Shown: piece after piece, positions 1 to 64,000 of the stretch
How positions within the stretch are numbered: position 1 is the stretch's first letter
Layout: every line of letters begins with the position of its first letter
The notes under the pieces: generated by a model
What the model was told of the DNA's origin: nothing
Database searches by the model: none
What the model saw: only the letters and a program-made list of their open reading frames with translations
Translations under genes and position numbers: made by a program
Assembly: GCA_902781305.1 (NCBI GenBank)
Contig: CACZIV010000001.1
Coordinates: forward strand, 44,247-108,246
Reading direction: 5' to 3'
Length of the DNA: 64,000 bases
Source: Pseudoselenomonas ruminantium
GTDB lineage: Bacteria > Bacillota > Negativicutes > Selenomonadales > Selenomonadaceae

Positions 1-179
1 ATTACGGGGAATATGAAGCGGTGGTAGCTATAGATGGGGAATTATTAGCAGGGGCTTTGCCGCGAAAACAACTGAAAATCGTGACGGGTTGGTTAGCCTA
101 TAATGAAGAAAAAGCATACAAGGCATGGAATCAGGCTGTTCGTGGTGAGCACTTTGATAAAATTCCACCGATGGAATGA
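1..179 (+). CDS. DUF4160 family protein, 3' part only
   Basis: The open frame enters from the left edge (codons in phase from base 3) and stops at TGA 177-179. About 58 residues are visible. The segment GALPRKQLKIVTGW, then a Trp-Asn-Gln and the ending KIPPME, matches the C-terminal half of DUF4160 proteins, which usually carry (R/A)xLPxR and end in I-P-P-L-like residues. DUF4160 proteins are commonly encoded next to DUF2442 proteins, as here, with a 9-base gap. The pair is often discussed as toxin-antitoxin-like, but the activity is unproven and I infer only the pairing. The 5' end is outside the window. Confidence 0.7.
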   Translation, partial: YGEYEAVVAIDGELLAGALPRKQLKIVTGWLAYNEEKAYKAWNQAVRGEHFDKIPPME

Positions 180-188
180 GGTGATGAT

Positions 189-482
189 ATGTATGTGAAA
201 GATGAAGTATGCTATGCTGGAAGTTTGGTAGAGAACATAAAGGTAACTGAGGCAAAGCCACTGCGTGGTGGCATGTTGTTGGTCACTTTTTCCACCGGAG
301 AACGAAGACTATTCGATACGACATTACTTAAAGGTGCTGCCTTTAAGCCATTGGCGGATGAAAGCGTGTTTAACAAGCCGGTTATATTTCATGGGGCAAT
401 TACGTGGAATAATGGCGAGATAGATATTGCACCAGAAAAAGTTTATATGGATAGTTATGTTTATGATGATGTGGCAGTATAA
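189..482 (+). CDS. DUF2442 family protein
   Basis: This is a 97-residue protein with a GAGGTG ribosome site 6 bases before ATG 189. It shows the DUF2442 pattern: a beta-rich start, then LLVTFSTGERRLFD (residues about 31-44), a pair of L/F-plus-P segments, and ITWNNGEIDIAPEKVY near residues 71-86, where the W-x-N-G-x-D-I-x-P-x-x-x-Y signature is typical. Family members are small partners of DUF4160 proteins and may act as a NadS/antitoxin-like partner; the molecular role is not established. It is probably translationally coupled to the upstream gene. The C-terminus ends in an acidic, Tyr-rich tail. Confidence 0.75.
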   Translation: MYVKDEVCYAGSLVENIKVTEAKPLRGGMLLVTFSTGERRLFDTTLLKGAAFKPLADESVFNKPVIFHGAITWNNGEIDIAPEKVYMDSYVYDDVAV

Positions 483-524
483 AATACTTTTTTACTGTTA
501 GTACATTCACCTGCTTAAATAGAT

Positions 525-606
525 GCCCGTGGGGCTGGCAATATTTTTCCTTCGCCATAGACAGGCTTGTCAAAAGCTGCGGAAAAATACTGCCAGCCCC
601 ACGGGC
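525..606. repeat. Hairpin repeat with conserved core, copy 1
   Basis: Two 26-nt arms (525-550 and 581-606) are complementary at 25 of 26 positions and enclose a 30-nt core (551-580) containing TAGACAGGCTTGTCAAA. The same core lies at 38196-38274 and 38324-38402 between arms of different sequence. The one arm mismatch (A opposite C as read on plus) would be a U-G pair in minus-strand RNA. The element sits between two convergent genes, so it could terminate transcription, but the large structured loop is unlike a simple terminator. Confidence 0.8.
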
Positions 607-641
607 TTAGTGTATTATATAGTAAATGTTCTTAGAAAGTT

Positions 642-2402
642 CTATTGCGGGTCCTGAGCTAGGATGGGGGCAAGTTCTGCTTCATCCGGCGTGATGTATA
701 GGGTTTTCTGATTGGTGAAGATGACGAAGCCGGGCTTGCTGCCGGAGGGCTTTTTGACGTAGCGGATTTCGGTGTAATCCACAGGCACTTTGGAAGAACC
801 CTGCGCCTTGCTGAAGTGGGCAGCTAGCTGGGCACATAATAGAATCGTGTCTTCGTTGGGCTCGATGCCGCCGTTGCGCAGGATGACGTGGGAACCGGGG
901 ATGTTCTGCGTATGGAACCAAGTGTCGTTGAAGCTGGCGGTTTTGCAGGTCAGTTTGTCGTTCTGGTAGTTGTTCTTGCCCACGAGAATTTGCGTACCGT
1001 CGGGAGCGATGAAGCGGAACGGGTGGGAAGGCTTGTCGTTGTTTTTGCGTTTGAGCTTTTCGCGCAGGTAGCCGCCTTCTACCAGTTCATTGTGGATTTC
1101 GGCGATTTCGCCAAGGCTGGATGAGGCCATTAGCGAGGCTTCAATGCTTTCTAGGTAGGTGATGGAAGCTTCGCATTCCTGCCGCTGAACCTGCAGGAGT
1201 TCCTGTGCGCGCTTTAGTTTGTCGTATTTTTTGTAACAAAGCTGCATATTCTGAATGATGGTATAGCGCTGGTCGAGGGGAATGGTGATTTCCTCGCCTG
1301 TTTCGCTGTAAATATTGGCGACCGTTATAGCAGCATCCTCATGGTCATTGTACTGGTACTGATAGGTCATCAGATTGTCGCCGCGGATTTTGTATTCTTC
1401 AGCATTTTCGGCGGCGGCAATTTCTTCATCGAGTTTGACCAGCTTGTTTTCTGCGCGGTGCAGTTCATTCTTGACGAGCTTCTTGAACCGGTCCTTGTCG
1501 GGCAGGACATAACTTCCCGCCAGGGCACTGGCCTTTTCCAGCATGGCGCTGATACTGTTAAAGTTCAGCGTAACAGCTTGCGGCAGATAGTGCAAAGGGA
1601 AGGAGGCCATGGCCAGCACTTTTTGGTGTTCGTCGAGAAGAATTACCGGGGCAGCCTGTTCCTGGCTTGCGGCATCGCGCACTTCCGTTAGGGCAGATTC
1701 GAGGGATTGATAGTCGGCCTCGTCCAAGGTGTTTAAACGTGTGCTGGGAGCAAGTCCCGCACTAAAGCAGACTTCTTTGGCTGAAACGGGGCCAAAACCC
1801 ATGCAGGTTGCCAGAAGTGCCTTGTCGATGCGTTCTTCGGGGGAGAGCTGGCGCAGTTTCGCGATAACGTCCGTCATGGGCGTGGTAAAGATATCCAGCT
1901 TGTCCTGTCCCGGAGGGAGTTCGTAAGTGTCGCTAGGCAGGACGGTGCGCACGCGGCTGCTGTTGGTGCCGATTTTGCGCAGGGCGTCAATGATTATGCC
2001 ATCCTGCACAAGAATCATATTGCTGTATTTGCCCATCAGTTCCATAATCAGGGTTTTGGTTACGATTTTGCCGCCCGCAGCAATGGAATCCACGTCCATC
2101 AACAGAATGCGGTCTAAACCGTGCTGTCGGATAGCGGCAATGCGGCCGGTTTCGAGCTGCTTGCGGAGCACCATGCAAAAGACTGGCGGCTCCGGAGGAT
2201 TTTCCAGATTCTTGGTCATCAGATGCGCCGCGGGATTCTGGGAATTGATGCAGATATGCAGCTGCTGGTTTTGTCCCGGCTGACGAATGGACAGGACGAT
2301 GGATTGTTTATTGGGCTGGGTTATTTTATCAATGCGGCCGCCAGCCAAGGTGTTGTTTAACTCGCGCACCAGCGGACGCATGGAAAAGCCGTCAAGACTC
2401 AT
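642..2402 (-). CDS. rqcH: RqcH/NFACT family ribosome quality-control protein (Rqc2 homolog, formerly FbpA-like)
   Basis: The protein has 586 residues. NFACT proteins of this type bind stalled 50S subunits carrying peptidyl-tRNA and recruit tRNA-Ala to add C-terminal alanine tails; older annotation calls them fibronectin-binding. Visible features are the NFACT-N domain (1 to about 260) with the Asp97-Arg98 pair known to be needed for tailing in RqcH, a coiled-coil middle rich in KLxxLDEEIAAAENAEEYK-like segments (about 300-430), and the C-terminal NFACT-R domain with WFHTQNIPGSHVILR (about 493-507). The start ATG at 2402 has AAGGAG eight bases upstream. It is monocistronic and divergent from the hydrogenase operon. 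Confidence 0.9.
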   Translation of the reverse strand: MSLDGFSMRPLVRELNNTLAGGRIDKITQPNKQSIVLSIRQPGQNQQLHICINSQNPAAHLMTKNLENPPEPPVFCMVLRKQLETGRIAAIRQHGLDRILLMDVDSIAAGGKIVTKTLIMELMGKYSNMILVQDGIIIDALRKIGTNSSRVRTVLPSDTYELPPGQDKLDIFTTPMTDVIAKLRQLSPEERIDKALLATCMGFGPVSAKEVCFSAGLAPSTRLNTLDEADYQSLESALTEVRDAASQEQAAPVILLDEHQKVLAMASFPLHYLPQAVTLNFNSISAMLEKASALAGSYVLPDKDRFKKLVKNELHRAENKLVKLDEEIAAAENAEEYKIRGDNLMTYQYQYNDHEDAAITVANIYSETGEEITIPLDQRYTIIQNMQLCYKKYDKLKRAQELLQVQRQECEASITYLESIEASLMASSSLGEIAEIHNELVEGGYLREKLKRKNNDKPSHPFRFIAPDGTQILVGKNNYQNDKLTCKTASFNDTWFHTQNIPGSHVILRNGGIEPNEDTILLCAQLAAHFSKAQGSSKVPVDYTEIRYVKKPSGSKPGFVIFTNQKTLYITPDEAELAPILAQDPQ

Positions 2403-2488
2403 AATTGTTCTCCTTAATTTATCACATGAAATAGCATAAACTTCATTATATCATTGCCGATAAGGCAGGGTCAAATTTTGAAAAAAAC

Positions 2489-2517
2489 TTTTCAGCTGCG
2501 GTGGTTTGCGGTATAAT
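2489..2517 (+). promoter_or_regulatory. Candidate sigma-70 promoter of the hyf operon
   Basis: A perfect TATAAT at 2512-2517 lies 17 bases after TTTTCA (2489-2494), a weak -35 hexamer. The hyfB start is 50 bases downstream. No clear Rex or FNR-type palindrome is visible between 2403 and 2567. Confidence 0.45.
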
Positions 2518-2567
2518 GTGAAAGTTACTATATCATTCAAGCAATTATTAATTTATGGGAGGAACGT

Positions 2568-4550
2568 ATGGAATCTTTTATGGGGGCGTTAGGGCTGTAT
2601 GGCCTCGGAACGCTGGCGCTGATCTGGCCTAAGCGGCTGGAATTAGCTGCCCATTATGTGTCCATGGGGCTGGCGGTTATAGCCAGCCTTATGGTGTTGG
2701 GGCTGGCCTCACAGGAACTCTTGGGGCTGGCAGGAGGAGGTATGCTGCAGTTTGGCCGTTACTCGCTGGTGATTGACGGTTGGGCAGCGGCATTCCTCGT
2801 GATTATCGGCCTGTCGGGAACGGCGGTCAGCCTGTATGGCATGGGCTATGGCCGTGGCTATCTGGGTGCCCGCATCCGTCAGCTGACCGGGCTTTGGAAC
2901 CTTTTTTTAGGCTCGATGGTTTTGGTGGTGCTCGCAGGTGATGCCTTTACCTTTATTCTGGCCTGGGAAGTTATGGCGCTGGTTTCTTTCCTGCTCGTGA
3001 ATCACGAGAGCGAGAAGAAACAGGTAGTCAGTGCTGCTTACCAGTATATGGTCATGACCCATCTGGGTACGGCGGCCATTTTGATGGCGTTTTACCTTTT
3101 GGGCAGCGGGGCAGAGAGTTTTGCCTTTGCTGATTTGGCGCATAGCGAGCTGCCGCCAGTGCTGAAGCATATTGCCTTTGGCTGTGCTTTTGCCGGCTTT
3201 GCCTTGAAATCCGGCCTGATGCCCTTGCATGTATGGCTGCCCAATGCACATCCGGCGGCACCTTCCCATGTGTCGGCGCTCATGAGCGGTGTCATGCTGA
3301 AAGTGGCGGTTTACGGTTTTGGCCGGTTCGTCTTTGAATTCATCGGTGCCGATGTATTCGCCTATGGTCTTATCGTTATGGTGGTGGGGCTGGTATCGGC
3401 GTTCCTGGGCGTGCTCTATGCGTCCATGGAAAAGGATATGAAACGCATTCTGGCCTATTCCTCCGTGGAAAACATGGGCATCATCTTTGCCGCCTTTGGC
3501 TGCGGTATGATTCTGGTGGCACTGGACAGACCTTATCTGTCGGTGGTCGCGTTTACGGCGGTGCTTGTACATTCCTTTGCCCACAGCCTGATGAAATGCC
3601 TGCTCTTTATGAGTGCCGGTGCGGTTATGCATGCTACAGGCACGCGTAATGTGGAACTCTTGGGCGGGCTCTTGAAGAAAATGCCCTGGACGGCAGCGTT
3701 TACGCTGGTGGGTTCCATGTCGCTGGCCTCCCTGCCGTTTACGGGCGGCTTGGTCGGTGAATGGCTGACCCTGCAGGGCATGATGACGCTGGCTTATGAA
3801 TCCGGCACGCCGGAACTGCGCCTGCTCGTCATCTTTGCCTTTATCCTGCTGGGGCTTACGGGCGCTTTGGCCCTGGGCTGTTTTGTGCGGCTCTATGGCG
3901 TGACCTTTTTGGGACGCCGCCGCTCCAATCTCGTGCTCAAAGCACATGAAATGCCCTTTACCATGCTGGCTGGTATGGGGCTGGAGGCACTGGCCATTCT
4001 GGCCATGGGCATTATGCCGGCACCGGTTGTCAATCTTATGCGCCATGTGCTCGTGACGAGTCCGTTGGCGATTCCTGCCGGTGATGTTATCGGTCTGTGG
4101 TGGAACGGCGGCCAGTCGGAGTCGGTGTTTAATCCGCTGCTTATCCTGCTCGCGGCCTTGGTGCTCGTCGCACTGCTGCTCATGACCATCAGCAGCGACA
4201 AGATTATCGTCCACCAGGATGTGACCTGGAACTGTGGTACGGAACCGACCCGCCGTCAGCAGTATACGGCGACAGGCTTTTCCAAGCCTTTACGCCGCGC
4301 CTTTGACTTTATCCTGAAGCCTCGCCGTGAGCGCGTATTCCTGCAGCGGGACCATGCGTATTTTGGCCGCAAGCTTCATTATAATCTGCTGATTCCTGAC
4401 CAGTTCACGGACAGACTCTATCGTCCGGTCGAACACATTATGGTCAAATTGGCCGATACCCTGCGCATCGTACAGCAGGGCAGTGTGCGGCTCTATATCG
4501 GTTATACCATGATTGCGATGGTTATTGTCTTGATTTGGGGAGGGTTATAA
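2568..4550 (+). CDS. hyfB: Hydrogenase-4 component B, antiporter-like membrane subunit
   Basis: This 660-residue integral membrane protein has about 14 hydrophobic segments and belongs to the NuoL/M/N and Mrp antiporter-like family that forms the ion-pumping arm of group 4 [NiFe] hydrogenases. Family residues are visible: Glu in ILAWEVMALVSF (about 133), the Lys/His region ALKSGLMPLHVWLPNAHP (about 212-230), and AYSSVENMGI (about 297-306). A charged C-terminal stretch (about 560-640) precedes a last hydrophobic helix. The length is close to E. coli HyfB. It is first in a tight operon, with GGGAGG upstream of ATG 2568. It conducts protons or Na+; which one cannot be told from sequence. Confidence 0.9.
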   Translation: MESFMGALGLYGLGTLALIWPKRLELAAHYVSMGLAVIASLMVLGLASQELLGLAGGGMLQFGRYSLVIDGWAAAFLVIIGLSGTAVSLYGMGYGRGYLGARIRQLTGLWNLFLGSMVLVVLAGDAFTFILAWEVMALVSFLLVNHESEKKQVVSAAYQYMVMTHLGTAAILMAFYLLGSGAESFAFADLAHSELPPVLKHIAFGCAFAGFALKSGLMPLHVWLPNAHPAAPSHVSALMSGVMLKVAVYGFGRFVFEFIGADVFAYGLIVMVVGLVSAFLGVLYASMEKDMKRILAYSSVENMGIIFAAFGCGMILVALDRPYLSVVAFTAVLVHSFAHSLMKCLLFMSAGAVMHATGTRNVELLGGLLKKMPWTAAFTLVGSMSLASLPFTGGLVGEWLTLQGMMTLAYESGTPELRLLVIFAFILLGLTGALALGCFVRLYGVTFLGRRRSNLVLKAHEMPFTMLAGMGLEALAILAMGIMPAPVVNLMRHVLVTSPLAIPAGDVIGLWWNGGQSESVFNPLLILLAALVLVALLLMTISSDKIIVHQDVTWNCGTEPTRRQQYTATGFSKPLRRAFDFILKPRRERVFLQRDHAYFGRKLHYNLLIPDQFTDRLYRPVEHIMVKLADTLRIVQQGSVRLYIGYTMIAMVIVLIWGGL

Positions 4551-4551
4551 G

Positions 4552-5427
4552 ATGGCATTTAGTTTTTATCATGGCGCTGTGCAGGCGCTCTGTCTGCTCA
4601 TCTGCGCTCCCCTGATTGCCGGAATCGTCAATAAGACCAAAGCGTTTTTGCAGAAACGGCAGGGGGCCAGCATTTTTCAGGAGTATTTTGACCTTTGGAA
4701 GTGGTGGCGCAAGCCGGTTTTCGTGACCAAATACACCAGCTGGGTGTTTTTAGCGGCGCCTATCGTCTATCTCGTGACGAGTATTATGGCTGCGATGATG
4801 CTACCGGGGCTTTTGCAGGGCAATATCCGTTTTGGGGATGCCTTTGTCTTTGTCTATGTGCTGGCTTTGGGGCGTTTCTTTATGACCTTGGGTTCGCTGG
4901 ATTCGGCTACGGCCTTTGGCGGCATGGGCGGTTCCCGCGAAATCTATATTTCCGTGTTGGTGGAACCGGCTGTAATGCTCGCGGTGCTTTTAAATGCCTC
5001 CCGCTACGGCTCGACCATGCTTTCGCAGATGGTCATTGACTACAATGCCTTTTACTTCACCGTTCCGGCGGTACTGGGCAGCGTGGCGTTCTTCCTCGTG
5101 ATGCTGGCGGAAAACAGCCGTCTGCCGGTGGACAATCCGGATACGCATTTGGAACTCACCATGATTCACGAGTGCATGACGCTGGAATATTCCGGACGAC
5201 TGTTGAGCTACATCCATTTGGGAAGCATGCTCAAAATGCTGTCCTTCTTCGTGCTGTTCGGTGCGCTTTACCTGCCTTTGCCGCTGCCGATGGTGGTCAA
5301 GGTACTTATGACGGCGCTGCTGGTTGGTTTAGTGGAAATTCTGAACAATAAGATGCGTCTGTTCAAGGTTCGTGTTTATCTGGCGGCGGCGGTTATCATG
5401 CTGGCTGTTGCGATTATTGCCCAGTAA
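4552..5427 (+). CDS. hyfC: Hydrogenase-4 component C (NuoH/HycD-like membrane anchor)
   Basis: The 291-residue NuoH-family protein has about eight membrane helices. It is the subunit that anchors the hydrogenase module and links it to the antiporter subunits. Characteristic residues are QKRQGASIFQEYFDLWKWWRKP (loop 1, from about residue 35), RFFMTLGSLDSATAFGGMGGSRE (loop 2, from about 108), and the acidic loop AENSRLPVDNPDTHLELTMIHE (from about 186) with conserved Asp/Glu. It starts one base after hyfB stops. The length is close to HyfC/HycD. Confidence 0.92.
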   Translation: MAFSFYHGAVQALCLLICAPLIAGIVNKTKAFLQKRQGASIFQEYFDLWKWWRKPVFVTKYTSWVFLAAPIVYLVTSIMAAMMLPGLLQGNIRFGDAFVFVYVLALGRFFMTLGSLDSATAFGGMGGSREIYISVLVEPAVMLAVLLNASRYGSTMLSQMVIDYNAFYFTVPAVLGSVAFFLVMLAENSRLPVDNPDTHLELTMIHECMTLEYSGRLLSYIHLGSMLKMLSFFVLFGALYLPLPLPMVVKVLMTALLVGLVEILNNKMRLFKVRVYLAAAVIMLAVAIIAQ

Positions 5428-5441
5428 GCTAAGGAGGAAAA

Positions 5442-6068
5442 ATGGAATATTTAGTCGTTCTGCTCCTGGCGGTGGTCTATTTCCAGACCAGGGTGATGGA
5501 GCTTAAACGTTCAGTTGTCTGCCTGATGGCACAGTCCGCCATCATTGCCTGCGCCTGCCTGCTGGCCGGGCTCAATCATGGCCTTATGCATGCCCTTATT
5601 CCCTTTGCCCTGACCGTGGGCGTTAAGGTGCTTTTTATCCCGATGGCCATGCTGAAATTAATCAAACGGATTACCGATGAACGGGAAATCTTTTCCGATA
5701 TAAATGTGAATTATTCGACCATGGCGGCGGCAGCCTTTTTGGTGTTCGGCTATGTGCTGGGCAGCCGTTTTATGCTCGACCCTCTGGCGCGGGATTTCTT
5801 CGCCGCGACCATCATGATGATTATGACGGGGTTGGCACTCATGGTTATGCGCAGACGGGCCATTTTGCAGATGTGCGGCCTGATTACCTTGGAAAACGGC
5901 ATTTATCTGCTGGGTCTGATCATCACCGAGGGCTTGCCGTTGGTGGTGGAACTGGGCGTATTTTTGGACGTGTTGATCGCTGTGGTCGTGCTGGTCATTC
6001 TCACCAACCGCATGAGCCTGTCCTTTATGACCACGGATACCACGGTAATGAGAAAGTTGAAGGGCTGA
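5442..6068 (+). CDS. hyfE: Hydrogenase-4 component E
   Basis: A 208-residue membrane protein with six or seven hydrophobic segments, of the HyfE family, whose C-terminal part resembles the small NuoK/MrpC-type subunit. Visible motifs are GLITLENGIYLLGL (about 145-158), with the conserved intramembrane Glu shared with NuoK, and VELGVFLDVLIAVVVL (about 168-183). The ribosome site AAGGAGGAAAA precedes ATG 5442. It lies between hyfC and hyfF; no separate hyfD-like antiporter subunit intervenes, unlike E. coli hyf. Confidence 0.88.
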   Translation: MEYLVVLLLAVVYFQTRVMELKRSVVCLMAQSAIIACACLLAGLNHGLMHALIPFALTVGVKVLFIPMAMLKLIKRITDEREIFSDINVNYSTMAAAAFLVFGYVLGSRFMLDPLARDFFAATIMMIMTGLALMVMRRRAILQMCGLITLENGIYLLGLIITEGLPLVVELGVFLDVLIAVVVLVILTNRMSLSFMTTDTTVMRKLKG

Positions 6069-6076
6069 GGTAGTTT

Positions 6077-7567
6077 ATGGAACTTTATTATATACTTGGG
6101 CTGCCGCTGCTCTTTGCAGTGGTGGCGGTCACAGGGCTGCTGGGGTTAAAACTCCTGCACTTTGCCGACAGGCTGACGGCCACGGTGGTCTTTGGTCTGA
6201 TTCTGCACATGGCGGCAGAATTTGCCGCCCATCCCCATGAGCCAATCCGGCAGGGATTTTTCTATGTGGATTCGCTGAGTATTTGGATGCTCGTCATCGT
6301 CGGCGCGCTGTATCTGGCTTTTGCTTGGACCAGTAAGGCATATCTGGAACGCGACACCAATATCCGTTATGGATACTTGCGCCGCTTTACCCATTTGGAA
6401 GGGCGCTTCTATGCGCTGTCCCATCTTTTCGTCTGGACGATGATGCTGGTGGTGACGGTGGACAGCTTAGGCCTCATGTGGGTAACCATTGAGGCGACCA
6501 CCTTGGTATCGGCACTGCTCGTAGCATTCAAATTCACCCGTACTTCACTGGAGGCAGCGTGGAAATACGTTATGGTCTGCACTGTGGGCATCTGTTTGGC
6601 TCTTTTGGGTACGATTATTCTCTACTATGGCCAGCTGCAGGCTATGGGCGATGTGCTGCCGTTGAACTGGGAATTTATGAAAGTTCATGCCGATATGCTC
6701 GACCATGATGTGGCAAAACTCGCGTTTTGCTTCCTCTTTGTAGGCTATGGCACGAAAATCGGCCTGGCGCCCATGCATGCCTGGCTGCCGGATGCCCATT
6801 CGGAGGCACCGGCACTCACGAGCGGCCTGCTCTCTGGTGCGCTCTGTATCTGTGCGCTCTATGTGCTCCTGCGCGCTACGGCCATTGTGATGCCCGTGGT
6901 GGGGCTGGATTTCATCAGCTCTATGTATGTGGGCTTTGGCCTGCTGACCATTGCATTGGCTGTGCCGTTCGTGGTGGTGCAGCGTGATGTCAAGCGTATG
7001 CTTGCCTATTCTTCGATGGAAAACTTCGGCCTGCTGGCCGCAGGCTTTGGCCTCTTTATGCCGCTGGCGGCAGAGGCGTCCCTTCTGCATATGTTCAACC
7101 ATGCCTTGGTTAAATACATGCTGTTCTATACGGCTGGTACCATTATGGAAACCTATGCAACGAAAAATATGATGCGCATTCACGGCATGATGCAGCAGGC
7201 GCCCAAAACGGCGATATTCTGGCTGCTCGGTATCGTAGGCATATTAGGTATGCCGCCGATGGGCGTATTCTTCAGTAAGTTCTACATCATTGCCAGCTTC
7301 TTCCAGGCACATCATCCGTATTTAGGGATTTTGGCGCTCGTGCTGCTGGCCGGTATGCTGATTGGTATTCTCTATCATGCCATGCGCATGCTGGGCGGCA
7401 AGCCGACCCGCAAGGCGGCTGGCGAGCTGATGGGCCGTTTGGACAGCTGCGTACTGCTCTTGATGTTGGCTGTCAGTGGTGTGGTAAGTGCCTTTGCCTA
7501 TGAGCTTCCCTATGTGGGAACGCTTTTGACTGAGGCGGTAAAAGTGGTCATGGGAGGTGTGCAGTAA
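6077..7567 (+). CDS. hyfF: Hydrogenase-4 component F, second antiporter-like subunit
   Basis: A 496-residue NuoL/M/N-type membrane protein with about 13 helices. Motifs are WVTIEATTLVSALLVAF with the conserved Glu (about residue 138), GYGTKIGLAPMHAWLPDAHSE (from about 224) with Lys and His of the putative ion channel, and LAYSSMENFGLLAAG (about 310-324). With HyfB it gives two antiporter-like subunits in the complex. It overlaps hyfG by one base (TAATG), consistent with translational coupling. Confidence 0.9.
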   Translation: MELYYILGLPLLFAVVAVTGLLGLKLLHFADRLTATVVFGLILHMAAEFAAHPHEPIRQGFFYVDSLSIWMLVIVGALYLAFAWTSKAYLERDTNIRYGYLRRFTHLEGRFYALSHLFVWTMMLVVTVDSLGLMWVTIEATTLVSALLVAFKFTRTSLEAAWKYVMVCTVGICLALLGTIILYYGQLQAMGDVLPLNWEFMKVHADMLDHDVAKLAFCFLFVGYGTKIGLAPMHAWLPDAHSEAPALTSGLLSGALCICALYVLLRATAIVMPVVGLDFISSMYVGFGLLTIALAVPFVVVQRDVKRMLAYSSMENFGLLAAGFGLFMPLAAEASLLHMFNHALVKYMLFYTAGTIMETYATKNMMRIHGMMQQAPKTAIFWLLGIVGILGMPPMGVFFSKFYIIASFFQAHHPYLGILALVLLAGMLIGILYHAMRMLGGKPTRKAAGELMGRLDSCVLLLMLAVSGVVSAFAYELPYVGTLLTEAVKVVMGGVQ

Positions 7568-9099
7568 TGGCGGATTGGTCATTGAAAGTCGTAAAACCGG
7601 AGAACTTCCGCGGCACGGCTAATATCCTGTCCAACGGCGGCAAAAATCCGTTGACCGCTATGTTTGGCCGGGATGAAACGGAAAATCCGGATGTAAAAGG
7701 CTATGCGATTTACGCTGTTTTTGAAAATTTGAGCGAGCATAAAATGGAGGCCGTTAAGGCTGTCTTCGGCGAAGGGGAGTCTCTGTGCTATGAATCCCTG
7801 ACCAGTGTGATTCCTGCTGCCGTTTGGTATGAGCGCGAGATTCAGGATATGTTTGGCATTGTGCCGCAGAATCATCCCGACCCGCGCCCGCTTGTCCTGC
7901 ATGACACCTTCCCGGAGGGCTTTTATCCCCTGCGTAAGACTGTGGATAGAGATGCTGATGTGCATGGCACCCGCCGCATGGATATGAGCGTGGCGAAGGG
8001 CGAGGGCGTTTATGAAGTGCCGGTTGGCCCAATTCATGCGGGCATTATCGAGCCGGGTCATTTTCGCTTCAGTCAGGCTGGTGAATCCATGCTGCAGCTG
8101 GACGCCCGTCTGTTCTATACCCATCGTGGTCTGGAAAAAATCATGGAAGGCAAGACGCCCGAAGAGGTACTGCCCATTGTCGAGCGCATCTGCGGTGCCT
8201 GCTCTATTGCCAACACCTGGAGCTTCTGTCAGGCGGTGGAAAAAATCGCTGGCGTAAAAATTCCGCGGCGGGCGGAAATCATTCGCACGCTGCTGATGGA
8301 AATTGAGCGCATCACCAACCATGTGGGTGATTTGGGCAATATTCCCGCCGGCGTGGGCTTTAATCCGGCCATCAGCCTTGGCGGCCGTACGAAGGAAATG
8401 CTTATGCGCCTGCAGGAACGCATTGCGGGCAACCGCTTCCTGCGCGGTGTAATCGTTCCCGGCGGCGTGCGTCAGGATATTGACAGCGCCTTGCTCAACG
8501 ATATCGCCGATATTATGGATAAAACCAAAGCCAATGTCAGCGATTTAAGCGAAATGTTTGCCCAGCAGGCCAACTTCCAGAACCGCGTGCGCACCACGGG
8601 CGTTGTGCGCAAAAATACCGCTGTGGATTTGGCGATGGTCGGTGTCGGCGCAAGAGCCTCGGGCTTTGCCCATGACAGCCGCAAGGATTTTGCTTATGGC
8701 CTTTATCCGGAACTCGACTTTAAGCTCGTGACGGAAAAGACCGGCGATGTGGCCGCAAGACTGGCTCTGCGCATTGCGGAATTAAAAGAATCCTTTGCTC
8801 TTGTGCAGCAGCTTTGCAATCTGCTGAAGGCGGACAAGTCAAATGAATCGTCAAATCTGACCGTTCAAATTGACTGGTCAACTGTAAGTGGTGAGGATTG
8901 GGGCCTTAGCGAATCGGCACGGGGCAGCAACTTCCAGTTTGTGGCCCTGCAGGATGGCAAAATTGACCGCATCTTCGTCCGCAGTGCCTCCTATCCGAAC
9001 TGGCCGGCTGTGACCATTGCCGTGCAGGGGGATATCATTCCGGACTTCCCGCTGATTAATAAGAGTTTTGAACTGTGTTATGCGTGCATTGACCGCTAA
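7567..9099 (+). CDS. hyfG: Group 4 [NiFe] hydrogenase large subunit (NuoC-NuoD fusion)
   Basis: The 510-residue catalytic subunit has a NuoC-like domain (about 1-150) followed by a NuoD-like domain. The [NiFe]-binding cysteines are present as Cys209-x2-Cys212 (RICGAC) and Cys504-x2-Cys507 (ELCYACIDR), so all four ligands are kept. The second motif lacks the Asp-Pro of the usual DPCxxC. The protein ends three residues after the last Cys, with no C-terminal extension for a maturation protease, as in some group 4 enzymes. The NuoD part also has PVGPIHAGIIEPGHFRF. It reduces protons with electrons from ferredoxin via HyfI. A Ser/Asn-rich loop (about 420-440) carries unusual TCA codons. Confidence 0.92.
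   Translation: MADWSLKVVKPENFRGTANILSNGGKNPLTAMFGRDETENPDVKGYAIYAVFENLSEHKMEAVKAVFGEGESLCYESLTSVIPAAVWYEREIQDMFGIVPQNHPDPRPLVLHDTFPEGFYPLRKTVDRDADVHGTRRMDMSVAKGEGVYEVPVGPIHAGIIEPGHFRFSQAGESMLQLDARLFYTHRGLEKIMEGKTPEEVLPIVERICGACSIANTWSFCQAVEKIAGVKIPRRAEIIRTLLMEIERITNHVGDLGNIPAGVGFNPAISLGGRTKEMLMRLQERIAGNRFLRGVIVPGGVRQDIDSALLNDIADIMDKTKANVSDLSEMFAQQANFQNRVRTTGVVRKNTAVDLAMVGVGARASGFAHDSRKDFAYGLYPELDFKLVTEKTGDVAARLALRIAELKESFALVQQLCNLLKADKSNESSNLTVQIDWSTVSGEDWGLSESARGSNFQFVALQDGKIDRIFVRSASYPNWPAVTIAVQGDIIPDFPLINKSFELCYACIDR
8841..8867. repeat. GTCA-rich motif inside hyfG
   Basis: This 27-base segment aligns with 24909-24936 (22 of 28 columns) and resembles 14921-14947. It falls in a variable surface loop of HyfG, in the same reading frame (Asn-Glu-Ser-Ser) as the other two copies. 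More TGAC/GTCA half-sites flank it, including TTGACTGGTCAA at 8870-8881. It is short, so chance similarity is possible. Confidence 0.35.
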
Positions 9100-9114
9100 T
9101 TTTGAGGAGAGTTT

Positions 9115-9840
9115 ATGTTTAAGGTAATAGAACGCTTATTAGGCGATAAAATCGCCACCGAAAATATTTCCCTCACCGGCAGTGCCCGCTTTCGGGGAAA
9201 AATCACGGGCGATTGCCCGGAAAATCTGCGCACGGCTTGTGCCAAGGCCTGCCCGGTAGGAGCCTTTAAGGTCACCAGTGATGGTCAGGGCTATGCCATC
9301 GACTATAAAAAATGCCTGTTTTGCGGCAAATGCGTCGAAAAGGCTATGGGCAGCCTGCAGCACAGCCGGGATGAAGCTCTGCCGGTGATTACCGAAGATG
9401 CTACCGAGATTACGGCAGAGGTCATTAAGCAGAAATTAGGTCGCAGTCTGCATGTCCGTCATTTGGACGCCGGTTCCTGCAATGCCTGCGACTTCGAGAT
9501 GGGTGCGATGTCCAATCCTATTTATGATTTGCACCGCTATGGCGTGCATGTGGATGCATCTCCCCGTCATGCTGACCTCCTGATGGTCACGGGTGTGGTG
9601 ACGAGAAATTTGGAGCAGGCACTCAAAATGTCTTACGATGCCATGCCGGAGCCGAGACTTGTCATGGCCTGTGGTGCCTGTGCAGCCGGCGGCGAAACCT
9701 ACGGCGCCAGCTACGCCATTGTAGGTGCTGCCGATAAAGTGGTGCCGGTGGATATCTACATCCCCGGTTGCCCGCCAAGACCCAGCGCGATGATTGCCGG
9801 ATTACTGGCAGCAGCAGATATGCTGGCAGAGCGAATGTAA
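9115..9840 (+). CDS. hyfI: Hydrogenase small subunit fused to a ferredoxin domain (HyfH-like plus HyfI)
   Basis: The protein has 241 residues. The N-terminal ferredoxin-like part has Cys67-x2-Cys70-x2-Cys73 plus Cys46-Pro, enough for one [4Fe-4S] cluster; a second cluster is incomplete (Cys34 and Cys42 only, and Ala-Met where the last Cys-Pro would be). The C-terminal NuoB-like part has Cys122-x2-Cys125, Cys186/Cys189 and Cys219-Pro-Pro, ligands of the proximal cluster. The protein passes electrons from reduced ferredoxin to HyfG. In E. coli these functions sit on separate HyfH and HyfI. It is last in the operon, followed by a terminator. Confidence 0.88.
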   Translation: MFKVIERLLGDKIATENISLTGSARFRGKITGDCPENLRTACAKACPVGAFKVTSDGQGYAIDYKKCLFCGKCVEKAMGSLQHSRDEALPVITEDATEITAEVIKQKLGRSLHVRHLDAGSCNACDFEMGAMSNPIYDLHRYGVHVDASPRHADLLMVTGVVTRNLEQALKMSYDAMPEPRLVMACGACAAGGETYGASYAIVGAADKVVPVDIYIPGCPPRPSAMIAGLLAAADMLAERM

Positions 9841-9861
9841 AACAAAATAATTTAGGCAATA

Positions 9862-9911
9862 AAAAAAGCCTGCGTATCAATGCGAATAGCATTGATACAC
9901 AGGCTTTTTTG
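9862..9911. terminator. Bidirectional terminator between hyfI and the phosphoribosyltransferase
   Basis: The stem begins AAAAAAGCCTG and closes with CAGGCTTTTTT; inner arms GTATCAATGC and GCATTGATAC surround a 4-6 base loop. The A-run on one side and T-run on the other let it serve both convergent genes. Confidence 0.9.
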
Positions 9912-9916
9912 TAACA

Positions 9917-10468
9917 TTATTCTGCGTCAAACAGCGGCAGTGCCTCGAGGAAGATGATATCCTTGCGCTTGGCAGCATCGCCTTCAGCGAGTACGCAGGC
10001 TTCGCCGATTACCTTGCCACCGGCTTTTTCCGTGAGTTCAGTCAGGGCTTTCATGGAGCCGCCGGTGCTGATTACGTCGTCCAAAAGCAGGACGTTTTTG
10101 CCTTTGAGGCGGTCAACATCTACGCCATCCAGGCAAAGCTTCTGTACGCCCTTGGTGGTGATGGAAACATCTTCCACCCAAACAGCGTTTTCCATGTATG
10201 CCTTGACGGATTTACGGGCCACCACATAGCGTTCCATGCCCAATTCACGAGCGAGGTCAGCAGCCAAAGGAATACCCTTGGTTTCAGCCGTGAGGATTAC
10301 ATCCGTGTCTGCGGGAATCTTTTTTGCCAGGTCCTTGGCGCAGGCCAGTGTGAGGTCGGGGTCACCGAGCATGATGAAGCCGGCGATTGCCAGTTTGTCC
10401 GTGACGTTCAAAATCGGCAGGGAACGTTTGCAGCCAGCTACGGTCAGTTCATAAAATCTATTAGCCAT
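9917..10468 (-). CDS. Phosphoribosyltransferase family protein (adenine/xanthine phosphoribosyltransferase-like)
   Basis: A 183-residue type I phosphoribosyltransferase. The PRPP-binding signature VLLLDDVISTGGSM (about 126-139) is intact, with the acidic pair DD and the T-G-G loop; the flexible-loop region around RKSVKAYMEN (about 86-95) is also present. It would transfer phosphoribosyl from PRPP to a purine base in salvage. The base specificity cannot be read with confidence; the nearest resemblance is Apt/Xpt-like proteins of Clostridia and Negativicutes. GAGGAG lies before ATG at 10468. It stands alone, divergent from surE. Confidence 0.75.
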   Translation of the reverse strand: MANRFYELTVAGCKRSLPILNVTDKLAIAGFIMLGDPDLTLACAKDLAKKIPADTDVILTAETKGIPLAADLARELGMERYVVARKSVKAYMENAVWVEDVSITTKGVQKLCLDGVDVDRLKGKNVLLLDDVISTGGSMKALTELTEKAGGKVIGEACVLAEGDAAKRKDIIFLEALPLFDAE

Positions 10469-10549
10469 AATTCATAATTCTCCTCGTCTGAGAAATTTCG
10501 CATGTTGCAGAACTATTATACGCTCTTTGAGAGAGAAGTGCAAATATTA

Positions 10550-10578
10550 TTGTAAGAAAATCGAAAAATTGGTAGAAT
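10550..10578 (+). promoter_or_regulatory. Candidate surE promoter
   Basis: TTGTAA (10550-10555), a 17-base spacer and TAGAAT (10573-10578) lie about 43 bases before the surE start in the divergent intergenic region. Confidence 0.5.
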
Positions 10579-10620
10579 AGGGATAAAATGTTTATTCGTA
10601 GCAGTTAAGGAGGCTTTTTC

Positions 10621-11376
10621 TTGCGAATTTTATTATCCAATGATGATGGCATTAAGGCGGCGGGGATTGAGGCGCTGGTGCGGGCTTTGCATAAGGAGCA
10701 CGAAGTGATTGTTTCGGCTCCGATGAAACAGCAGAGCGGCATGAGCAATGCTCTGACCATTGGTTCGCCCATTGAGGTAGCCCGGGATAAGGTACTGGAA
10801 GAAAAGTACGGTATTGAGGCCTGGGCGGTAGGGGGCACGCCTGCTGATAGTGCCAAGTTATATATTGAAGCGTTTATGACGAAAGACAGACCGGTGGATT
10901 TGGTGGTTTCCGGCATTAACCACGGAGCAAACCTGGCTACGGACATTATTTACTCCGGTACGGTGGGGGCGGCGATGGAAGGCTATTTCCATGATATTCC
11001 ATCTTTTGCGCTGTCCTTGGATGCAGCCAGTAAATTGACTTATGATGAGGCTGCAGAGATATTTGCCCGTGACTTGTCTAAACTGATGCCTGAAGACGGC
11101 CAGGTGTTCCTGTATAATGTCAATTTCCCGCTGTTTCTCAAGGATGGCCTGCCCCAGTATGTGTATGGCCGTCAGGGAAAGCGTGATTATCTCAATGCAT
11201 TTACCAAAGAAGAACGGGATGGTAAGGTTTACTTTACGATGGCCGGAGAGGTTTACGACTCGGACAAGGGCAGTGCTACGGACATTTATGCCACGGAGCA
11301 GGGCTATATTTCCATTACACCGTTGGTGGCGGATATGACAGACTACGTGGAACTTGACCAACGGCTGGAAAAATAG
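10621..11376 (+). CDS. surE: 5'/3'-nucleotidase SurE
   Basis: The 251-residue protein starts at TTG 10621, supported by AAGGAGG seven bases upstream and because the conserved N-terminus MRILLSNDDGIKAAGI begins exactly there. SurE uses the N-D-D triad (residues 7-9) and a conserved Ser/Asn (SGIN at about 98-101) to bind a divalent metal and remove phosphate from 5'- or 3'-nucleoside monophosphates in the cytoplasm. GTVGAAMEG near 116-124 is also family-conserved. It precedes ahcY, which has its own candidate promoter. Confidence 0.93.
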   Translation: MRILLSNDDGIKAAGIEALVRALHKEHEVIVSAPMKQQSGMSNALTIGSPIEVARDKVLEEKYGIEAWAVGGTPADSAKLYIEAFMTKDRPVDLVVSGINHGANLATDIIYSGTVGAAMEGYFHDIPSFALSLDAASKLTYDEAAEIFARDLSKLMPEDGQVFLYNVNFPLFLKDGLPQYVYGRQGKRDYLNAFTKEERDGKVYFTMAGEVYDSDKGSATDIYATEQGYISITPLVADMTDYVELDQRLEK

Positions 11377-11378
11377 GA

Positions 11379-11407
11379 TGACGAACAGAGGTTTTTCGTG
11401 GTACAAT
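11379..11407 (+). promoter_or_regulatory. Candidate promoter of ahcY-mtaD-ftsK
   Basis: ATGACG (11379-11384), 17 bases, then TACAAT (11402-11407), 52 bases before the ahcY start. The leader is too short and featureless for a SAH or SAM riboswitch that I could recognise. Confidence 0.4.
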
Positions 11408-11458
11408 AAAAGTTAAGTTTTTCATCATGTATTTGGCGTTATTTGGGAGGTTGTTGAA

Positions 11459-12700
11459 ATGGAATCCATGATTAGAGATATCAAGCTTGCCCCCAGTGGT
11501 CATGATAAAATTGAATGGGTAAAGAATTTTATGCCGGTTATGCGTGCTGTGGATGAGGAGTTTTCCAAGACAAAGCCCTTTGCTGGCAAAAAGATGGTCA
11601 TCACGCTGCACTTGGAGGCCAAGACGGCTTATATGGCTGAGGTCTTTATGCATGCCGGTGCTGAGGTGGCCATTACAGGCAGCAATCCCCTGTCTACGCA
11701 GGATGATGTGGCGGCGGCTCTTGTTGAGGATGGCGTAAATGTCTTTGCCTGGCATGACTGCACGGAAGAAGAATATTTCCGGTTCATTGATGAAGCGTTG
11801 AAGATTGAGCCGGATTTCATCATTGATGATGGCGGCGACCTGGTGCATGCGCTGCACACGACGCATCGTGATTTGCTGCCCAAAATCGTTGGCGGTTCCG
11901 AGGAAACGACAACGGGGGTACATCGCCTGCGCGGTCTGGCACAGGAAGGCAAGTTGGAATTTCCGATGATTGCGGCCAATGATGCCTATATGAAGTTCCT
12001 GTTTGACAATCGCTATGGTACGGGCCAGTCCACCTGGGACGGCATTATGCGCACGACAAACCTCGTGATTGCGGGCAAGACCGTGGTTATTGCTGGTTAT
12101 GGCTGGTGCGGCAAGGGCGGTGCTATGCGGGCACGCGGTCTGGGGGCAAATGTCGTGATTACGGAAGTTGACCCGATTAAGGCCATTGAAGCTGTTTTTG
12201 ATGGCTTCCGTGTGATGCCGATGGATGAAGCGGCCAAAATCGGTGATATCTTCCTGACATTGACTGGTGATAAGGATGTTATCGTGAAGCGCCATTTTGA
12301 ATCCATGAAGGATGGCGCTATGCTCGCCAATTCCGGTCATTTTGATTGCGAAATCAATATCCCGGAACTTGAGAGCCTGTCCAAGTCCCGTCGCAAGGTG
12401 CGCAATAATATCGAAGAATTCCTGCAGGAAGATGGCCGCAAGATTTACCTGTTGGCTGAAGGCCGTTTGGTGAACCTGGCTGCCGGTGACGGACATCCCG
12501 CAGAGATTATGGATTTGTCCTTTGGTGTGCAGTTCTTCTCCATGATGCATCTCTTAGAGCATGGGAAGGAACTGAAAAAGGAAGTACACCTGATGCCGAA
12601 TGAAGTGAATGTAAAACTTGCTGAGCTGAAGTTGAAATCTTTGGGCATGGCAATTGATAAGCTTACTGCTGAACAGCGAGCTTATTTAAATATGGAATGA
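11459..12700 (+). CDS. ahcY: Adenosylhomocysteinase
   Basis: A 413-residue NAD-dependent SAH hydrolase that splits S-adenosylhomocysteine into adenosine and homocysteine. The N-terminal domain has LHLEAKTAYMAE and the substrate loop CTEEEYFRFIDEAL. The Rossmann domain carries VVIAGYGWCGKGGAMRARGLGA (from about 202), where GxGxxGxG binds NAD. ANSGHFDCEIN (about 291-301) and the C-terminal DLSFGVQF are family-typical. The shorter length than the 430-470 of many AhcY fits the archaeal/Thermotoga-like subgroup. TTGGGAGG precedes ATG 11459. It pairs with mtaD just downstream for purine-thioether salvage. Confidence 0.93.
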   Translation: MESMIRDIKLAPSGHDKIEWVKNFMPVMRAVDEEFSKTKPFAGKKMVITLHLEAKTAYMAEVFMHAGAEVAITGSNPLSTQDDVAAALVEDGVNVFAWHDCTEEEYFRFIDEALKIEPDFIIDDGGDLVHALHTTHRDLLPKIVGGSEETTTGVHRLRGLAQEGKLEFPMIAANDAYMKFLFDNRYGTGQSTWDGIMRTTNLVIAGKTVVIAGYGWCGKGGAMRARGLGANVVITEVDPIKAIEAVFDGFRVMPMDEAAKIGDIFLTLTGDKDVIVKRHFESMKDGAMLANSGHFDCEINIPELESLSKSRRKVRNNIEEFLQEDGRKIYLLAEGRLVNLAAGDGHPAEIMDLSFGVQFFSMMHLLEHGKELKKEVHLMPNEVNVKLAELKLKSLGMAIDKLTAEQRAYLNME

Positions 12701-12719
12701 TTTTAGGAGGATTTTTGTT

Positions 12720-14000
12720 TTGAAGCTGTTAATTAAAGATGTGTATGTAGTGCTGCCGGATGGAACGACACCGTTGACGAATATTATGGTGACGGGAAAT
12801 CAGATTACGGGCATAGGTGATGTGCCGGAGGATTTTCGCCCTGCAAAGATAATTGATGGGAAAAATCATCTGGCCACGCCGGGCTTTGTCAACGCGCATA
12901 CACATACTGCAATGACGCTTACCCGCAGCTATGCAGATGACATGGCGCTGATGGAATGGCTTAATGACAAGGTTTGGCCGATTGAGGCAAAACTGAATGA
13001 AGAAGATATCTATTGGGGCGCTATGCTCGCTATGGTGGAGATGGTGCGTTCTGGTACCACCACCTTTGCGGATATGTATGGCCCTTATATGCATCGCGTA
13101 GCTGAGGCAACGATTGATGCCGGCATTCGCGGCGTACTTTCCCGGGGAATCATTGGTGTTGCTCTTGATGGCGAAAAGAAACTGGAAGAAAATGTCGAGT
13201 TGTATAAGGACTACAATGGGGCAAACAACGGCTTGCTTACCGTCATGTTTGGCCCGCATGCACCTTACACCTGCCCGCCGGAGTTCTTGAAGAAGGTGGC
13301 TGCTCAGGCCCAGAAATTGGGCGCCGGCATTCATATTCATATGCACGAAACCAAAACGGAAGTTGAGGATTCTCTGAAGCAGTATGGCAAGCGTCCGTTT
13401 GCCTGGGTGGCGGAGACGGGACTCTTTGATGGTGGCAAGACGCTGGCAGCGCATTGTGTTCATCTGGATGACCAGGATATTGCCATCATGAAGAAGTATA
13501 AAATCAGCGCTGCACATAATCCTGGCAGCAACATGAAACTGGCAAGCGGCGTGGCGCCGGTTCCCCGTCTGCTGAAGGAAGGCATAGTAACGGCTTTGGG
13601 GACGGATGGTGCATCCTCCAACAACAACATGGATATGCTGGAAGAAGTAAATCTGGCTGCTATGCTGCATAAGGTGAATGAATATGACCCGCTGGCAATA
13701 CCTGCTTTTGAGGCCCTGAAGATGGGGACGGAATATGGTGCCAAGGCCGTGGGCATAGATAAGCTTGGTCGCTTAGAGGCAGGCTGCAAGGCCGATATCA
13801 CCTTATGGAATATGAACAGCCCTGCATGGTTCCCGCGGAATAATTTGGTATCCCTGCTGGTATATGCTGCAAATGCAGGTTCTGTGGATACGGTAATTTG
13901 TGGTGGTAAGGTTATTATGGAAAATAATGAACTGAAAACCATGGATGAAGAACGCATTTGTTACGAAGCACAGCGTTGTGCAGAGCGTCTTACCAAGTAA
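12720..14000 (+). CDS. mtaD: 5-methylthioadenosine/S-adenosylhomocysteine deaminase
   Basis: A 426-residue amidohydrolase that deaminates MTA and SAH to the inosyl forms. Metal ligands are visible: NAHTHTAMTLTRS (H-x-H near residues 61-63), HMHETKTEVED (about 205-215), the later His in HCVH, and Asp in LGTDGASSNNNMDM (about 294). HNPGSNMKLASGVAP marks the ATZ/TRZ-like subfamily. The TTG start at 12720 has AGGAGG nine bases upstream and matches the usual N-terminal beta-strand. It lies 19 bases after ahcY, giving two alternative routes for SAH removal in one transcript. Confidence 0.9.
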   Translation: MKLLIKDVYVVLPDGTTPLTNIMVTGNQITGIGDVPEDFRPAKIIDGKNHLATPGFVNAHTHTAMTLTRSYADDMALMEWLNDKVWPIEAKLNEEDIYWGAMLAMVEMVRSGTTTFADMYGPYMHRVAEATIDAGIRGVLSRGIIGVALDGEKKLEENVELYKDYNGANNGLLTVMFGPHAPYTCPPEFLKKVAAQAQKLGAGIHIHMHETKTEVEDSLKQYGKRPFAWVAETGLFDGGKTLAAHCVHLDDQDIAIMKKYKISAAHNPGSNMKLASGVAPVPRLLKEGIVTALGTDGASSNNNMDMLEEVNLAAMLHKVNEYDPLAIPAFEALKMGTEYGAKAVGIDKLGRLEAGCKADITLWNMNSPAWFPRNNLVSLLVYAANAGSVDTVICGGKVIMENNELKTMDEERICYEAQRCAERLTK

Positions 14001-14018
14001 TGTGGTTGAGGTGATACT

Positions 14019-16574
14019 TTGAAAAGCAAGACAACGGAGCGTAAAGCTGCTCCGCGGCGTCGGAAAAGTGCTGCCGGCAAGCGTAAAACGGCTGTGCATC
14101 AAACGGCTAATCCTGAACGCAAGTACGAGCTCTTTGGTCTTTTGCTGGTAGCTGTGAGCCTGATTTCCTTATGTGGAATTGGTGGGCTGAATGTGGGTTT
14201 TGTTGGCGTTTACTTTGCCAAATGCCTGCATTACCTCTTTGGTGTAGGGGCTGTGGTCATTCCGTTGATTATTGGGCTGATTGGCTATCAATACATTGTG
14301 AAACATCATGGCCTAGTGTATTCACCAAGGTTTTTTGGCCTGGGAATGCTGTTTTTGTCCTTGCTTAGCATATGGCATCATTTTGTGATTTCGCCAGGTG
14401 CGGAAATCCTTCCTGAAAGCCTGCCGCGTGGCGGCGGGCTGTTGTCAGGGGGATTTTTGCTGTTGCTGAGAAAGCTTTTTGGCGTTGATGGAGCGTTTAT
14501 TTTGCTCGTGGCCGGCGTTATTGGAGCAGTGCTTTTATCCACTACATGGTCACTAGCCAATGGCGTGCGGCGCACGCAGCGTACCGCGGCAAAAAGTGCA
14601 GCAGTTACGGGCAAGGCTGTAGCTGTTGCCTATGAAAAGGTAGCCGATGTAAGCGAACGCGTAGAGGAAAAAGTCGTAGAAAAAGTTAAGGCTTCCTTTT
14701 ATAATCAGGAGGCGGATGACCATTTCGCCGAACTGCCGCTGACCGAGGCGGCAGAAGAACTTACTGCAGAGCCGGTAGCAGAAAAAGTAACGGCAGCAGA
14801 ACCGGAAGCTCCGGCAGAGGAATTGCCGAAATTCACGATTGAGTATGGTCGGCAGGAAGAAGAGACTGTGGAGCCTGTTGGTACTGAGGAAAGTGGATTT
14901 ACGTCAACGGTTGACCGGTCAAATGACGTGTCAGAAGTGACCGGTCAGCCTGCAATTAATGTAGCCCAGCCCAAACCAGTAGCACCGTCAGCCAAGCCGA
15001 TGAAAGATGCGGCCAAGCGCACGGCCATGCCCAGTTATGGGGAGATTGCGCCGATAAGACCTGCGGCGGCGATTTTGGACGGTTCAGAACAGACAGTCGA
15101 AGCGGCACCGCCGCCGGTTAAGCCTTATGAACTGCCCAAGGTTACGGAAATTCTCAGCAAGCATGTCAAAACGCAAAATTCGGCACTCGAAAAAGAGATT
15201 GCCGAAAATGCCATGACCCTGCAGCAGACCCTGGCTGATTTTAAGGTCAAGGCAACGATCTTGAATGCCTGTCATGGCCCGGCGGTTACCCGCTACGAGC
15301 TTGAGCCTGCGCCGGGGGTGAAGGTCAGCAAGATTACCAATCTGGCCGACGATATTGCACTGCGGCTGGCGGCTGCCTCTGTGCGTATCGAGCAGATTCC
15401 CGGTAAGAGCGCTATTGGTATCGAAGTGCCGAATAAGGAACTCGAAGGTGTACAGCTCCGTGAAGTTTTGGAAAATGCCAAGTTTGACAAGGCGAAATCC
15501 AAACTCACGGTGGGCCTGGGCATGGATATCGGCGGACAGGGCATCTTTGCCGACTTAGGCAAGATGCCGCACCTGTTGGTAGCCGGTGCCACGGGTTCCG
15601 GTAAGTCGGTGTGTATTAACACGCTGATAACGAGTATTCTCTTTAAGGCCAAGCCGGATGAAGTCAAATTCATCCTCGTGGACCCCAAGATGGTCGAGCT
15701 GTCCAATTATAACGGCATACCGCATCTGATGGTGCCGGTGGTTACCGATGCCAAGAAAGCGGCTTCGGTGCTCAACTGGTCGGTGCAGGAAATGGAGAAG
15801 CGTTACAGCAAGTTTGCGGAGAAAGGTGTCCGCAACATGCAGGGGTATAACGATAACTTCCCTGAGGATAAGATGCCCGCGATTGTCATCATCATTGACG
15901 AGCTCGCGGATTTGATGATGGTTGCGCCCCATGATGTAGAAGATGCCATCTGCCGTCTGGCACAGAAGGCGCGTGCGGCAGGTATTCATATGGTGCTGGC
16001 TACGCAGCGTCCTTCCGTTGACGTTATCACGGGTATCATCAAGGCCAATGTGCCTTCCCGTATTTCCTTTGCGGTGTCCAGTCAGATTGACTCGCGTACC
16101 ATCCTTGACCGCAGCGGTGCCGAAAAACTGTTGGGGCGCGGCGATATGCTGTTCTTCCCGATTGGTGAGTCCAAACCCCGCCGTGTGCAGGGGGCGTTCA
16201 TCAGTGATGAGGAAGTGGAAAAACTGTTGGACTTCATCCGCGCCCAAGGGCAGGAAATGGAACCCAACGAGGAAATCGAAGCCTTTACTCAGCGGGAAAT
16301 GGCCGAAGCGGTGGAGGAAGAAAGCGGCAGCAAGGGAGCGCGCAGCGCACCCAAGACGGATGCCTTGCTTGCCGATGCGGTCAATCTCGTCATGAGTACG
16401 GGGCAGGCCTCGGCATCGAGCATTCAGCGGCGTTTCCATATCGGCTTTACTAGGGCCGGACGGCTGATTGATACGATGGAAGAGTTGAATATCGTGGGGC
16501 CGAATGTCGGCAGTAAACCACGCGAAATATTGATGACCAGTGATCAAGCTTTGGAAGTGCTGGCCAATTTGTAA
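14019..16574 (+). CDS. ftsK: DNA translocase FtsK/SpoIIIE
   Basis: The 851-residue protein has a basic N-terminal tail, four or five membrane helices (about residues 25-185), and a Glu/Pro-rich linker (about 190-370). The motor contains Walker A GATGSGKS (about 524-531), Walker [13 protein letters not shown] (about 625-636) and [15 protein letters not shown]-terminal gamma winged helix (about 780-851, [20 protein letters not shown]) would read KOPS-like polar sequences. It pumps chromosome ends across the division septum and activates XerCD dimer resolution. The TTG start at 14019 follows GAGGTG. The linker carries a GTCA-rich repeat (14921-14947). Confidence 0.93.
14921..14947. repeat. GTCA-rich motif inside ftsK linker
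   Basis: This 27-base segment matches 24909-24936 in 24 of 28 aligned columns and is read in the same frame (Asn-Asp-x-Ser-Glu). The palindrome TTGACCGGTCAA (14911-14922) adjoins it and TGACCGGTCA closes it. It lies in the non-conserved linker of FtsK, where insertions are tolerated. Confidence 0.4.
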
Positions 16575-16588
16575 GAGGTGTAAGTTTT

Positions 16589-17080
16589 TTGCATATTGTT
16601 TTAATCGAACCGGAAATTCCCGGCAATACAGGCAACATAGCGCGTCTCTGTGCGGCTACGGGAATTGAGCTTCACTTGGTAAAGCCACTAGGCTTTTCTA
16701 CGGACGACAAGCATTTGAAGCGGGCGGGACTTGACTACTGGCACTTGGTGAAGGTGCATTATCATGAGAACTTCAATGAAGTGTTGGAAAAATATCCTGA
16801 CCATAATTTTTATTATTGTTCCACCAAGGCGCCACATGTCCATACGGAAGTGCAGTATACTTCCGAGGATATGCTGGTGTTTGGCAAGGAGTCAGCGGGG
16901 ATTCCTGAGGAAATCTTAAATGCGCATTGGGAATCCTGCGTACGCATTCCGATGATTGCCGATGCCCGCTCGCTAAATCTCTCTAATGCCGTGGCAGTGG
17001 TGGCCTATGAGGCTTTGCGTCAGCTTGACTTTGGTCAGCTGGCAGAAGTGGGCCCCGGGTTGCGTATGTGGAAAAAGTAA
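16589..17080 (+). CDS. trmL: tRNA (cytidine/uridine-34 2'-O)-methyltransferase
   Basis: A 163-residue minimal SPOUT methyltransferase. The family sequence MHIVLIEPEIPGNTGNIAR is at the very N-terminus and supports the TTG start at 16589 (AGAGGTG eight bases upstream). VFGKESAGIPEEIL (about 96-109) and the knot segment IPMIADARSLNLSNAVAVVAYEAL (from about 120) form the SAM-binding trefoil knot. It would 2'-O-methylate the wobble base of tRNA-Leu. The gene is 14 bases after ftsK and 24 before murB, within one transcription unit. Confidence 0.93.
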   Translation: MHIVLIEPEIPGNTGNIARLCAATGIELHLVKPLGFSTDDKHLKRAGLDYWHLVKVHYHENFNEVLEKYPDHNFYYCSTKAPHVHTEVQYTSEDMLVFGKESAGIPEEILNAHWESCVRIPMIADARSLNLSNAVAVVAYEALRQLDFGQLAEVGPGLRMWKK

Positions 17081-17104
17081 GTTAAAGAGGAATGGACTGG
17101 AAAG

Positions 17105-18019
17105 ATGATAAATGAAAAATTTATTGAAGCCTGCCGTAAGTTTCTGAAGCCGGAACAGCTGCTCCTGGATGCTCCGATGCGGGAACATACCACCTTTGAA
17201 ATTGGCGGCCCGGCAGACTGCCTGATTAAACCGGCCAGCATGGAGGAAACGCAGCAAATCCTGCGTCTGGTGAAGGAATATGATTTGCCTCTTACCTTTG
17301 TGGGCAATGGCTCCAATATGCTGGTCAGCGACAAGGGCATTCGCGGTGTCGTGGTTAATTTTGCCGATACCTTTAATACCATTCAGGTGGAAGGTACGAA
17401 AATGACCGTGGGCGCAGGTGCACTCTTGAAAGATATTGCTGAAGCTGCTGCTCAGCACAGTCTCGCTGGCTTGGAATTTGCCTGTGGCATTCCCGGCAGC
17501 ATTGGCGGTGCCGTCTTTATGAACGCCGGTGCCTATGGCGGGGAGACGAAAAACGTGGTCAAGGCTGTGCGGGCGGTAACCCGTGATGGCGAAGTTAAAA
17601 CTTACGGTTTAGACGAGTTGGAGCTGGGCTACCGTCACAGTATCTTCCAGACCAATGGCGAGGCCATTGTTGAGGTGGAATTGGAACTCACGCCGGGGAG
17701 TGAAGAAGAAATCCGCGCGAGCATTGCCGATTTCACGCAGCGCCGCGAAAGCAAGCAGCCCTTGGAGATGCCCAGTGCCGGCAGCACGTTTAAGCGTCCG
17801 GAAGGTTATTTTGCCGGTACGCTGATTGACCAGACGGGGCTTAAAGGTTTGTCGGTTGGCGGTGCGCAGGTTTCCACCAAACATGCCGGCTTTGTGGTGA
17901 ACAAGGGCGGTGCAACTGCTGCGGATGTAATCAATCTCATCCATGAAGTGCAGAAGCGCGTTAAAGAAGCTCATGGCGTAGAACTGCAGCCGGAAGTTCG
18001 CCTGATTGGTGAAAAATAA
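17105..18019 (+). CDS. murB: UDP-N-acetylenolpyruvoylglucosamine reductase
   Basis: A 304-residue type II MurB, the FAD- and NADPH-dependent enzyme that completes UDP-MurNAc in peptidoglycan synthesis. The FAD-binding half has TFEIGGPADCLIKP (about 32-45), VGNGSNMLVSDKGIRGVV (about 67-84) and ACGIPGSIGGAVFMNAGAYG (about 126-145). Substrate residues appear in YRHSIFQ (about 177-183) and AGSTFKRP (about 227-234, catalytic Ser). A C-terminal Glu in PEVRLIGE is the conserved second acid. The gene ends just before a strong hairpin. Confidence 0.95.
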   Translation: MINEKFIEACRKFLKPEQLLLDAPMREHTTFEIGGPADCLIKPASMEETQQILRLVKEYDLPLTFVGNGSNMLVSDKGIRGVVVNFADTFNTIQVEGTKMTVGAGALLKDIAEAAAQHSLAGLEFACGIPGSIGGAVFMNAGAYGGETKNVVKAVRAVTRDGEVKTYGLDELELGYRHSIFQTNGEAIVEVELELTPGSEEEIRASIADFTQRRESKQPLEMPSAGSTFKRPEGYFAGTLIDQTGLKGLSVGGAQVSTKHAGFVVNKGGATAADVINLIHEVQKRVKEAHGVELQPEVRLIGEK

Positions 18020-18033
18020 ATAAGCAGGATTTT

Positions 18034-18085
18034 TCCGCTCCTTTAGGGAATTATACATATATATTCCTGAAAGGAGCGGATTTTT
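18034..18085 (+). terminator. Terminator-like hairpin that includes the Shine-Dalgarno of the next gene
   Basis: Arms 18034-18051 and 18063-18080 pair at 16 of 18 positions, followed by TTTTT at 18081-18085 and then ATG 18086. The 3' arm contains AAAGGAG (18070-18076), the only good ribosome site for that ATG. The structure could end murB transcription and also hide the ribosome site on read-through RNA. Confidence 0.75.
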
Positions 18086-19699
18086 ATGCGGTTGGATTTT
18101 TTAGGCGCAGCGCATACGGTTACCGGTTCCTGCTATCTGTTGGAAACGCAGGAACATCAGTATCTCATTGACTGTGGTATGTTTCAGGGAGCGCGGAGAA
18201 TCCGCGAACTAAATTATGAGAATTTTCCCTTTAATCCTGCGGGGATTGAGGCGGTCATTCTCACGCATGCTCATGTGGACCATTGCGGTCTGATTCCGAA
18301 ACTCGTCAAGGACGGCTTTAAGGGCACGGTGTATGCCACGCAGGCCACCTGTGATTTGGCACAGATTATGTTGCCGGATTCAGCATTCATTCAGCAGTCT
18401 GATGCGGAATCCTTCAACCGCAAAAATCAGCGGCGCGGTGAGGAACCAGTGGAGCCCATCTATTCTCTGGATGATGCAGCAGAGGCACTGAAGCATTTCG
18501 TGCCCATGCCCTATGAACAGGAATTTACTTTGGGTGACAATGTAAAGGTCAGGTTCTTCGATGCCGGTCATATCATCGGTTCGGCGATTGTGGATTTGCA
18601 GGTGGTCGAAGGAGAAAAGACCACGAAACTGGTATTTTCCGGTGACTTAGGCCAACCCAAACAGCCCATAATCAAAGACCCAACCGTGATTACCGGGGCC
18701 GATTTCCTCGTGGTGGAATCCACTTATGGCGACCGCAAGCATAAGACATATGACAAGGAGACGAAGCTTCTGGAAATCGTCAATGATACGATGGACAGAG
18801 GGGGCAATGTCATTATTCCTTCCTTTGCCGTGGGCCGTACACAAACGTTGCTGTACTATTTCTACAATTTGTGGAAACAGGGAAGGCTGGATGGGGATAT
18901 CCCGATTATTTTGGACAGTCCTTTGGCCATCAATGCAACGCGCATTTTCATGAAGAATTATCAGGATTTTGATGAGGAAGCCATCAGGATGTTTGGCGAC
19001 AGCGAAAAGCTCACGAGCTTTCCGCAGCTGCGCATCTGCAAGACGCCGGAGGAATCAAGAGCACTCAACAGCTCCGAAGGTTCGGCCATCATCATTTCCG
19101 CTTCGGGCATGGCCGATGCCGGGCGCATCCTGCATCATTTGAAACATAACCTGTGGCGGCCGGAATCGACGATTCTCTTTGTGGGCTACCAGGCAGAAGG
19201 CAGTCTGGGCCGTCGTTTAGTCGAAGGCATTAAGCGTGTGCGGGTCATGGGCGAGGATGTGGCGGTCAAGGCACAGATTCAGGTCATGAATGGTTTTTCT
19301 GCCCATGCCGATACCGACCAGCTTATGAATTGGATAAATAATTTCCAGAATCCCAAACCGGCGAAAATCTTTATTGTCCATGGTGAAGCCCAGGGGCAGG
19401 AATTCTTGAAGAGCCGGATTCAGAAGGAATACCAGGGTGAAGCCTATATTCCCTTCCGCGGAGATGCTGTGGTTATTCATGGCCGTGCCTGCGATTTGCA
19501 GCCGTCCAACATTCCTGCGGTGTCGGTGGAGATGGAAATGGAGGAGCAGCTGGCGATTTTCGATGCGGAATACCGCAATCTGCGGCATAAGGTTCTGCAG
19601 CTGGCCGTTCGTCAGCCCAAGACGATGGAGCCACTTTTAAAAGCGATTACCAAAGGGTTCAATTATCTGCGGAAACTCTTTGCGCCGTTTAATATTTAA
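18086..19699 (+). CDS. Metallo-beta-lactamase / beta-CASP RNA-processing exonuclease family protein
   Basis: The 537-residue protein has an MBL domain with LTHAHVDHCGLIP (about 58-70; H-x-H-x-D-H zinc motif) and SGDLG (about 191-195), a beta-CASP insert (about 250-370), the returning MBL segment IIISASGMADAGRILHHLKHNL and a HGEAQGQ-type His motif near 430. It resembles bacterial CPSF73-like (YsH1-type) enzymes rather than RNase J, which has a longer C-terminal domain. It probably cuts or trims RNA; the substrate is unknown. The start ATG lies directly after the terminator-like hairpin. Confidence 0.82.
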   Translation: MRLDFLGAAHTVTGSCYLLETQEHQYLIDCGMFQGARRIRELNYENFPFNPAGIEAVILTHAHVDHCGLIPKLVKDGFKGTVYATQATCDLAQIMLPDSAFIQQSDAESFNRKNQRRGEEPVEPIYSLDDAAEALKHFVPMPYEQEFTLGDNVKVRFFDAGHIIGSAIVDLQVVEGEKTTKLVFSGDLGQPKQPIIKDPTVITGADFLVVESTYGDRKHKTYDKETKLLEIVNDTMDRGGNVIIPSFAVGRTQTLLYYFYNLWKQGRLDGDIPIILDSPLAINATRIFMKNYQDFDEEAIRMFGDSEKLTSFPQLRICKTPEESRALNSSEGSAIIISASGMADAGRILHHLKHNLWRPESTILFVGYQAEGSLGRRLVEGIKRVRVMGEDVAVKAQIQVMNGFSAHADTDQLMNWINNFQNPKPAKIFIVHGEAQGQEFLKSRIQKEYQGEAYIPFRGDAVVIHGRACDLQPSNIPAVSVEMEMEEQLAIFDAEYRNLRHKVLQLAVRQPKTMEPLLKAITKGFNYLRKLFAPFNI

Positions 19700-19728
19700 T
19701 CTTGTGCAGACAAAATGCGAAAAAGGAA

Positions 19729-19757
19729 TTGACAATGACAGTGGACTTTGATACTAT
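19729..19757 (+). promoter_or_regulatory. Strong candidate promoter of the PAS-GGDEF gene
   Basis: Perfect TTGACA (19729-19734), a 17-base spacer and TACTAT (19752-19757). Transcription would begin near 19764, giving a leader of about 87 bases. Confidence 0.7.
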
Positions 19758-19786
19758 ACCTGTAAGCAATATCTTATAAAATTTAT

Positions 19787-19815
19787 GGAGCTCCATGATT
19801 TAATCGTGGAGCTCT
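19787..19815 (+). promoter_or_regulatory. Leader hairpin before the PAS-GGDEF gene
   Basis: GAGCTCCA (19788-19795) pairs with TGGAGCTC (19807-19814) across an 11-base loop and is followed by TTTG. It lies between the promoter and the start codon and could act as an attenuator. I see no known riboswitch class. Confidence 0.5.
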
Positions 19816-19850
19816 TTGTCGGTTTATATAACTGTTTGAGGTGTATAAAT

Positions 19851-21152
19851 ATGTTCCGTTGTCATCTTTTGGTCGTAATGGCAGGTATGCCGGAGATTGC
19901 AGTCAGGGCGATGCAGAATGCCAATATACCTGAAAATTGTCAGGTTGAGTTTGAAGTGGCAGCTTCGCTGGCTGATTTGCCGCCGATGGCCGGGCGAAAA
20001 TGTGCCGCTTTGCTCTTAAATACGGTGGCGGATTGGGAACCTGCGCAGATAGATGCACAGTTTGGACGGGATACGCGATTAGTCATTTGTACGGACAGCT
20101 TGAATGAACTATCGCCAGACAAAATTGCTCGTGCCTGTCGTGTATGGCCGCTTACGAAGCTCGATAATTATTGGCCTTTCTTCTGTCAGCATTTCCTGGA
20201 AGACCTTTATAAGCAGAAGGAATTGTGGCATACCCGCAACTGCCTGCAGACGGTGGTGGACACTATGCCCGGTTTTGTTTGGTTCAAGGATATGGAAGGC
20301 CGTCATTTGAAGGTCAATCAGGCGTTCTGTGAAATGGTGGGCAAATCCATGCAGGACGTTGAAGGCAAGGAGCATTATGAGATTTGGGGCGTAACGCCTG
20401 AACAGTATGAGGAAGGCGAATATGTTTGCCTCGAAACGGATAAAGCCATTGCGGACAATCCTAAACCGACGCTGTTTCAGGAGCAGGTATTGCATTCCAA
20501 GCTGGGGCTTAGGCAGCTTGAAACCTATAAGGCACCGATTTTTGATGAAGATGGCAAGATGATTGGCAATATCGGTGTGGCTAAGGATGTAACCGAGGAG
20601 TATGCCTATAAAGAGCGGATTTTGCTTTTATCCCGTACCGATGAATTGACCAAACTGGCTAACCGCCGTTATTTTTATCAGTTTGTGGATATGCACCGCC
20701 GTAAGGGCAGTGGTGAGCTTACCTTATGCTATGTGGATTTGGATTACTTCAAGCAGCTCAATGATACCTTCGGTCATCAGTATGGCGATGCGGCTTTGAT
20801 GGCGATTGGTGAACTATTGACCAGGGCTTTTCCTAAGGATTTTATTGCCCGTTTGGGCGGTGATGAATTCATCGTGGCAATTTTTGCTGTGCCGGAGCGG
20901 GAAGTTTTAGTAGATAAATTGGAAAAACTGTATCAGTCCGCCAGAGAATTCTTCCGCCATGATATATGCTTCCAGCATTTGGACATGAGCATCGGCGTGG
21001 CCTCCACGGAATCGCATGCGGTAAGCTTGGATACGCTGCTGCAGCGCAGTGATAATGCGTTGTATTACACCAAGAAGAATAATCGCGGAAAGTATACTTT
21101 TTATGAAGATATTAAAGATAAAATGACTTTTCAGCGGGAATTTCATCAATAA
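19851..21152 (+). CDS. PAS-domain diguanylate cyclase
   Basis: The 433-residue cytoplasmic protein begins at ATG 19851, chosen because GAGGTG sits seven bases upstream and earlier in-frame ATGs fall inside the leader hairpin. Residues 1-125 are an unassigned receiver-like region. A PAS domain (about 135-255) has TMPGFVWFKDMEGRHLKVN and the terminal GVAKDVTE. The GGDEF domain (about 265-430) has RTDELTKLANRRYF and an intact RLGGDEF signature, so c-di-GMP synthesis is expected; the upstream RxxD inhibitory site is not present. No transmembrane segments are seen. The input signal is unknown. Confidence 0.88.
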   Translation: MFRCHLLVVMAGMPEIAVRAMQNANIPENCQVEFEVAASLADLPPMAGRKCAALLLNTVADWEPAQIDAQFGRDTRLVICTDSLNELSPDKIARACRVWPLTKLDNYWPFFCQHFLEDLYKQKELWHTRNCLQTVVDTMPGFVWFKDMEGRHLKVNQAFCEMVGKSMQDVEGKEHYEIWGVTPEQYEEGEYVCLETDKAIADNPKPTLFQEQVLHSKLGLRQLETYKAPIFDEDGKMIGNIGVAKDVTEEYAYKERILLLSRTDELTKLANRRYFYQFVDMHRRKGSGELTLCYVDLDYFKQLNDTFGHQYGDAALMAIGELLTRAFPKDFIARLGGDEFIVAIFAVPEREVLVDKLEKLYQSAREFFRHDICFQHLDMSIGVASTESHAVSLDTLLQRSDNALYYTKKNNRGKYTFYEDIKDKMTFQREFHQ

Positions 21153-21156
21153 GACC

Positions 21157-21203
21157 AGGGCTTTGCGGGATAATTTGCAAAAATTACTGCAAGCCCTTTT
21201 ATT
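21157..21203 (+). terminator. Terminator after the diguanylate cyclase
   Basis: AGGGCTTTGC pairs with GCAAGCCCT (one bulged T) around an AT-rich loop, followed by TTTTATTT. Confidence 0.7.
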
Positions 21204-21296
21204 TATAGCTAATTTTGTGCTAAAATAGGAACGTTAAGTTTGTAAATTACAGCAGAGTCCATCTGCTGCAAAATACCTATATGGGGGTAGATTTGT

Positions 21297-23924
21297 TTGA
21301 AGTATATGAGTGGTAACGAACTGCGCGAAGCTTATTTGCAGTTCTTTGCAGAAAAGAAAGGGCACCTTCGCCTGCCGAGTTTCTCGCTGATTCCGCAGGA
21401 TGACCCGACCCTGCTCCTGATTGGTGCAGGTATGGCGCCGTTGAAGCCGTTCTTCACGGGCAAGATGAAGCCGCCTCGTACGCGTGTGACGACCAGTCAG
21501 CGCTGCGTGCGTACCGGCGATATTGAAAATGTCGGCCGTACCGCCCGCCATCAGACGTTCTTTGAAATGCTGGGCAACTTCTCCTTTGGCGATTACTTCA
21601 AGGGCGAAGCTATTCCCTGGGCATGGGAATTTTTGACGGAAGTTGTCGAACTGCCGAAGGACAAACTTTGGGTTACGGTTTATCCGGATGATGATGAAGC
21701 TATCGAAATCTGGAAATCCCAGCCGGGCTTCCCGCAGGATCACATTGTCAAGATGGAAGATAACTTCTGGGAAATCGGCCCCGGCCCCTGCGGTCCGGAC
21801 TCCGAAATCTACATCGACCTGGGCGAAGAACGCGGCTGCGGCTCGCCGGACTGCGCAGTTGGCTGTGACTGCGACAGATACCTCGAAATCTGGAACCTCG
21901 TGTTCACGCAGTACGACAAACAGGAAGATGGTTCCTACAAGAACCTCGCCCATAAGAACATCGATACGGGCTGCGGTCTGGAGCGCCTGGCTTCCGTTGT
22001 GCAGGAAAAGAAAACCAACTTTGAAACGGACCTCCTGTACCCGATTATCGAATACGCTGCTGGCGTTGCTGGCGTAAAATATGGCGAAGATGCCGAAAAG
22101 GATATCTCCCTCAAGGTTATCGCTGACCATGCCCGCTCCATGGCCATCATGATTATGGACGGCATTCTGCCCTCCAACGAAGGCCGCGGCTATGTCCTGC
22201 GCCGCATCCTGCGCCGTGCTATCCGTCATGGCCGTATGCTCGGCATCAAGGACAAGTTCCTCGAAGGTGCTGTTAACGCTGCTGTGGAAATTTACCGCGG
22301 TGCTAAGGACTTTGAAGAACTCGTCAACAAGGCAGACTACATCAAGAAGGTTATCAGCCTCGAAGAAGACCGTTTCGCTGCTACCCTCAATCAGGGTATG
22401 GAACTTCTCGGTGCCGAAATCGAAAAGGTTAAGGCTGCTGGCAAGACGGCGCTCGACGGCGAAGTTACTTTCCGCCTTTACGATACCTTTGGTTTCCCCT
22501 GGGAACTGACGGAAGAAATTCTCCATGAAAATGGTTTGGAACTCGATAAGGAAGGCTTTGACAAGGCTATGGACGAGCAGCGCACCCGCGCCCGCAACGC
22601 CCGTGCCGAAAACACCCGCGTGGCTGTACCCGACCTTTCTTCCATCGATGTCAGCAAGCTGACGGTTGATGAACAGGCTGCGGCAGGCAAGGTTGTCGCT
22701 ATCTGGCAGGATGGCAAGCTGGTGGACGAAATCACCGACGGCCAGGAAGCTGGTGTAATCCTCACGACGACGCCGTTCTATGCAGAAGGTGGCGGACAGG
22801 TTGGTGACGAAGGTATCCTGACCTCTGAATTCGGTCATATCAGCGTCAGCAACGCCAAGAAACTGCCGGACGGCACGGTTTACCATGTGGCTTATGTCGA
22901 AGAAGGTCAGCTTAAAGTCGGCGACGAAGTGCAGATTGCTGTCAACAAGGCACAGAAACTGGCTTCTGCCCGCAACCATACGGCTACGCATCTTCTGCAG
23001 GCTGCCCTCAAGAAGGTTGTTGGCGACCAGATCAGCCAGGCCGGTTCCTCCGTTACGCCGGAACGCCTGCGTTTCGACTTCACGAACTTTGAACCGGTGA
23101 CGGCTCAGCAGCTCGCGGATGTGGAAGAACTCGTCAACAATGAAATCCTCAAGGGCCAGGATGTGGAAATTTCCCATATGAGCCTGGACGAAGCTAAGGC
23201 TGCTGGCGCTATGGCTCTGTTCTCCGAAAAATACGGTGATGTGGTACGCGTGGTCAAGGTTCCCGAATTCTCCATGGAACTTTGCGGCGGCTCCCATGTA
23301 GCCAATGTTGGTCAGATTGGCATGTTCAAGATTGTCAGCGAAAGTGGTGTAGCTTCCGGCGTGCGTCGTATCGAAGCCATCACGGGTAAGGCTGCGCTCG
23401 ACTATGCCAATGCTAAGATGGCAGTTCTTGCTGACGCTGCTGGCAAGCTCAAGACCAAGGAAGAAGAAGTTCCGGCACAGATTGAAAAACTGCAGGGCGA
23501 AATGAAGGCTATGCAGAAGCAGCTCGACGAAGTGGCTGCTATGCGTGACAAGGCCGATGCGGCTAAACTCATTGCTGGTTTGCAGGATATTAACGGTGTG
23601 AATGTTGTCTGCGGCAAGACCAATGCCGGCAGCATGGACGAACTCCGTGAAGTGGCCGATATGACGAGCTCCAAGCTCGATACGCCGAGTGTTGTGGTTT
23701 TGGCCTGTGCTAATGACGGCAAGGTAAATCTCGTGGTTAAGGCAACGAAAGAAGCCAATGCCAAGGGCATCCATGCCGGCAAGATCATCAAGGAAGCAGC
23801 TGCTGTTGTCGGTGGTGGCGGCGGCGGCCGTCCGGACATGGCTCAGGCTGGCGGCAAGAATGCAGAAGCACTGCCGCAGGCATTTGATAAGGCTGTAGAA
23901 GTGATTAAGGCTCAGCTGGGCTAA
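21297..23924 (+). CDS. alaS: Alanyl-tRNA synthetase
   Basis: The 875-residue protein starts at TTG 21297; the run GGGGG lies about nine bases upstream, whereas the next in-frame ATG (21306) is too far from it. Domains are the class II aminoacylation core (1 to about 460; TTSQRCVRTGDIENVGRTAR motif 2 region, GRGYVLRRILRRA), the editing domain with HTATHLLQAAL (about 562-572) and CGGSHVANVGQIG (about 662-674), and a C-terminal coiled coil plus glycine-rich C-Ala with GGGGGGRPDMAQAGG (about 839-853). It charges tRNA-Ala and clears Ser/Gly mischarging. Codon use is highly biased, as expected for strong expression. No T-box was recognised in the 144-base leader. Confidence 0.97.
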   Translation: MKYMSGNELREAYLQFFAEKKGHLRLPSFSLIPQDDPTLLLIGAGMAPLKPFFTGKMKPPRTRVTTSQRCVRTGDIENVGRTARHQTFFEMLGNFSFGDYFKGEAIPWAWEFLTEVVELPKDKLWVTVYPDDDEAIEIWKSQPGFPQDHIVKMEDNFWEIGPGPCGPDSEIYIDLGEERGCGSPDCAVGCDCDRYLEIWNLVFTQYDKQEDGSYKNLAHKNIDTGCGLERLASVVQEKKTNFETDLLYPIIEYAAGVAGVKYGEDAEKDISLKVIADHARSMAIMIMDGILPSNEGRGYVLRRILRRAIRHGRMLGIKDKFLEGAVNAAVEIYRGAKDFEELVNKADYIKKVISLEEDRFAATLNQGMELLGAEIEKVKAAGKTALDGEVTFRLYDTFGFPWELTEEILHENGLELDKEGFDKAMDEQRTRARNARAENTRVAVPDLSSIDVSKLTVDEQAAAGKVVAIWQDGKLVDEITDGQEAGVILTTTPFYAEGGGQVGDEGILTSEFGHISVSNAKKLPDGTVYHVAYVEEGQLKVGDEVQIAVNKAQKLASARNHTATHLLQAALKKVVGDQISQAGSSVTPERLRFDFTNFEPVTAQQLADVEELVNNEILKGQDVEISHMSLDEAKAAGAMALFSEKYGDVVRVVKVPEFSMELCGGSHVANVGQIGMFKIVSESGVASGVRRIEAITGKAALDYANAKMAVLADAAGKLKTKEEEVPAQIEKLQGEMKAMQKQLDEVAAMRDKADAAKLIAGLQDINGVNVVCGKTNAGSMDELREVADMTSSKLDTPSVVVLACANDGKVNLVVKATKEANAKGIHAGKIIKEAAAVVGGGGGGRPDMAQAGGKNAEALPQAFDKAVEVIKAQLG

Positions 23925-23947
23925 AATAAAGTAAGTTAGGCTCGATA

Positions 23948-23991
23948 AGGCCCGGCATAACCTTTGTAAAAAAGTTACGCCGGGCCTTTGG
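23948..23991 (+). terminator. Terminator after alaS
   Basis: AGGCCCGGC-TAAC pairs with GTTA-GCCGGGCCT, followed by TTTGGGT. The stem is about 13 pairs. Confidence 0.85.
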
Positions 23992-24027
23992 GTAGTCTAA
24001 TGTTTATCATCCCAAGGGGGGATATAA

Positions 24028-25029
24028 ATGGAAGTAGATGTTACAGAGAAAGCGAAAAATTTTATTCGTTTTGGCTTAATCGGCTTGATTGTGCTTGCAG
24101 CTTTGGCGGGCGGCGGTTTGTACCTCTATCAGCACAGCAACCGTGGCTTTGTGGTAAGCGATGCGATGGTGGTAGGCAGTGAGTCTGTGATTACCGCTAA
24201 AGGTGATGGCAAGATTACGGAAGTGCTGGTGCAGGATGGTGACTATGTGGAAGAAGGCACCGTAATTGCGCGGGTAGAGTCTAAGATTACGCCGGAAGAT
24301 ATTGCCCAGTTAGAGCAGAATGTACAGCTGGCGCAGCAAAGTTATGCCCAGCTGCAAAAAGGGACAACGACGGTTGCGCAGGCACCGGCAGCACCAGTGG
24401 TGGACAGCGGTGCTCAGCAGCGGGCAGCTAATGCTTATGCCCGCATGCAGCGCATGAATGAACTCTTTAGCATGGGCGCCATCAGTGCGGCTAAGCGCGA
24501 TGAAGCAGCTGCTGCATATGCGGCAGCACAGGCAGCAGCTAATGCTGCTCCTGCCGCAGCTGCGGCGCCGCAGACTACAGTGATTCCGACCAGTCCTGAA
24601 GTGCTAAAACAGGCAGAATTACAGGTGAAACAGGCGGAGATTGCGCTGGCTAATGCTAAAAACGATCAACAGGCCACGGAAATTGTGGCAACGGCGAGCG
24701 GGGTTATCAGCCTAGCCGAGGGCCTGGCTGCGGATAGTGAACTCAAGAATGAACAGGAAGTGGCCCGCATTCAGGCCAGCAATGATGCCTGGCTGGAAGC
24801 TAAGCTCACGGAAAATCAGGCAGCAAAAGTGCGTTTGGGTCAGTTTGTCAATTACGAGATTGACGGTCATAAGCTTCAGGGCACGGTGAAGGATATCGCA
24901 GCTCCGGAAAATGACGAGTCAGAATCTGACCAGTCAAAATCCTTGACCATTGTCAAAATATCCCTGCCCGCTGATCCGTCCTTTACCATTAAATCGGGTA
25001 TGAGCGGAAAAATCGAATTCAAAGAATAA
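24028..25029 (+). CDS. HlyD-family membrane-fusion protein
   Basis: A 333-residue periplasmic adaptor-like protein. An N-terminal signal-anchor helix (about 11-33) is followed by a biotinyl-lipoyl-like half (GDGKITEVLVQDGDYVEEG, about 57-75). An Ala/Gln-rich coiled-coil hairpin (about 85-210) is interrupted by Ala-Pro low complexity, and the beta-barrel part (about 230-330) contains ASNDAWLEAKLTENQAAKVR. Such proteins link an inner-membrane exporter to an outer-membrane channel. No transporter gene is next to it, so the partner is unknown. It has its own terminator on both sides. The loop after KDIAAPEN carries a GTCA-rich repeat. Confidence 0.83.
   Translation: MEVDVTEKAKNFIRFGLIGLIVLAALAGGGLYLYQHSNRGFVVSDAMVVGSESVITAKGDGKITEVLVQDGDYVEEGTVIARVESKITPEDIAQLEQNVQLAQQSYAQLQKGTTTVAQAPAAPVVDSGAQQRAANAYARMQRMNELFSMGAISAAKRDEAAAAYAAAQAAANAAPAAAAAPQTTVIPTSPEVLKQAELQVKQAEIALANAKNDQQATEIVATASGVISLAEGLAADSELKNEQEVARIQASNDAWLEAKLTENQAAKVRLGQFVNYEIDGHKLQGTVKDIAAPENDESESDQSKSLTIVKISLPADPSFTIKSGMSGKIEFKE
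24909..24936. repeat. GTCA-rich motif inside the HlyD-like gene
   Basis: This 28-base segment encodes the Asp/Glu/Ser-rich loop Asn-Asp-Glu-Ser-Glu-Ser-Asp-Gln-Ser and matches the ftsK and hyfG motifs in the same reading frame. Confidence 0.4.
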
Positions 25030-25041
25030 AACGCTGTCAAA

Positions 25042-25076
25042 ACTGCTCCTTTCCCATTGCGGGAAGGGCAGTTTTT
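25042..25076 (+). terminator. Terminator after the HlyD-like gene
   Basis: ACTGC-CCTT-CCC pairs with GGG-AAGG-GCAGT with two single-T bulges, followed by TTTTTC. Confidence 0.75.
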
Positions 25077-25130
25077 CGCTACAATTTTGTCCGTTCAGGC
25101 GTCAATTTTTATAGGAGGCTGTATCAAAAT

Positions 25131-26120
25131 ATGATGAAAAAAAGTCATCTATGGGAAAAATCAAGCTGTAGAATAGTAGCTGTAATTTGCTGTTTGCTGA
25201 TTATGCTGATGACAGCAGTACAGGCTGCTGAAAAGCAGGATGAAGTCGTTTGGCGGCTCGATGCCAGGCCTGGGGCAGTATTTCCCCGCAGTTTGCGCTT
25301 TATGACTGATGAATTTACGCAGTCATTGCCTTCGGCACCTAGTCGTCAGGGGCTGGATCATTTGCGCTGTTCTGCCAGTGCTGCGTTTTCCGGTTCAGGT
25401 CTTTCTATGATGCGGGATAAAATTCGTACAGTGGCAGGCAGCGATGCGGTTATCTATGTGGTGGATTTACGCAAGGAATCGCATGGCTTTGTTAACGGTG
25501 ACATTCCCGTAAGCCGTTACACGAAAAAGAATTTAGACAACTACCAGCTTAATTCTGCTGCTGTAATCAAAGCTGAGAAAAAGAAGTTACAGTCTCTCAT
25601 GGGAAAGGAAATGACGTTTGTTCCGCTGGGCAAAACGGATACAAAGCTATTTTCTGCCTATGAGTCTAAAGTAGAGCAGGTGGAAACTGAAGGAGAACTG
25701 GCTGCCCGGCTCGGCATGCGCTATAAACGCATACCTCTTACCGACCGGTCTGCACCTGCTGATGAAAATATTGATGATTTTGTGGCATTTTATAAGAGTC
25801 TGCCGTCAAATGCCTGGCTGCATTTTCATTGCCATGCCGGACATGGCCGCACGACAACCTTTGCGGTCTTCTATGATATTTTAAGCAATCCGGATGTGGC
25901 ATTAGAAGACATTGTGGCACGGCAATATGCTCTGGGAGGAGCGAATCTCTTTGCTCCGGCCAAAAAGAACAATTGGAAGGGCAGGGAAATGCGGAAACGC
26001 GCGCAGCAAATACGCAAATTTTATGCCTATGTACAGGCCAATCGCAAAACGCAATACACGCAAGCGTTTTCCCAATGGGTAAAGAAAAATGCACCTGTTG
26101 AGGATAAATGTATTCAATAA
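25131..26120 (+). CDS. Secreted PTP-like cysteine phytase (inositol polyphosphatase)
   Basis: The 329-residue protein has an N-terminal signal peptide (basic start, hydrophobic about 15-32, cleavage probably after VQAA). The active-site loop HCHAGHGRTT contains Cys234-x5-Arg240, the protein-tyrosine-phosphatase signature in the form typical of PTP-like phytases from Selenomonas and relatives. DARPGAVFPRSLRFM (about 44-58) and VVDLRKESHGFVNG (about 111-124) are also characteristic. It would remove phosphates stepwise from phytate outside the cytoplasm. AGGAGG precedes the ATG-ATG start. The gene is monocistronic between terminators. One catalytic domain only; tandem-repeat forms exist in related species. 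Confidence 0.88.
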   Translation: MMKKSHLWEKSSCRIVAVICCLLIMLMTAVQAAEKQDEVVWRLDARPGAVFPRSLRFMTDEFTQSLPSAPSRQGLDHLRCSASAAFSGSGLSMMRDKIRTVAGSDAVIYVVDLRKESHGFVNGDIPVSRYTKKNLDNYQLNSAAVIKAEKKKLQSLMGKEMTFVPLGKTDTKLFSAYESKVEQVETEGELAARLGMRYKRIPLTDRSAPADENIDDFVAFYKSLPSNAWLHFHCHAGHGRTTTFAVFYDILSNPDVALEDIVARQYALGGANLFAPAKKNNWKGREMRKRAQQIRKFYAYVQANRKTQYTQAFSQWVKKNAPVEDKCIQ

Positions 26121-26136
26121 GATGATATTGTGAAAC

Positions 26137-26181
26137 AAAAAGCTTTGGAAAGTAAAAAAATCATTCCAAGGCTTTTTTTTT
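26137..26181 (+). terminator. Terminator after the phytase gene
   Basis: AGCTTTGGAA and TTCCAAGGCT form a 10-pair stem (one T-G) around an A-rich loop, followed by eight T. Confidence 0.85.
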
Positions 26182-26189
26182 GTTTACGC

Positions 26190-26212
26190 TTATGTTATAA
26201 TGAATGACATAA
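26190..26212 (+). promoter_or_regulatory. Inverted repeat over a -10 box upstream of yerC: candidate operator
   Basis: TTATGT (26190-26195) and ACATAA (26207-26212) are inverted repeats 11 bases apart and enclose TATAAT (26196-26201). The position over the -10 of the operon that starts with a TrpR-like regulator suggests autoregulation. The -35 region is T-rich and unclear. No binding data are implied. Confidence 0.45.
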
Positions 26213-26263
26213 TTTCACAAACTAAAGGATTAAAGATAAAAAGCATAAGAGGAGGAGAGGGAA

Positions 26264-26566
26264 TTGGTTAATCCAAAACTGCGGGATGAGCAGAATGATA
26301 TGTTGTTTCAAGCCATCCTGTCGCTGAAGTCGGTGGAGGAGTGCTATCAGTTCTTCGAGGATATCTGTACCATCAGTGAACTCAAGGCACTATCCCAGCG
26401 TTTGGCGGTGGCCCGCATGTTGCAGGGGGGGCATATCTACGATGATATCGTGGCCCGCACCGGCGCCAGCACGGCGACCATCAGCCGGGTAAAACGTTGT
26501 TTGAACTATGGTGCGGATGGTTATAAGATTGTTCTGGACAGGATACCTGCTGACAAGGCAGATTGA
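26264..26566 (+). CDS. yerC: TrpR-related regulator, YerC/YecD family
   Basis: The 100-residue protein begins at TTG 26264 behind GGAGGAGAGGG. It is an all-helical TrpR-superfamily protein: an N-terminal dimerisation part and a helix-turn-helix LSQRLAVARMLQGG-IYDDIVARTGAST-ATISRVKRCLNYG (about 43-85). YerC-type proteins have been proposed as histidine-biosynthesis repressors (HisR) in Firmicutes, which fits its place just upstream of hisZ. The ligand is presumably histidine; that is inference. It reads into hisZ with 28 bases between the genes. Confidence 0.82.
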   Translation: MVNPKLRDEQNDMLFQAILSLKSVEECYQFFEDICTISELKALSQRLAVARMLQGGHIYDDIVARTGASTATISRVKRCLNYGADGYKIVLDRIPADKAD

Positions 26567-26594
26567 TTGATGAATAATGAGGGGAGCAGTGTTC

Positions 26595-27779
26595 ATGGAA
26601 AAAGATAGAAGCTTGTTAAAGATTCCCTATGGAACCCGGGATTTTCTGCCGGCAGAAGCAGCTGGCAAGCGGGTGGTAGAAACACGCCTGGCTGAGCTAT
26701 TTGCCCAATGGGGGTATGAGGAAGTGGTCACACCCTCGATAGAATATCTGGACACATTGAGTTTGGGCGGTAATCGCGGCATTGGCAATCACTTGTTTAA
26801 GCTCTTTGACAAGGAAAATAAAACCGTGGCGCTGCGTCATGAAATGACGACTCCCATTGCCCGTTTGGTTAGTACCCGCCTGCAGGACAGCCCCTTGCCG
26901 TTGAAGCTTTCCTATATTAGCAGTGTATTCCGCTATGAACAGGCACAGGCAGGCCGTCAGTGTGAATTCTATCAGGCTGGTGTGGAACTTATGGGCCCGG
27001 GCAGTCCGGCTACGGATGCTGAGGTAGTAGCCTTGGCCGTATCAGGGCTTTTGCGTTCCGGGCTAACGGAATTTACGGTCTGCTTGGGACAGGTGGAATT
27101 CTTAAACGGTATTCTCAATCAGTACCGCCTGAGTGAGCAGGAACAGGCCGATTTGAAAGCGGCTATGGAACGCCGCAATCTGGTGGAATTAAATCAGCTG
27201 GTGGAACAGTTGCAGCTGCCGGAAAATGCCAAGCAGGTATTAAAGAAACTGCCGCTCTTGAATGGCGGAGAAGAACTTCTAAAGAGCGCATATGATATCG
27301 CCCTTAATGAACAGAGCCGCCGGGCGCTCGATAATCTGGCAGAAATTTATCGCCTGTTGAAAGCCTATAAGGTGGAACAGTATGTGCGCTTTGATTTGGG
27401 CATCATCCGTGATTTCAGCTATTATACCGGCATGGTCTTTGAGGTTTATGCGCCGGGACTGGGGTATCCGCTTTGCGGCGGCGGCCGTTATGACCATCTG
27501 CTCGCGGACTTTGGTACGGCCTGTCCGGCAACAGGCTTTGCGTTAGGCATTGAGCGTATTTTGCTCGCCATTGAGCGGCAGAAACTGCCCATGCACAGCC
27601 TGCCCAGAGATGTGTATGTGGGCTATGCTGCCGGTAAAGAAACAGAAGCGATCGAGAAGGCGGCGCAGGTGCGTGAGCAGGGAAAGTCCGTGGAACTGGC
27701 AGTCAATAGTCAGACGGAACCCGCCGCTAAGGAAAGCCAGCAGCAGAAAAATTATGCGGCTTTCGTGTATATATCATGA
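26595..27779 (+). CDS. hisZ: ATP phosphoribosyltransferase regulatory subunit
   Basis: A 394-residue HisRS-like protein without tRNA-synthetase function, needed with the short HisG to form the active first enzyme of histidine synthesis. The start ATG 26595 has GAGGGGAG eight bases upstream and gives MEKDRSLLKIPYGTRDFLP. Class II fold segments TPIARLVSTRL and LPLKLSYISSVFRYEQAQAGRQCEFYQAG (about 90-120) are visible. FDLGIIRDFSYYTGMVFEVY and GGGRYDHLLADFG lie about 270-310, and the full anticodon-binding domain is absent or reduced. Its presence next to a roughly 220-residue HisG supports HisZ rather than HisS. Confidence 0.9.
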   Translation: MEKDRSLLKIPYGTRDFLPAEAAGKRVVETRLAELFAQWGYEEVVTPSIEYLDTLSLGGNRGIGNHLFKLFDKENKTVALRHEMTTPIARLVSTRLQDSPLPLKLSYISSVFRYEQAQAGRQCEFYQAGVELMGPGSPATDAEVVALAVSGLLRSGLTEFTVCLGQVEFLNGILNQYRLSEQEQADLKAAMERRNLVELNQLVEQLQLPENAKQVLKKLPLLNGGEELLKSAYDIALNEQSRRALDNLAEIYRLLKAYKVEQYVRFDLGIIRDFSYYTGMVFEVYAPGLGYPLCGGGRYDHLLADFGTACPATGFALGIERILLAIERQKLPMHSLPRDVYVGYAAGKETEAIEKAAQVREQGKSVELAVNSQTEPAAKESQQQKNYAAFVYIS

Positions 27780-28288
27780 TTCAGCGTGTTAAACAATTTT
27801 GCCTAGCGGTGACCGCCCAAATTACGCCCGCGGACAGACAGTGGGTGGCAGAAAGCCTGCCGCCTGCCGCGCAAGAACTTTTTTATGCTATGCATCCGGC
27901 TGACCAGTACCATGCGTTAAATGCAGCCAAGACGGCTATGGAACTGTGGGAAAAACAGCAGGCAGGCGATAGAGCCTTACTATTGCGGGCGGCGCTTCTG
28001 CATGATATTGGCAAGAAGCGGGGAGATATGGACATCATGGGGAAGGTTTGGGCCGTTCTTCTGAAACATTATTTCCCTGCCAAGGCACAAGAGCTGGGCA
28101 AAGTTGATAATGGCTGGCTGAGTCATATTATGTATATAAGTTATCAGCATCCTGCAATCGGTGCGGCAAAACTGGAAAAAATCGGCATGACTGCTGAAGC
28201 GGCGATTATTCGCTGTCATCATCGGAAACTTGTGGAAAATGACCCGCCGGAACTGGCACTTTTGCAGGCGGCGGATGAACTGAACTGA
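27776..28288 (+). CDS. HD-domain phosphohydrolase-like protein within the his operon
   Basis: The 170-residue protein overlaps hisZ by four bases (ATGA). The metal-binding signature LLHDIGKKRGD (about 73-83) gives the H-D pair. A further His appears in SHIMYISYQHPAIGA (about 119-133) and CHHRKL (about 145-150). Small HD proteins hydrolyse nucleotides or phosphate esters; this one has no named function. Its coupling to hisZ and placement before hisG suggest co-expression with histidine synthesis, but a direct role is not shown. Confidence 0.75.
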   Translation: MIQRVKQFCLAVTAQITPADRQWVAESLPPAAQELFYAMHPADQYHALNAAKTAMELWEKQQAGDRALLLRAALLHDIGKKRGDMDIMGKVWAVLLKHYFPAKAQELGKVDNGWLSHIMYISYQHPAIGAAKLEKIGMTAEAAIIRCHHRKLVENDPPELALLQAADELN

Positions 28289-28290
28289 TA

Positions 28291-28320
28291 GTTGACAATT
28301 GACATTTGACATGTCAATTA
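28291..28320. repeat. TTGACA/TGTCAA-rich spacer between the HD gene and hisG
   Basis: The segment holds three TTGACA units and the inverted repeat TTGACATGTCAA (28306-28317). It lies in the 57-base gap before hisG and may be a small structured spacer; it also contains promoter -35-like hexamers, but no convincing -10 follows. Confidence 0.45.
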
Positions 28321-28345
28321 TTTGGATCGAATTGGAGGCCTGTGC

Positions 28346-29008
28346 ATGAAGTCTGAAATGGAATACCTTACCATAGCCCTGCCCAAGGGCAAACTCTTTG
28401 GCCTGTCGGCTAGGCTGCTGGAAAAAATCGGTTATACCGCCGAAGGCTTATCGGATAAATCTCGCAAGCTGATTATCAGCAATGAGGAGAAGAAAATCCG
28501 TTTTATCGTATCCAAGACCGCTGATGTGCCCACTTATGTGGAATATGGGGCGGCAGATATCGGTGTAATTGGCAAAGATGTGCTGCTTGAAACGGAAAAA
28601 GACGTCTATGAACTTCTCGACATGGGCTTTGGCAAATGCCATTTGATGATGGCCGTGCCCAAGGCAGAGAAGCGGGCTAAACTCATGGATTACAACCATA
28701 CCCGGGTGGCGACGAAATTCCCGCATATTGCCGAGAAATTCTTCCGTCAGCAGGGCATGCAGATGGAATATATCAAGCTCAATGGTTCTATTGAATTGGG
28801 GCCGATTGTGGGGCTTTCCGAAAGCATCGTCGATATTGTCGAAACGGGAACGACCTTGCGGGAAAATGATTTGGAGGAAATCGTCTCCATTCAGGAGGCT
28901 ACGGCAAGGTTGATTGCCAATCGGGTGAGCTTTAAGTTGAAGTTTGATCGGATTCATAGTCTGGTGGAAGATTTGCGGAAGGTCTTAGAAGCGGAGGCGG
29001 CACAATGA
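28346..29008 (+). CDS. hisG: ATP phosphoribosyltransferase, short form
   Basis: A 220-residue catalytic subunit joining ATP and PRPP in the first step of histidine synthesis. I choose ATG 28346 because TTGGAGG lies eight bases upstream and the family N-terminus LTIALPKGKLF follows directly. DIGVIGKDVLLE (about 71-82) and the PRPP loop IVDIVETGTTLRENDL (about 158-173) are intact. It lacks the C-terminal regulatory domain of long HisG, so it depends on HisZ. It overlaps hisD by four bases. Confidence 0.95.
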   Translation: MKSEMEYLTIALPKGKLFGLSARLLEKIGYTAEGLSDKSRKLIISNEEKKIRFIVSKTADVPTYVEYGAADIGVIGKDVLLETEKDVYELLDMGFGKCHLMMAVPKAEKRAKLMDYNHTRVATKFPHIAEKFFRQQGMQMEYIKLNGSIELGPIVGLSESIVDIVETGTTLRENDLEEIVSIQEATARLIANRVSFKLKFDRIHSLVEDLRKVLEAEAAQ

Positions 29009-30345
29009 AGATAGTCAAGGCAAGTGAATTAGGCGAAGCAGCCATCAATAAATTGTTACAGAAACCTGCTTTTGATGAGGTGGAACTGAGCCCGAAAATC
29101 CGGGAAGCCAATAAGGCAACCTTTGGCAAGGATATGACGGCAGCAGAACTCGTGGCACAGATTGTGCGCGATGTGCGCTTTGAGGGCGATAAGGCCGTTC
29201 TGCGCTACACCAAACTCATTGATAAAGTGGACTGTGCTATCGAGGATTTGCTGGTTACGGAGGAAGAATTTACCGCAGCAGAGGCGCAGGCTGACCCGCA
29301 GGTGGTTGAATCCTTGAAGAAAGCGGCGGAAAATGTGCGTCGTTACCATGAGGAACAGAAGCCCAATTCCTGGATGACTTATCGTGAACACGGTTCTCTT
29401 TTAGGGCAGTCCTTGATTCCGTTGGACCGGGTGGGCATCTATGTGCCCGGCGGCACGGCAGCTTATCCGTCCTCGGTTATTATGAACGCTATGCCTGCAG
29501 TTGTCGCTGGTGTGGGGGAAATCGTTATGATGGTGCCGCCGAAAAATGGCGCCATCAATCCCTATGTGCTGATTGCGGCCAGACTTGCAGGCGTGAAAAA
29601 AATCTACAAAATCGGTGGCGCGCAGGCGATAGCTGCGTTGGCCTTTGGCACAGAAACCATTCCGCGCGTAGATAAGATTACCGGCCCGGGCAATATCTTT
29701 GTGACCCTGGCGAAAAAAGAAGTCTATGGTCATGTGGATATCGATATGCTGGCGGGCCCCAGTGAAATTCTGATTGTGGCGGACGACAGCGCTGACCCTG
29801 TTTATACGGCAGCCGATATGCTGAGTCAGGCTGAACATGACCCGTTGGCTTCAAGTATCGTGATTACCGATAGTGAAAAGCTGGCTCGGCAGGTAGCTAT
29901 AGAAGCGGAAAATCAGCTGCAAAAACTTCCCCGGCAGGAAATTGCCCGCGCATCCATCGAGCGCAATGGCCTGATTGTCATTGCAGACGATATGATGCAA
30001 GCCCTAAGATTTGCTAATACTTCGGCGCCAGAGCATCTGGAACTTTTGACCCATGAACCCTTCCAGCTGCTGCCCTATGTACGCCATGCTGGTGCCGTGT
30101 TCTTAGGCGCATACTCGCCGGAACCGTTGGGCGATTATTTTGCGGGGCCGAACCATGTACTGCCTACCGGTGGCACTGCTCGTTACTACAGCGTGCTGAA
30201 CGTGGAAACCTTTATGAAGCGCACGAGCCTGATTTCCTATACGCAGCCTGCTTTGGAAGCAGTCAGCGAGGATATCATCCGTTTGGCAGAGACAGAAGGC
30301 CTGCAGGCCCATGCCAATGCCATTCGTTTAAGGAGGAAGAATTGA
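29005..30345 (+). CDS. hisD: Histidinol dehydrogenase
   Basis: A 446-residue zinc enzyme carrying out the last two NAD-dependent oxidations from histidinol to histidine. Family segments are VGIYVPGGTAAYPSSVIMNA (about 142-161), KIGGAQAIAALAFGTETIP, KITGPGNIFVTLAKKEVYG and DIDMLAGPSEILIVAD (about 246-261). SQAEHDPLASS follows (about 276-286), with conserved Gln/His metal ligands, and the late NHVLPTGGTARYYSVL motif is present (about 378-393). Coupled by overlap to hisG upstream and to hisC downstream. Confidence 0.96.
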   Translation: MKIVKASELGEAAINKLLQKPAFDEVELSPKIREANKATFGKDMTAAELVAQIVRDVRFEGDKAVLRYTKLIDKVDCAIEDLLVTEEEFTAAEAQADPQVVESLKKAAENVRRYHEEQKPNSWMTYREHGSLLGQSLIPLDRVGIYVPGGTAAYPSSVIMNAMPAVVAGVGEIVMMVPPKNGAINPYVLIAARLAGVKKIYKIGGAQAIAALAFGTETIPRVDKITGPGNIFVTLAKKEVYGHVDIDMLAGPSEILIVADDSADPVYTAADMLSQAEHDPLASSIVITDSEKLARQVAIEAENQLQKLPRQEIARASIERNGLIVIADDMMQALRFANTSAPEHLELLTHEPFQLLPYVRHAGAVFLGAYSPEPLGDYFAGPNHVLPTGGTARYYSVLNVETFMKRTSLISYTQPALEAVSEDIIRLAETEGLQAHANAIRLRRKN

Positions 30346-31415
30346 TGTTAAAATACCGTACCGGTTTGAAGGATATGCCGTCCTATGATGTGGTGGAGCG
30401 GGATTGGCAGATAAAGGTCAACGCCAATGAATGCAATATGAATCTGCCGCCGATGGTCGAGGACCGCGTGATGGGGCGTCTTTCGCGTGTGGCCTTTAAC
30501 CGTTATCCCAACGAGGAATACGATTATCTTTGTGAGCAGATTGCTGACAATCACAGGTTACAGAAGGAAAATGTTTTGCTCGGCAATGGTTCCAGTGAAA
30601 TCATTGAAAAACTCTTTTTCTGTTTTGGCGGCACCAAGGCAAAAAAAATCGTTTATCCTGTGCCCTCTTTTTCCATGTATGGCATCTATGCCAAAGCGGC
30701 ACAGGCGCAGGGAATCGCTGTCGATTTGAACGAAGATTATACGCTGGATAAGGAAAAGTTTGTTCAGACGGTCAATGAAGAAAAGGCTGGTTTAGCGGTT
30801 ATCTGTAATCCGAATAACCCCACGGGCACAGCTTATGCTCTGGCAGATATTGAATATATTGCCGCCAATATCCATAATAACTGCGCCTTGTTGATTGATG
30901 AAGCCTATATGGAATTTTACGGTCAGACGGCAGTGGGGCTGCTGGCAAAATACCCGAATCTGATTGTGGCACGGACATTCTCCAAAGCATATGGCCTGGC
31001 ATCTGCCCGCGTGGGGTATATGTTGGCCGCCAAGGAAATTGTCGAAATGATTGGCAAGTCCTATATGCCTTATCATATGAATGTATTGTCCTTGGTTACG
31101 GCCGATATTGTCTATCAGATGCGCCATGAATATGTGCCCCGCATTCAGATGATGATTGCCGAACGCAAGCGTATGACAACCCTTTTGGACAAACTGCCCG
31201 GCGTGACGGTTTATCCTTCGGAAACGAATTTTATTCTGATTAAATATGCCAAAGCAGAGGAATTAAACAAGTATCTGGAAGAAAAAGGCATTGGCCTGCG
31301 CAGCTTTGGCAAGGCGCCAAGACTGGAAAACTGCTTGCGCATTTCCATGGGCCTGCGCGAGGAAAACGATATTTGGTATAACGAAATGAAAGCCTTTGTG
31401 GAGGGACGGGCATGA
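30345..31415 (+). CDS. hisC: Histidinol-phosphate aminotransferase
   Basis: A 356-residue PLP aminotransferase of fold type I converting imidazole-acetol phosphate to histidinol phosphate. ATG 30345 follows AAGGAGG at eight bases; a TTG just before it is in frame but less likely. NGSSEIIEKLFFCFG (about 79-93) holds the PLP phosphate, CNPNNPTGTAY is at about 150-160, DEAYMEFYG near 185, and the Schiff-base lysine is in RTFSKAYGLASARVGY (about 210-225). The end overlaps hisB by four bases. Confidence 0.94.
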   Translation: MLKYRTGLKDMPSYDVVERDWQIKVNANECNMNLPPMVEDRVMGRLSRVAFNRYPNEEYDYLCEQIADNHRLQKENVLLGNGSSEIIEKLFFCFGGTKAKKIVYPVPSFSMYGIYAKAAQAQGIAVDLNEDYTLDKEKFVQTVNEEKAGLAVICNPNNPTGTAYALADIEYIAANIHNNCALLIDEAYMEFYGQTAVGLLAKYPNLIVARTFSKAYGLASARVGYMLAAKEIVEMIGKSYMPYHMNVLSLVTADIVYQMRHEYVPRIQMMIAERKRMTTLLDKLPGVTVYPSETNFILIKYAKAEELNKYLEEKGIGLRSFGKAPRLENCLRISMGLREENDIWYNEMKAFVEGRA

Positions 31416-31999
31416 ACAGAGTCGCTGCAGTAAACAGGGAAACGGCCGAAACGAAAATTGCCCTGCAGTTAAATCTTGACGGTACGGGCAAAAGCGTGAT
31501 TGATTCCGGTATTGGCTTTTTTGACCATATGTTAAATCTCATGGTGGTACATGGACAGCTGGATTTGGAACTGCGCTGTGATGGCGATTTGGAAGTGGAC
31601 GGTCATCATAGTGTGGAAGACATCGGCATAGCCTTAGGCGATGCTTTTAAGGAAGCTATTAGCGATAAAAAAGGGATTTGCCGTTATGGTACCTTTTATC
31701 TGCCGATGGATGAATCGTTGGCCTTTGTTACGCTTGATATCAGCGGGCGGCCATTTCTCGTCTATGATGGGGGTGAAATGTCTCCCATGGTAGGCGGTTT
31801 CGATACGGAACTCACCGAGGAATTTTTGCGGGCTTTTGCCATGCATGCGGGGATTACCCTCCATGTAAAAGTCCTTTATGGCACGAATACCCATCATAAG
31901 ATTGAAGCAATTTTCAAGGCTTTGGGTCATGCGCTGCGAATTGCGGTAAGCCAGGACCCGAAGGTTAAAGGTGTTCCGTCGACAAAAGGTATGCTTTAA
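31412..31999 (+). CDS. hisB: Imidazoleglycerol-phosphate dehydratase
   Basis: A 195-residue monofunctional IGP dehydratase. Manganese-site sequences GIGFFDHMLNLMVVHGQLDL (about 37-56), DGHHSVEDIGIALGDAF (about 67-83) and the repeat-related late motif GTNTHHKIEAIFKALGHALR (about 156-175) are all present. MDES and the E-x-x-H pairs are intact. It has no HisN-like phosphatase domain, so histidinol-phosphatase must be encoded elsewhere. Twelve bases separate it from hisH. Confidence 0.96.
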   Translation: MNRVAAVNRETAETKIALQLNLDGTGKSVIDSGIGFFDHMLNLMVVHGQLDLELRCDGDLEVDGHHSVEDIGIALGDAFKEAISDKKGICRYGTFYLPMDESLAFVTLDISGRPFLVYDGGEMSPMVGGFDTELTEEFLRAFAMHAGITLHVKVLYGTNTHHKIEAIFKALGHALRIAVSQDPKVKGVPSTKGML

Positions 32000-32011
32000 G
32001 GAGGGCGGCTG

Positions 32012-32635
32012 ATGATTGCGATAATTGACTATGGGGTAGGCAATTTATTCAGTGTGGAAAAAGCTTTTGCGGCTTTGGGTGCAGAGGCTAAGATTACCAA
32101 TAATCCCGCGGAAATAAAAGCGGCGGAAAAATTGGTGCTGCCTGGCGTGGGTGCTTTTGGCGACTGCATGAAGAATCTGGAAGACAGCGGACTCATCCCG
32201 CTGCTGAAAGCGGAAGTGGCAGCAGGCAAGCCCCTGCTCGGCATTTGCGTGGGCCTGCAGATCCTCTTTGATGGCAGTGAGGAATCGTCGGCAGCAAAAG
32301 GTTTGGGGCTTATTCCCGGACAGGTAAAAAGAATTCAGGCCGAAGGTTTGAAAGTGCCACATATGGGCTGGAATCGGCTGCATATTGCTGAACCGCGCCA
32401 GGCGCAGGACTTATTTGCGGGGCTGGAGCAGGATAAGGAATATGTGTATTTCGTGCATAGTTATTATGCAGTTCCTGCGGATAAAAATGTTATAACGGCC
32501 ACGACAAATTATGGCGGGGAAGTTACGGCAGCGGTGCAATGTGGTAACATCTTTGCGGCGCAGTTCCATCCGGAAAAATCTGGAGACGTTGGTTTGCATA
32601 TAATTGATAATTTCTGCAAAGGGAGGATTCTATGA
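32012..32635 (+). CDS. hisH: Imidazole glycerol phosphate synthase glutamine amidotransferase subunit
   Basis: A 207-residue class I glutaminase that feeds ammonia to HisF. The nucleophile is in LLGICVGLQILFDGSEE (about 75-91, Cys79), and the His/Glu pair is in AAQFHPEKSGDVG (about 184-196). IDYGVGNLFSVEKAFAALG is the typical N-terminus and MGWNRL (about 117-122) the synthase-contact motif. Its partner hisF is not found after hisA in this window. Confidence 0.95.
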   Translation: MIAIIDYGVGNLFSVEKAFAALGAEAKITNNPAEIKAAEKLVLPGVGAFGDCMKNLEDSGLIPLLKAEVAAGKPLLGICVGLQILFDGSEESSAAKGLGLIPGQVKRIQAEGLKVPHMGWNRLHIAEPRQAQDLFAGLEQDKEYVYFVHSYYAVPADKNVITATTNYGGEVTAAVQCGNIFAAQFHPEKSGDVGLHIIDNFCKGRIL

Positions 32636-33357
32636 TTATATTTCCGGCGATTGATATTCGGGGCGGTAAATGTGTTCGCTTGCTGAAAGGTGATTTTAAT
32701 CAAGAAACGGTATTTTCAGATAGTCCGGCGGATATGGCTCGTAAGTGGCAGGCGCAGGGAGCAGAGTATTTGCATCTTGTGGATTTAGATGGGGCACTGG
32801 CTGGTTCCTCACAGAATTTGAATGCTATTGAAGAAATATTGCAAGCTGTGGATATTCCTACCGAACTTGGCGGCGGTATTCGCAGTATGGAACAGATTGA
32901 TCAGTTGCTGGCGATGGGAATTACCCGCGTTATTCTCGGGTCAGTTGCTGTCAAAAATCCGGACTTGGTGCGCGAGGCTTGTGCAAAATACGGCGAACGT
33001 ATTGTCGTGGGCATTGATGCCAAAGATGGAATTGTGGCCGTGGAAGGCTGGGGAAAATCCGGTAATATCGGCGTTATTGAATTGGCGCAAAAGATGAAAG
33101 AGGCTGGAGTTAAGACCATTATCTATACGGATATTTCCCGCGATGGAACATTAAGTGGTGTAAATGTCGAAGCTACGGTTAAACTGGCACAGGAAAGCGG
33201 CGTGAAAATCGTTGCTTCCGGGGGCGTAAAATCTCTGGAAGATATAAAAGCATTAAAAAAACAGGAAGCTGTTGGCATTGAGGGCGTAATTGCCGGGAAA
33301 TCTATTTACATGGGAACGTTGGATTTAGCTGCTGCGATAAAAATTGCTAAAGAGTGA
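32632..33357 (+). CDS. hisA: ProFAR isomerase
   Basis: A 241-residue (beta-alpha)8 barrel isomerising 5'-ProFAR to PRFAR. FPAIDIRGGKCVRLLKGDF (N-terminal phosphate/catalytic Asp8), LGGGIRSMEQIDQLLAMG (about 80-97), YTDISRDGTLSGVN (about 165-178, catalytic Asp) and IVASGGVKSLEDIKALK (about 193-209) are intact. It overlaps hisH by four bases. It is the last his gene seen; hisF and hisIE do not follow. A weak A/T hairpin after its stop may end the transcript. Confidence 0.95.
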   Translation: MIIFPAIDIRGGKCVRLLKGDFNQETVFSDSPADMARKWQAQGAEYLHLVDLDGALAGSSQNLNAIEEILQAVDIPTELGGGIRSMEQIDQLLAMGITRVILGSVAVKNPDLVREACAKYGERIVVGIDAKDGIVAVEGWGKSGNIGVIELAQKMKEAGVKTIIYTDISRDGTLSGVNVEATVKLAQESGVKIVASGGVKSLEDIKALKKQEAVGIEGVIAGKSIYMGTLDLAAAIKIAKE

Positions 33358-33388
33358 AGATTTTTCGGAAAATTTTTCAAAAAAATAC

Positions 33389-33417
33389 TTGCCAAATACA
33401 TTTTTGTTGTCTAAAAT
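33389..33417 (+). promoter_or_regulatory. Strong candidate promoter of the 67-residue protein gene
   Basis: TTGCCA (33389-33394), exactly 17 bases, TAAAAT (33412-33417), within AT-rich DNA; the start codon is 38 bases downstream with AGAGGAG before it. Confidence 0.65.
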
Positions 33418-33454
33418 AGAAATATAAAATTTTCGTATAGAGGAGAAATGAAAA

Positions 33455-33658
33455 ATGGCAAGAAAAGCAAATTACGAAGAAAAGATTAATGCAATCGAAG
33501 CAAAAATTGCTAAGAAGCAGGAAGAACTGAAATCCCTTAAAGCACAGCTGAACGAAATCAAAGCAAAAAAAGCTCAGGATGATTACAAAGAACTGACGGA
33601 ATACATGCAGAACAACAATCTGTCTGCTTCCGATGTTCTGGCTAGCATCAAAGGTTAA
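33455..33658 (+). CDS. Small charged coiled-coil protein of unknown function
   Basis: 67 residues. Residues about 5-45 form a Lys/Glu/Ala heptad coiled coil (EEKINAIEAKIAKKQEELK and on). The C-terminal part, YKELTEYMQNNNLSASDVLASIKG (about 44-67), looks like a short helix-turn region with a conserved-looking Asn-Leu-Ser-x-x-Asp-Val turn, somewhat like the DNA-binding tails of small nucleoid proteins; that is only a resemblance. The gene is monocistronic with a near-consensus promoter, a strong ribosome site and a terminator, so it is probably abundant. I do not recognise a named family. Confidence 0.7.
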   Translation: MARKANYEEKINAIEAKIAKKQEELKSLKAQLNEIKAKKAQDDYKELTEYMQNNNLSASDVLASIKG

Positions 33659-33673
33659 TTCGGATGTCCAATA

Positions 33674-33713
33674 AAAAAGGAACCATTCTGCTTATGCGAG
33701 ATGGTTCCTTTTT
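33674..33713. terminator. Bidirectional terminator
   Basis: AAAAAGGAACCAT pairs perfectly with ATGGTTCCTTTTT around a 14-base loop. It separates the coiled-coil gene from the convergent ASCH-like gene. Confidence 0.9.
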
Positions 33714-33715
33714 CG

Positions 33716-34069
33716 TTATAAATCTTCGTGAACTTCTGTAAAATAGATAACCGTTACAGTATCTTCCATAAGAATCCGGCGTTTATAGATTTTTTCAAAA
33801 TCCGCGACCAGTTCCTCCTGGGAATTTATTTCGGGATTCTGATGGCCTAAATCGCTGGAAGTAAGTGTGCCCATAGTTTTTACCCGTACTTTGTCTAAAT
33901 ATGCCGGATAAAGTTTGTGTTTGGGTTCACCTTTGACACCTGTGGTAATCCAGACAATGGAGCCTTCGGGATAAAGCTGGCTAACGTCCCCTAAGCGCAC
34001 AGTGCAGTTTTTTGTGCGTTCCATCAGCATTTTCTTATGCTTGGCGGCTTGAAAATTCAAGGCCATCAT
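33716..34069 (-). CDS. ASCH/PUA-like domain protein
   Basis: The 117-residue protein begins M-M-A-L-N-F and continues with a Lys-rich helix and RTKNCTVRLGD (about 18-28), the pattern of ASCH-domain proteins (small PUA-like beta-barrels thought to bind RNA or modified bases). GSIVWITTGVKGEPKHKLYPAYLDKVRVKTMGTL follows as barrel strands. The ASCH family includes a known N4-acetylcytidine amidohydrolase (YqfB), but I cannot confirm catalytic residues here. GGAG lies ten bases before the first ATG. It is convergent with the upstream gene. Confidence 0.55.
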   Translation of the reverse strand: MMALNFQAAKHKKMLMERTKNCTVRLGDVSQLYPEGSIVWITTGVKGEPKHKLYPAYLDKVRVKTMGTLTSSDLGHQNPEINSQEELVADFEKIYKRRILMEDTVTVIYFTEVHEDL

Positions 34070-34230
34070 AAAGCAACATCTCCTATCTGTATATGAATAA
34101 CAACAACTTGTATTTTATTATAGCATAAAATGAATTCTATTAATAGGTCTTATGTGTAAAGTTGTATAGAAGGATTTTGACTTTTTTTAGCGAATTAACG
34201 AGTAAGTGTCAATTTGAGGGAGGCAGCGGT

Positions 34231-35211
34231 ATGGACAAGCAGCGTTTGCGGGACTTTTTAGCGGAAAAAACAGGGCAGTGCAAAATTTTGGTCGTCGGGG
34301 ATATCATGTTGGATAAATATTATTATGGGGAAGTTACCCGTATATCCGGTGAAGCTCCTGTGCCCATCACGAGGGTAGAGTCCTCGTCGGAAAAATTGGG
34401 CGGTGGCGCCAATATTGCCTACAGTTTGGCGGTGCTGGGCTGCAAGGTCAGTATTGCCGGCTTTGTGGGCAAGGATTCTCATTGCGAAAGCCTGGTTGAA
34501 AAATTTAATCACTATGGCATTGATGCCAGCGGTCTTATCTATACCGACCGGCCGACAACGACCAAGGTGCGTATAATGAGTGGCAATCAGCAGATGTTCC
34601 GGCTGGACTTTGAAGCCAAGCAGGATATTGAGCTGCAGGATATGGCGCGTTTCGAGCAGTATATTGGCGAAAAACTTAGTGAAAGCCTGGACTGTGTGAT
34701 TATTTCCGACCACGCCAATGGTGCCTGTACCGATGCATCCTGCAGCTGGATTATTGAAAAATGCCACAATCATGGCGTGCCTGTAGTGGTGGATATGAGC
34801 GCCGCTTCCTGGGTCAATTACCGCAATGCGGATTATGTAGTGGCAAATCTCAAACGGATTAATAAGGCACTTTTGCAGCCCATTGAAAATGAGCGCACTG
34901 CTGTGGAAAAAGCCTGTCATTATCTGATGCGCAAATTCCATATCAAAAATCTTATCGCTACCCGTTCGCAGAAAGGAATGGCTTTGGTTCGGGAAAATGA
35001 GACAATCCATATTTCCACTGTGGCACAGGAACTTTTTGATGTGTTGGGCGCTACCGATGCAGTGACAGCGGTATTTGGCATGGCTTTGGCCGGCGGACTG
35101 CCACCTGCATTGGGAGCTTATCTTGCTAATTTGGCTGCCAGCCGGGTTGTGGCCCGTCTGGGTACTTATGCGGTTACGCGTGAGGAACTTGAGGGGATGC
35201 TCGCACAGTGA
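34231..35211 (+). CDS. Divergent PfkB-family protein similar to heptose-7-phosphate kinase (HldA/RfaE1)
   Basis: A 326-residue ribokinase-fold protein starting at ATG 34231 (GAGGGAGG upstream). The N-terminus KILVVGDIMLDKYYYGEVTR-ISGEAPVPITRV and TTKVRIMSGNQQMFRLDFE match HldE/RfaE1 kinase domains closely. Later motifs are altered: the anion-hole/catalytic DTxGAGD signature reads DVLGATD (Asp276 kept, second Gly changed to Thr). The usual V-D-P-K is V-D-M-S, and the T-P-N-x-x-E metal/ATP motif is V-A-N-L-K-R. It may be a pseudokinase or have changed substrate. If active, it would phosphorylate a sugar phosphate for LPS heptose. It stands alone; no gmhA/gmhB/hldD nearby. Confidence 0.7.
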   Translation: MDKQRLRDFLAEKTGQCKILVVGDIMLDKYYYGEVTRISGEAPVPITRVESSSEKLGGGANIAYSLAVLGCKVSIAGFVGKDSHCESLVEKFNHYGIDASGLIYTDRPTTTKVRIMSGNQQMFRLDFEAKQDIELQDMARFEQYIGEKLSESLDCVIISDHANGACTDASCSWIIEKCHNHGVPVVVDMSAASWVNYRNADYVVANLKRINKALLQPIENERTAVEKACHYLMRKFHIKNLIATRSQKGMALVRENETIHISTVAQELFDVLGATDAVTAVFGMALAGGLPPALGAYLANLAASRVVARLGTYAVTREELEGMLAQ

Positions 35212-35257
35212 TATAATATTGTATTGAGTGATAATAAATTGCAGTAGGAGTGATTTT

Positions 35258-38173
35258 GTGAAGATAAATGACCATATTCATGGATTTAAAGTAATAAATC
35301 GTAGTGAAAGCAAGGAGACCAGCTCCATTGCCTGGACTTTTGAGCATGAAAAGAGCGGTGCCCGTCTTTTCTTCTTGCAGAATGATGATGATAACAAGGT
35401 GTTTTCCATCAGCTTCCGTACGCCGCCTTTTGACGATACCGGTGTAGCCCATATTGTGGAACATTCCACGCTCTGCGGCAGCCGCAAGTATCCCTTGAAG
35501 GAGCCGTTTGTGGAACTGGTGAAAGGTTCCTTAAATACATTCCTCAATGCCATGACCTATCCCGATAAGACCATGTATCCTGTGGCGAGCCGCAACGACA
35601 AGGACTTCCAGAATCTTATGGATGTATATCTTGATGCGGTATTCTATCCGGCTATGCTGGAAAATCCGCAGATTCTGATGCAGGAAGGCTGGCATTATGA
35701 GATTGACAGCGCCGATGCGCCGCTGACGTATAGTGGTGTAGTTTATAATGAAATGAAGGGTGCGCTTTCGGCTCCGGATGATTTACTCGAAAGCCGTATT
35801 ATGGCTGCACTATATCCGGATACGACCTATGGCTATGAATCCGGCGGTGACCCCGAGGCCATTCCGCAGCTCACTTATGAAATGTTCAAGAACTTCCATC
35901 AGCGGTACTATCATCCGAGCAACAGCTATATCTATCTCTACGGCGATATGGATATTGAAGAAAAGTTAGCTTATTTGGACAAGGAATATCTGTCGGCTTT
36001 TGACCGTATCGCCATTGATTCTCAGATTGAAAAGCAGACGGTTTTTACCGGCTTGCAGCGTCAGGCGTTGACGTATCCGGCCAGCCCGGATGAGGATACA
36101 GCGGAAAAGACCTTCCTGTCCTTGAACTGGGTAACGGGCGAGTCCTTGAATCCCGTGGATATGATGGGCTTGGAAATCCTGGAACATGCCCTTTTGCGGA
36201 CGCCGGCGGCTCCTTTGCGCAAAGCCTTGATTGATGCACAGCTGGGCAAGGATGTGGATTCGTCCTTTGAAGATGATATGTTGCAGCCGTTCTTCAGCAT
36301 TATCATCAGCAATTCGGAAAAAGACCGTGTGGACAAGTTCTATGCAATTGTGCAGGAAACTTTGCAGCAGTTAGCGGATAAGGGCATTGACCGCACCTTG
36401 TTGGAAGCATCCATCAACCTGCTCGAATTCCGCCTGCGCGAATCGGATTTTGGCTCTGCACCGAAAGGTCTTATCTATGGCATTCGCGTGATGAAGACCT
36501 GGCTCTACGACGGCCAGCCGGAAACGTGCCTGGCTTATGAGCCGCTGATTAAGGCGATGAAAGATGGCTTGAATAATGGCTATTTTGAAGAACTGATTCG
36601 CCGCTACTTCCTGGACAATAAGCATGCTGCACTGATTACGATGGAACCCTCCAAGACCATGGGCGCTGAACGCGAAAAGGCGCAGGCCGAGGCCCTGGCT
36701 GCCTGCAAGGCTAAGCTGAGTGAAACGGAAATACAGCAGCTTATTGCCGACAATAAGGCGCTGAAAGAACGCCAGCAGAGCGAAGATACGGAAGAAGCCT
36801 TAAAGACGATTCCACTCTTAAAACTTAGCGATATCCGCCGCAAGGCTTATGACCTGCCGTTAGAGGAAAAGGATTTGGCGGGAACAAAAGTGTTGTTCAG
36901 CGATGTGGAAACCAGCGGCATTACCTATCTGAGTCTGCTATTTGATGCGCAGATGGTGCCGCAGGAAGATATTCCCTATGCGTTCCTTTTGAGTGAACTT
37001 ATCGGCAATGTGGATACGGAAACGAGCACCTATGGCGAACTGGCCAACCGCAAGAACCTGCATACTGGCGGCATTTCCTATGATATCGTGACCTACACGA
37101 AGAAAAATGAGCCGGATTCCTCAACGCCGAAGTTCAAGGTCAAGGCCAAGGTCTTGCGGGAAAAACTGCCGCAGCTGTTGGAACTCTTGCAGGAAATCCT
37201 CATGACCAGCAAGTTCAGCGATGAAAAGCGTATGCGGGAACTCTTGGAACAGGAACAGGCTACGATTGAACTCAATCTGCAGCGCAGTGCTCATCAGGTG
37301 GTCAGCGCCCGTCTGGCGGGGTATCTTATGCCGTCCGGCCGTTATGCCGATGAAGGAGGCCTGCCGTTCTATCCCTTTATCAAAGGTTTATTGGCAGATT
37401 TCCCGGCGAACCTGCCCGCTATCAGTGCCAAACTCAGCGAACTGGCGAAGGAAATCTTTAACCAGCACAATCTGATTGTCAGCGTTACGGATAGAGATAA
37501 GTTCTATGACGATTTTGCCGGCGAGTTTGGTAAATTCCAGGAAAAACTGGGCAAGGAAATCTATCCTGCACAGGAATATCATTGGGATTTACAGGCTCGC
37601 AATGAAGGTCTGACTTCTTCCAGCCGTGTGCAGTATGTGGGCAAAGGTGCCAACTTCCTGAAGCTTGGCTATGAGTTCACGGGCACCATGCACGTTTTGG
37701 AAACCATTCTGCGCTATGACTACTTCTGGACGAAAATTCGCGTCCAGGGCGGTGCCTATGGTGCATTCACCAGCTTTAACCGCAACGGCATGATGTATTT
37801 TGGTTCCTATCGTGACCCGAACCTTACGGAAACCTTGGATGTGTTCGATGGCACGGCGGATTATCTGGCAGGCTTTGACGCATCGGAGCGTGAGATGGAT
37901 AAGTACATCATCGGCACGATGAGCAATATTGATACGCCGCTGACACCGCAGATGAAGGGCAGTGCGGCTGCTACCTGCTGGCTGCGGGGGATAACTCTGG
38001 AGGACCGTCAGCAGGCAAGAGATGAAATTCTCGATACCCGTCAGACGGATGTGCAGAAGTTGGCGCCGCTGGTCAAGGCCTGCATGGAGGAGAATGTGCT
38101 CTGCGTGTTCGGTGGACAGGAGAAGATTAACGAACATAAAGAGGTGTTTGGGGAGATTCATCCGGCACTTTAA
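35258..38173 (+). CDS. M16C-family zinc metallopeptidase (presequence-protease/insulinase type)
   Basis: The 971-residue protein starts at GTG 35258 (TAGGAG seven bases upstream). It has two M16 halves. The inverted zinc motif H-x-x-E-H is in VAHIVEHSTLCGSRKYP (about 64-80), followed by PFVELVKGSLNTFLNAMTYPDKTMYPVASRN, typical of the M16C PreP/Cym1 group. The second half (about 540-971) is non-catalytic and closes the chamber; KIRVQGGAYGAF (about 825-836) holds the R/Y substrate residues. No signal peptide, so it probably degrades peptides in the cytoplasm. Two hairpin repeats follow directly. Confidence 0.9.
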   Translation: MKINDHIHGFKVINRSESKETSSIAWTFEHEKSGARLFFLQNDDDNKVFSISFRTPPFDDTGVAHIVEHSTLCGSRKYPLKEPFVELVKGSLNTFLNAMTYPDKTMYPVASRNDKDFQNLMDVYLDAVFYPAMLENPQILMQEGWHYEIDSADAPLTYSGVVYNEMKGALSAPDDLLESRIMAALYPDTTYGYESGGDPEAIPQLTYEMFKNFHQRYYHPSNSYIYLYGDMDIEEKLAYLDKEYLSAFDRIAIDSQIEKQTVFTGLQRQALTYPASPDEDTAEKTFLSLNWVTGESLNPVDMMGLEILEHALLRTPAAPLRKALIDAQLGKDVDSSFEDDMLQPFFSIIISNSEKDRVDKFYAIVQETLQQLADKGIDRTLLEASINLLEFRLRESDFGSAPKGLIYGIRVMKTWLYDGQPETCLAYEPLIKAMKDGLNNGYFEELIRRYFLDNKHAALITMEPSKTMGAEREKAQAEALAACKAKLSETEIQQLIADNKALKERQQSEDTEEALKTIPLLKLSDIRRKAYDLPLEEKDLAGTKVLFSDVETSGITYLSLLFDAQMVPQEDIPYAFLLSELIGNVDTETSTYGELANRKNLHTGGISYDIVTYTKKNEPDSSTPKFKVKAKVLREKLPQLLELLQEILMTSKFSDEKRMRELLEQEQATIELNLQRSAHQVVSARLAGYLMPSGRYADEGGLPFYPFIKGLLADFPANLPAISAKLSELAKEIFNQHNLIVSVTDRDKFYDDFAGEFGKFQEKLGKEIYPAQEYHWDLQARNEGLTSSSRVQYVGKGANFLKLGYEFTGTMHVLETILRYDYFWTKIRVQGGAYGAFTSFNRNGMMYFGSYRDPNLTETLDVFDGTADYLAGFDASEREMDKYIIGTMSNIDTPLTPQMKGSAAATCWLRGITLEDRQQARDEILDTRQTDVQKLAPLVKACMEENVLCVFGGQEKINEHKEVFGEIHPAL

Positions 38174-38195
38174 GTTTACATCTGCATGACAAGAC

Positions 38196-38274
38196 GCCCG
38201 CCGGCTGATAACACTTTTCCTCTGCTTAGACAGGCTTGTCAAACGCGGCGGAAAAGCATTATCAGCCGGCGGGC
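38196..38274. repeat. Hairpin repeat with conserved core, copy 2
   Basis: Arms 38196-38220 and 38250-38274 are complementary at 23 of 25 positions; both mismatches (C-A and A-C on plus) are G-U pairs on minus. The 29-nt core (38221-38249) has TAGACAGGCTTGTCAAA. TGTTTT follows on plus. Confidence 0.85.
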
Positions 38275-38323
38275 TGTTTTCGTGGTTTTATACGTTTGCG
38301 GATAAAAAAAGATATGCAAAGGC

Positions 38324-38402
38324 GCGCGGGAACAGATAATATTTTTTCTACGCTTAGACAGGCTTGTCAAACGCTGCGAAAAAACATTATCTGCTCCCGC
38401 GC
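38324..38402. repeat. Hairpin repeat with conserved core, copy 3
   Basis: Arms 38324-38348 and 38378-38402 pair at 23 of 25 positions; both mismatches are A-C on plus and U-G on minus. The 29-nt core (38349-38377) is nearly identical to copy 2. Copies 2 and 3 are direct repeats 49 bases apart, in the same orientation as copy 1. Together they fill the 381-base gap between the M16 gene and the transpeptidase promoter. Confidence 0.85.
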
Positions 38403-38467
38403 TTAGTTTTTGATTAAGCAGGAACGTCCTTTTATCGGTGTCGTTGTGATTTTATCTTAGATAGTTG

Positions 38468-38496
38468 TTGAAAAAAGTATTTTTAGATGGTAGGAT
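38468..38496 (+). promoter_or_regulatory. Candidate promoter of the L,D-transpeptidase gene
   Basis: TTGAAA (38468-38473), 17 bases, TAGGAT (38491-38496). The transcript leader carries the small inverted motif at 38501-38528. Confidence 0.55.
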
Positions 38497-38500
38497 ATAG

Positions 38501-38528
38501 AAGTGACTTGTCATGGTGACAGGTTAAA
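38501..38528. repeat. GTCA-rich motif in the transpeptidase leader
   Basis: AAGTGACTTGTCATGGTGAC and the following AGGTTAAA resemble the coding GTCA motifs at 14921 and 24909, and TTGTCA/TGACAG form a short hairpin with a TGG loop. Confidence 0.3.
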
Positions 38529-38554
38529 ATCTAGGAGAGAGAAGAGATTTAGGT

Positions 38555-39829
38555 ATGCTCAAGAATATTTGTGCTGGTCTGATGAGTGCTGCTTTGCTTA
38601 CAGGCGGTCTGACTACTTATGTGGGGGCGGAGCCTGTGCATGTGCCGACTTTGGCAGATATGTCGGTGCAGGTGAAGGAACCGACTGTGCAGGAACAGCG
38701 GCTGGCTCAGGAAACGGGCAAGGCTGTAGCTTCTGCGCCGGTGGCACCTGTGGCAGAAAGTCAGCCGGCAGCGGCAACGACAGCAGCTGCTGAGGTGAAG
38801 AAAGCAGAACCTGCAGCGGCTGAACCGGAGAAGAAGTCTTTGGAAAAGAAGATTTCCATTAATCTGGCAGCGCGTTCGTTAGCCCTGTTTGAAGGTACGG
38901 AAAAGATTCGTCTGTATCCCATTGGCCCTGGTACGCCGTATACGCCGACTCCGGTGGGGTATTACAAGATTCAGTCCAAGGATGTAAATCCGTCCTGGAC
39001 CAGTCCGTCTACGGGGAAGACGATTCCCTCTGGACCGGATTGTCCGCTGGGCTATCGCTGGATGCAGATTCAGGGCAATTACGGCATTCATGGCACCAAT
39101 AATCCGGATTCCATTGGCCATTATGTGTCCAACGGCTGCATCCGCATGTATGAAAAAGATGTAGAAGCATTATTTGATTTGGTCAAAATCGGTACGCCGG
39201 TAGAAATCACCTACAACCGCGTTGTGGTTGAGAAGCTGGCAGATAACACGGTGGTTTATTACATTTATCCGGATGGTTATGGCTGGCAGAATCTGTCGGT
39301 AGACGATGTCAATAAATGGCTGGCTGGTTATGGCGTAGCCAATTTCGTCAGCAATGAGGAAATTGAAAAGAAAATCAGTGCCTCCGATGGTGAACCCACT
39401 TATGTAGCCAAGGTTTATCCGCTATATGTCAATGGCGAGAAGATGAAAAACAAGGCTGTAGAGCAGAATGGGGTAATGTATCTGCCGGCAATCGATTTGG
39501 CTGATGCTGTCCATGTGGATTTGGGCTGGAATGATAAGACGCAGAAACTCATCAGCACGTTAGGTGCCGCTGACGGTGTGGATAAGAAGGATGTTCTTTA
39601 CTGCAAACTGGTTGATGCCAAGACCTTGTTTAAGCTGGATGGTGCTGTGGAAAAGAACAACTTTGTCATGAAGTTTGTTCCGGACGAGAAAAAGTCCAAT
39701 CTGGACAGCCGAGAGGAAAAGGTTGATGCCACGCAGAAAATTGACCACAAGGTTGTGAGTGTGGCACAGCAGGAGATTGGACAGGTAAAAAACGAAAAAG
39801 CCAGCAATAAGGATAAGACGAAGAAATAA
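38555..39829 (+). CDS. L,D-transpeptidase (YkuD) with C-terminal extension
   Basis: The 424-residue exported protein has a signal peptide (1 to about 26), a Pro/Ala-rich linker (about 35-95) and a YkuD domain (about 97-225) with IHGTNNPDSIGHYVSNGCIRM. The catalytic His/Ser/Cys195/Arg are present. It forms 3-3 peptidoglycan cross-links or anchors proteins to the wall. The C-terminal region (about 285-365, VYPLYVNGEKMKNKAVEQNG and on) resembles a copper-amine-oxidase-N-like wall/surface domain, and the last 60 residues are Lys-rich and charged. A gene-specific promoter and two hairpin repeats precede it. Confidence 0.88.
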   Translation: MLKNICAGLMSAALLTGGLTTYVGAEPVHVPTLADMSVQVKEPTVQEQRLAQETGKAVASAPVAPVAESQPAAATTAAAEVKKAEPAAAEPEKKSLEKKISINLAARSLALFEGTEKIRLYPIGPGTPYTPTPVGYYKIQSKDVNPSWTSPSTGKTIPSGPDCPLGYRWMQIQGNYGIHGTNNPDSIGHYVSNGCIRMYEKDVEALFDLVKIGTPVEITYNRVVVEKLADNTVVYYIYPDGYGWQNLSVDDVNKWLAGYGVANFVSNEEIEKKISASDGEPTYVAKVYPLYVNGEKMKNKAVEQNGVMYLPAIDLADAVHVDLGWNDKTQKLISTLGAADGVDKKDVLYCKLVDAKTLFKLDGAVEKNNFVMKFVPDEKKSNLDSREEKVDATQKIDHKVVSVAQQEIGQVKNEKASNKDKTKK

Positions 39830-39862
39830 GATTTATAAAGAACAACATAGGGAGGAATTCGC

Positions 39863-42466
39863 TTGAGCCAGCGTTTTGTAATTTTGGATGGCAGCAGCTT
39901 GATGTATCGTGCCTTTTACGCTCTGCCGCCGCTGACGGATTCCCAGGGTCGGCCGACCAATGCGATTTTTGGTTTTTCCAATATGCTCACGAAGCTGCTT
40001 ACGGAATTACAGCCGGATAAACTGGTCATTGCCTTTGATAAGGGCAAAACCACTTTTCGCACGGAACGGTATGCCGATTACAAGGGAACCCGGGACAAAA
40101 CACCGGAAGAGCTCCTCGCCCAGATTCCGCTGCTGCATGAATTTGCAGCAGCTTTTGGTATCTCATTTATCGAAAAGGAACGCTATGAGGCCGATGATAT
40201 TATCGGGACTTTGGCGACAAAGGCGGCGGGAGCAGGTCACGAGGTTATGGTGGTCACGGGGGACCGTGATGCCTTGCAGCTTGTGCGGCCAAATCTGAAG
40301 GTGTTATTGACCAAGAAAGGCATTTCGGAATTAAAGGAATACGATGAAGCAGCTTTTACTGAGGAATATGGTTTTGCACCCATTAAGCTTATCGACTTAA
40401 AGGGATTGATGGGGGATACCTCCGATAATATCCCCGGTGTGCCGGGGGTAGGGCCCAAGACAGCCAGCAAACTGTTGCTTGAATATGGCTCGTTAGAGGA
40501 AGTCTTAAATCATATTGAGGACATCTCCGGCAAGAAACTCAAGGAACGTCTGACCGAAAACAAGGAGCAGGCCATTCTCTCGAAGGAACTGGCGACCATC
40601 GAATGTCAGGTGCCGGATATGGAACTGGATTGGCCGAGCTACAGTATTACGCCCGACCATCAGCGGATGCAGGCCTTCTGTGACAGCTATGAGCTTAAAG
40701 CGGTCTGGAAAAACTTCGTAAAGATTTACGGCGAAGGCGAAATTCTGCTGGATTTTTCTGCGCCTGCGGCTGTGGAAGCTGACCTGTCTTATGATATTTG
40801 GGATAAAGCTGCTGCAGAAAAAGAACTGTCGGCGGCAGAAAGTATCGCCGTCAGCGGCGTATTTACGGGCAAGGCACCGTTTGCCAAGCTTACGGGAGCA
40901 GCGGTCTGTGTGCTCCCCACTAAAAAGCTGGGCTTTATTGCCGATAGTGAAGGCCTGTCGGTATTGCAGAAGTCAATGTCTGAAAAGTCTGCTGTGGTAA
41001 AGGGCTTAAAGGCTTATTACCAGGCAGGTGTGGCTGCGGCCGACAGCTTCTTTGATATGGAATTGGCGGCTTATCTGTTAGCACCTGAGGCTAGCAAATA
41101 TGAATTGGATAGATTGGTGCAGGAATATCTGCCCGGCTTGCAAAAGCCAGAAGGTTTGACTGGTGAACAGGCAGAAAATGTCTGGGAGGCTTATGCCTTG
41201 GCCAGCCTGCAGCCTGTATTGGCGGCTAAGCTTGCTGAATTAAAGCTGGAAAAACTCTATGCCGATATTGAACTGCCTTTGGTGGAAGTGCTCGCGGCTA
41301 TGGAGAAGAACGGCATTTATATCAATCGTGAGGAATTGGACAAGAAGGGGGCAGAGCTTGAGGCCCGCTTAAAGAACCTGCAGGATGATATCTATGTGCT
41401 GGCGGGGACGGAGTTTAATATCAACTCGCCCAAGCAGTTGGGCGAAGTGCTCTTTGAACGGCTGGAACTGCCGCCGGTGAAGAAGACCAAGACCGGTTAT
41501 TCCACCAATGCGGAGGTGCTTGAAACCCTGCGGGACAAGCATCCTGTGGTGGAACAGGTGCTGCAGTACCGTACACTGAGTAAATTAAAATCCACTTACA
41601 TTGATGGGATGCGGGATTTGATTGGTGCAGAAGGCCGCATTTATACCAGCTTCAATCAGACGGTCACGGCTACGGGCAGGTTATCCAGCTCGGACCCGAA
41701 CCTGCAGAATATCCCCGTGCGTACGGAAGAAGGCAGAACCATCCGTGCACTTTTTGAGCCGGGTGAGGGCTATGACTGCTTGCTGTCGGCGGATTATTCC
41801 CAGATTGAACTGCGCATTTTGGCGCATGTGTCGCAGGATGAATTGTTCATGGATGCCTTTAAGAAAGAGCAGGACATTCATGCCCGTACGGCTTCCGAGG
41901 TATTTGGCGTGCCCTTGGAACAGGTCAGCGGTGAATTGCGCCGCCATGCCAAGGCCGTCAATTTCGGCATTGTCTATGGTATCAGTGACTTTGGCCTGGC
42001 AAAAGACCTCCATATTGCCCGCAAGGATGCCAAAAGCTATATTGACAATTATTTTGCCCGCTATACGGGAGTAAAACAGTTTATTGATGATACGGTGGAA
42101 CAGGCACACAAAGATGGTTTTGTCAAAACCATCTTTGACCGGCGCCGGGAACTGCCCGCAATCAACAGCCGTAACTTTATGCAGCGTTCACTGGCGGAGC
42201 GTATGGCGATGAATACGCCGATTCAGGGCGCGGCAGCCGATATCATCAAGCTGGCCATGATTGCGGTGTATCATAAATTGCAGGCAGCCGGCGTCAAGAG
42301 CCGGATTCTCGTGCAGGTACATGATGAACTGGTGCTCGAAGTGGTGGACAGCGAGCGTGAGCAGGTGGAGTCCATCCTCAAAGAAACGATGGAAAACGTT
42401 GTGAAACTTTCCGTGCCGCTGCTTATTGATATGCATGCAGGGAAGAACTGGGCGGAGGCGAAGTAA
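39863..42466 (+). CDS. polA: DNA polymerase I
   Basis: An 867-residue protein with TTG start at 39863 (GGGAGGA upstream). The 5' nuclease domain (1 to about 290) has FVILDGSSLMYRAFYALPP, ERYEADDIIGTLA and GLMGDTSDNIPGVPGVGPKTA. The 3'-5' exonuclease-like domain (about 300-470) lacks the catalytic D-x-E (SIAVSGVFTG occupies that place), so no proofreading is expected, as in Bacillus/Thermus PolI. The polymerase domain (about 480-867) has motif A DYSQIELRILAH, motif B RRHAKAVNFGIVYGIS and motif C QVHDEL. It acts in primer removal and repair. mutM follows one base after its stop. Confidence 0.95.
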   Translation: MSQRFVILDGSSLMYRAFYALPPLTDSQGRPTNAIFGFSNMLTKLLTELQPDKLVIAFDKGKTTFRTERYADYKGTRDKTPEELLAQIPLLHEFAAAFGISFIEKERYEADDIIGTLATKAAGAGHEVMVVTGDRDALQLVRPNLKVLLTKKGISELKEYDEAAFTEEYGFAPIKLIDLKGLMGDTSDNIPGVPGVGPKTASKLLLEYGSLEEVLNHIEDISGKKLKERLTENKEQAILSKELATIECQVPDMELDWPSYSITPDHQRMQAFCDSYELKAVWKNFVKIYGEGEILLDFSAPAAVEADLSYDIWDKAAAEKELSAAESIAVSGVFTGKAPFAKLTGAAVCVLPTKKLGFIADSEGLSVLQKSMSEKSAVVKGLKAYYQAGVAAADSFFDMELAAYLLAPEASKYELDRLVQEYLPGLQKPEGLTGEQAENVWEAYALASLQPVLAAKLAELKLEKLYADIELPLVEVLAAMEKNGIYINREELDKKGAELEARLKNLQDDIYVLAGTEFNINSPKQLGEVLFERLELPPVKKTKTGYSTNAEVLETLRDKHPVVEQVLQYRTLSKLKSTYIDGMRDLIGAEGRIYTSFNQTVTATGRLSSSDPNLQNIPVRTEEGRTIRALFEPGEGYDCLLSADYSQIELRILAHVSQDELFMDAFKKEQDIHARTASEVFGVPLEQVSGELRRHAKAVNFGIVYGISDFGLAKDLHIARKDAKSYIDNYFARYTGVKQFIDDTVEQAHKDGFVKTIFDRRRELPAINSRNFMQRSLAERMAMNTPIQGAAADIIKLAMIAVYHKLQAAGVKSRILVQVHDELVLEVVDSEREQVESILKETMENVVKLSVPLLIDMHAGKNWAEAK

Positions 42467-42467
42467 A

Positions 42468-43298
42468 ATGCCGGAAATGCCAGAAGTAGAAATCATCCGC
42501 CGCTATTTGGACACACAGGTGGCGGGAAAAACAATCATGAACTTGGATATCCGTCTGCCCCGCATGATTAAATGGCCCAATTTGGAAGGTTTCCGTGCAC
42601 TGGTTACAGGCAGAACCATCAAGAGCATGAACCGTCGGGGCAAGTATCTGCTCATGGAACTGGATAATGACAGCAAGGTGGTCTTTCATCTGCGCATGAC
42701 GGGGCGGCTCGTCTATGAACCTACGGGCGATACCAGCGACCATCATGCGCGGGTGATATTCCATTTACAGGATGGCGCAAGCCTTGTCTATGGGGATACC
42801 CGAACATTGGGCACAATTCATGGTCTTAAACCGCAGGAACTGGGCATGTTAAAAGGGCTTGCCGAGATGGGGCCGGAACCACTGTCGGCAGAATTTACGA
42901 CAGAGTATCTTTTTAAGACGGCAAACTCACGGAAAATGGTGATAAAGTCCTTTCTGCTCAATCAGAAATACATTGGCGGCATCGGCAATATCTACGCGGA
43001 TGAAGCCCTGTTTTTGGCGGGGATTCATCCCCTGCGTCCGGCAAATTCCCTAACGCAGGCAGAATGCAGCAGCTTATGGGAAAGTGTGAATAAGGTAATT
43101 GCCGCTGGGATAGCCGATGGCGGTACGACCTTCCGGGATTATCAAAATGGTGAGGGCGGCAAGGGCAGCCATCAGGAACATCTCTATGTCTACGGGCGCA
43201 AGGGCGAGCAGTGCCGCAATTGCGGTGCGGTTATTGAGCGCATAACCGTGGGCGGGCGTGGTACGCATTTTTGCCCTAAGTGTCAGGAGGAAGAATAA
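42468..43298 (+). CDS. mutM: Formamidopyrimidine-DNA glycosylase
   Basis: A 276-residue bifunctional glycosylase/AP lyase that excises 8-oxoguanine and FaPy lesions. The mature N-terminus P-E-M-P-E-V-E gives the catalytic Pro1 (after Met removal) and Glu; this fixes the start at ATG 42468. Lys in GRTIKSMNRRGKYLL (about 51-65) and KSFLLNQKYIGGIGNIYADEALF (about 160-182) match the family. The C-terminal zinc finger CRNCGAVIERITVGGRGTHFCPKC is complete. It lies between polA and coaE in a repair-themed operon and overlaps coaE by one base. Confidence 0.95.
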   Translation: MPEMPEVEIIRRYLDTQVAGKTIMNLDIRLPRMIKWPNLEGFRALVTGRTIKSMNRRGKYLLMELDNDSKVVFHLRMTGRLVYEPTGDTSDHHARVIFHLQDGASLVYGDTRTLGTIHGLKPQELGMLKGLAEMGPEPLSAEFTTEYLFKTANSRKMVIKSFLLNQKYIGGIGNIYADEALFLAGIHPLRPANSLTQAECSSLWESVNKVIAAGIADGGTTFRDYQNGEGGKGSHQEHLYVYGRKGEQCRNCGAVIERITVGGRGTHFCPKCQEEE

Positions 43299-43906
43299 TG
43301 GCGCGGATTATTGGCCTCACCGGAGGCATTGCCAGCGGCAAGAGCACCATGGCCAAATTCTTTCGGGAAAAGGGGGCAGCGGTCTTAAATGTGGACGCCA
43401 TTGCTCATCATCTGTCCAAGCCCAAACGCGTGCTCTATAAGATTTATGTGCAGCATTTTGGCGAGGAGATACTGCAGCCGGATGGCACGCTTGACCGCCG
43501 GGCGATTGGCCGCAAGGTTTTCGCCGACGAAACGGAGCGGCAGTGGCTTAATGACCATACACACCCCATTTTGGAGCACGTTATGCGCCAGCAGATAGCC
43601 TGTATGCAGAAGAAAAATTTTCCGCTGATTATCCTTGATGTGCCATTGCTCTTTGAAGCCGGATGGGATACAATGACAGAGGAGAATTGTTTGGTATTTG
43701 TCGATGAGGCTGCCCAGCTTGCGCGCCTGATGCGGCGCAATGGCTATACGGAAGAGGAGGCCCGGGGGCGCATTGCCGCCCAGATGCCGCTTAGTGAGAA
43801 GAAAAAGCGGGCAGATACCTTTATTGATAATAGTGGCAGTCTGGAAGAAAGTTTCCAGCAGGCAGAAAAACTTTGGAAGGAGTGGACCCATGCAGGGATT
43901 TCGTGA
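43298..43906 (+). CDS. coaE: Dephospho-CoA kinase
   Basis: A 202-residue P-loop kinase for the last step of coenzyme A synthesis. IGLTGGIASGKSTMAKFF (about 5-22) is the Walker A region; NVDAIAHHL (about 32-40) and PLLFEAGWD (about 110-118) are family motifs. ATG 43298 overlaps the mutM stop (TAATG). The polA-mutM-coaE order is common in Firmicutes. Its 3' end overlaps the transglycosylase reading frame. Confidence 0.94.
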   Translation: MARIIGLTGGIASGKSTMAKFFREKGAAVLNVDAIAHHLSKPKRVLYKIYVQHFGEEILQPDGTLDRRAIGRKVFADETERQWLNDHTHPILEHVMRQQIACMQKKNFPLIILDVPLLFEAGWDTMTEENCLVFVDEAAQLARLMRRNGYTEEEARGRIAAQMPLSEKKKRADTFIDNSGSLEESFQQAEKLWKEWTHAGIS

Positions 43907-44394
43907 CAGGGTCCAGCAGAATCGGCGTATTCAGCGACGCATGGCAACCTGCTTTTATGAAATATGCGGAAATCTATCATGTGGACAGCAATCTGACCGC
44001 AGCAGTCATTAAAAGTGAGAGCAAGTTTAAGCACACGGCCCTGTCTCACCGAGGAGCTGTTGGGCTTATGCAGCTAATGCCCGACACGGCAGAATGGATT
44101 GCCGGACAGATTGGCGATAAGAGTTACAGTTTGGAAAATCTCCATGAGCCGGACCGGAATATTCGCTATGGCACCTGGTATCTGGCGGAATTGCAGCGGG
44201 AATTCAAGGGCAATGATGTGCTGGCCTTGGCGGCCTATAATGCCGGTCGGGGCAATGTAAAGAATTGGATGAAGGAAAAGGATTGGAGCTATTCCTTCCA
44301 TGATATTGATGCGATTCCGTTTAAGGAAACGCGGGAATATGTAAGACAGGTTATTGGCGACCGCAAGAAGTACCGGGAGCTTTATCCTGAGTAA
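43873..44394 (+). CDS. Soluble lytic murein transglycosylase (SLT domain), N-terminus doubtful
   Basis: The SLT domain is complete: NLTAAVIKSESKFKHTALS with catalytic Glu (about 49), GAVGLMQLMPDTAEW, NIRYGTWYLAELQREF and ALAAYNAGRGNVKNW. Such proteins normally start with a basic tail and a membrane anchor. Here the frame opens only at TTG 43873 inside coaE and has no hydrophobic helix. An ATG at 43890 with GGAGTG upstream reads MQGFRDRVQQNRRIQRRM, a typical basic start, but in another frame that stops at 44012. A deletion or frameshift near 43940-43955 that removed the anchor is likely. ATG 43957 could give a shorter cytoplasmic product. Confidence 0.75.
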   Translation: MEGVDPCRDFVTGSSRIGVFSDAWQPAFMKYAEIYHVDSNLTAAVIKSESKFKHTALSHRGAVGLMQLMPDTAEWIAGQIGDKSYSLENLHEPDRNIRYGTWYLAELQREFKGNDVLALAAYNAGRGNVKNWMKEKDWSYSFHDIDAIPFKETREYVRQVIGDRKKYRELYPE

Positions 44395-44409
44395 AAAGAA
44401 AGGCAGTTT

Positions 44410-47400
44410 ATGCAGAAGTACCGTATTGTTCCGCAACAAGAGAATATGTTTTGGCAGTTGGTACAGGGGATGACGTTGGATGACGAGGATAAGACCCTGT
44501 TAAAGAATGCTGTAATTCGTCATGTGGAAGTCAGTGTCAAAGAGAGTCTTTGGGAAATTGCCCTGACCAGTCAGACGTTGATTCCCGACAGCCTTTTACA
44601 GCGGGCGGCGGAGCAGATTAAGGGCAAGTGTAATCTGCAGCGGGTTATATTCTATCAGGATATCATTGATATTGAAGATGGTATCAGCAAGGTATGGCCG
44701 CAGCTTGTAACAGTGGTGGCGGAAGATAATCCGACCGTTTTTCAGCTCTTGAAGCGTTCGAAGTATGTGGTGGACGGCAGCAAGCTCACCATCAAAGTTC
44801 CCGGTGAGCTTGGCGGTGAAATCATGCGGGCACATGGTGTGACGCAGATGATGAGCCAGACCATCAAGGATATGCTGGGGTATCGCTGTCCGGTGCTCTG
44901 TGAGGCCAGTGATGAAGTCCTGCAGAATCTTTCTGTGGATGACAGCTTCAATACACCGGAATATCAGGCGGCTTTGCGTAAGGAACGTACAGCAGAAACG
45001 CGCAGTGATCATCAGGCTGCGTCAGCACCAGAAGCGAAACCATCCAAAACAGAAAGCAAGCCCAAGGCGGCAACTGCTCCAAAACGGGAAGATTTTTCTC
45101 GTCCTGTGGTGGTACAGAGTGCGGGCAATACCATCTTTGGCCGCAATATTATGGGCGAACGTCAGCTGATTGCCGATTTGGATGGGGAAACCAAGAGCGT
45201 TATTCTGGAAGGCTTTATTGGCGAAGGTGCCGGTTCCGGCCTCAAGACCATCGAATTCAAGACCGGCACCAAGATGCTGGCGTTCTGCTTGTCGGATGAA
45301 TCGGACGGCATTGCCTGCAAGAAGTTCTTTAAGCCCGGCAAGGGCCGCAATGGGCAGGAAGAGGACTTCGATGAAATCATGGGTAAGCTCAAGGAGGGCA
45401 TGGCTGTCCGCATTAGGGGGTCTGTGCGCTTTGATACCTACATGAATGAGTATGTGGTCTTCGTGGATTCTTTAGCCAAGAAGGAAATCAAGAAGCGCGA
45501 GGATAATGCCGAGGTCAAACGTGTGGAACTTCATGCCCATACGACCATGAGCGATATGGATGCCGTGGTGTCCGTAAAAGACCTTATCAAGACCGCTGAT
45601 AGCTGGGGCTGGCCGGCTATTGCCATCACCGACCATGGTGTGGTGCAGGCTTATCCGGATGCGGCCAAGACCGCAGAGAAACTCAATATCAAGGTTATCT
45701 ATGGTATGGAAGGATATCTTACCGGGGAGGATTACCAGCAGAAACGGGCTAATCATATTATTTTCCTGGCGAAGAACCCCAACGGCTTGCGCAATCTCTA
45801 TCAAATGGTGTCGCTATCCCATGTAAAATACTTCTATAAAAATCGGCCGCGTTTGCCCAAGAATATCATTGAGGAATATCGAGATGGCATCATCATCGGC
45901 TCTGCCTGCGAAGCGGGCGAGCTTATCCGGGCAATCGTGGAAGGGCAGAGTGAGGAGCAGCTCATTGAGATTGCGTCCTTCTATGACTATCTGGAAATCC
46001 AGCCCATCCATAACAATGACTTCTTGAAGCGGGAAGAAAAATTCCCCAATATCAACACGGATGAAGACCTAATCAACATCAATCTCAAGGTAGCGGAACT
46101 GGCGAAAAAACTGGGCAAAATGCTCGTTGCCACCTGTGATGTGCATTTTCTCAATCCGGAGGACAGCATTTACCGGGCAATTATCATGAAGGGCAAGGGC
46201 TTCAAGGACGCCGATTTCCAGCCGCCCCTTTACCTGCGCACTACCGAAGAAATGCTGGCTGAATTTTCCTATCTGGGCGAAGAAGCGGCCTATGAAGCTG
46301 TGGTGACCAATCCCCGGAAAATCAACGATATGATTGAGAAGTTCAAGCCCATTCCGGACGATTTGTATTCGCCGATGATTCCGGGGGCGGACGAGGAAAT
46401 TGAATCCATGTCCTACAACCGCGCAAAATCCATGTATGGCGAAAACCTGCCGGAAATCGTGGAGGCGCGTCTGCAGCAGGAACTCAAGCCGATTATCGGC
46501 CATGGATTCTCGGTGCTCTATTTGATTGCCCAGCGCCTGGTAAAAAAATCCAATGACGACGGCTATCTGGTTGGTTCTCGTGGGTCCGTAGGTTCGTCCT
46601 TTATCGCCACCATGACGGGCATTACCGAGGTTAATCCGCTGCCGCCGCATTGGCGCTGCCCGCATTGCCAGTACAGTAAGTTCATCACCGACGGTTCCTA
46701 CGGCTGCGGCTATGACCTGCCGGATATGGAATGTCCGGTCTGCGGCACGCCGCTGATTAAAGACGGCCACGATATTCCGTTCGCCGTATTCCTGGGCTTC
46801 GATGGCGATAAGGTTCCCGATATCGATTTGAACTTCTCCGGTACCTATCAGCCGGTAGCGCATAAGTACACGGAAATCCTCTTTGGCAAGGACAACGTAT
46901 ATCGCGCAGGTTCCATTCAGACCGTGGCGGATAAGACCGCTTTTGGTTATGTGAAAAAATACTTCGAGGAAAAGGGGATAAAGAAACATATTTCCTATAT
47001 CGACCGTTTGGCGCATGGCTGTATGGGGGTGAAATCCACAACCGGCCAGCATCCTGCCGGCATCATGGTTGTGCCTCGCGATATGGACGTGCATTTCTTT
47101 ACGCCCATTCAGCACCCGGCCAACGATATGAACTGCGGCACGATTACCACCCATTTCGATTACCATTCCATCAGCAGCCGTCTGGTTAAGCTCGATATTC
47201 TGGGCCACGATGACCCGACAGTAATCAAGATGTTGGAAGATTTGACCTGCCGCGACCCGAAGACCATCCCATTTGACGATGTGGCCACCATGTCGCTCTT
47301 TAACTGCACAGACGCCTTGGGGCTCACGCCAGAGGAACTTGGAGCAACTTCGGGAACTTTCGGCATCCCGGAGTTCCGTACGCCGTTTACCCGGCAGATG

Positions 47401-48246
47401 ATTGACGATACCAATCCCGACGTGTTCTCGGATTTGGTGCGTATTTCCGGTTTCTCCCATGGTACGGATGTGTGGTTGGGCAATGCGCAGGACCTTATCC
47501 GCAGCGGTCAGTGTACCATCAAGAACGCCATCTCGGCCCGTGACGATATCATGATGTATCTGATTCATCACGGCATTGACCCGCTGTTGTCCTTTAAGAC
47601 CATGGAAAAGGTGCGTAAGGGCAAGGGCATTGACCCGGATGTGGTCAAAAAATTGCAGGACGGCGATATTCCCCAGTGGTATATTGACTCCTGTCAGAAA
47701 ATCAAATACCTGTTCCCGCGTGCGCATGCTACAGCCTACGTTATGATGGCCTACCGCATTGCGTTCTGTAAGGTGCATTATCCGCTGGCTTATTATGCGG
47801 CGTATTTTTCCATTCGCGCCGATGAATTTGATGCCAACGTTATTGCCAAGGGGCAGGAATATGTGGGACAGCAGATTCACGAACTCGAAATGATTTCCAA
47901 GGAGAAGAAATTGGATGCCAAGCAGAATGCGACGCTGATTGTACTGCAGCTGGCATGGGAAATGTATTTGCGCGGCTACGACTGCGAGAATGTGGATATC
48001 TATACTTCTGATGCAGAAAAATTCATCATCCACGAAAAATCCCTGCTGCCGCCGCTGGCAAGCTTGGGAGGCATGGGAACCAAAGCATCCCAAAGCATCG
48101 TGGAAGCCCGCAAAGACGGCATCTTTACCAGTATAGAAGATTTACGCCGTCGTACAGGTATTTCCAAAACCAATATCGAAATCCTGCGTGACCATGGCTG
48201 TCTGGATGGCATGGGCGAATCTGACCAGATTGCGCTTTTTGGCTAA
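44410..48246 (+). CDS. polC: PolC-type DNA polymerase III alpha subunit, without the exonuclease insertion
   Basis: A 1278-residue replicative polymerase. In order: N-terminal domain (about 1-220), OB fold (about 230-365), PHP domain beginning VELHAHTTMSDMDA (about 372), zinc motif CPHC-x(15-20)-CxxxxxxxxCPVC (about 749-780), palm with PDIDLNFSG (about 806-814), fingers and beta/HhH-containing end. In B. subtilis PolC a roughly 170-residue DEDDh exonuclease interrupts PHP. Here GMEGYLTGEDYQQ runs straight into RANHIIFLAKNPNGLRNLY (about residues 433-465), so proofreading must be supplied in trans. It is the last gene before a strong terminator. Confidence 0.93.
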   Translation: MQKYRIVPQQENMFWQLVQGMTLDDEDKTLLKNAVIRHVEVSVKESLWEIALTSQTLIPDSLLQRAAEQIKGKCNLQRVIFYQDIIDIEDGISKVWPQLVTVVAEDNPTVFQLLKRSKYVVDGSKLTIKVPGELGGEIMRAHGVTQMMSQTIKDMLGYRCPVLCEASDEVLQNLSVDDSFNTPEYQAALRKERTAETRSDHQAASAPEAKPSKTESKPKAATAPKREDFSRPVVVQSAGNTIFGRNIMGERQLIADLDGETKSVILEGFIGEGAGSGLKTIEFKTGTKMLAFCLSDESDGIACKKFFKPGKGRNGQEEDFDEIMGKLKEGMAVRIRGSVRFDTYMNEYVVFVDSLAKKEIKKREDNAEVKRVELHAHTTMSDMDAVVSVKDLIKTADSWGWPAIAITDHGVVQAYPDAAKTAEKLNIKVIYGMEGYLTGEDYQQKRANHIIFLAKNPNGLRNLYQMVSLSHVKYFYKNRPRLPKNIIEEYRDGIIIGSACEAGELIRAIVEGQSEEQLIEIASFYDYLEIQPIHNNDFLKREEKFPNINTDEDLININLKVAELAKKLGKMLVATCDVHFLNPEDSIYRAIIMKGKGFKDADFQPPLYLRTTEEMLAEFSYLGEEAAYEAVVTNPRKINDMIEKFKPIPDDLYSPMIPGADEEIESMSYNRAKSMYGENLPEIVEARLQQELKPIIGHGFSVLYLIAQRLVKKSNDDGYLVGSRGSVGSSFIATMTGITEVNPLPPHWRCPHCQYSKFITDGSYGCGYDLPDMECPVCGTPLIKDGHDIPFAVFLGFDGDKVPDIDLNFSGTYQPVAHKYTEILFGKDNVYRAGSIQTVADKTAFGYVKKYFEEKGIKKHISYIDRLAHGCMGVKSTTGQHPAGIMVVPRDMDVHFFTPIQHPANDMNCGTITTHFDYHSISSRLVKLDILGHDDPTVIKMLEDLTCRDPKTIPFDDVATMSLFNCTDALGLTPEELGATSGTFGIPEFRTPFTRQMIDDTNPDVFSDLVRISGFSHGTDVWLGNAQDLIRSGQCTIKNAISARDDIMMYLIHHGIDPLLSFKTMEKVRKGKGIDPDVVKKLQDGDIPQWYIDSCQKIKYLFPRAHATAYVMMAYRIAFCKVHYPLAYYAAYFSIRADEFDANVIAKGQEYVGQQIHELEMISKEKKLDAKQNATLIVLQLAWEMYLRGYDCENVDIYTSDAEKFIIHEKSLLPPLASLGGMGTKASQSIVEARKDGIFTSIEDLRRRTGISKTNIEILRDHGCLDGMGESDQIALFG

Positions 48247-48270
48247 ATCATAATTGAAATAAAACATACA

Positions 48271-48321
48271 GCGCGAAGCGCATTGTCAATTTAATGACAA
48301 TGCGCTTCGCGCTTATTTTAT
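48271..48321 (+). terminator. Perfect 18-bp stem terminator after polC
   Basis: 48271-48288 pairs without mismatch with 48295-48312 around the loop ATTTAA, followed by TTATTTTATT. The palindrome contains GCGCGAAGCGC and its complement. Confidence 0.9.
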
Positions 48322-48382
48322 TGCAGAAAAGAATAAAAAAGACATTTTTTAAGGAGAAATATAAAATTTTTTCAATAATGTC

Positions 48383-48413
48383 TTGTGGGGGGGGGCATAT
48401 GTGCTAATATAAT
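48383..48413 (+). promoter_or_regulatory. Candidate phase-variable promoter of the polysaccharide operon
   Basis: TTGTGG (48383-48388) and TATAAT (48408-48413) are separated by 19 bases that include most of a nine-G run (48387-48395); TAATAT at 48405 gives a 16-base alternative. Loss or gain of G would move the spacing to or from 17. The next gene starts 44 bases after the -10. Confidence 0.5.
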
Positions 48414-48456
48414 GGAGTATGTAAATAACACGCGAACGAAAGGAAGAATCAATCCC

Positions 48457-48624
48457 ATGTTTCAAGTCAAACAGACGGAAGAAATGATTAATAAAACCTT
48501 CCGTCTTCCCTCCAGTTTACTTGATGAGCTGGCAAAAGTTGCCGAGCATGAAAAAGTATCTGTAAACAATCTGGTACGGCAGTGCTGTGAATACGCCTTG
48601 TCCAATATGAAAACGGAAAAATAA
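48457..48624 (+). CDS. Ribbon-helix-helix (Arc/MetJ-type) small regulator
   Basis: A 55-residue protein; ATG 48457 has AAAGGAAG upstream. Sequence EEMINKTFRLPSSLLDELAKVAE-HEKVSVNNLVRQCCEYAL shows the beta-strand (KTFRLP) and two helices of an RHH DNA-binding fold, with the second-helix N-x-L-V-R-x-C-x-x-Y-A pattern. It has no toxin-type neighbour, so it is more likely a transcription regulator of the downstream polysaccharide genes or of its own promoter. Inference from position only. Confidence 0.75.
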   Translation: MFQVKQTEEMINKTFRLPSSLLDELAKVAEHEKVSVNNLVRQCCEYALSNMKTEK

Positions 48625-48642
48625 AAGCATGAAAGGAATCAT

Positions 48643-50067
48643 ATGACATTGACCATGCAAAAGAGTAATAGCGGTATACGTCAAAGGTTGCGTCCATACC
48701 TTGCACCCATAATTTTTATGAGTGCGGATTATCTTGCAGTGATATTGACCGGACTGATTTCAACTGGTTTATATGATTTAGAAATTGACCCAAGTTATAT
48801 CTATCTGTGGCTGCCGTTGACCTTCCTGATTTTTTTAGCTCAGGCGAGAGCCTATGTCACCATGCAGCCTATCATCTATACTGTCAGAAGCATTTTCTAT
48901 GCGGGCACATACGGACTTATTGCTTATATCGTTGCCTTGTACTTCTTCACGGACTGGATGGCGGCGCGTTCCTTCTTTGCGGTATTTTGGCTGGTCTTGC
49001 TGATAACACTCTACATCGAACGGCTGCTAATCAGCCTATGGCTGAAACACAGCCATCATCTGTATGAAGATGTGATTTTCGTAGGGGCAGGCAAGACGGC
49101 CGAACGGGCATTGCATTACTTTCAAGATGATTTGGGGTATCGGTACCACATCATTGGTTTCTTGGATGATAATCCGATTTCCGACAAAATCCCAAATACA
49201 TACAAGCTGCTGGGAAAAATCAGCGAAGCAGAAAAGATTGTGGAAAACAGCCATGTACAGAACGTAATCATCACGGCACCGGGGATGGAGCGCGATAAAT
49301 TACAACAGCTTATCACTACCGTCCAGCCCCATGTACGCAATCTGTCCTATGTACCGGATTTGATTGGCACACCGATGGCAGGGGTAGAGGCTCAGTCGCT
49401 GTTCAGTGAAGAAATCCTCATGTTGCATATGAAGAACAATCTTGCCCTGCGACGTAACCGAATTTATAAACGTTTATTTGATTTGATACTAAGCGTTGCA
49501 GGTGGCATTGTCATCAGTCCGATACTGCTGTTCCTGGCAATGTGCATAAAACTGGATTCAAAAGGCGATGTATTCTACAATGCAGACCGCATTGGTAAAG
49601 ATGGTAAGAATTTCAAGTGCTATAAATTCCGTTCTATGTATATCAACGGTGATGAAATCCTCAGCGATTATTTGGACAAGAATCCGGAAGCCGCTGCGGA
49701 ATGGAAGGAATACGCCAAACTGCGTGACTATGACCCACGGGTTACTAAGGCCGGCATATGGATGCGTAAATACAGCCTTGATGAACTGCCACAGATACTC
49801 AATGTTATAAAAGGCGATATGAGCCTTGTAGGGCCAAGACCATACCTGCCACGAGAAAAAGAAGATATTGGCGAGGAACTCAGTACCATAACCATGAGTA
49901 TGCCGGGAATCACCGGCTATTGGCAGGTAAGCGGCAGAAATGATGTCAGTTTTCAGGAACGAGTCACCATGGATGCGTGGTATGTAAGAAACTGGTCGGT
50001 ATGGCTGGACATTATGTACTTGGCCAAAACATTTACAGCAGTAATATTTGGGAAGGGAGCTTATTAA
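48643..50067 (+). CDS. wbaP: Undecaprenyl-phosphate sugar phosphotransferase (WbaP/PglC-like polyprenol phosphate transferase)
   Basis: A 474-residue initiating enzyme. It has four or five N-terminal membrane helices (about 18-130), a nucleotide-binding-like CoA-fold middle (YEDVIFVGAGKTAERALHYF, about 142-161), a fifth helix (about 280-302) and the catalytic bacterial sugar transferase domain with RIGKDGKNFKCYKFRSMY (about 318-335), SLDELPQILNVIKGDMSLVGPRPYLP (about 373-400) and PGITGYWQVSGRN (about 416-428). It places the first sugar phosphate on undecaprenyl phosphate, likely galactose or glucose as in WbaP; the exact sugar is not readable. First enzyme of the locus. Confidence 0.93.
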   Translation: MTLTMQKSNSGIRQRLRPYLAPIIFMSADYLAVILTGLISTGLYDLEIDPSYIYLWLPLTFLIFLAQARAYVTMQPIIYTVRSIFYAGTYGLIAYIVALYFFTDWMAARSFFAVFWLVLLITLYIERLLISLWLKHSHHLYEDVIFVGAGKTAERALHYFQDDLGYRYHIIGFLDDNPISDKIPNTYKLLGKISEAEKIVENSHVQNVIITAPGMERDKLQQLITTVQPHVRNLSYVPDLIGTPMAGVEAQSLFSEEILMLHMKNNLALRRNRIYKRLFDLILSVAGGIVISPILLFLAMCIKLDSKGDVFYNADRIGKDGKNFKCYKFRSMYINGDEILSDYLDKNPEAAAEWKEYAKLRDYDPRVTKAGIWMRKYSLDELPQILNVIKGDMSLVGPRPYLPREKEDIGEELSTITMSMPGITGYWQVSGRNDVSFQERVTMDAWYVRNWSVWLDIMYLAKTFTAVIFGKGAY

Positions 50068-50087
50068 GTTTGAAGGAGACGGAAAAT

Positions 50088-51455
50088 ATGGAGCAAAAAC
50101 AGGTTGAAGATAGTATAGATGTGAGGAAATTACGAAAAATTGCATTGAGCAATAAGAAGCAGCTGGTAGGTGTGGTAACGGGGTGTATGGCTGTGTCCTT
50201 ATTATTGACAGTAGTACTGCCTAAAACGTATGAATCTACGACACTGGTTCAGGTTCGTAATACTAATGGGGCTAATTCGGCGCTGAATTCGATGATAAGT
50301 TCTGCCGCAGCATTGGGAATATCCACGGGATTTTCCAAAAGCTCTTTGCCAAACAGTTATATCGAACTGATGAAATCACGCAATGTATTGGAGCCGATTA
50401 TCGATAATTTGGAATGGGAAGATGAAAAGGAAAAACCGGAAGCTGTTGATTTTGCTAAAAAGCGACTAAGTTTCAAAAATACGGAATCTACCGATTTGAT
50501 TGCAGTTACAGCGAAGGGGAAAAGTCCGGAAGAGGCGCAGATGATCTCACAGGCAGTGGTAGATAATTTTTTGACTTTGCAAACTGGCATGAATCAACAA
50601 ACCCAAAGTTTGTTGGTGAAATTCTGGGATGATCAAATTAAGGATGCGAAAAAAGAAGCAGAGGATGCCAGAACCAAATTTGCCGAATATCAGCGTGAAC
50701 ATAAGGTCTACAGTCCGGACGAACAGGCTAAGGCGGCGGTAAACAAGATGAATGCTTTTGATGATACGTTAGGTGAGTTGCAAGTAAAGGAAAAAGCATT
50801 GCAAGCCAAACTTACAAGTGTCAATGGTACGTTAGGAGATATGGCAGAGCGCAGCCGACAGTACAACGTAAATGACAATACTGTAGTACAGAACATGCGG
50901 GGAAAAATAGTTGAAGCACAGATAGAACTGGTGTCAATGCGGGAACGCTACACGGAGGATCATCCATCCGTAATTTCTATGAAAAAAAAATTACAGGAAT
51001 TAAATTCTCGTTTGCAACAGGAAGTCGGTACGCTGGTAGCTTCCAAATATTCAAGCCTAAATCCTGCGCAGGCAGCATTACTGCAGGAACAGGCTGCTGC
51101 CCAGGCGGGCATAGCAGTTGCTCAGGCTAGTGAGTCGGCTGTAAAGGCTCGTCGAGAGGAAAAAGAAAAGGAACTGGATGAATTTCCGAAAGATGTTTTA
51201 GAATATTTGAATTTGCAGCGGGATGTGGCGCTCAAGGAAGGTTTATATACTAATTTAGTGAAACAGTTGCAGCAAAACAAGCTACAAAAAGCGATGGAAA
51301 GCATGGATATCCAGGTGGTAGATTCTGCCAATCTGCCCCGTGATGATAAACCGTCTTTTCCAAAGCTATCCATGATGCTGGCTTTAGGCGTTTTAACAGG
51401 CATAGCTGGTGCATGCGCGCGACTGTTGTGGCTATATAAGAAGGTGACGAATTAA
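50088..51455 (+). CDS. wzz: Polysaccharide chain-length determinant / Wzz-family protein
   Basis: The 455-residue protein begins at ATG 50088 (AAGGAG about ten bases upstream). An N-terminal helix (about 25-45), a large extracytoplasmic coiled-coil region (about 150-400; EAEDARTKFAEYQREHKV, EKALQAKLTSVNGTLGDMAERSR) and a C-terminal helix (about 428-450) after DDKPSFPKLSMM, the conserved P-x2-P-x4-S motif, define a Wzz/GNVR polysaccharide co-polymerase. There is no Walker kinase domain fused, and no BY-kinase gene follows. It controls chain length of the Wzy product. Confidence 0.9.
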   Translation: MEQKQVEDSIDVRKLRKIALSNKKQLVGVVTGCMAVSLLLTVVLPKTYESTTLVQVRNTNGANSALNSMISSAAALGISTGFSKSSLPNSYIELMKSRNVLEPIIDNLEWEDEKEKPEAVDFAKKRLSFKNTESTDLIAVTAKGKSPEEAQMISQAVVDNFLTLQTGMNQQTQSLLVKFWDDQIKDAKKEAEDARTKFAEYQREHKVYSPDEQAKAAVNKMNAFDDTLGELQVKEKALQAKLTSVNGTLGDMAERSRQYNVNDNTVVQNMRGKIVEAQIELVSMRERYTEDHPSVISMKKKLQELNSRLQQEVGTLVASKYSSLNPAQAALLQEQAAAQAGIAVAQASESAVKARREEKEKELDEFPKDVLEYLNLQRDVALKEGLYTNLVKQLQQNKLQKAMESMDIQVVDSANLPRDDKPSFPKLSMMLALGVLTGIAGACARLLWLYKKVTN

Positions 51456-51458
51456 CAA

Positions 51459-52223
51459 ATGACAGATTTGAAAAGATATTCTATTTTAAATACCTATGTG
51501 AATGCTCTATCAATGGCAGAAACGGTCGAACAAGTCGAGGCGTATATACAAAAGCGACAACCAGTGCAGCACGTTGTGATAAACGCTTCCAAAGTTAATC
51601 TGATGGAAAACGATGAACGACTGCGGGAAATTGTGAATAGCTGTCCGCTAATCAATGCCGATGGAGCCTCCATTGTCTGGGCAGCAAAAAAGTTAGGTGT
51701 TCCCCTGCAGGAACGGGTGACAGGCATTGATTTGTTTCATGAGCTGATAAAACTAGCGGCAAAGCGTGGCTATCGAATTTATCTGTTTGGAGCAAAACAG
51801 GAAGTTGTACAGCAGGTAAAGCAAATACTGGAAGAAAAATATCCAACTTTACAAATCGCCGGTTGGCGTAATGGTTATTTTACAGCTGAAGATGAACCGG
51901 AAATTATCGCAGATATGCGCAAGTCTCAGGCCGATATGCTCTTTGTGGCGTTTTCTTCTCCGAAGAAGGAATATTGGGTAAACAAATACCTGAATGATAT
52001 CGGTATACCCTTTGTTATGGGAGTTGGCGGTACTTTTGATGTGGTGGCTGGTGTAACTAAGCGAGCACCAAAATGGATGCAGGAGCATGGCCTAGAGTGG
52101 TTCTATCGTTTTATTCAGGAGCCACGCCGTATGTGGCGCAGATATATTATTGGGAATCTGCGTTTTATAGGTTTGACGTATAAATATAAGAAAATGCTGA
52201 AACATGGGTATCAGGAAAATTAA
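51459..52223 (+). CDS. WecG/TagA/CpsF family glycosyltransferase
   Basis: A 254-residue GT26 enzyme. The signatures INADGASIVWAAKKLG (about 67-82), RVTGIDLFHEL (about 86-96), LFGAKQEVVQQ (about 109-119), FVAFSSPKKEYWVNKY (about 163-178) and MGVGGTFDVVAGVTKRAPKWMQEHGLEWFYRFIQEPRR are typical. It would transfer an N-acetylmannosamine-type sugar (ManNAc or ManNAcA) to the lipid-linked acceptor. The wecC homolog directly downstream makes UDP-ManNAcA a plausible donor. Four bases separate it from wzz. Confidence 0.9.
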   Translation: MTDLKRYSILNTYVNALSMAETVEQVEAYIQKRQPVQHVVINASKVNLMENDERLREIVNSCPLINADGASIVWAAKKLGVPLQERVTGIDLFHELIKLAAKRGYRIYLFGAKQEVVQQVKQILEEKYPTLQIAGWRNGYFTAEDEPEIIADMRKSQADMLFVAFSSPKKEYWVNKYLNDIGIPFVMGVGGTFDVVAGVTKRAPKWMQEHGLEWFYRFIQEPRRMWRRYIIGNLRFIGLTYKYKKMLKHGYQEN

Positions 52224-52239
52224 GGGGAGAATGATAAAA

Positions 52240-53460
52240 ATGGTCAATGTAATAGGTTTAGGTTATATCGGTTTACCAACGGCATTAATGCTGGCGACAC
52301 ATGGGGCGGAAGTTGTGGGCACAGATTATAATGCGAATCTGGTCGAAACGCTAAATGCGGGGAAAACCACGTTTAAGGAAGACGGTCTTGACGAGTTGTT
52401 CGCTAAGGCACTTAATGCCGGGATAAAATTTACTACGGAATATCAGGTAACGGACACTTATATTATTTCTGTGCCTACTCCGTATGATGCATTCAGTAAG
52501 AAAATTGATGCTAAATACGTGGTGAATGCGGTGAATGCCGTGCTGGATGTCTGTCAGAAAGGCGCAACAGTCGTTATTGAATCCACCGTGTCGCCGGGAA
52601 CGATAGATAAATTTGTCCGTCCGGTTATTGAGCAAGCCGGCTGGAACATCGGTACAGATATTCATTTGGTTCACGCTCCGGAACGTATAATTCCAGGGAA
52701 TATGGTTTACGAGCTATTGCACAATAACCGCACCATCGGTGCAGATGAGCAGGAATTTGGCGAAAAGATCAAGACACTTTATAGTTCCTTCTGTCAGGGC
52801 GATATAGTCGTTACCGATATCCGAACTGCCGAAATGACCAAGGTTGTAGAAAACACTTTCCGCGCGGTAAATATTGCTTTTGCCAATGAACTGGCCAAGA
52901 TTTGCCGTTATGCCGGTATGGATGTATATGAAATTGTCAAAATCTGCAATATGCATCCGCGAGTAAATATCCTGCAACCGGGGCCGGGCGTTGGCGGTCA
53001 CTGCATAAGTGTTGACCCTTGGTTTTTAGTGGGCGATTATCCGGGGCTTACGAAAGTAATTGGCGAATCGATGAAAATCAATGATTCCATGCCGGATTTT
53101 GTCCTGCATCGTATTGAACAAATTATGGAGCAGGAAGGGATTGATGATATTTCCCGTGTGGGGTTGTATGGTCTTACCTACAAGGAAAATGTGGATGACT
53201 GTCGTGAATCGCCCACTTTGCAGCTGCTGGGCAGTCAGCATCGACATCTGGCACCGAATCTTAAAAGCTATGACCCATTTGTGGAAAATGATATTGTCGA
53301 TGCCCAGTATCACGATTTTGATAAATTCCTCCAGGATGTGGATATGGTGGTTATCATGGTCGGACATGATGAAATCAAACACAATTTTGCTAAACTGCAG
53401 GGTAAAGTAGTGCTGGATACACGTCATATCTTCACGCAGGAAAATGTATATCATATTTGA
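52240..53460 (+). CDS. wecC: UDP-N-acetyl-D-mannosamine dehydrogenase
   Basis: A 406-residue NAD-dependent nucleotide-sugar dehydrogenase. ATG 52240 is preceded by GGGGAGA at nine bases and starts VNVIGLGYIGLPTALMLA, the NAD-binding Rossmann motif. The catalytic cysteine is in PGPGVGGHCISVDPWFL (about 247-263); STVSPGT (about 116-122) and APERIIPGNMV (about 148-158) are subfamily features that separate it from UDP-glucose dehydrogenase. It oxidises UDP-ManNAc to UDP-ManNAcA. The epimerase WecB that makes UDP-ManNAc is not in this window. Confidence 0.9.
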   Translation: MVNVIGLGYIGLPTALMLATHGAEVVGTDYNANLVETLNAGKTTFKEDGLDELFAKALNAGIKFTTEYQVTDTYIISVPTPYDAFSKKIDAKYVVNAVNAVLDVCQKGATVVIESTVSPGTIDKFVRPVIEQAGWNIGTDIHLVHAPERIIPGNMVYELLHNNRTIGADEQEFGEKIKTLYSSFCQGDIVVTDIRTAEMTKVVENTFRAVNIAFANELAKICRYAGMDVYEIVKICNMHPRVNILQPGPGVGGHCISVDPWFLVGDYPGLTKVIGESMKINDSMPDFVLHRIEQIMEQEGIDDISRVGLYGLTYKENVDDCRESPTLQLLGSQHRHLAPNLKSYDPFVENDIVDAQYHDFDKFLQDVDMVVIMVGHDEIKHNFAKLQGKVVLDTRHIFTQENVYHI

Positions 53461-53471
53461 TGGTGATAATG

Positions 53472-53921
53472 ATGGATGTATATAAGTGGTACTACCTATC
53501 AAGATGGCTGTATCTGCATCATGTGCCGCTGCTGCCTTTTATCCTCAAAGCCTTGATTCGTATAATCTGGGCGGCGGTGATTCCCTATCAGGCTGATATC
53601 GGGAAAGGTACAATTTTAGGCTATCAGGGACTTGGTATGGTGATTCATAAACGCTGCATAATCGGTGAAAATTGTCATTTGTCACAAAATGTCACTCTAG
53701 GGGGGACAAGTGGTTACTATGAGGTGCCAAAATTGGGAAAGAATGTGCATGTTGGTGCAGGGGCAAATATCATTGGCCCTATAACAGTCGGTGATAACTG
53801 CATTATTGGTGCCGGTGCGGTGGTGATTACGGATTTGCCTGCAAATTCTGTTGCCGTAGGTGTACCGGCCAAAGTGATAAAGATTAGGAATGATGAACAG
53901 CAAAATCAAATGGAAAATTAA
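53472..53921 (+). CDS. Hexapeptide-repeat acetyltransferase (serine-acetyltransferase-like)
   Basis: About 149 residues, with several in-frame ATGs between 53460 and 53472 that overlap the wecC end. It has the left-handed beta-helix of the CysE/NodL group (IGENCHLSQNVTLGGTSG, IIGPITVGDNCIIGAGAVVITDLPANSVAVGVPAKV), with the catalytic His in VIHKRC. The N-terminal helical domain of true CysE is reduced to a hydrophobic stretch, and the location in a polysaccharide operon points to O-acetylation of a sugar residue rather than cysteine synthesis. It overlaps the next gene by about 30 bases. Confidence 0.78.
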   Translation: MDVYKWYYLSRWLYLHHVPLLPFILKALIRIIWAAVIPYQADIGKGTILGYQGLGMVIHKRCIIGENCHLSQNVTLGGTSGYYEVPKLGKNVHVGAGANIIGPITVGDNCIIGAGAVVITDLPANSVAVGVPAKVIKIRNDEQQNQMEN

Positions 53922-55794
53922 TCGGCTGCGTGCTATGAACAGTGCAGAAATTATCTGGCGTGCTAAGGAATGGCGGACAAAATGCAAAGAACGCAAAATT
54001 TTTTCATCTAAGCCATATTCCATATTGGAACCATGCTACTTTCATGGCACATGCAAGGCCGACTATCGAAACTTAGGCTTGAACCTGGCTAATGAAGATT
54101 ACCGAATCGGCCAGAATATAAAATTATTGGCCGGTTTTGACTATCAAACCTATAAAACCCGTTGGCATGCAGGTTTTCAAACAGAAAACGATTGGCCGCT
54201 GATTTTTTCCTACGATATCCAATGTGCAGGTCGGGAAGATATTGGCGATGTGCGGACGAATTGGGAACTGAACCGTAATTTTGCCTTTGCCAAGCTGGCG
54301 AAGGATTATTATGTCACAGGTGATGAAGCAATTTTATTAGAGCTAAAAAAGCTCTTTTACGATTGGGCAGACAAGAATCCCTTCTTGTGGGGGATTTCCT
54401 ATACCAGTCCGATGGAAATGGCCATCAGGGCTGTAAACTGGCTATATATGGCGGCATTTCTGTATTTTGCAGATTTACGTTATGACTCGGATACAGAGAC
54501 ATGGCGTCAGCATATCGAGACCGGTTGTTTGAATATGCTGGCTTATGTGCGAAAGCACAGAGCACGATTTTCATCGGCCAATAATCATTTAATTATCGAG
54601 CAGTGGGCAGTGCTGACGGGAGCTTTGGTATTTGGACTAAAAAAGTGGCAGGCAGAAGCCATGCAGATTCTCACGGCAGAACTGCCACGGCAAAATGCTC
54701 CGGATGGCGTTAATTTGGAAATGTCTTTGCATTATCAGACCTTTGTAATGGAAGCCTATGGTTTGCTTATTCCTGCCATGAAAGCAGCTGGGACAGCGGT
54801 ACCAGCTATGTGGTACACATGGTTAGAGAAAATGAGTGCATTCGTGGCAGACTCTATGCTGGATGAATATAAAGCCATAGAATTTGGCGATAACGATGAG
54901 GGAAAATTGCTGGATTTGCAGGGGGGGACGATGGAGCATTACGCCTATGTACTCCAGCTGATGTCCTTGGTATTACCCATTCGGTATGTGACTGAGCCAC
55001 AATGGCATGAAAATGTTTGCTGGTTATATAGCAGACAGGCACGAAAGCAGGCTGCACAAAAAAAGCTTTTTGACAGCAGCAAAAGTCATTGTTATGCAAA
55101 AGGCGGCTATACTTTCCTGAAAAGTGAAAAAAAGTGTATTGTTCTGGCTATCGACCACGCACCATTAGGTTTTGGCACGATTGCAGCCCATGGTCATGCA
55201 GATGCATTGTCTTTGCAATTTTACCTTGATGGGAAAGCCGTGTTTTGCGATGCTGGTACAGGCAATTATCATGTGCCGCAGGCAGGGCGCAACTTGTATC
55301 GTGCAACGGCTATGCATAATACCGTACAGGCAGGAGATAAGGAGCAGAGTCAAATGCTTGGGCCGTTTCTATGGGGACAGCGGGCAAAAACACACCTGCT
55401 GCCGGAAAAAACAGATTTGGCTTATGGCATAGTAGAAGCCGTTACAAATTATGGGAATGTCTGTCATGGACGCAGGCTGTATTTGGAAAATGAAAGTACG
55501 ATTCATATAACGGACACGGTTACTATTCAGGAAAAGTGTGTGATACGACAGCAATTTATCATCGCTCCGGATTGGGAGGTCAAAGAAGAAATATATGGAC
55601 TGTCTCTTAGTGATGAGAATTGGCAGATACATATCCATAATCCTGCTTGTAGCATGGTGTTGCTGCCGTGCGAGATTTCACCCAGATACGGCTGTGAGCT
55701 GGAAACCGTGAAGGCTTGTTTTGATGTCGAGACTGTGGTTGGCAAAGTAAAACTAAATACGATAATCAGGATTGCAGAAAGAAATGAGGATTGA
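53890..55794 (+). CDS. Heparinase II/III-family polysaccharide lyase-like protein
   Basis: The 634-residue protein has an N-terminal segment MNSKIKWKINRLRAMNSAEI seen in biosynthetic-locus members, an alpha/alpha toroid (about 60-400) with FSSANNHLIIEQWAVLTGA and FGDNDEGKLLDL, and a beta-sandwich domain beginning AIDHAPLGFGTIAAHGHADALSLQFY (about 418-443), where the conserved HGHAD carries the catalytic/zinc histidines. No signal peptide is obvious. In capsule and alginate-like loci such proteins are thought to trim or release the uronic-acid polymer, which fits a ManNAcA-containing chain. Exact substrate unknown. Confidence 0.85.
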   Translation: MMNSKIKWKINRLRAMNSAEIIWRAKEWRTKCKERKIFSSKPYSILEPCYFHGTCKADYRNLGLNLANEDYRIGQNIKLLAGFDYQTYKTRWHAGFQTENDWPLIFSYDIQCAGREDIGDVRTNWELNRNFAFAKLAKDYYVTGDEAILLELKKLFYDWADKNPFLWGISYTSPMEMAIRAVNWLYMAAFLYFADLRYDSDTETWRQHIETGCLNMLAYVRKHRARFSSANNHLIIEQWAVLTGALVFGLKKWQAEAMQILTAELPRQNAPDGVNLEMSLHYQTFVMEAYGLLIPAMKAAGTAVPAMWYTWLEKMSAFVADSMLDEYKAIEFGDNDEGKLLDLQGGTMEHYAYVLQLMSLVLPIRYVTEPQWHENVCWLYSRQARKQAAQKKLFDSSKSHCYAKGGYTFLKSEKKCIVLAIDHAPLGFGTIAAHGHADALSLQFYLDGKAVFCDAGTGNYHVPQAGRNLYRATAMHNTVQAGDKEQSQMLGPFLWGQRAKTHLLPEKTDLAYGIVEAVTNYGNVCHGRRLYLENESTIHITDTVTIQEKCVIRQQFIIAPDWEVKEEIYGLSLSDENWQIHIHNPACSMVLLPCEISPRYGCELETVKACFDVETVVGKVKLNTIIRIAERNED

Positions 55795-55798
55795 ACTT

Positions 55799-56741
55799 GT
55801 GGCAAAGGTAGCGGTTAAGATTAAGGATGGTTTGACCTATTGTAAAACGCCTCCATTTTTCCCACCGGAAGTATATCCGGAGTTTGTTGGAGAAAAAGAG
55901 CAAAAATTGGACAAAGAAAACCATGTCTATGCGGCAGTACGGTAACTTTTGTATGGTATGGGCTTAGACAAAGAACATTACGGAACAAAAGACTGGAATC
56001 CGTTTGCCGGTATTATAAAAGCGGGCAATGAAGACTGGTACGCGTGTGGAATTGTCCGGCGACCCCAACGGCTATCGGCTTATCAATTTGCGGGAACGAA
56101 GCTTCTTGTAGGATATGCCGCATAAGGAAAGGCTTTACGGTGCTGATTTCGACCGGAAGTTTATCGTAGACAAGCATACAAATCGCTTTGGTTTTGATAA
56201 GTTGCTGGTTAAAAATACCATGCTATCCAGCATTCTCTATTTTGCGATGATTGCCCCCTTTGAGGTATTGCGCCGTGTGATAATGCATATGTTCAACTAT
56301 GATTATCTGATGGGACATGGTGATTGGCATGGTAATGATACGGTGTGGCGGATGTGCCTTGACCTCAACCAAATTCTCCGCTATGCCGATAAAAACGGAA
56401 AAATTTGCTCCGAACCTCAGCGGCATATTATCAGCATTGTGGATGGCATTGTAGCAGGTCAGGAGGATGGCCCTTTAAGACCAACACCATATAACGCTGG
56501 TTGTATTGCAGGGGGGATAGATAGTACGTTTGAAGTGGATTATGTATGTGTCTATCAAATGGGCTTTGCTCCCGAAAAGCTAAAAATTATTTCACAAGCG
56601 CAAAAAGCCCATTATCTGCAGTTCGTTGTGCCTGAGACTAAAGACGTTTGCTGTATGGTAAATGGTCAGCCGACAGATTACCGGGAAGTCAATATGCACT
56701 TTGAGCCGCAAAAGTATTGGAAAGGTTATATAGAACGATAG
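55799..56741 (+). pseudogene. Broken DUF362-family gene
   Basis: Pieces of a DUF362 protein appear in order with several lesions. From GTG 55799 the frame reads KVAVKIKDGLTYCKTPPFFP to a TAA at 55943-55945, but the homologous sequence continues in frame after it (LLYGMGLDKEHYGTKDWNPF), so one base change probably made the stop. The frame then shifts near 56035-56045 to VELSGDPNGYRLINLRERS, ending at TAG 56109-56111. The rest is open from ATG 56115 to 56741 (DWHGNDTVWRMCLDLNQIL, ISIVDGIVAGQEDGPLRPTP). The usual PKLKTHKK-type central block is missing. DUF362 genes occur in similar surface-polysaccharide loci. Confidence 0.8.
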
Positions 56742-56749
56742 GTGATGAA

Positions 56750-57766
56750 ATGAGAAAATTGGTTTACATAGGTGAGTTTCCTCCATCGTATGGTGGAGTT
56801 ACAACTAAAAATCTGAATATCAAGAAATATTTATTGTATGATATGGACGTTGCATATGTGGATTTGCAACGATGTAAACGCAATTTTCTTTATATTTTTT
56901 ATGCGATAACAAGAGTAATGCTGGCGGTAGTACTAAAGCAGCAGATTTTTATTGGTTTGGGAATGCAAAGACGGGTATATATGCTCCTGTTATTTCTAAA
57001 AATATTCGGTGGTAGAAATACGCTCGCGCGGACAAAGATTTTCGTTATGGCCAGCACCTTGCCGGAGTATTGTGCTCAAAATCCGAAATTCGTTGCCTTG
57101 TTAAAGCAATGTCATAAGTTATATTTTGAATTGGAAACAATGTTTGAAGAAATCAAACCTTTCCAACTAACGAATTATGCCTTGTTGCCAAATTGTCGGA
57201 ATGGGTGTGATGCAGTACCACCACATAAAATGAATACGCCGCTTAAATTGCTTTTTTTCTCTCGTATCCATCCACAGAAAGGGATAGAGATACTTTTTGC
57301 AATGATGGATGAACTTGATAAGAAAAATATTGCATACACAATGGACTTTTATGGGCCAATCGAACCGGATTTTGCAGAGACTTTTCAGCAGGGTATTGCC
57401 AGCCATAAAAAAGCTGCCTATAAAGGTACTTTTGATAGTAAAAATGATAATGTTTATAGAAAAATGAATGAATACGATTTATTTCTGCTTCCGACCACCT
57501 GGCCAGGCGAAAGTTGTTGCGGTGCAATCGTAGAATCGAAATTTGCAGGCATTCCAGCTGTAGTCAGCGACTGGCATTATAATAAAGAGCTGGTTGGAGA
57601 AGGAGAAGGTGTAGTCGTTGAAAGAAATGATGGGATATCTTTCGCGAAAATAATAGAACAAATTTATTATAATAAATTAAATTATTCTTCTATGGCAAAT
57701 AAAGCATATCAATCGAAAAGTAAGTATATGTTTGACAATTATAGGCAAGAAATTAGTATTAGCTGA
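56750..57766 (+). CDS. Glycosyltransferase family 4
   Basis: A 338-residue GT-B protein starting at ATG 56750 (AGGTGATG just upstream). The N-terminus YIGEFPPSYGGVTTKNLNIKK is the GT4 acceptor loop. The donor half has LLFFSRIHPQKGIEILFAMM (about 165-184) and the E-x7-E region VESKFAGIPAVVSDWHYNKELV (about 261-282). A hydrophobic patch near 45-85 probably associates with the membrane. It adds one sugar of the repeat unit; the sugar is not predictable. The DNA turns AT-rich here, suggesting acquired origin. Confidence 0.85.
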   Translation: MRKLVYIGEFPPSYGGVTTKNLNIKKYLLYDMDVAYVDLQRCKRNFLYIFYAITRVMLAVVLKQQIFIGLGMQRRVYMLLLFLKIFGGRNTLARTKIFVMASTLPEYCAQNPKFVALLKQCHKLYFELETMFEEIKPFQLTNYALLPNCRNGCDAVPPHKMNTPLKLLFFSRIHPQKGIEILFAMMDELDKKNIAYTMDFYGPIEPDFAETFQQGIASHKKAAYKGTFDSKNDNVYRKMNEYDLFLLPTTWPGESCCGAIVESKFAGIPAVVSDWHYNKELVGEGEGVVVERNDGISFAKIIEQIYYNKLNYSSMANKAYQSKSKYMFDNYRQEISIS

Positions 57767-57785
57767 TTATGAGGAAGATGGACTG

Positions 57786-58967
57786 ATGTCGTACTATAAT
57801 GCAATAAGACTATTGATATACTGTACGCCGTTTATCGATGGACTTAATGGCTTAGCCATGACTTTGGGATTACCTGTTGTGTTTGGACAGATAATCAGAA
57901 TACCGATAATTGCTTTTATATTATATCTGTTAGCAAATATAAATTTTAAGATTTTTTCATTAGCTTTTTCGTTATTTAGTTTATCTATTATAAGAGATGT
58001 ATTCTTATCTGATTATATTATGTCTGATATTGCAGTGTCGGTAACAGTAACATCGAGATATTTCTATGTGCTGTTTTTTTTGCTATTAGTTAATTGTTCC
58101 TGCAAAAGAAAATTTGTAACTATCGTGGATTTGCTAACATGGTGCAAGAAAACGATATTGATTTTTGCAGTAATTATTTTAATATCCAAAGCGAGTGGAT
58201 TTGGCCTTACATATGCCGGGGCGAGCAAAGGCTTATTTATTGAGGTGAATGCTCTTACTGCTTTGCTGGTTTGGGGCGCAAGTATATGGATATATCCACT
58301 ATATTTTAGCAGTCCTGATAGATATGATTTATTAGGAGCCTTGGTTGTTATTGTGGCTACAGCTTCACAGGCAACTAAAACAGGTTTGATAGGGATCATA
58401 GTTATCTTGCTATATTATGGAGTCGTTAATGTTGTAGTCCAAAAAAATATTAAAATATTAATAGGAACAGTTCTTTTTATAATAATAAGTGGTCTTATCA
58501 TATATACATATTTGATGTCAGAAATAGGTTCTGAAATATTATCGAGATGGCAATTTTTTTTAGAGAAAATGGATTTATTCACTTTTTTGATGAGTGGCAG
58601 GAATATAGCTTTGCAAGCTGCTTTTAGTGAATGGACAGATAATATTTTATATATTTTATTTGGGACAGGATTTTCTGGAGGAGAAAAATTAACTTTGGGG
58701 AAAAATCCGATATTATCATATGGTGGACCTGAAATGGATATTTTTGATATTGGTTTCTTTTACGGAATTTTTGCAATGTTAATTGTTACATATTATCTAT
58801 TAAAACCTGTAATAATGAATAAGTATCATCGGAATAATATTGTTAATGTGAAATTTTCTTATTTGTTATTTTTGGTTGTCATGTTTTTGGGCGGGCATGT
58901 GCTCAGCAGCCCTATGGCGGGCATCTTTTTTACAGTAGCATATGTGGCCAATAAGTACTATGATTAA
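57786..58967 (+). CDS. wzy: O-antigen/capsule polymerase-like membrane protein (Wzy)
   Basis: A 393-residue protein with about ten hydrophobic helices and little other conservation, as usual for Wzy. ATG 57786 follows GAGGAAGATGG. A long extracytoplasmic loop near 260-320 (FFLEKMDLFTFLMSGRNIAL, FGTGFSGGEKL) resembles the O-antigen ligase/polymerase Wzy_C region with its Arg-Asn and Gly-Thr-Gly-Phe. It would join lipid-linked repeat units at the outer face of the membrane. It is the most AT-rich gene in the window, another sign of lateral transfer. Confidence 0.8.
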   Translation: MSYYNAIRLLIYCTPFIDGLNGLAMTLGLPVVFGQIIRIPIIAFILYLLANINFKIFSLAFSLFSLSIIRDVFLSDYIMSDIAVSVTVTSRYFYVLFFLLLVNCSCKRKFVTIVDLLTWCKKTILIFAVIILISKASGFGLTYAGASKGLFIEVNALTALLVWGASIWIYPLYFSSPDRYDLLGALVVIVATASQATKTGLIGIIVILLYYGVVNVVVQKNIKILIGTVLFIIISGLIIYTYLMSEIGSEILSRWQFFLEKMDLFTFLMSGRNIALQAAFSEWTDNILYILFGTGFSGGEKLTLGKNPILSYGGPEMDIFDIGFFYGIFAMLIVTYYLLKPVIMNKYHRNNIVNVKFSYLLFLVVMFLGGHVLSSPMAGIFFTVAYVANKYYD

Positions 58968-58998
58968 GAAAGAAGATAGAATTAGTGATGTGATGTAA

Positions 58999-60525
58999 TT
59001 GCGTGTAGTAATTTTTGTAATATGCTCAAACATATTCTTTAAAGTATTTGGTTTTTGGAGAGAGGTGTTAGTCGCCCAATTCTATGGCACAGGCCCGGTA
59101 ACAGATGCTTATGTCATAGCGAACAGCATACCAACGGTATTTATACAGGCATTAGGAACTGCTTTGGCGGCTACCTTTATACCTGTTTTTGCCCAGGTCG
59201 AAAAAGATGTTGGCAAGAAGCGGGCTGAACGATTTACCTGCAATCTAGTAGTTTTGGTGTTTATCCTGTGCTTGGCATTGGTCGTGTTGGGGGAGATGTT
59301 CTCTGGTCAGCTGGTGCGGTTGTTTGCACCGGGGTTTGTGGGAGAGACACTTGCTTTAACAGATGAATTCGTCCGTATTTTATTGCCCTGCCTGATATTT
59401 ATGAGTGTCATGAATATTTTAGGCGCATATTTGCAATATCATCAACAATTTCGGGTCATTGGTATAGTTCCAGCAGTAGGTAATCTGGTGATTATCATTT
59501 CCTTATTTATGGCACATTACATCGGCAATCCGGCATTTTTTGTGTGGGGAACCTTGTTCGGGATTTGTTCACAGGTTTTGTTTTATGTGTATTCTATCCG
59601 GATAAACAAATTATGGCATATATCCCTAAATCCTGTGTTTATCATGCTAAAGGATAAATATGTCATAAGTCTTCTGCCCTTACTGTTGCCTGTTTTTCTC
59701 GGCAGTGCGGTAAATGAAATCAATACGATTGTAGGCAAGTCCTTGGCTTCCAGCTTCGATAGTGGCAGTGTGGCGGCCTTGGATTATGCCGGAAAACTTA
59801 TTATGATGATCAGTAGTGTGATTTTAGGCGGTTTGACAGCCGTATTTTTTCCAAGTTTGTCTAAGACTGCTATTAGCAAGGATATTAGAGAATTTTCTGC
59901 TTTATCCATGAAACTGAATTCTGTGGTTGTATTGGTTTTATTGCCAATCATGGCAGAAACGATTTACTTTAGCAGAGAAATTGTATCATTGATTTTCAAG
60001 CGCGGTGCATTTGCTGGAGAGGCAGTTGAGCTTACAGCTTCGATATTGATATTTTTTGCACTAGGTTTGGTGGGCATGGGAGTAAGGGAAATACTTACAA
60101 AGATGTTTTATGCCATGCAGGATACTAAGACACCGATGAAAAATGGTGTAGTATGTGCATTGTTAAATATTTTCCTCAGCGTATTGTTGGTTCAATATAT
60201 GGGAGTATGTGGTCTTGGGCTGGCAACATCCTTGGCAGCTATTTTTGCAGCAATCAATCTTTGGCGCAAAGCCGTAGGACTTGGTTGGTTGGCATATAAT
60301 GGACAGGAATTTGGGAAGGTAATACTCGCTACTGTAATAATGATTCTGGGACAGAATTTTCTTAGCATATCTGCTGACAGCAGTATTTTTAGTTTAATTT
60401 TGACACTTTTACATGCTGTGTGCATAGGTGGTTTTCTGTATGCGATTTCTTTATATGGTTTGAAGCATAGTATAGCTTTGTCATTAGTAGAAAAATTGAA
60501 ACGTAAATGGGGGAATATGGTGTGA
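58999..60525 (+). CDS. MurJ/MviN-type lipid-linked oligosaccharide flippase, 5' end interrupted
   Basis: 508 residues with 13-14 membrane helices; FGFWREVLVAQFYGTGPVTDAYVIA (from about 16) and the repeated VSLIFKRGAF segment mark the MurJ/MOP superfamily. In this locus it most likely works as the Wzx-type flippase. The conserved family start is missing. TTG 58999 has no good ribosome site and follows an in-frame TAA (58996-58998). Twelve in-frame codons before that stop read M-I-K-K-E-D-R-I-S-D-V-M from ATG 58960, a plausible true N-terminus. So a nonsense change or small indel may have damaged the gene, unless translation restarts at TTG. Confidence 0.8.
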   Translation: MRVVIFVICSNIFFKVFGFWREVLVAQFYGTGPVTDAYVIANSIPTVFIQALGTALAATFIPVFAQVEKDVGKKRAERFTCNLVVLVFILCLALVVLGEMFSGQLVRLFAPGFVGETLALTDEFVRILLPCLIFMSVMNILGAYLQYHQQFRVIGIVPAVGNLVIIISLFMAHYIGNPAFFVWGTLFGICSQVLFYVYSIRINKLWHISLNPVFIMLKDKYVISLLPLLLPVFLGSAVNEINTIVGKSLASSFDSGSVAALDYAGKLIMMISSVILGGLTAVFFPSLSKTAISKDIREFSALSMKLNSVVVLVLLPIMAETIYFSREIVSLIFKRGAFAGEAVELTASILIFFALGLVGMGVREILTKMFYAMQDTKTPMKNGVVCALLNIFLSVLLVQYMGVCGLGLATSLAAIFAAINLWRKAVGLGWLAYNGQEFGKVILATVIMILGQNFLSISADSSIFSLILTLLHAVCIGGFLYAISLYGLKHSIALSLVEKLKRKWGNMV

Positions 60526-61835
60526 ACATCGCACATATTAAAAAGCTTAATGAGAAGATGCCATACTGGGCGAAGCGTCCTTTTGCCGGAATTATTAGAA
60601 GCCGTCTGACAAAAAATATTGATTTTTTTAATCAATATAAGGAACTTAGACAATTTGATGATATGGGCGTGGAAGAACGCAAGGCGCATCAACTCGCTAA
60701 GTTAAGGGAACTGCTCATTTACGCGCAGGAACATTGTCCGTATTACCGAGAACTTTTTGTAAAGTATAGCTTTTGTCCGCAGGAGCTTACCAGTATTGCG
60801 GACTTAAAAGTGTTGCCACTTCTCACCAAGGCGGACTTGCAGGAGCATTTTGCGGAAATAATGTCAGATGAAAATTTAGATTACTATGAGGTCAGTACTG
60901 GCGGGACAACTGGCAAGCCGGTGAAAATTATGATGGAGCGCAAGGCAATATTCCGTGAATGGGCGTTTGTATACCATTATTGGTCAAAGTTTGGTTATGA
61001 TTATAGGATGAGCAAACTGGCAACATTTCGTGGTGTTGATTTTGGTAAAAAACTCAGTGAGATAAATCCTTTGTACAGAGAGATTCGCCTAAATCCTATG
61101 CGAATGAGTAATAGCAATATAGAATTATATATGGATGCTATTGATAAATATGGTGCAGATTTTATATACGGCTATCCGTCTGCTGTATATAATTTTTGCA
61201 GGCTTTGCAGACAGGCGGGGATTGAGCTACAAAAGCGATTTAAAGCGATATTCTTAATCAGTGAAAATTTATATGACTATCAGCGAGAAATGATAAATAC
61301 TGTTTTGGCTGCGCCAATAGCAATGTTTTACGGACATTCTGAACGGGCTGTGTTTGCTGAGGAGATAAATGACGTATATCAATTTAATTCTGCTTATGGC
61401 GTAACAGAACTAAGCGATAATGGAGAACCTATCGTTACAGGTTTTGTGAACCGGCAAATGCCACTTATCCGTTATGTAGTGGATGACTATGTGACAGGAA
61501 ATGAAACAGATGGTTTTTCGATACAAGGTCATCATGATGCAGAGGTTCTATATGGTAAGGATGGAGAACAGATATCTGTTGCGGCTATTAACTTTCATGA
61601 TGATACTTTTGCCAATGTTGCTGCTTATCAATTTGTGCAGAGAGAAACAGGTAAAGTAATCATGAATATAAAACCGGAAACGATGCTTACGCAAGAAGAA
61701 CTGGCAAAAATACAGCGACGAGTAATAGAAAAATTAGGGAATGGACTAACCGTAACAATTAAGACTGTCGAAGATATAAAGTTGTCATCTAGAGGTAAAT
61801 ATAAGATGATAATACAGTATTTAAAATTTTTTTAG
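60522..61835 (+). CDS. CapK/phenylacetate-CoA-ligase-like adenylating protein
   Basis: A 437-residue AMP-binding superfamily protein. GTG 60522 overlaps the flippase stop (GTGTGA) and has GGGGGA upstream; ATG 60507 is possible. The P-loop-like adenylate motif EVSTGGTTGKPVKIMMER (about 126-143), YGYPSAVYNF (about 210-219) and FYGHSERAVFAEE (about 265-277) match CapK-type proteins found in capsule and LPS loci. A C-terminal RGKYKMIIQ is the usual end-domain lysine region. The role in polysaccharide synthesis is unproven; activation of an acyl or sugar-acid substituent is a guess. Confidence 0.82.
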   Translation: MNIAHIKKLNEKMPYWAKRPFAGIIRSRLTKNIDFFNQYKELRQFDDMGVEERKAHQLAKLRELLIYAQEHCPYYRELFVKYSFCPQELTSIADLKVLPLLTKADLQEHFAEIMSDENLDYYEVSTGGTTGKPVKIMMERKAIFREWAFVYHYWSKFGYDYRMSKLATFRGVDFGKKLSEINPLYREIRLNPMRMSNSNIELYMDAIDKYGADFIYGYPSAVYNFCRLCRQAGIELQKRFKAIFLISENLYDYQREMINTVLAAPIAMFYGHSERAVFAEEINDVYQFNSAYGVTELSDNGEPIVTGFVNRQMPLIRYVVDDYVTGNETDGFSIQGHHDAEVLYGKDGEQISVAAINFHDDTFANVAAYQFVQRETGKVIMNIKPETMLTQEELAKIQRRVIEKLGNGLTVTIKTVEDIKLSSRGKYKMIIQYLKFF

Positions 61836-61871
61836 TGAAGATTGGAGTGATTGTTGCAAAAAGCCTGTATT

Positions 61872-62211
61872 TTTGAGGAAACATATTTCATGAATGATAT
61901 CAATAATAAATTGCTCGAATGGCGCGAGTTTTACGGGTATAAACAAAGACAGGTTGCGGAAGCTATAGGCGTCAATCGTGCGACATATGCGAATTATGAA
62001 TGTGGCAGGCGTACTCCAGACATAGATGGGCTGGTCAAGTTGGCCAGGTTCTATAGGATTTCCCTTAATGAGTTGGTTGGTTGCAATACAAGTGAATCGG
62101 ATAACCTGGTTTTGCTGCCTCGTGACAGGAAGCTGTTAGAGCATTTTCATCAGTTATCTGAAATAAAGCAAGAGGCCTGCTTAGCCCATGTGAAGCTTGA
62201 TATAGAGTTGG
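61872..62211. repeat. Duplicated 340-base segment, copy A (XRE regulator)
   Basis: Same length and nearly the same sequence as 63475-63814, without gaps. The middle (about 61985-62150) is almost identical. It covers the ribosome site and coding region of an XRE regulator, up to the point where copy A runs into the galU remnant. Confidence 0.9.
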
Positions 62212-62240
62212 GATGCGCTGCGGGTACTGGCACATCGTGA
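61890..62240 (+). CDS. XRE-family helix-turn-helix regulator, copy A
   Basis: A 116-residue protein; ATG 61890 has GAGGAA eight bases upstream. The HTH KQRQVAEAIGVNRATYANYECGRRTPDIDGLVKLARFY (about 19-56) is a standard Cro/CI-type domain, followed by ELVGCNTSE and a short C-terminal helix region. It shares about 90 percent of residues with copy B (63493) up to KLDIELG; then its tail Gly-Cys-Ala-Ala-Gly-Thr-Gly-Thr-Ser is read out of frame from galU-derived DNA, so the natural C-terminus was lost at the junction. Probably regulates the locus or the neighbouring nuclease. Confidence 0.85.
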   Translation: MNDINNKLLEWREFYGYKQRQVAEAIGVNRATYANYECGRRTPDIDGLVKLARFYRISLNELVGCNTSESDNLVLLPRDRKLLEHFHQLSEIKQEACLAHVKLDIELGCAAGTGTS

Positions 62241-62391
62241 ACCGGTTTATGCTTACGATTTCGAGGGTATCCGTTATGATGTGGGGGATAAGCTGGGGTT
62301 CTTGAAGGCTACGGTGGAATATGCTCTGCGCAGGCCTGATTTGGGGCTGAGTTTTAACAAATATCTGCAGGAACTCGATGTAGACGAATAA
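62212..62391 (+). pseudogene. galU: 3' remnant of galU (UTP-glucose-1-phosphate uridylyltransferase)
   Basis: In the frame beginning GAT 62212, 59 codons read DALRVLAHREPVYAYDFEG, then IRYDVGDKLGFLKATVEYAL and RRPDLGLSFNKYLQELDVDE with TAA 62389-62391. This is the C-terminal end of GalU, where YAYDFEGxRYDVGDKLGFLKA is highly conserved. The first about 230 residues are absent and replaced by the XRE gene. It has no start codon or ribosome site. It shows that a galU gene once ended here and was cut by a recombination event. Confidence 0.9.
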
Positions 62392-62423
62392 AATCGAATC
62401 ATGCATATAAATTTGGCGAGTAG

Positions 62424-62485
62424 ATTTGACTCGTCAAATGGCATTAAGAAAGTCAGACTGCAAGTGTTTAAGCTTACAGTCTGAC
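62424..62485. terminator. Two hairpins between galU remnant and the Rpn gene
   Basis: ATTTGAC-TC-GTCAAAT (62424-62439) is a perfect small palindrome. GTCAGACTG (62452-62460) pairs with CAGTCTGAC (62477-62485). They lie between convergent reading frames and may terminate the minus-strand gene; the T-run is poor on both sides. Confidence 0.4.
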
Positions 62486-62518
62486 GAGTTTATCTCAGAT
62501 GAAAATATTTCTCATGAA

Positions 62519-63346
62519 TTAATGAAGTTGCAAAGCAAGTTCTTTGATACGTTCTTCGGATAGGCGGGAATATTTGATAATCTTCTCTATAGGTTCGTTG
62601 GCACGGAGCATATCGAGTGCGGTGTTAGTGGCCATTTCAAGTTGCCCTTCAGCGCGTCCTTCAACACGCCCTTCGGCACGTCCTTCATCGTGAAGTGTTT
62701 GCATTATTTTACACATGGTGTTAACCCCCTCTTTTTTATGCTTGAAAAAGTCGGCACGTTCAGCCAGCTCTGTATAGTGCATTTTTGCTGGATCATGGCA
62801 GAAGAAGTCCTGCATGAGCAGGCCTAATGCATCAGTGCCCCTGTAAGCACCATTTACATATGCAGTATGAGCGGCATCGTCAAAGGGTTGATTTACTTCT
62901 CTGATGATGTGGTCAATGTGGTATATGGGACACATTTTGCTAAAGATATCATTTTCGGTGATAAAGATAACCCAAACTTCGGGGAAGTCCTTGTACTTAG
63001 TACCCTTGTTGATTTCCCGTGAGTCGATAAGACTGTGGTTGAAGCGGGCACGTTTGGGATTGGCACCTTCGTCAGCACGTTGAATTTCTACGTTGTAGAT
63101 TTTGCCGGTACTGTCTACGGCGATAACATCAAATCTTGCGCTGCGTCCATAAAGATTTTGTGCAGAACGCTGGGTGACAACTTCTTTGACGATGATATCA
63201 TCGCGAGCAAAGAAAATACGGAGCAACAACTGCATACATGCGTTGCTGCCGTCAAAGCAGACATCAAAGAAGGTATCATCGATAAGGCGGAACTGTTCAA
63301 TGAGTTCTAGATATCTCTTGGGCGGGTCGTATTCGAGAAGTCCCAT
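62519..63346 (-). CDS. Rpn family recombination-promoting nuclease / PD-(D/E)XK transposase-like protein
   Basis: 275 residues. The PD-(D/E)XK core is visible as Asp in SARFDVIAVD (about 70-79) followed by Glu-x-Gln in KIYNVEIQRAD (about 84-94), then RARFNHSLID and PEVWVIFITENDIF, all typical of the Rpn/transposase_31 group (MGLLEYDPPKRYLELIEQF start region). The C-terminus has the charged repeat EGRAEGRVEGRAEGQLE (about 225-241). Such nucleases cut DNA with little specificity and are linked to recombination. Lying in opposite orientation between two copies of an XRE gene, it may have caused or exploited the duplication. Confidence 0.85.
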   Translation of the reverse strand: MGLLEYDPPKRYLELIEQFRLIDDTFFDVCFDGSNACMQLLLRIFFARDDIIVKEVVTQRSAQNLYGRSARFDVIAVDSTGKIYNVEIQRADEGANPKRARFNHSLIDSREINKGTKYKDFPEVWVIFITENDIFSKMCPIYHIDHIIREVNQPFDDAAHTAYVNGAYRGTDALGLLMQDFFCHDPAKMHYTELAERADFFKHKKEGVNTMCKIMQTLHDEGRAEGRVEGRAEGQLEMATNTALDMLRANEPIEKIIKYSRLSEERIKELALQLH

Positions 63347-63474
63347 AGTGCATCACCTTTCTATAATATTATAACATGGAGTTGCTTTTCATAGCTATCA
63401 TAACATAAATTAAAAATTATGTACATAAATAATGCGGCTTAATGTTTAGCGGTACACATATGTATGATTATTTA

Positions 63475-63814
63475 TTTGAGGAAACATGATTCATGATTGA
63501 TATCAATAATAAATTACTCGAATGGCGCGAGTTTTACGGATATAAGCAAAAACAGGTCGCGGAAGCTATGGGGGTCGTGCGTGCCACATATGCGAATTAT
63601 GAATGTGGCAGGCGTACTCCAGACATAGATGGGCTGGTCAAGTTGGCCAGGTTCTATAGGATTTCCCTTAACGAGTTGGTTGGTTGCAATACAAGTGAAT
63701 CGGATAACCTGGTTTTGCTGCCTCGTGACAGGCAGCTGTTAGAGCATTTTCATCAGTTATCCGACAAAAAGCAAAAGGTCTGCTTAGCTCATGTGAAGCT
63801 TGATGTAGAGTTGG
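63475..63814. repeat. Duplicated 340-base segment, copy B (XRE regulator)
   Basis: Direct repeat of 61872-62211, same length. The two are 1.26 kb apart and enclose the galU remnant and the Rpn gene. Confidence 0.9.
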
Positions 63815-63840
63815 AATTGGAATTTCGTGACAAAGAATGA
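63493..63840 (+). CDS. XRE-family helix-turn-helix regulator, copy B
   Basis: A 115-residue protein from ATG 63493 (TTTGAGGAAACATGATTC upstream). It has the same Cro/CI-type HTH as copy A; replacements include Asn-to-Val near position 29 in the recognition region, so operator choice could differ slightly. The C-terminus HVKLDVELELEFRDKE is presumably the native ending and overlaps the next reading frame. It is the likely intact parent of copy A. Confidence 0.85.
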   Translation: MIDINNKLLEWREFYGYKQKQVAEAMGVVRATYANYECGRRTPDIDGLVKLARFYRISLNELVGCNTSESDNLVLLPRDRQLLEHFHQLSDKKQKVCLAHVKLDVELELEFRDKE

Positions 63841-63853
63841 GGAAGTCTGCTAT

Positions 63854-64000
63854 ATGCGTATTTTTGCAGATGAAGGAGAATTGATAGAAAAATACAGGCG
63901 CTTGTCAGACGAAGGCCGGGCGCGTATCAGCAGCCAGATTGAATGTGAACTGCGCATCGATGCAGAGGTTGCTGCCAAGCGGCAGGAAAGTCAGCGCAAG
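63854..64000 (+). CDS. Unknown protein, cut by the window edge
   Basis: The frame is open from ATG 63854 (or GTG 63827 inside the XRE gene) to the edge. Visible residues MRIFADEGELIEKYRRLSDE and on (GRARISSQIECELRIDAEVAAKR) are charged and helical, resembling the C-terminal segment that follows the HTH in many XRE regulators. It may be a split or companion domain of copy B. No function is assigned. Confidence 0.45.
   Translation, partial: MRIFADEGELIEKYRRLSDEGRARISSQIECELRIDAEVAAKRQESQRK

Follow-up and report, generated by a model that had tools for sequence, protein, structure and literature searches.

The window, the whole 64,000-nucleotide stretch of Pseudoselenomonas ruminantium DNA that was analyzed, contains three long hairpins (Table 1). 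They lie where a sequence-only reading of the same DNA had placed them, with stems of 26, 25, and 25 positions, loops of 29–30 nt, and the shared core TAGACAGGCTTGTCAAA. The core of element 2 starts 54 nt past the end of the PreP-type gene, and a promoter-like site (38468–38496) sits behind the array formed by elements 2 and 3. At ≤3 mismatches the window holds three occurrences of the 17-base core, compared with 0.09 expected. A covariance model built from 49 copies of the same genome, the three window elements included, recovered these three elements when run over both strands of the window, and the next match reached only E = 3.7. RNA fold z-scores for the window elements range from −5.7 to −10.5. 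No match to Rfam in the window reached the gathering threshold; below threshold there was one CopA-like match in four loci, and at relaxed E-values element 1 gave 14 matches, mostly to microRNA precursors. Window positions 1–558 (L001:709-1517) also carry a gene pair (88 aa plus the 97-aa DUF2442 protein) that lies between two elements of the source genome. Core spacing at this locus is equal in the relative G146, and at locus L118 two such elements lie 148 bp apart.

Table 1. Hairpin elements and neighboring genes, in window coordinates
Feature	Position	Strand	Model score
DUF2442 gene before element 1, which is in sense to it	189..482	+	
Element 1, left arm of outer stem	525..550	+	
Element 1, internal loop, 5' side	551..559	+	
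Element 1, apical hairpin GACA-GGCT-TGTC	560..571	+	
Element 1, internal loop, 3' side	572..580	+	
Element 1, right arm of outer stem	581..606	+	
Element 1, covariance model match	503-629		119 bits
NFACT family gene after element 1, convergent	642..2402	-	
Peptidase M16 gene, PreP type, before elements 2 and 3	35228..38173	+	
Element 2, left arm	38196..38220	+	
Element 2, internal loop and apical hairpin (38229-38240)	38221..38249	+	
Element 2, right arm	38250..38274	+	
Element 2, covariance model match	38174-38297		118 bits
Element 3, left arm (second array unit)	38324..38348	+	
Element 3, internal loop and apical hairpin (38357-38368)	38349..38377	+	
Element 3, right arm	38378..38402	+	
Element 3, covariance model match	38302-38425		114 bits
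YkuD L,D-transpeptidase gene, next after elements 2 and 3	38555..39829	+	

The three hairpins belong to a dispersed palindromic family, one of the two origins that the sequence-only reading had suggested. The source genome, which is 88.6% complete, holds 135 core matches at ≤2 mismatches compared with 1 for a backwards control, and G146 holds 119 exact cores. The exact count was used for G146 because its figure of 189 at ≤2 mismatches is inflated by the R in the pattern, which lets palindromic AAGC copies match on the other strand too. Across the bacterial family, the exact core TAGACARGCTTGTCAAA was found in 9 of 189 genomes, all of them in one of 30 genera (Selenomonas ruminantium and its kin); 22 genomes of that genus were examined, giving 9 carriers and 13 non-carriers. 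Exact core counts in the carriers are 112 (the source genome), 119, 94, 88, 86, 39, 12, 11, and 3. A named sequence collection contained at least 98 stretches with the core; among the 80 listed, all are Selenomonas ruminantium records apart from 11 lone matches in unrelated organisms, where the flanking sequences form no paired arms. No match to the family was present among PLSDB plasmids, a longer core gave no exact match in viral contigs, and our literature search found no paper on this repeat in Selenomonas.

For comparison between copies, 324 distinct copies with good arms were collected from several genomes, after 16 of 340 had been dropped as chimeric, half, or decayed. In each, the arms of the outer stem vary but pair, the internal loop holds a coupled pair, and a hairpin forms the apex. 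Because the core served to locate the copies, its uniformity is in part a product of the search. The scripts took the R of the core pattern literally, which made a limit of ≤2 mismatches equal to one real mismatch and ≤3 equal to two; one scan at ≤3 counted part of the copies twice, once per strand, and supplied examples only, and such duplicates were removed before arrays were compared between genomes. The coupled internal-loop pair is G-C in 209 copies, A-T in 16, and G-T in 1 (98 of the 324 were not scored). Of the 24 consensus stem pairs, 19 are changed on both sides among 49 copies of the source genome; covariation of the arms, which had been read from three copies, is therefore upheld at family scale, with pairing kept while arm sequence varies freely. 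Similarity between stems is higher near the core and at the foot than in the middle. Single copies in sister species match the source-genome model at E = 1e-7 to 1e-10, with variant cores that were absent from training. They keep the internal loop TTCCGCTNA / AAACGCTNC and differ in the apical hairpin, although the search expression demands the internal loop and is thus informative for apical variety only. In 25 elements from 30 loci the apical hairpins were GACAAGCTTGTC (9), GACAGGCTTGTC (8), GACGCTTACGCGCC (4), and GAAGCTGCGCTTC (4).

Genomic context was assessed in 40 stretches (781 kb) from two genomes, with genes called by a simple codon-hexamer gene finder. Of 114 cores, 111 fall within 45 gaps between genes and 2 inside weakly called short ORFs. 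Elements occupy 15 of 41 convergent gaps, 29 of 314 co-directional gaps, and 1 of 48 divergent gaps. The first element of a co-directional gap is in the sense orientation in 28 of 29 cases (binomial p ~1e-7), 27 of which are class A, and its core lies 51–78 nt past the stop codon in 22 of the 29, with one more at 38. An earlier, biased set of loci, in which 74 of 91 arrays were scored, gave 45 co-directional sense, 25 convergent, 4 co-directional antisense, and 0 divergent placements. Another canonical terminator is present in 8 of 43 gaps with elements compared with 81 of 163 gaps without (p = 0.0002, gaps ≥100 nt), a comparison in which the elements were masked, which itself removes sequence able to hold a terminator. 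The stem end was recognized in 247 of the 324 copies, and 59% of these have at least four T in the eight positions behind it, compared with 25% of 815 random intergenic 8-mers.

These data lead us to lean toward the view that the dispersed family consists of long terminator-type 3' hairpins and that the upstream gene's mRNA corresponds to the plus strand. Judged from sequence, the hairpins behind genes in some rumen Selenomonas probably act as transcription terminators. Like intrinsic (Rho-independent) terminators, they are GC-rich hairpins behind a stop codon, with a tail that is richer in T than random DNA but often weak, and older single copies of the family read as bidirectional terminators; unlike them, they have a core common to more than 100 loci, a long stem, and a spread within one clade. 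The suggestion that these are not simple terminators fails in part: much of the evidence speaks for terminators that have multiplied. Several observations count against the terminator reading. Co-directional and divergent gaps do not differ significantly when compared alone (p = 0.15), many class A copies have only three to four T of eight behind the stem, class B at the far end of arrays is antisense, and one composite lies between divergent genes. A simple terminator scan of the three window copies returned one terminator-like site, in the right arm of element 2. In addition, a terminator has no need of a conserved loop or a fixed mismatch.

That mismatch is strand specific. All five arm mismatches in the three window copies are A-C on the plus strand and G-T on the minus strand, as first described, but across the family the rule applies only to the inner stem. 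At stem pairs 7–11 of the 324 copies there are 500 A-C and 16 G-T mismatches, and 482 of the 500 have A on the left and C on the right; at least one left-A/right-C mismatch at pairs 6–11 is present in 294 of the 324. At pairs 12–25, the counts are 107 A-C and 95 G-T, the even split that the sequence-only reading had named as evidence against its own proposal. The minus strand gives the better RNA fold in 313 of 324 copies, by a mean of 9.4 kcal/mol, and the better DNA fold in 304, differences to which the fixed mismatches and the internal loop may both contribute. Folded with their flanks, element 1 (−64.3 vs −57.3 kcal/mol) and element 3 (−51.3 vs −42.6 kcal/mol) are more stable as minus-strand RNA, but element 2 is more stable as plus-strand RNA (−61.1 vs −57.8 kcal/mol).

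A selected RNA made from the minus strand, the first interpretation offered for these hairpins, would benefit from this asymmetry in folding and from the appearance of the fixed inner A-C as G-U on the minus strand. The core also reads TTGACA on that strand, a possible promoter; a −10-like hexamer matching at least four of six positions lies 16–18 nt from it in 104 of 324 copies, a count without a shuffled control, and a minus-strand promoter-like site is predicted in element 3 (window 38370–38341). We nevertheless consider such an RNA very improbable: in 28 of the 29 co-directional gaps it is the plus strand that is sense to the gene before the elements, and the outer-stem mismatches are even.

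Orthologous elements were compared to follow the covariation. From 119 orthologous pairs, 37 were identical, 6 chimeric, and 4 not alignable, leaving 72 for comparison. Their 1,825 stem pairs show 95 one-sided and 72 two-sided changes, compared with 7.8 two-sided changes expected if the sides were independent; the comparisons share elements and hence are not independent of one another. Of the double changes, 66 of 72 run from one Watson-Crick pair to another, so the compensatory changes looked for at orthologous positions do exist. Stepwise change via wobble pairs explains them poorly. Transversions or mixed changes make up 36 of the 72 doubles but only 16 of the 95 singles, many doubles are clustered (21 of the 72 elements have at least two), and in several pairs one version is nearer to a copy elsewhere than to its own orthologue. 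Because half of the doubles are transversions or mixed and many are clustered, the covariation is weak as evidence of selection. Loop letters differ between orthologues at 109 of 1,944 positions, a count that includes five flanking letters on each side and the A/G site; this is about the stem rate (6.5% per side) and counts against the terminator reading.

The double changes could be explained by template switching inside the palindrome or by conversion from copies elsewhere, and template switching is able to fix stems in one step (PMC8794818). Taken to its limit, this would make the pairing functionless, with the arms matched by these processes alone. The 72 doubles alongside 95 singles, where 7.8 doubles were expected, their transversions, and their clustering would all agree with such an origin, as would the one-step fixing of stems (PMC8794818). 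The six closest comparisons (flanks ≥97%), on the other hand, show 4 changes on one side and none on both sides among 158 pairs, and functionless pairing leaves the position, the orientation, the substitution for other terminators, and the retained inner mismatch unexplained. We regard it as improbable. Covariation among hairpin copies alone is in any case no proof of a functional RNA.

Many copies are grouped in arrays. Class B is present in 21 of 45 arrays, and in 20 of these 21 a single B stands at one end, inverted relative to every A (A+...A+B-). Array entries in the source genome and G146 were counted from both sides, and 35 of the 50 have flanks in synteny. The number of copies is equal in 14 of these and different in 18, and 3 were flagged absent; one absence was accepted, and in the other two the array adjoins the mapped place by coordinates. 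The accepted case, a clean presence/absence difference, concerns an A+A+B- composite that has GAATGT at each end; its empty counterpart does not itself read GAATGT. ERIC, other long intergenic palindromes, and MITEs are ~100–130 bp, intergenic, and repeated, like the present family, which differs in that its arms are free in sequence and terminal repeats are not defined. The GAATGT composite is the one candidate for a target-site duplication of the MITE type, and its empty site reads differently. Half elements without the left arm up to the internal loop occur at L052:2395-2484, L061:1517-1607, L054:6992, and L162:1634, partly in tandem at a spacing of ~73–74 bp. In copies at L069:2916, L117:2310, and L098:1665, the two arms are mutually mismatched and the change is located at the core; orthologues of the L069 copy suggest recombination between copies.

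The arrays resemble REP/BIME sequences: both are high-copy extragenic palindromes downstream of genes, both form mosaics with opposite orientations, and both (for E. coli REPs) have a conserved stem mismatch. The elements are larger and have a conserved internal loop, with arms of ~25 bp and a loop of ~30 nt (~80 bp in all), whereas REPs are 20–40 bp (PMC3733652). GTAG-type REPs differ further in that the repeat flanks its cognate Y1 (TnpA-REP) gene; no Y1 gene adjoins the present elements at any of 30 Y1 loci. GTAG at the element foot is not above shuffled, and GACG (CGTC on the minus strand) is at the left foot of 138 of 324 copies compared with 27 in shuffled sequence, with GGCG about as common there.

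A family of this kind might be a mobile palindrome in the manner of REP/BIME, in which an enzyme recognizes the folded single-stranded DNA by its core, internal loop, and mismatch and inserts the element; placement behind genes would then reflect the purging of harmful insertions, with no role in termination. The range of exact core counts among related species (3 to 119), the inverted single B that ends 20 of 21 B-holding arrays, the change of array size in 18 of 35 syntenic entries, and the clean composite insertion with GAATGT at both ends are all consistent with mobility. The strand asymmetry (313/324) is like the E. coli REP stem mismatch, which TnpA-REP needs (PMC8266576). This likeness of the fixed mismatch is our main reason for keeping a role at the DNA level open. 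Placement also agrees: most known REPs likewise follow genes and occupy convergent or co-directional gaps (PMC3733652), so position alone does not show termination. CGTC-tagged REPs, too, have no known transposase (PMC3733652). We still judge a purely mobile palindrome rather unlikely. Y1 transposase does not track the copies: in the genus, 6 of the 9 carriers have a match and so do 7 of the 13 non-carriers, and there is none in G147, G155, or G156 despite 11, 88, and 12 exact cores; the core is present at 0 of 30 Y1 loci (34 Y1 matches). The empty site lacks GAATGT, and a single clean insertion was found. As a mobilizer, RAYT/Y1 is not supported, since Y1 neither tracks copies nor adjoins cores. 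As for an autonomous element lying between copies, ORFs that separate neighboring arrays at three loci seemed ordinary when read by eye.

Orthologous gene ends were also compared across relatives by eye. Behind comF, G147 has the core, G154 an ordinary terminator whose arms are nearly the same, and G159 another insert. The lptA end has an ordinary terminator in G159, a variant core in G144 and G149, and the core in G147, G155, G146, G153, and G000; the copy is missing in G148, G152, and G156, which counts against the terminator reading. Elements follow clpB in G000, G146, G152, G153, G154, and G155, and other hairpins do so in G147, G156, G148, and G144. At the NFACT and PreP ends, where one or more genomes are cut by contig ends, the expanded clade has elements and other genomes have other hairpins or none. 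Overall, several gene ends have ordinary hairpins in relatives, two of them with arms similar to those of the elements, which counts in favor of the terminator reading.

The sequences are best read as long hairpins of the terminator type that share a conserved internal loop and have multiplied into mosaics resembling REP/BIME. The outer stem, with the T-rich DNA behind it, would stop RNA polymerase or fix the 3' end of the mRNA; pairing would be kept and sequence left free because the stem serves that purpose. The internal loop, inner stem, and fixed A-C mismatch may have been kept through recognition by some factor, either a protein acting on RNA or an enzyme that uses single-stranded DNA to spread the element. 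The older copies were probably bidirectional terminators that stood singly (AAAAGCCCGG...CCGGGCTTTT); they share the internal loop but vary in the apical hairpin. A derived form, class A, accompanied by an inverted class B at the end of arrays, would then have multiplied within the S. ruminantium group and taken over gene ends, and its arrays may have grown and shrunk by tandem gain and loss. More tentatively, the multiplying unit could itself be a mobile terminator, spread on single-stranded DNA by an enzyme other than Y1, with a fixed strand-specific mismatch, a conserved internal loop, and arms free except for pairing, which has taken a sizeable share of the gene 3' ends of one clade; we hold this fuller version to be possible but doubtful. 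Should the terminator reading be correct, many transcription ends of a rumen bacterium have been rewritten by a repeat family, and multiplying terminators can replace native ones. Different relatives have, at the same gene ends, an ordinary terminator, one with a variant core, one copy of the element, or a mosaic array, a range of states through which both the turnover of terminators and the question whether selection or template switching causes the covariation become testable.

Other hairpins were seen in the same genus. Behind the NFACT gene at L246 (G144) lies a different long hairpin with the loop GATTTACACGCTCGCGCGTA, and similar loops occur in one to two copies each in G146, G147, G153, and G156. 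A second palindromic family, with the core AAACGCGCTTCGCTTGAACG, reaches 61 matches in a single genome, and its copies often form inverted pairs with a spacing of ~273 or 410 bp (for example at loci L252, L253, L255, L256, and L355–L357). It is present in 10 of the 22 genomes of the genus: G143, G150, G151, G157, G158, G160–G163, and G153, the last of which, with one match, is the only one that also carries the present family.
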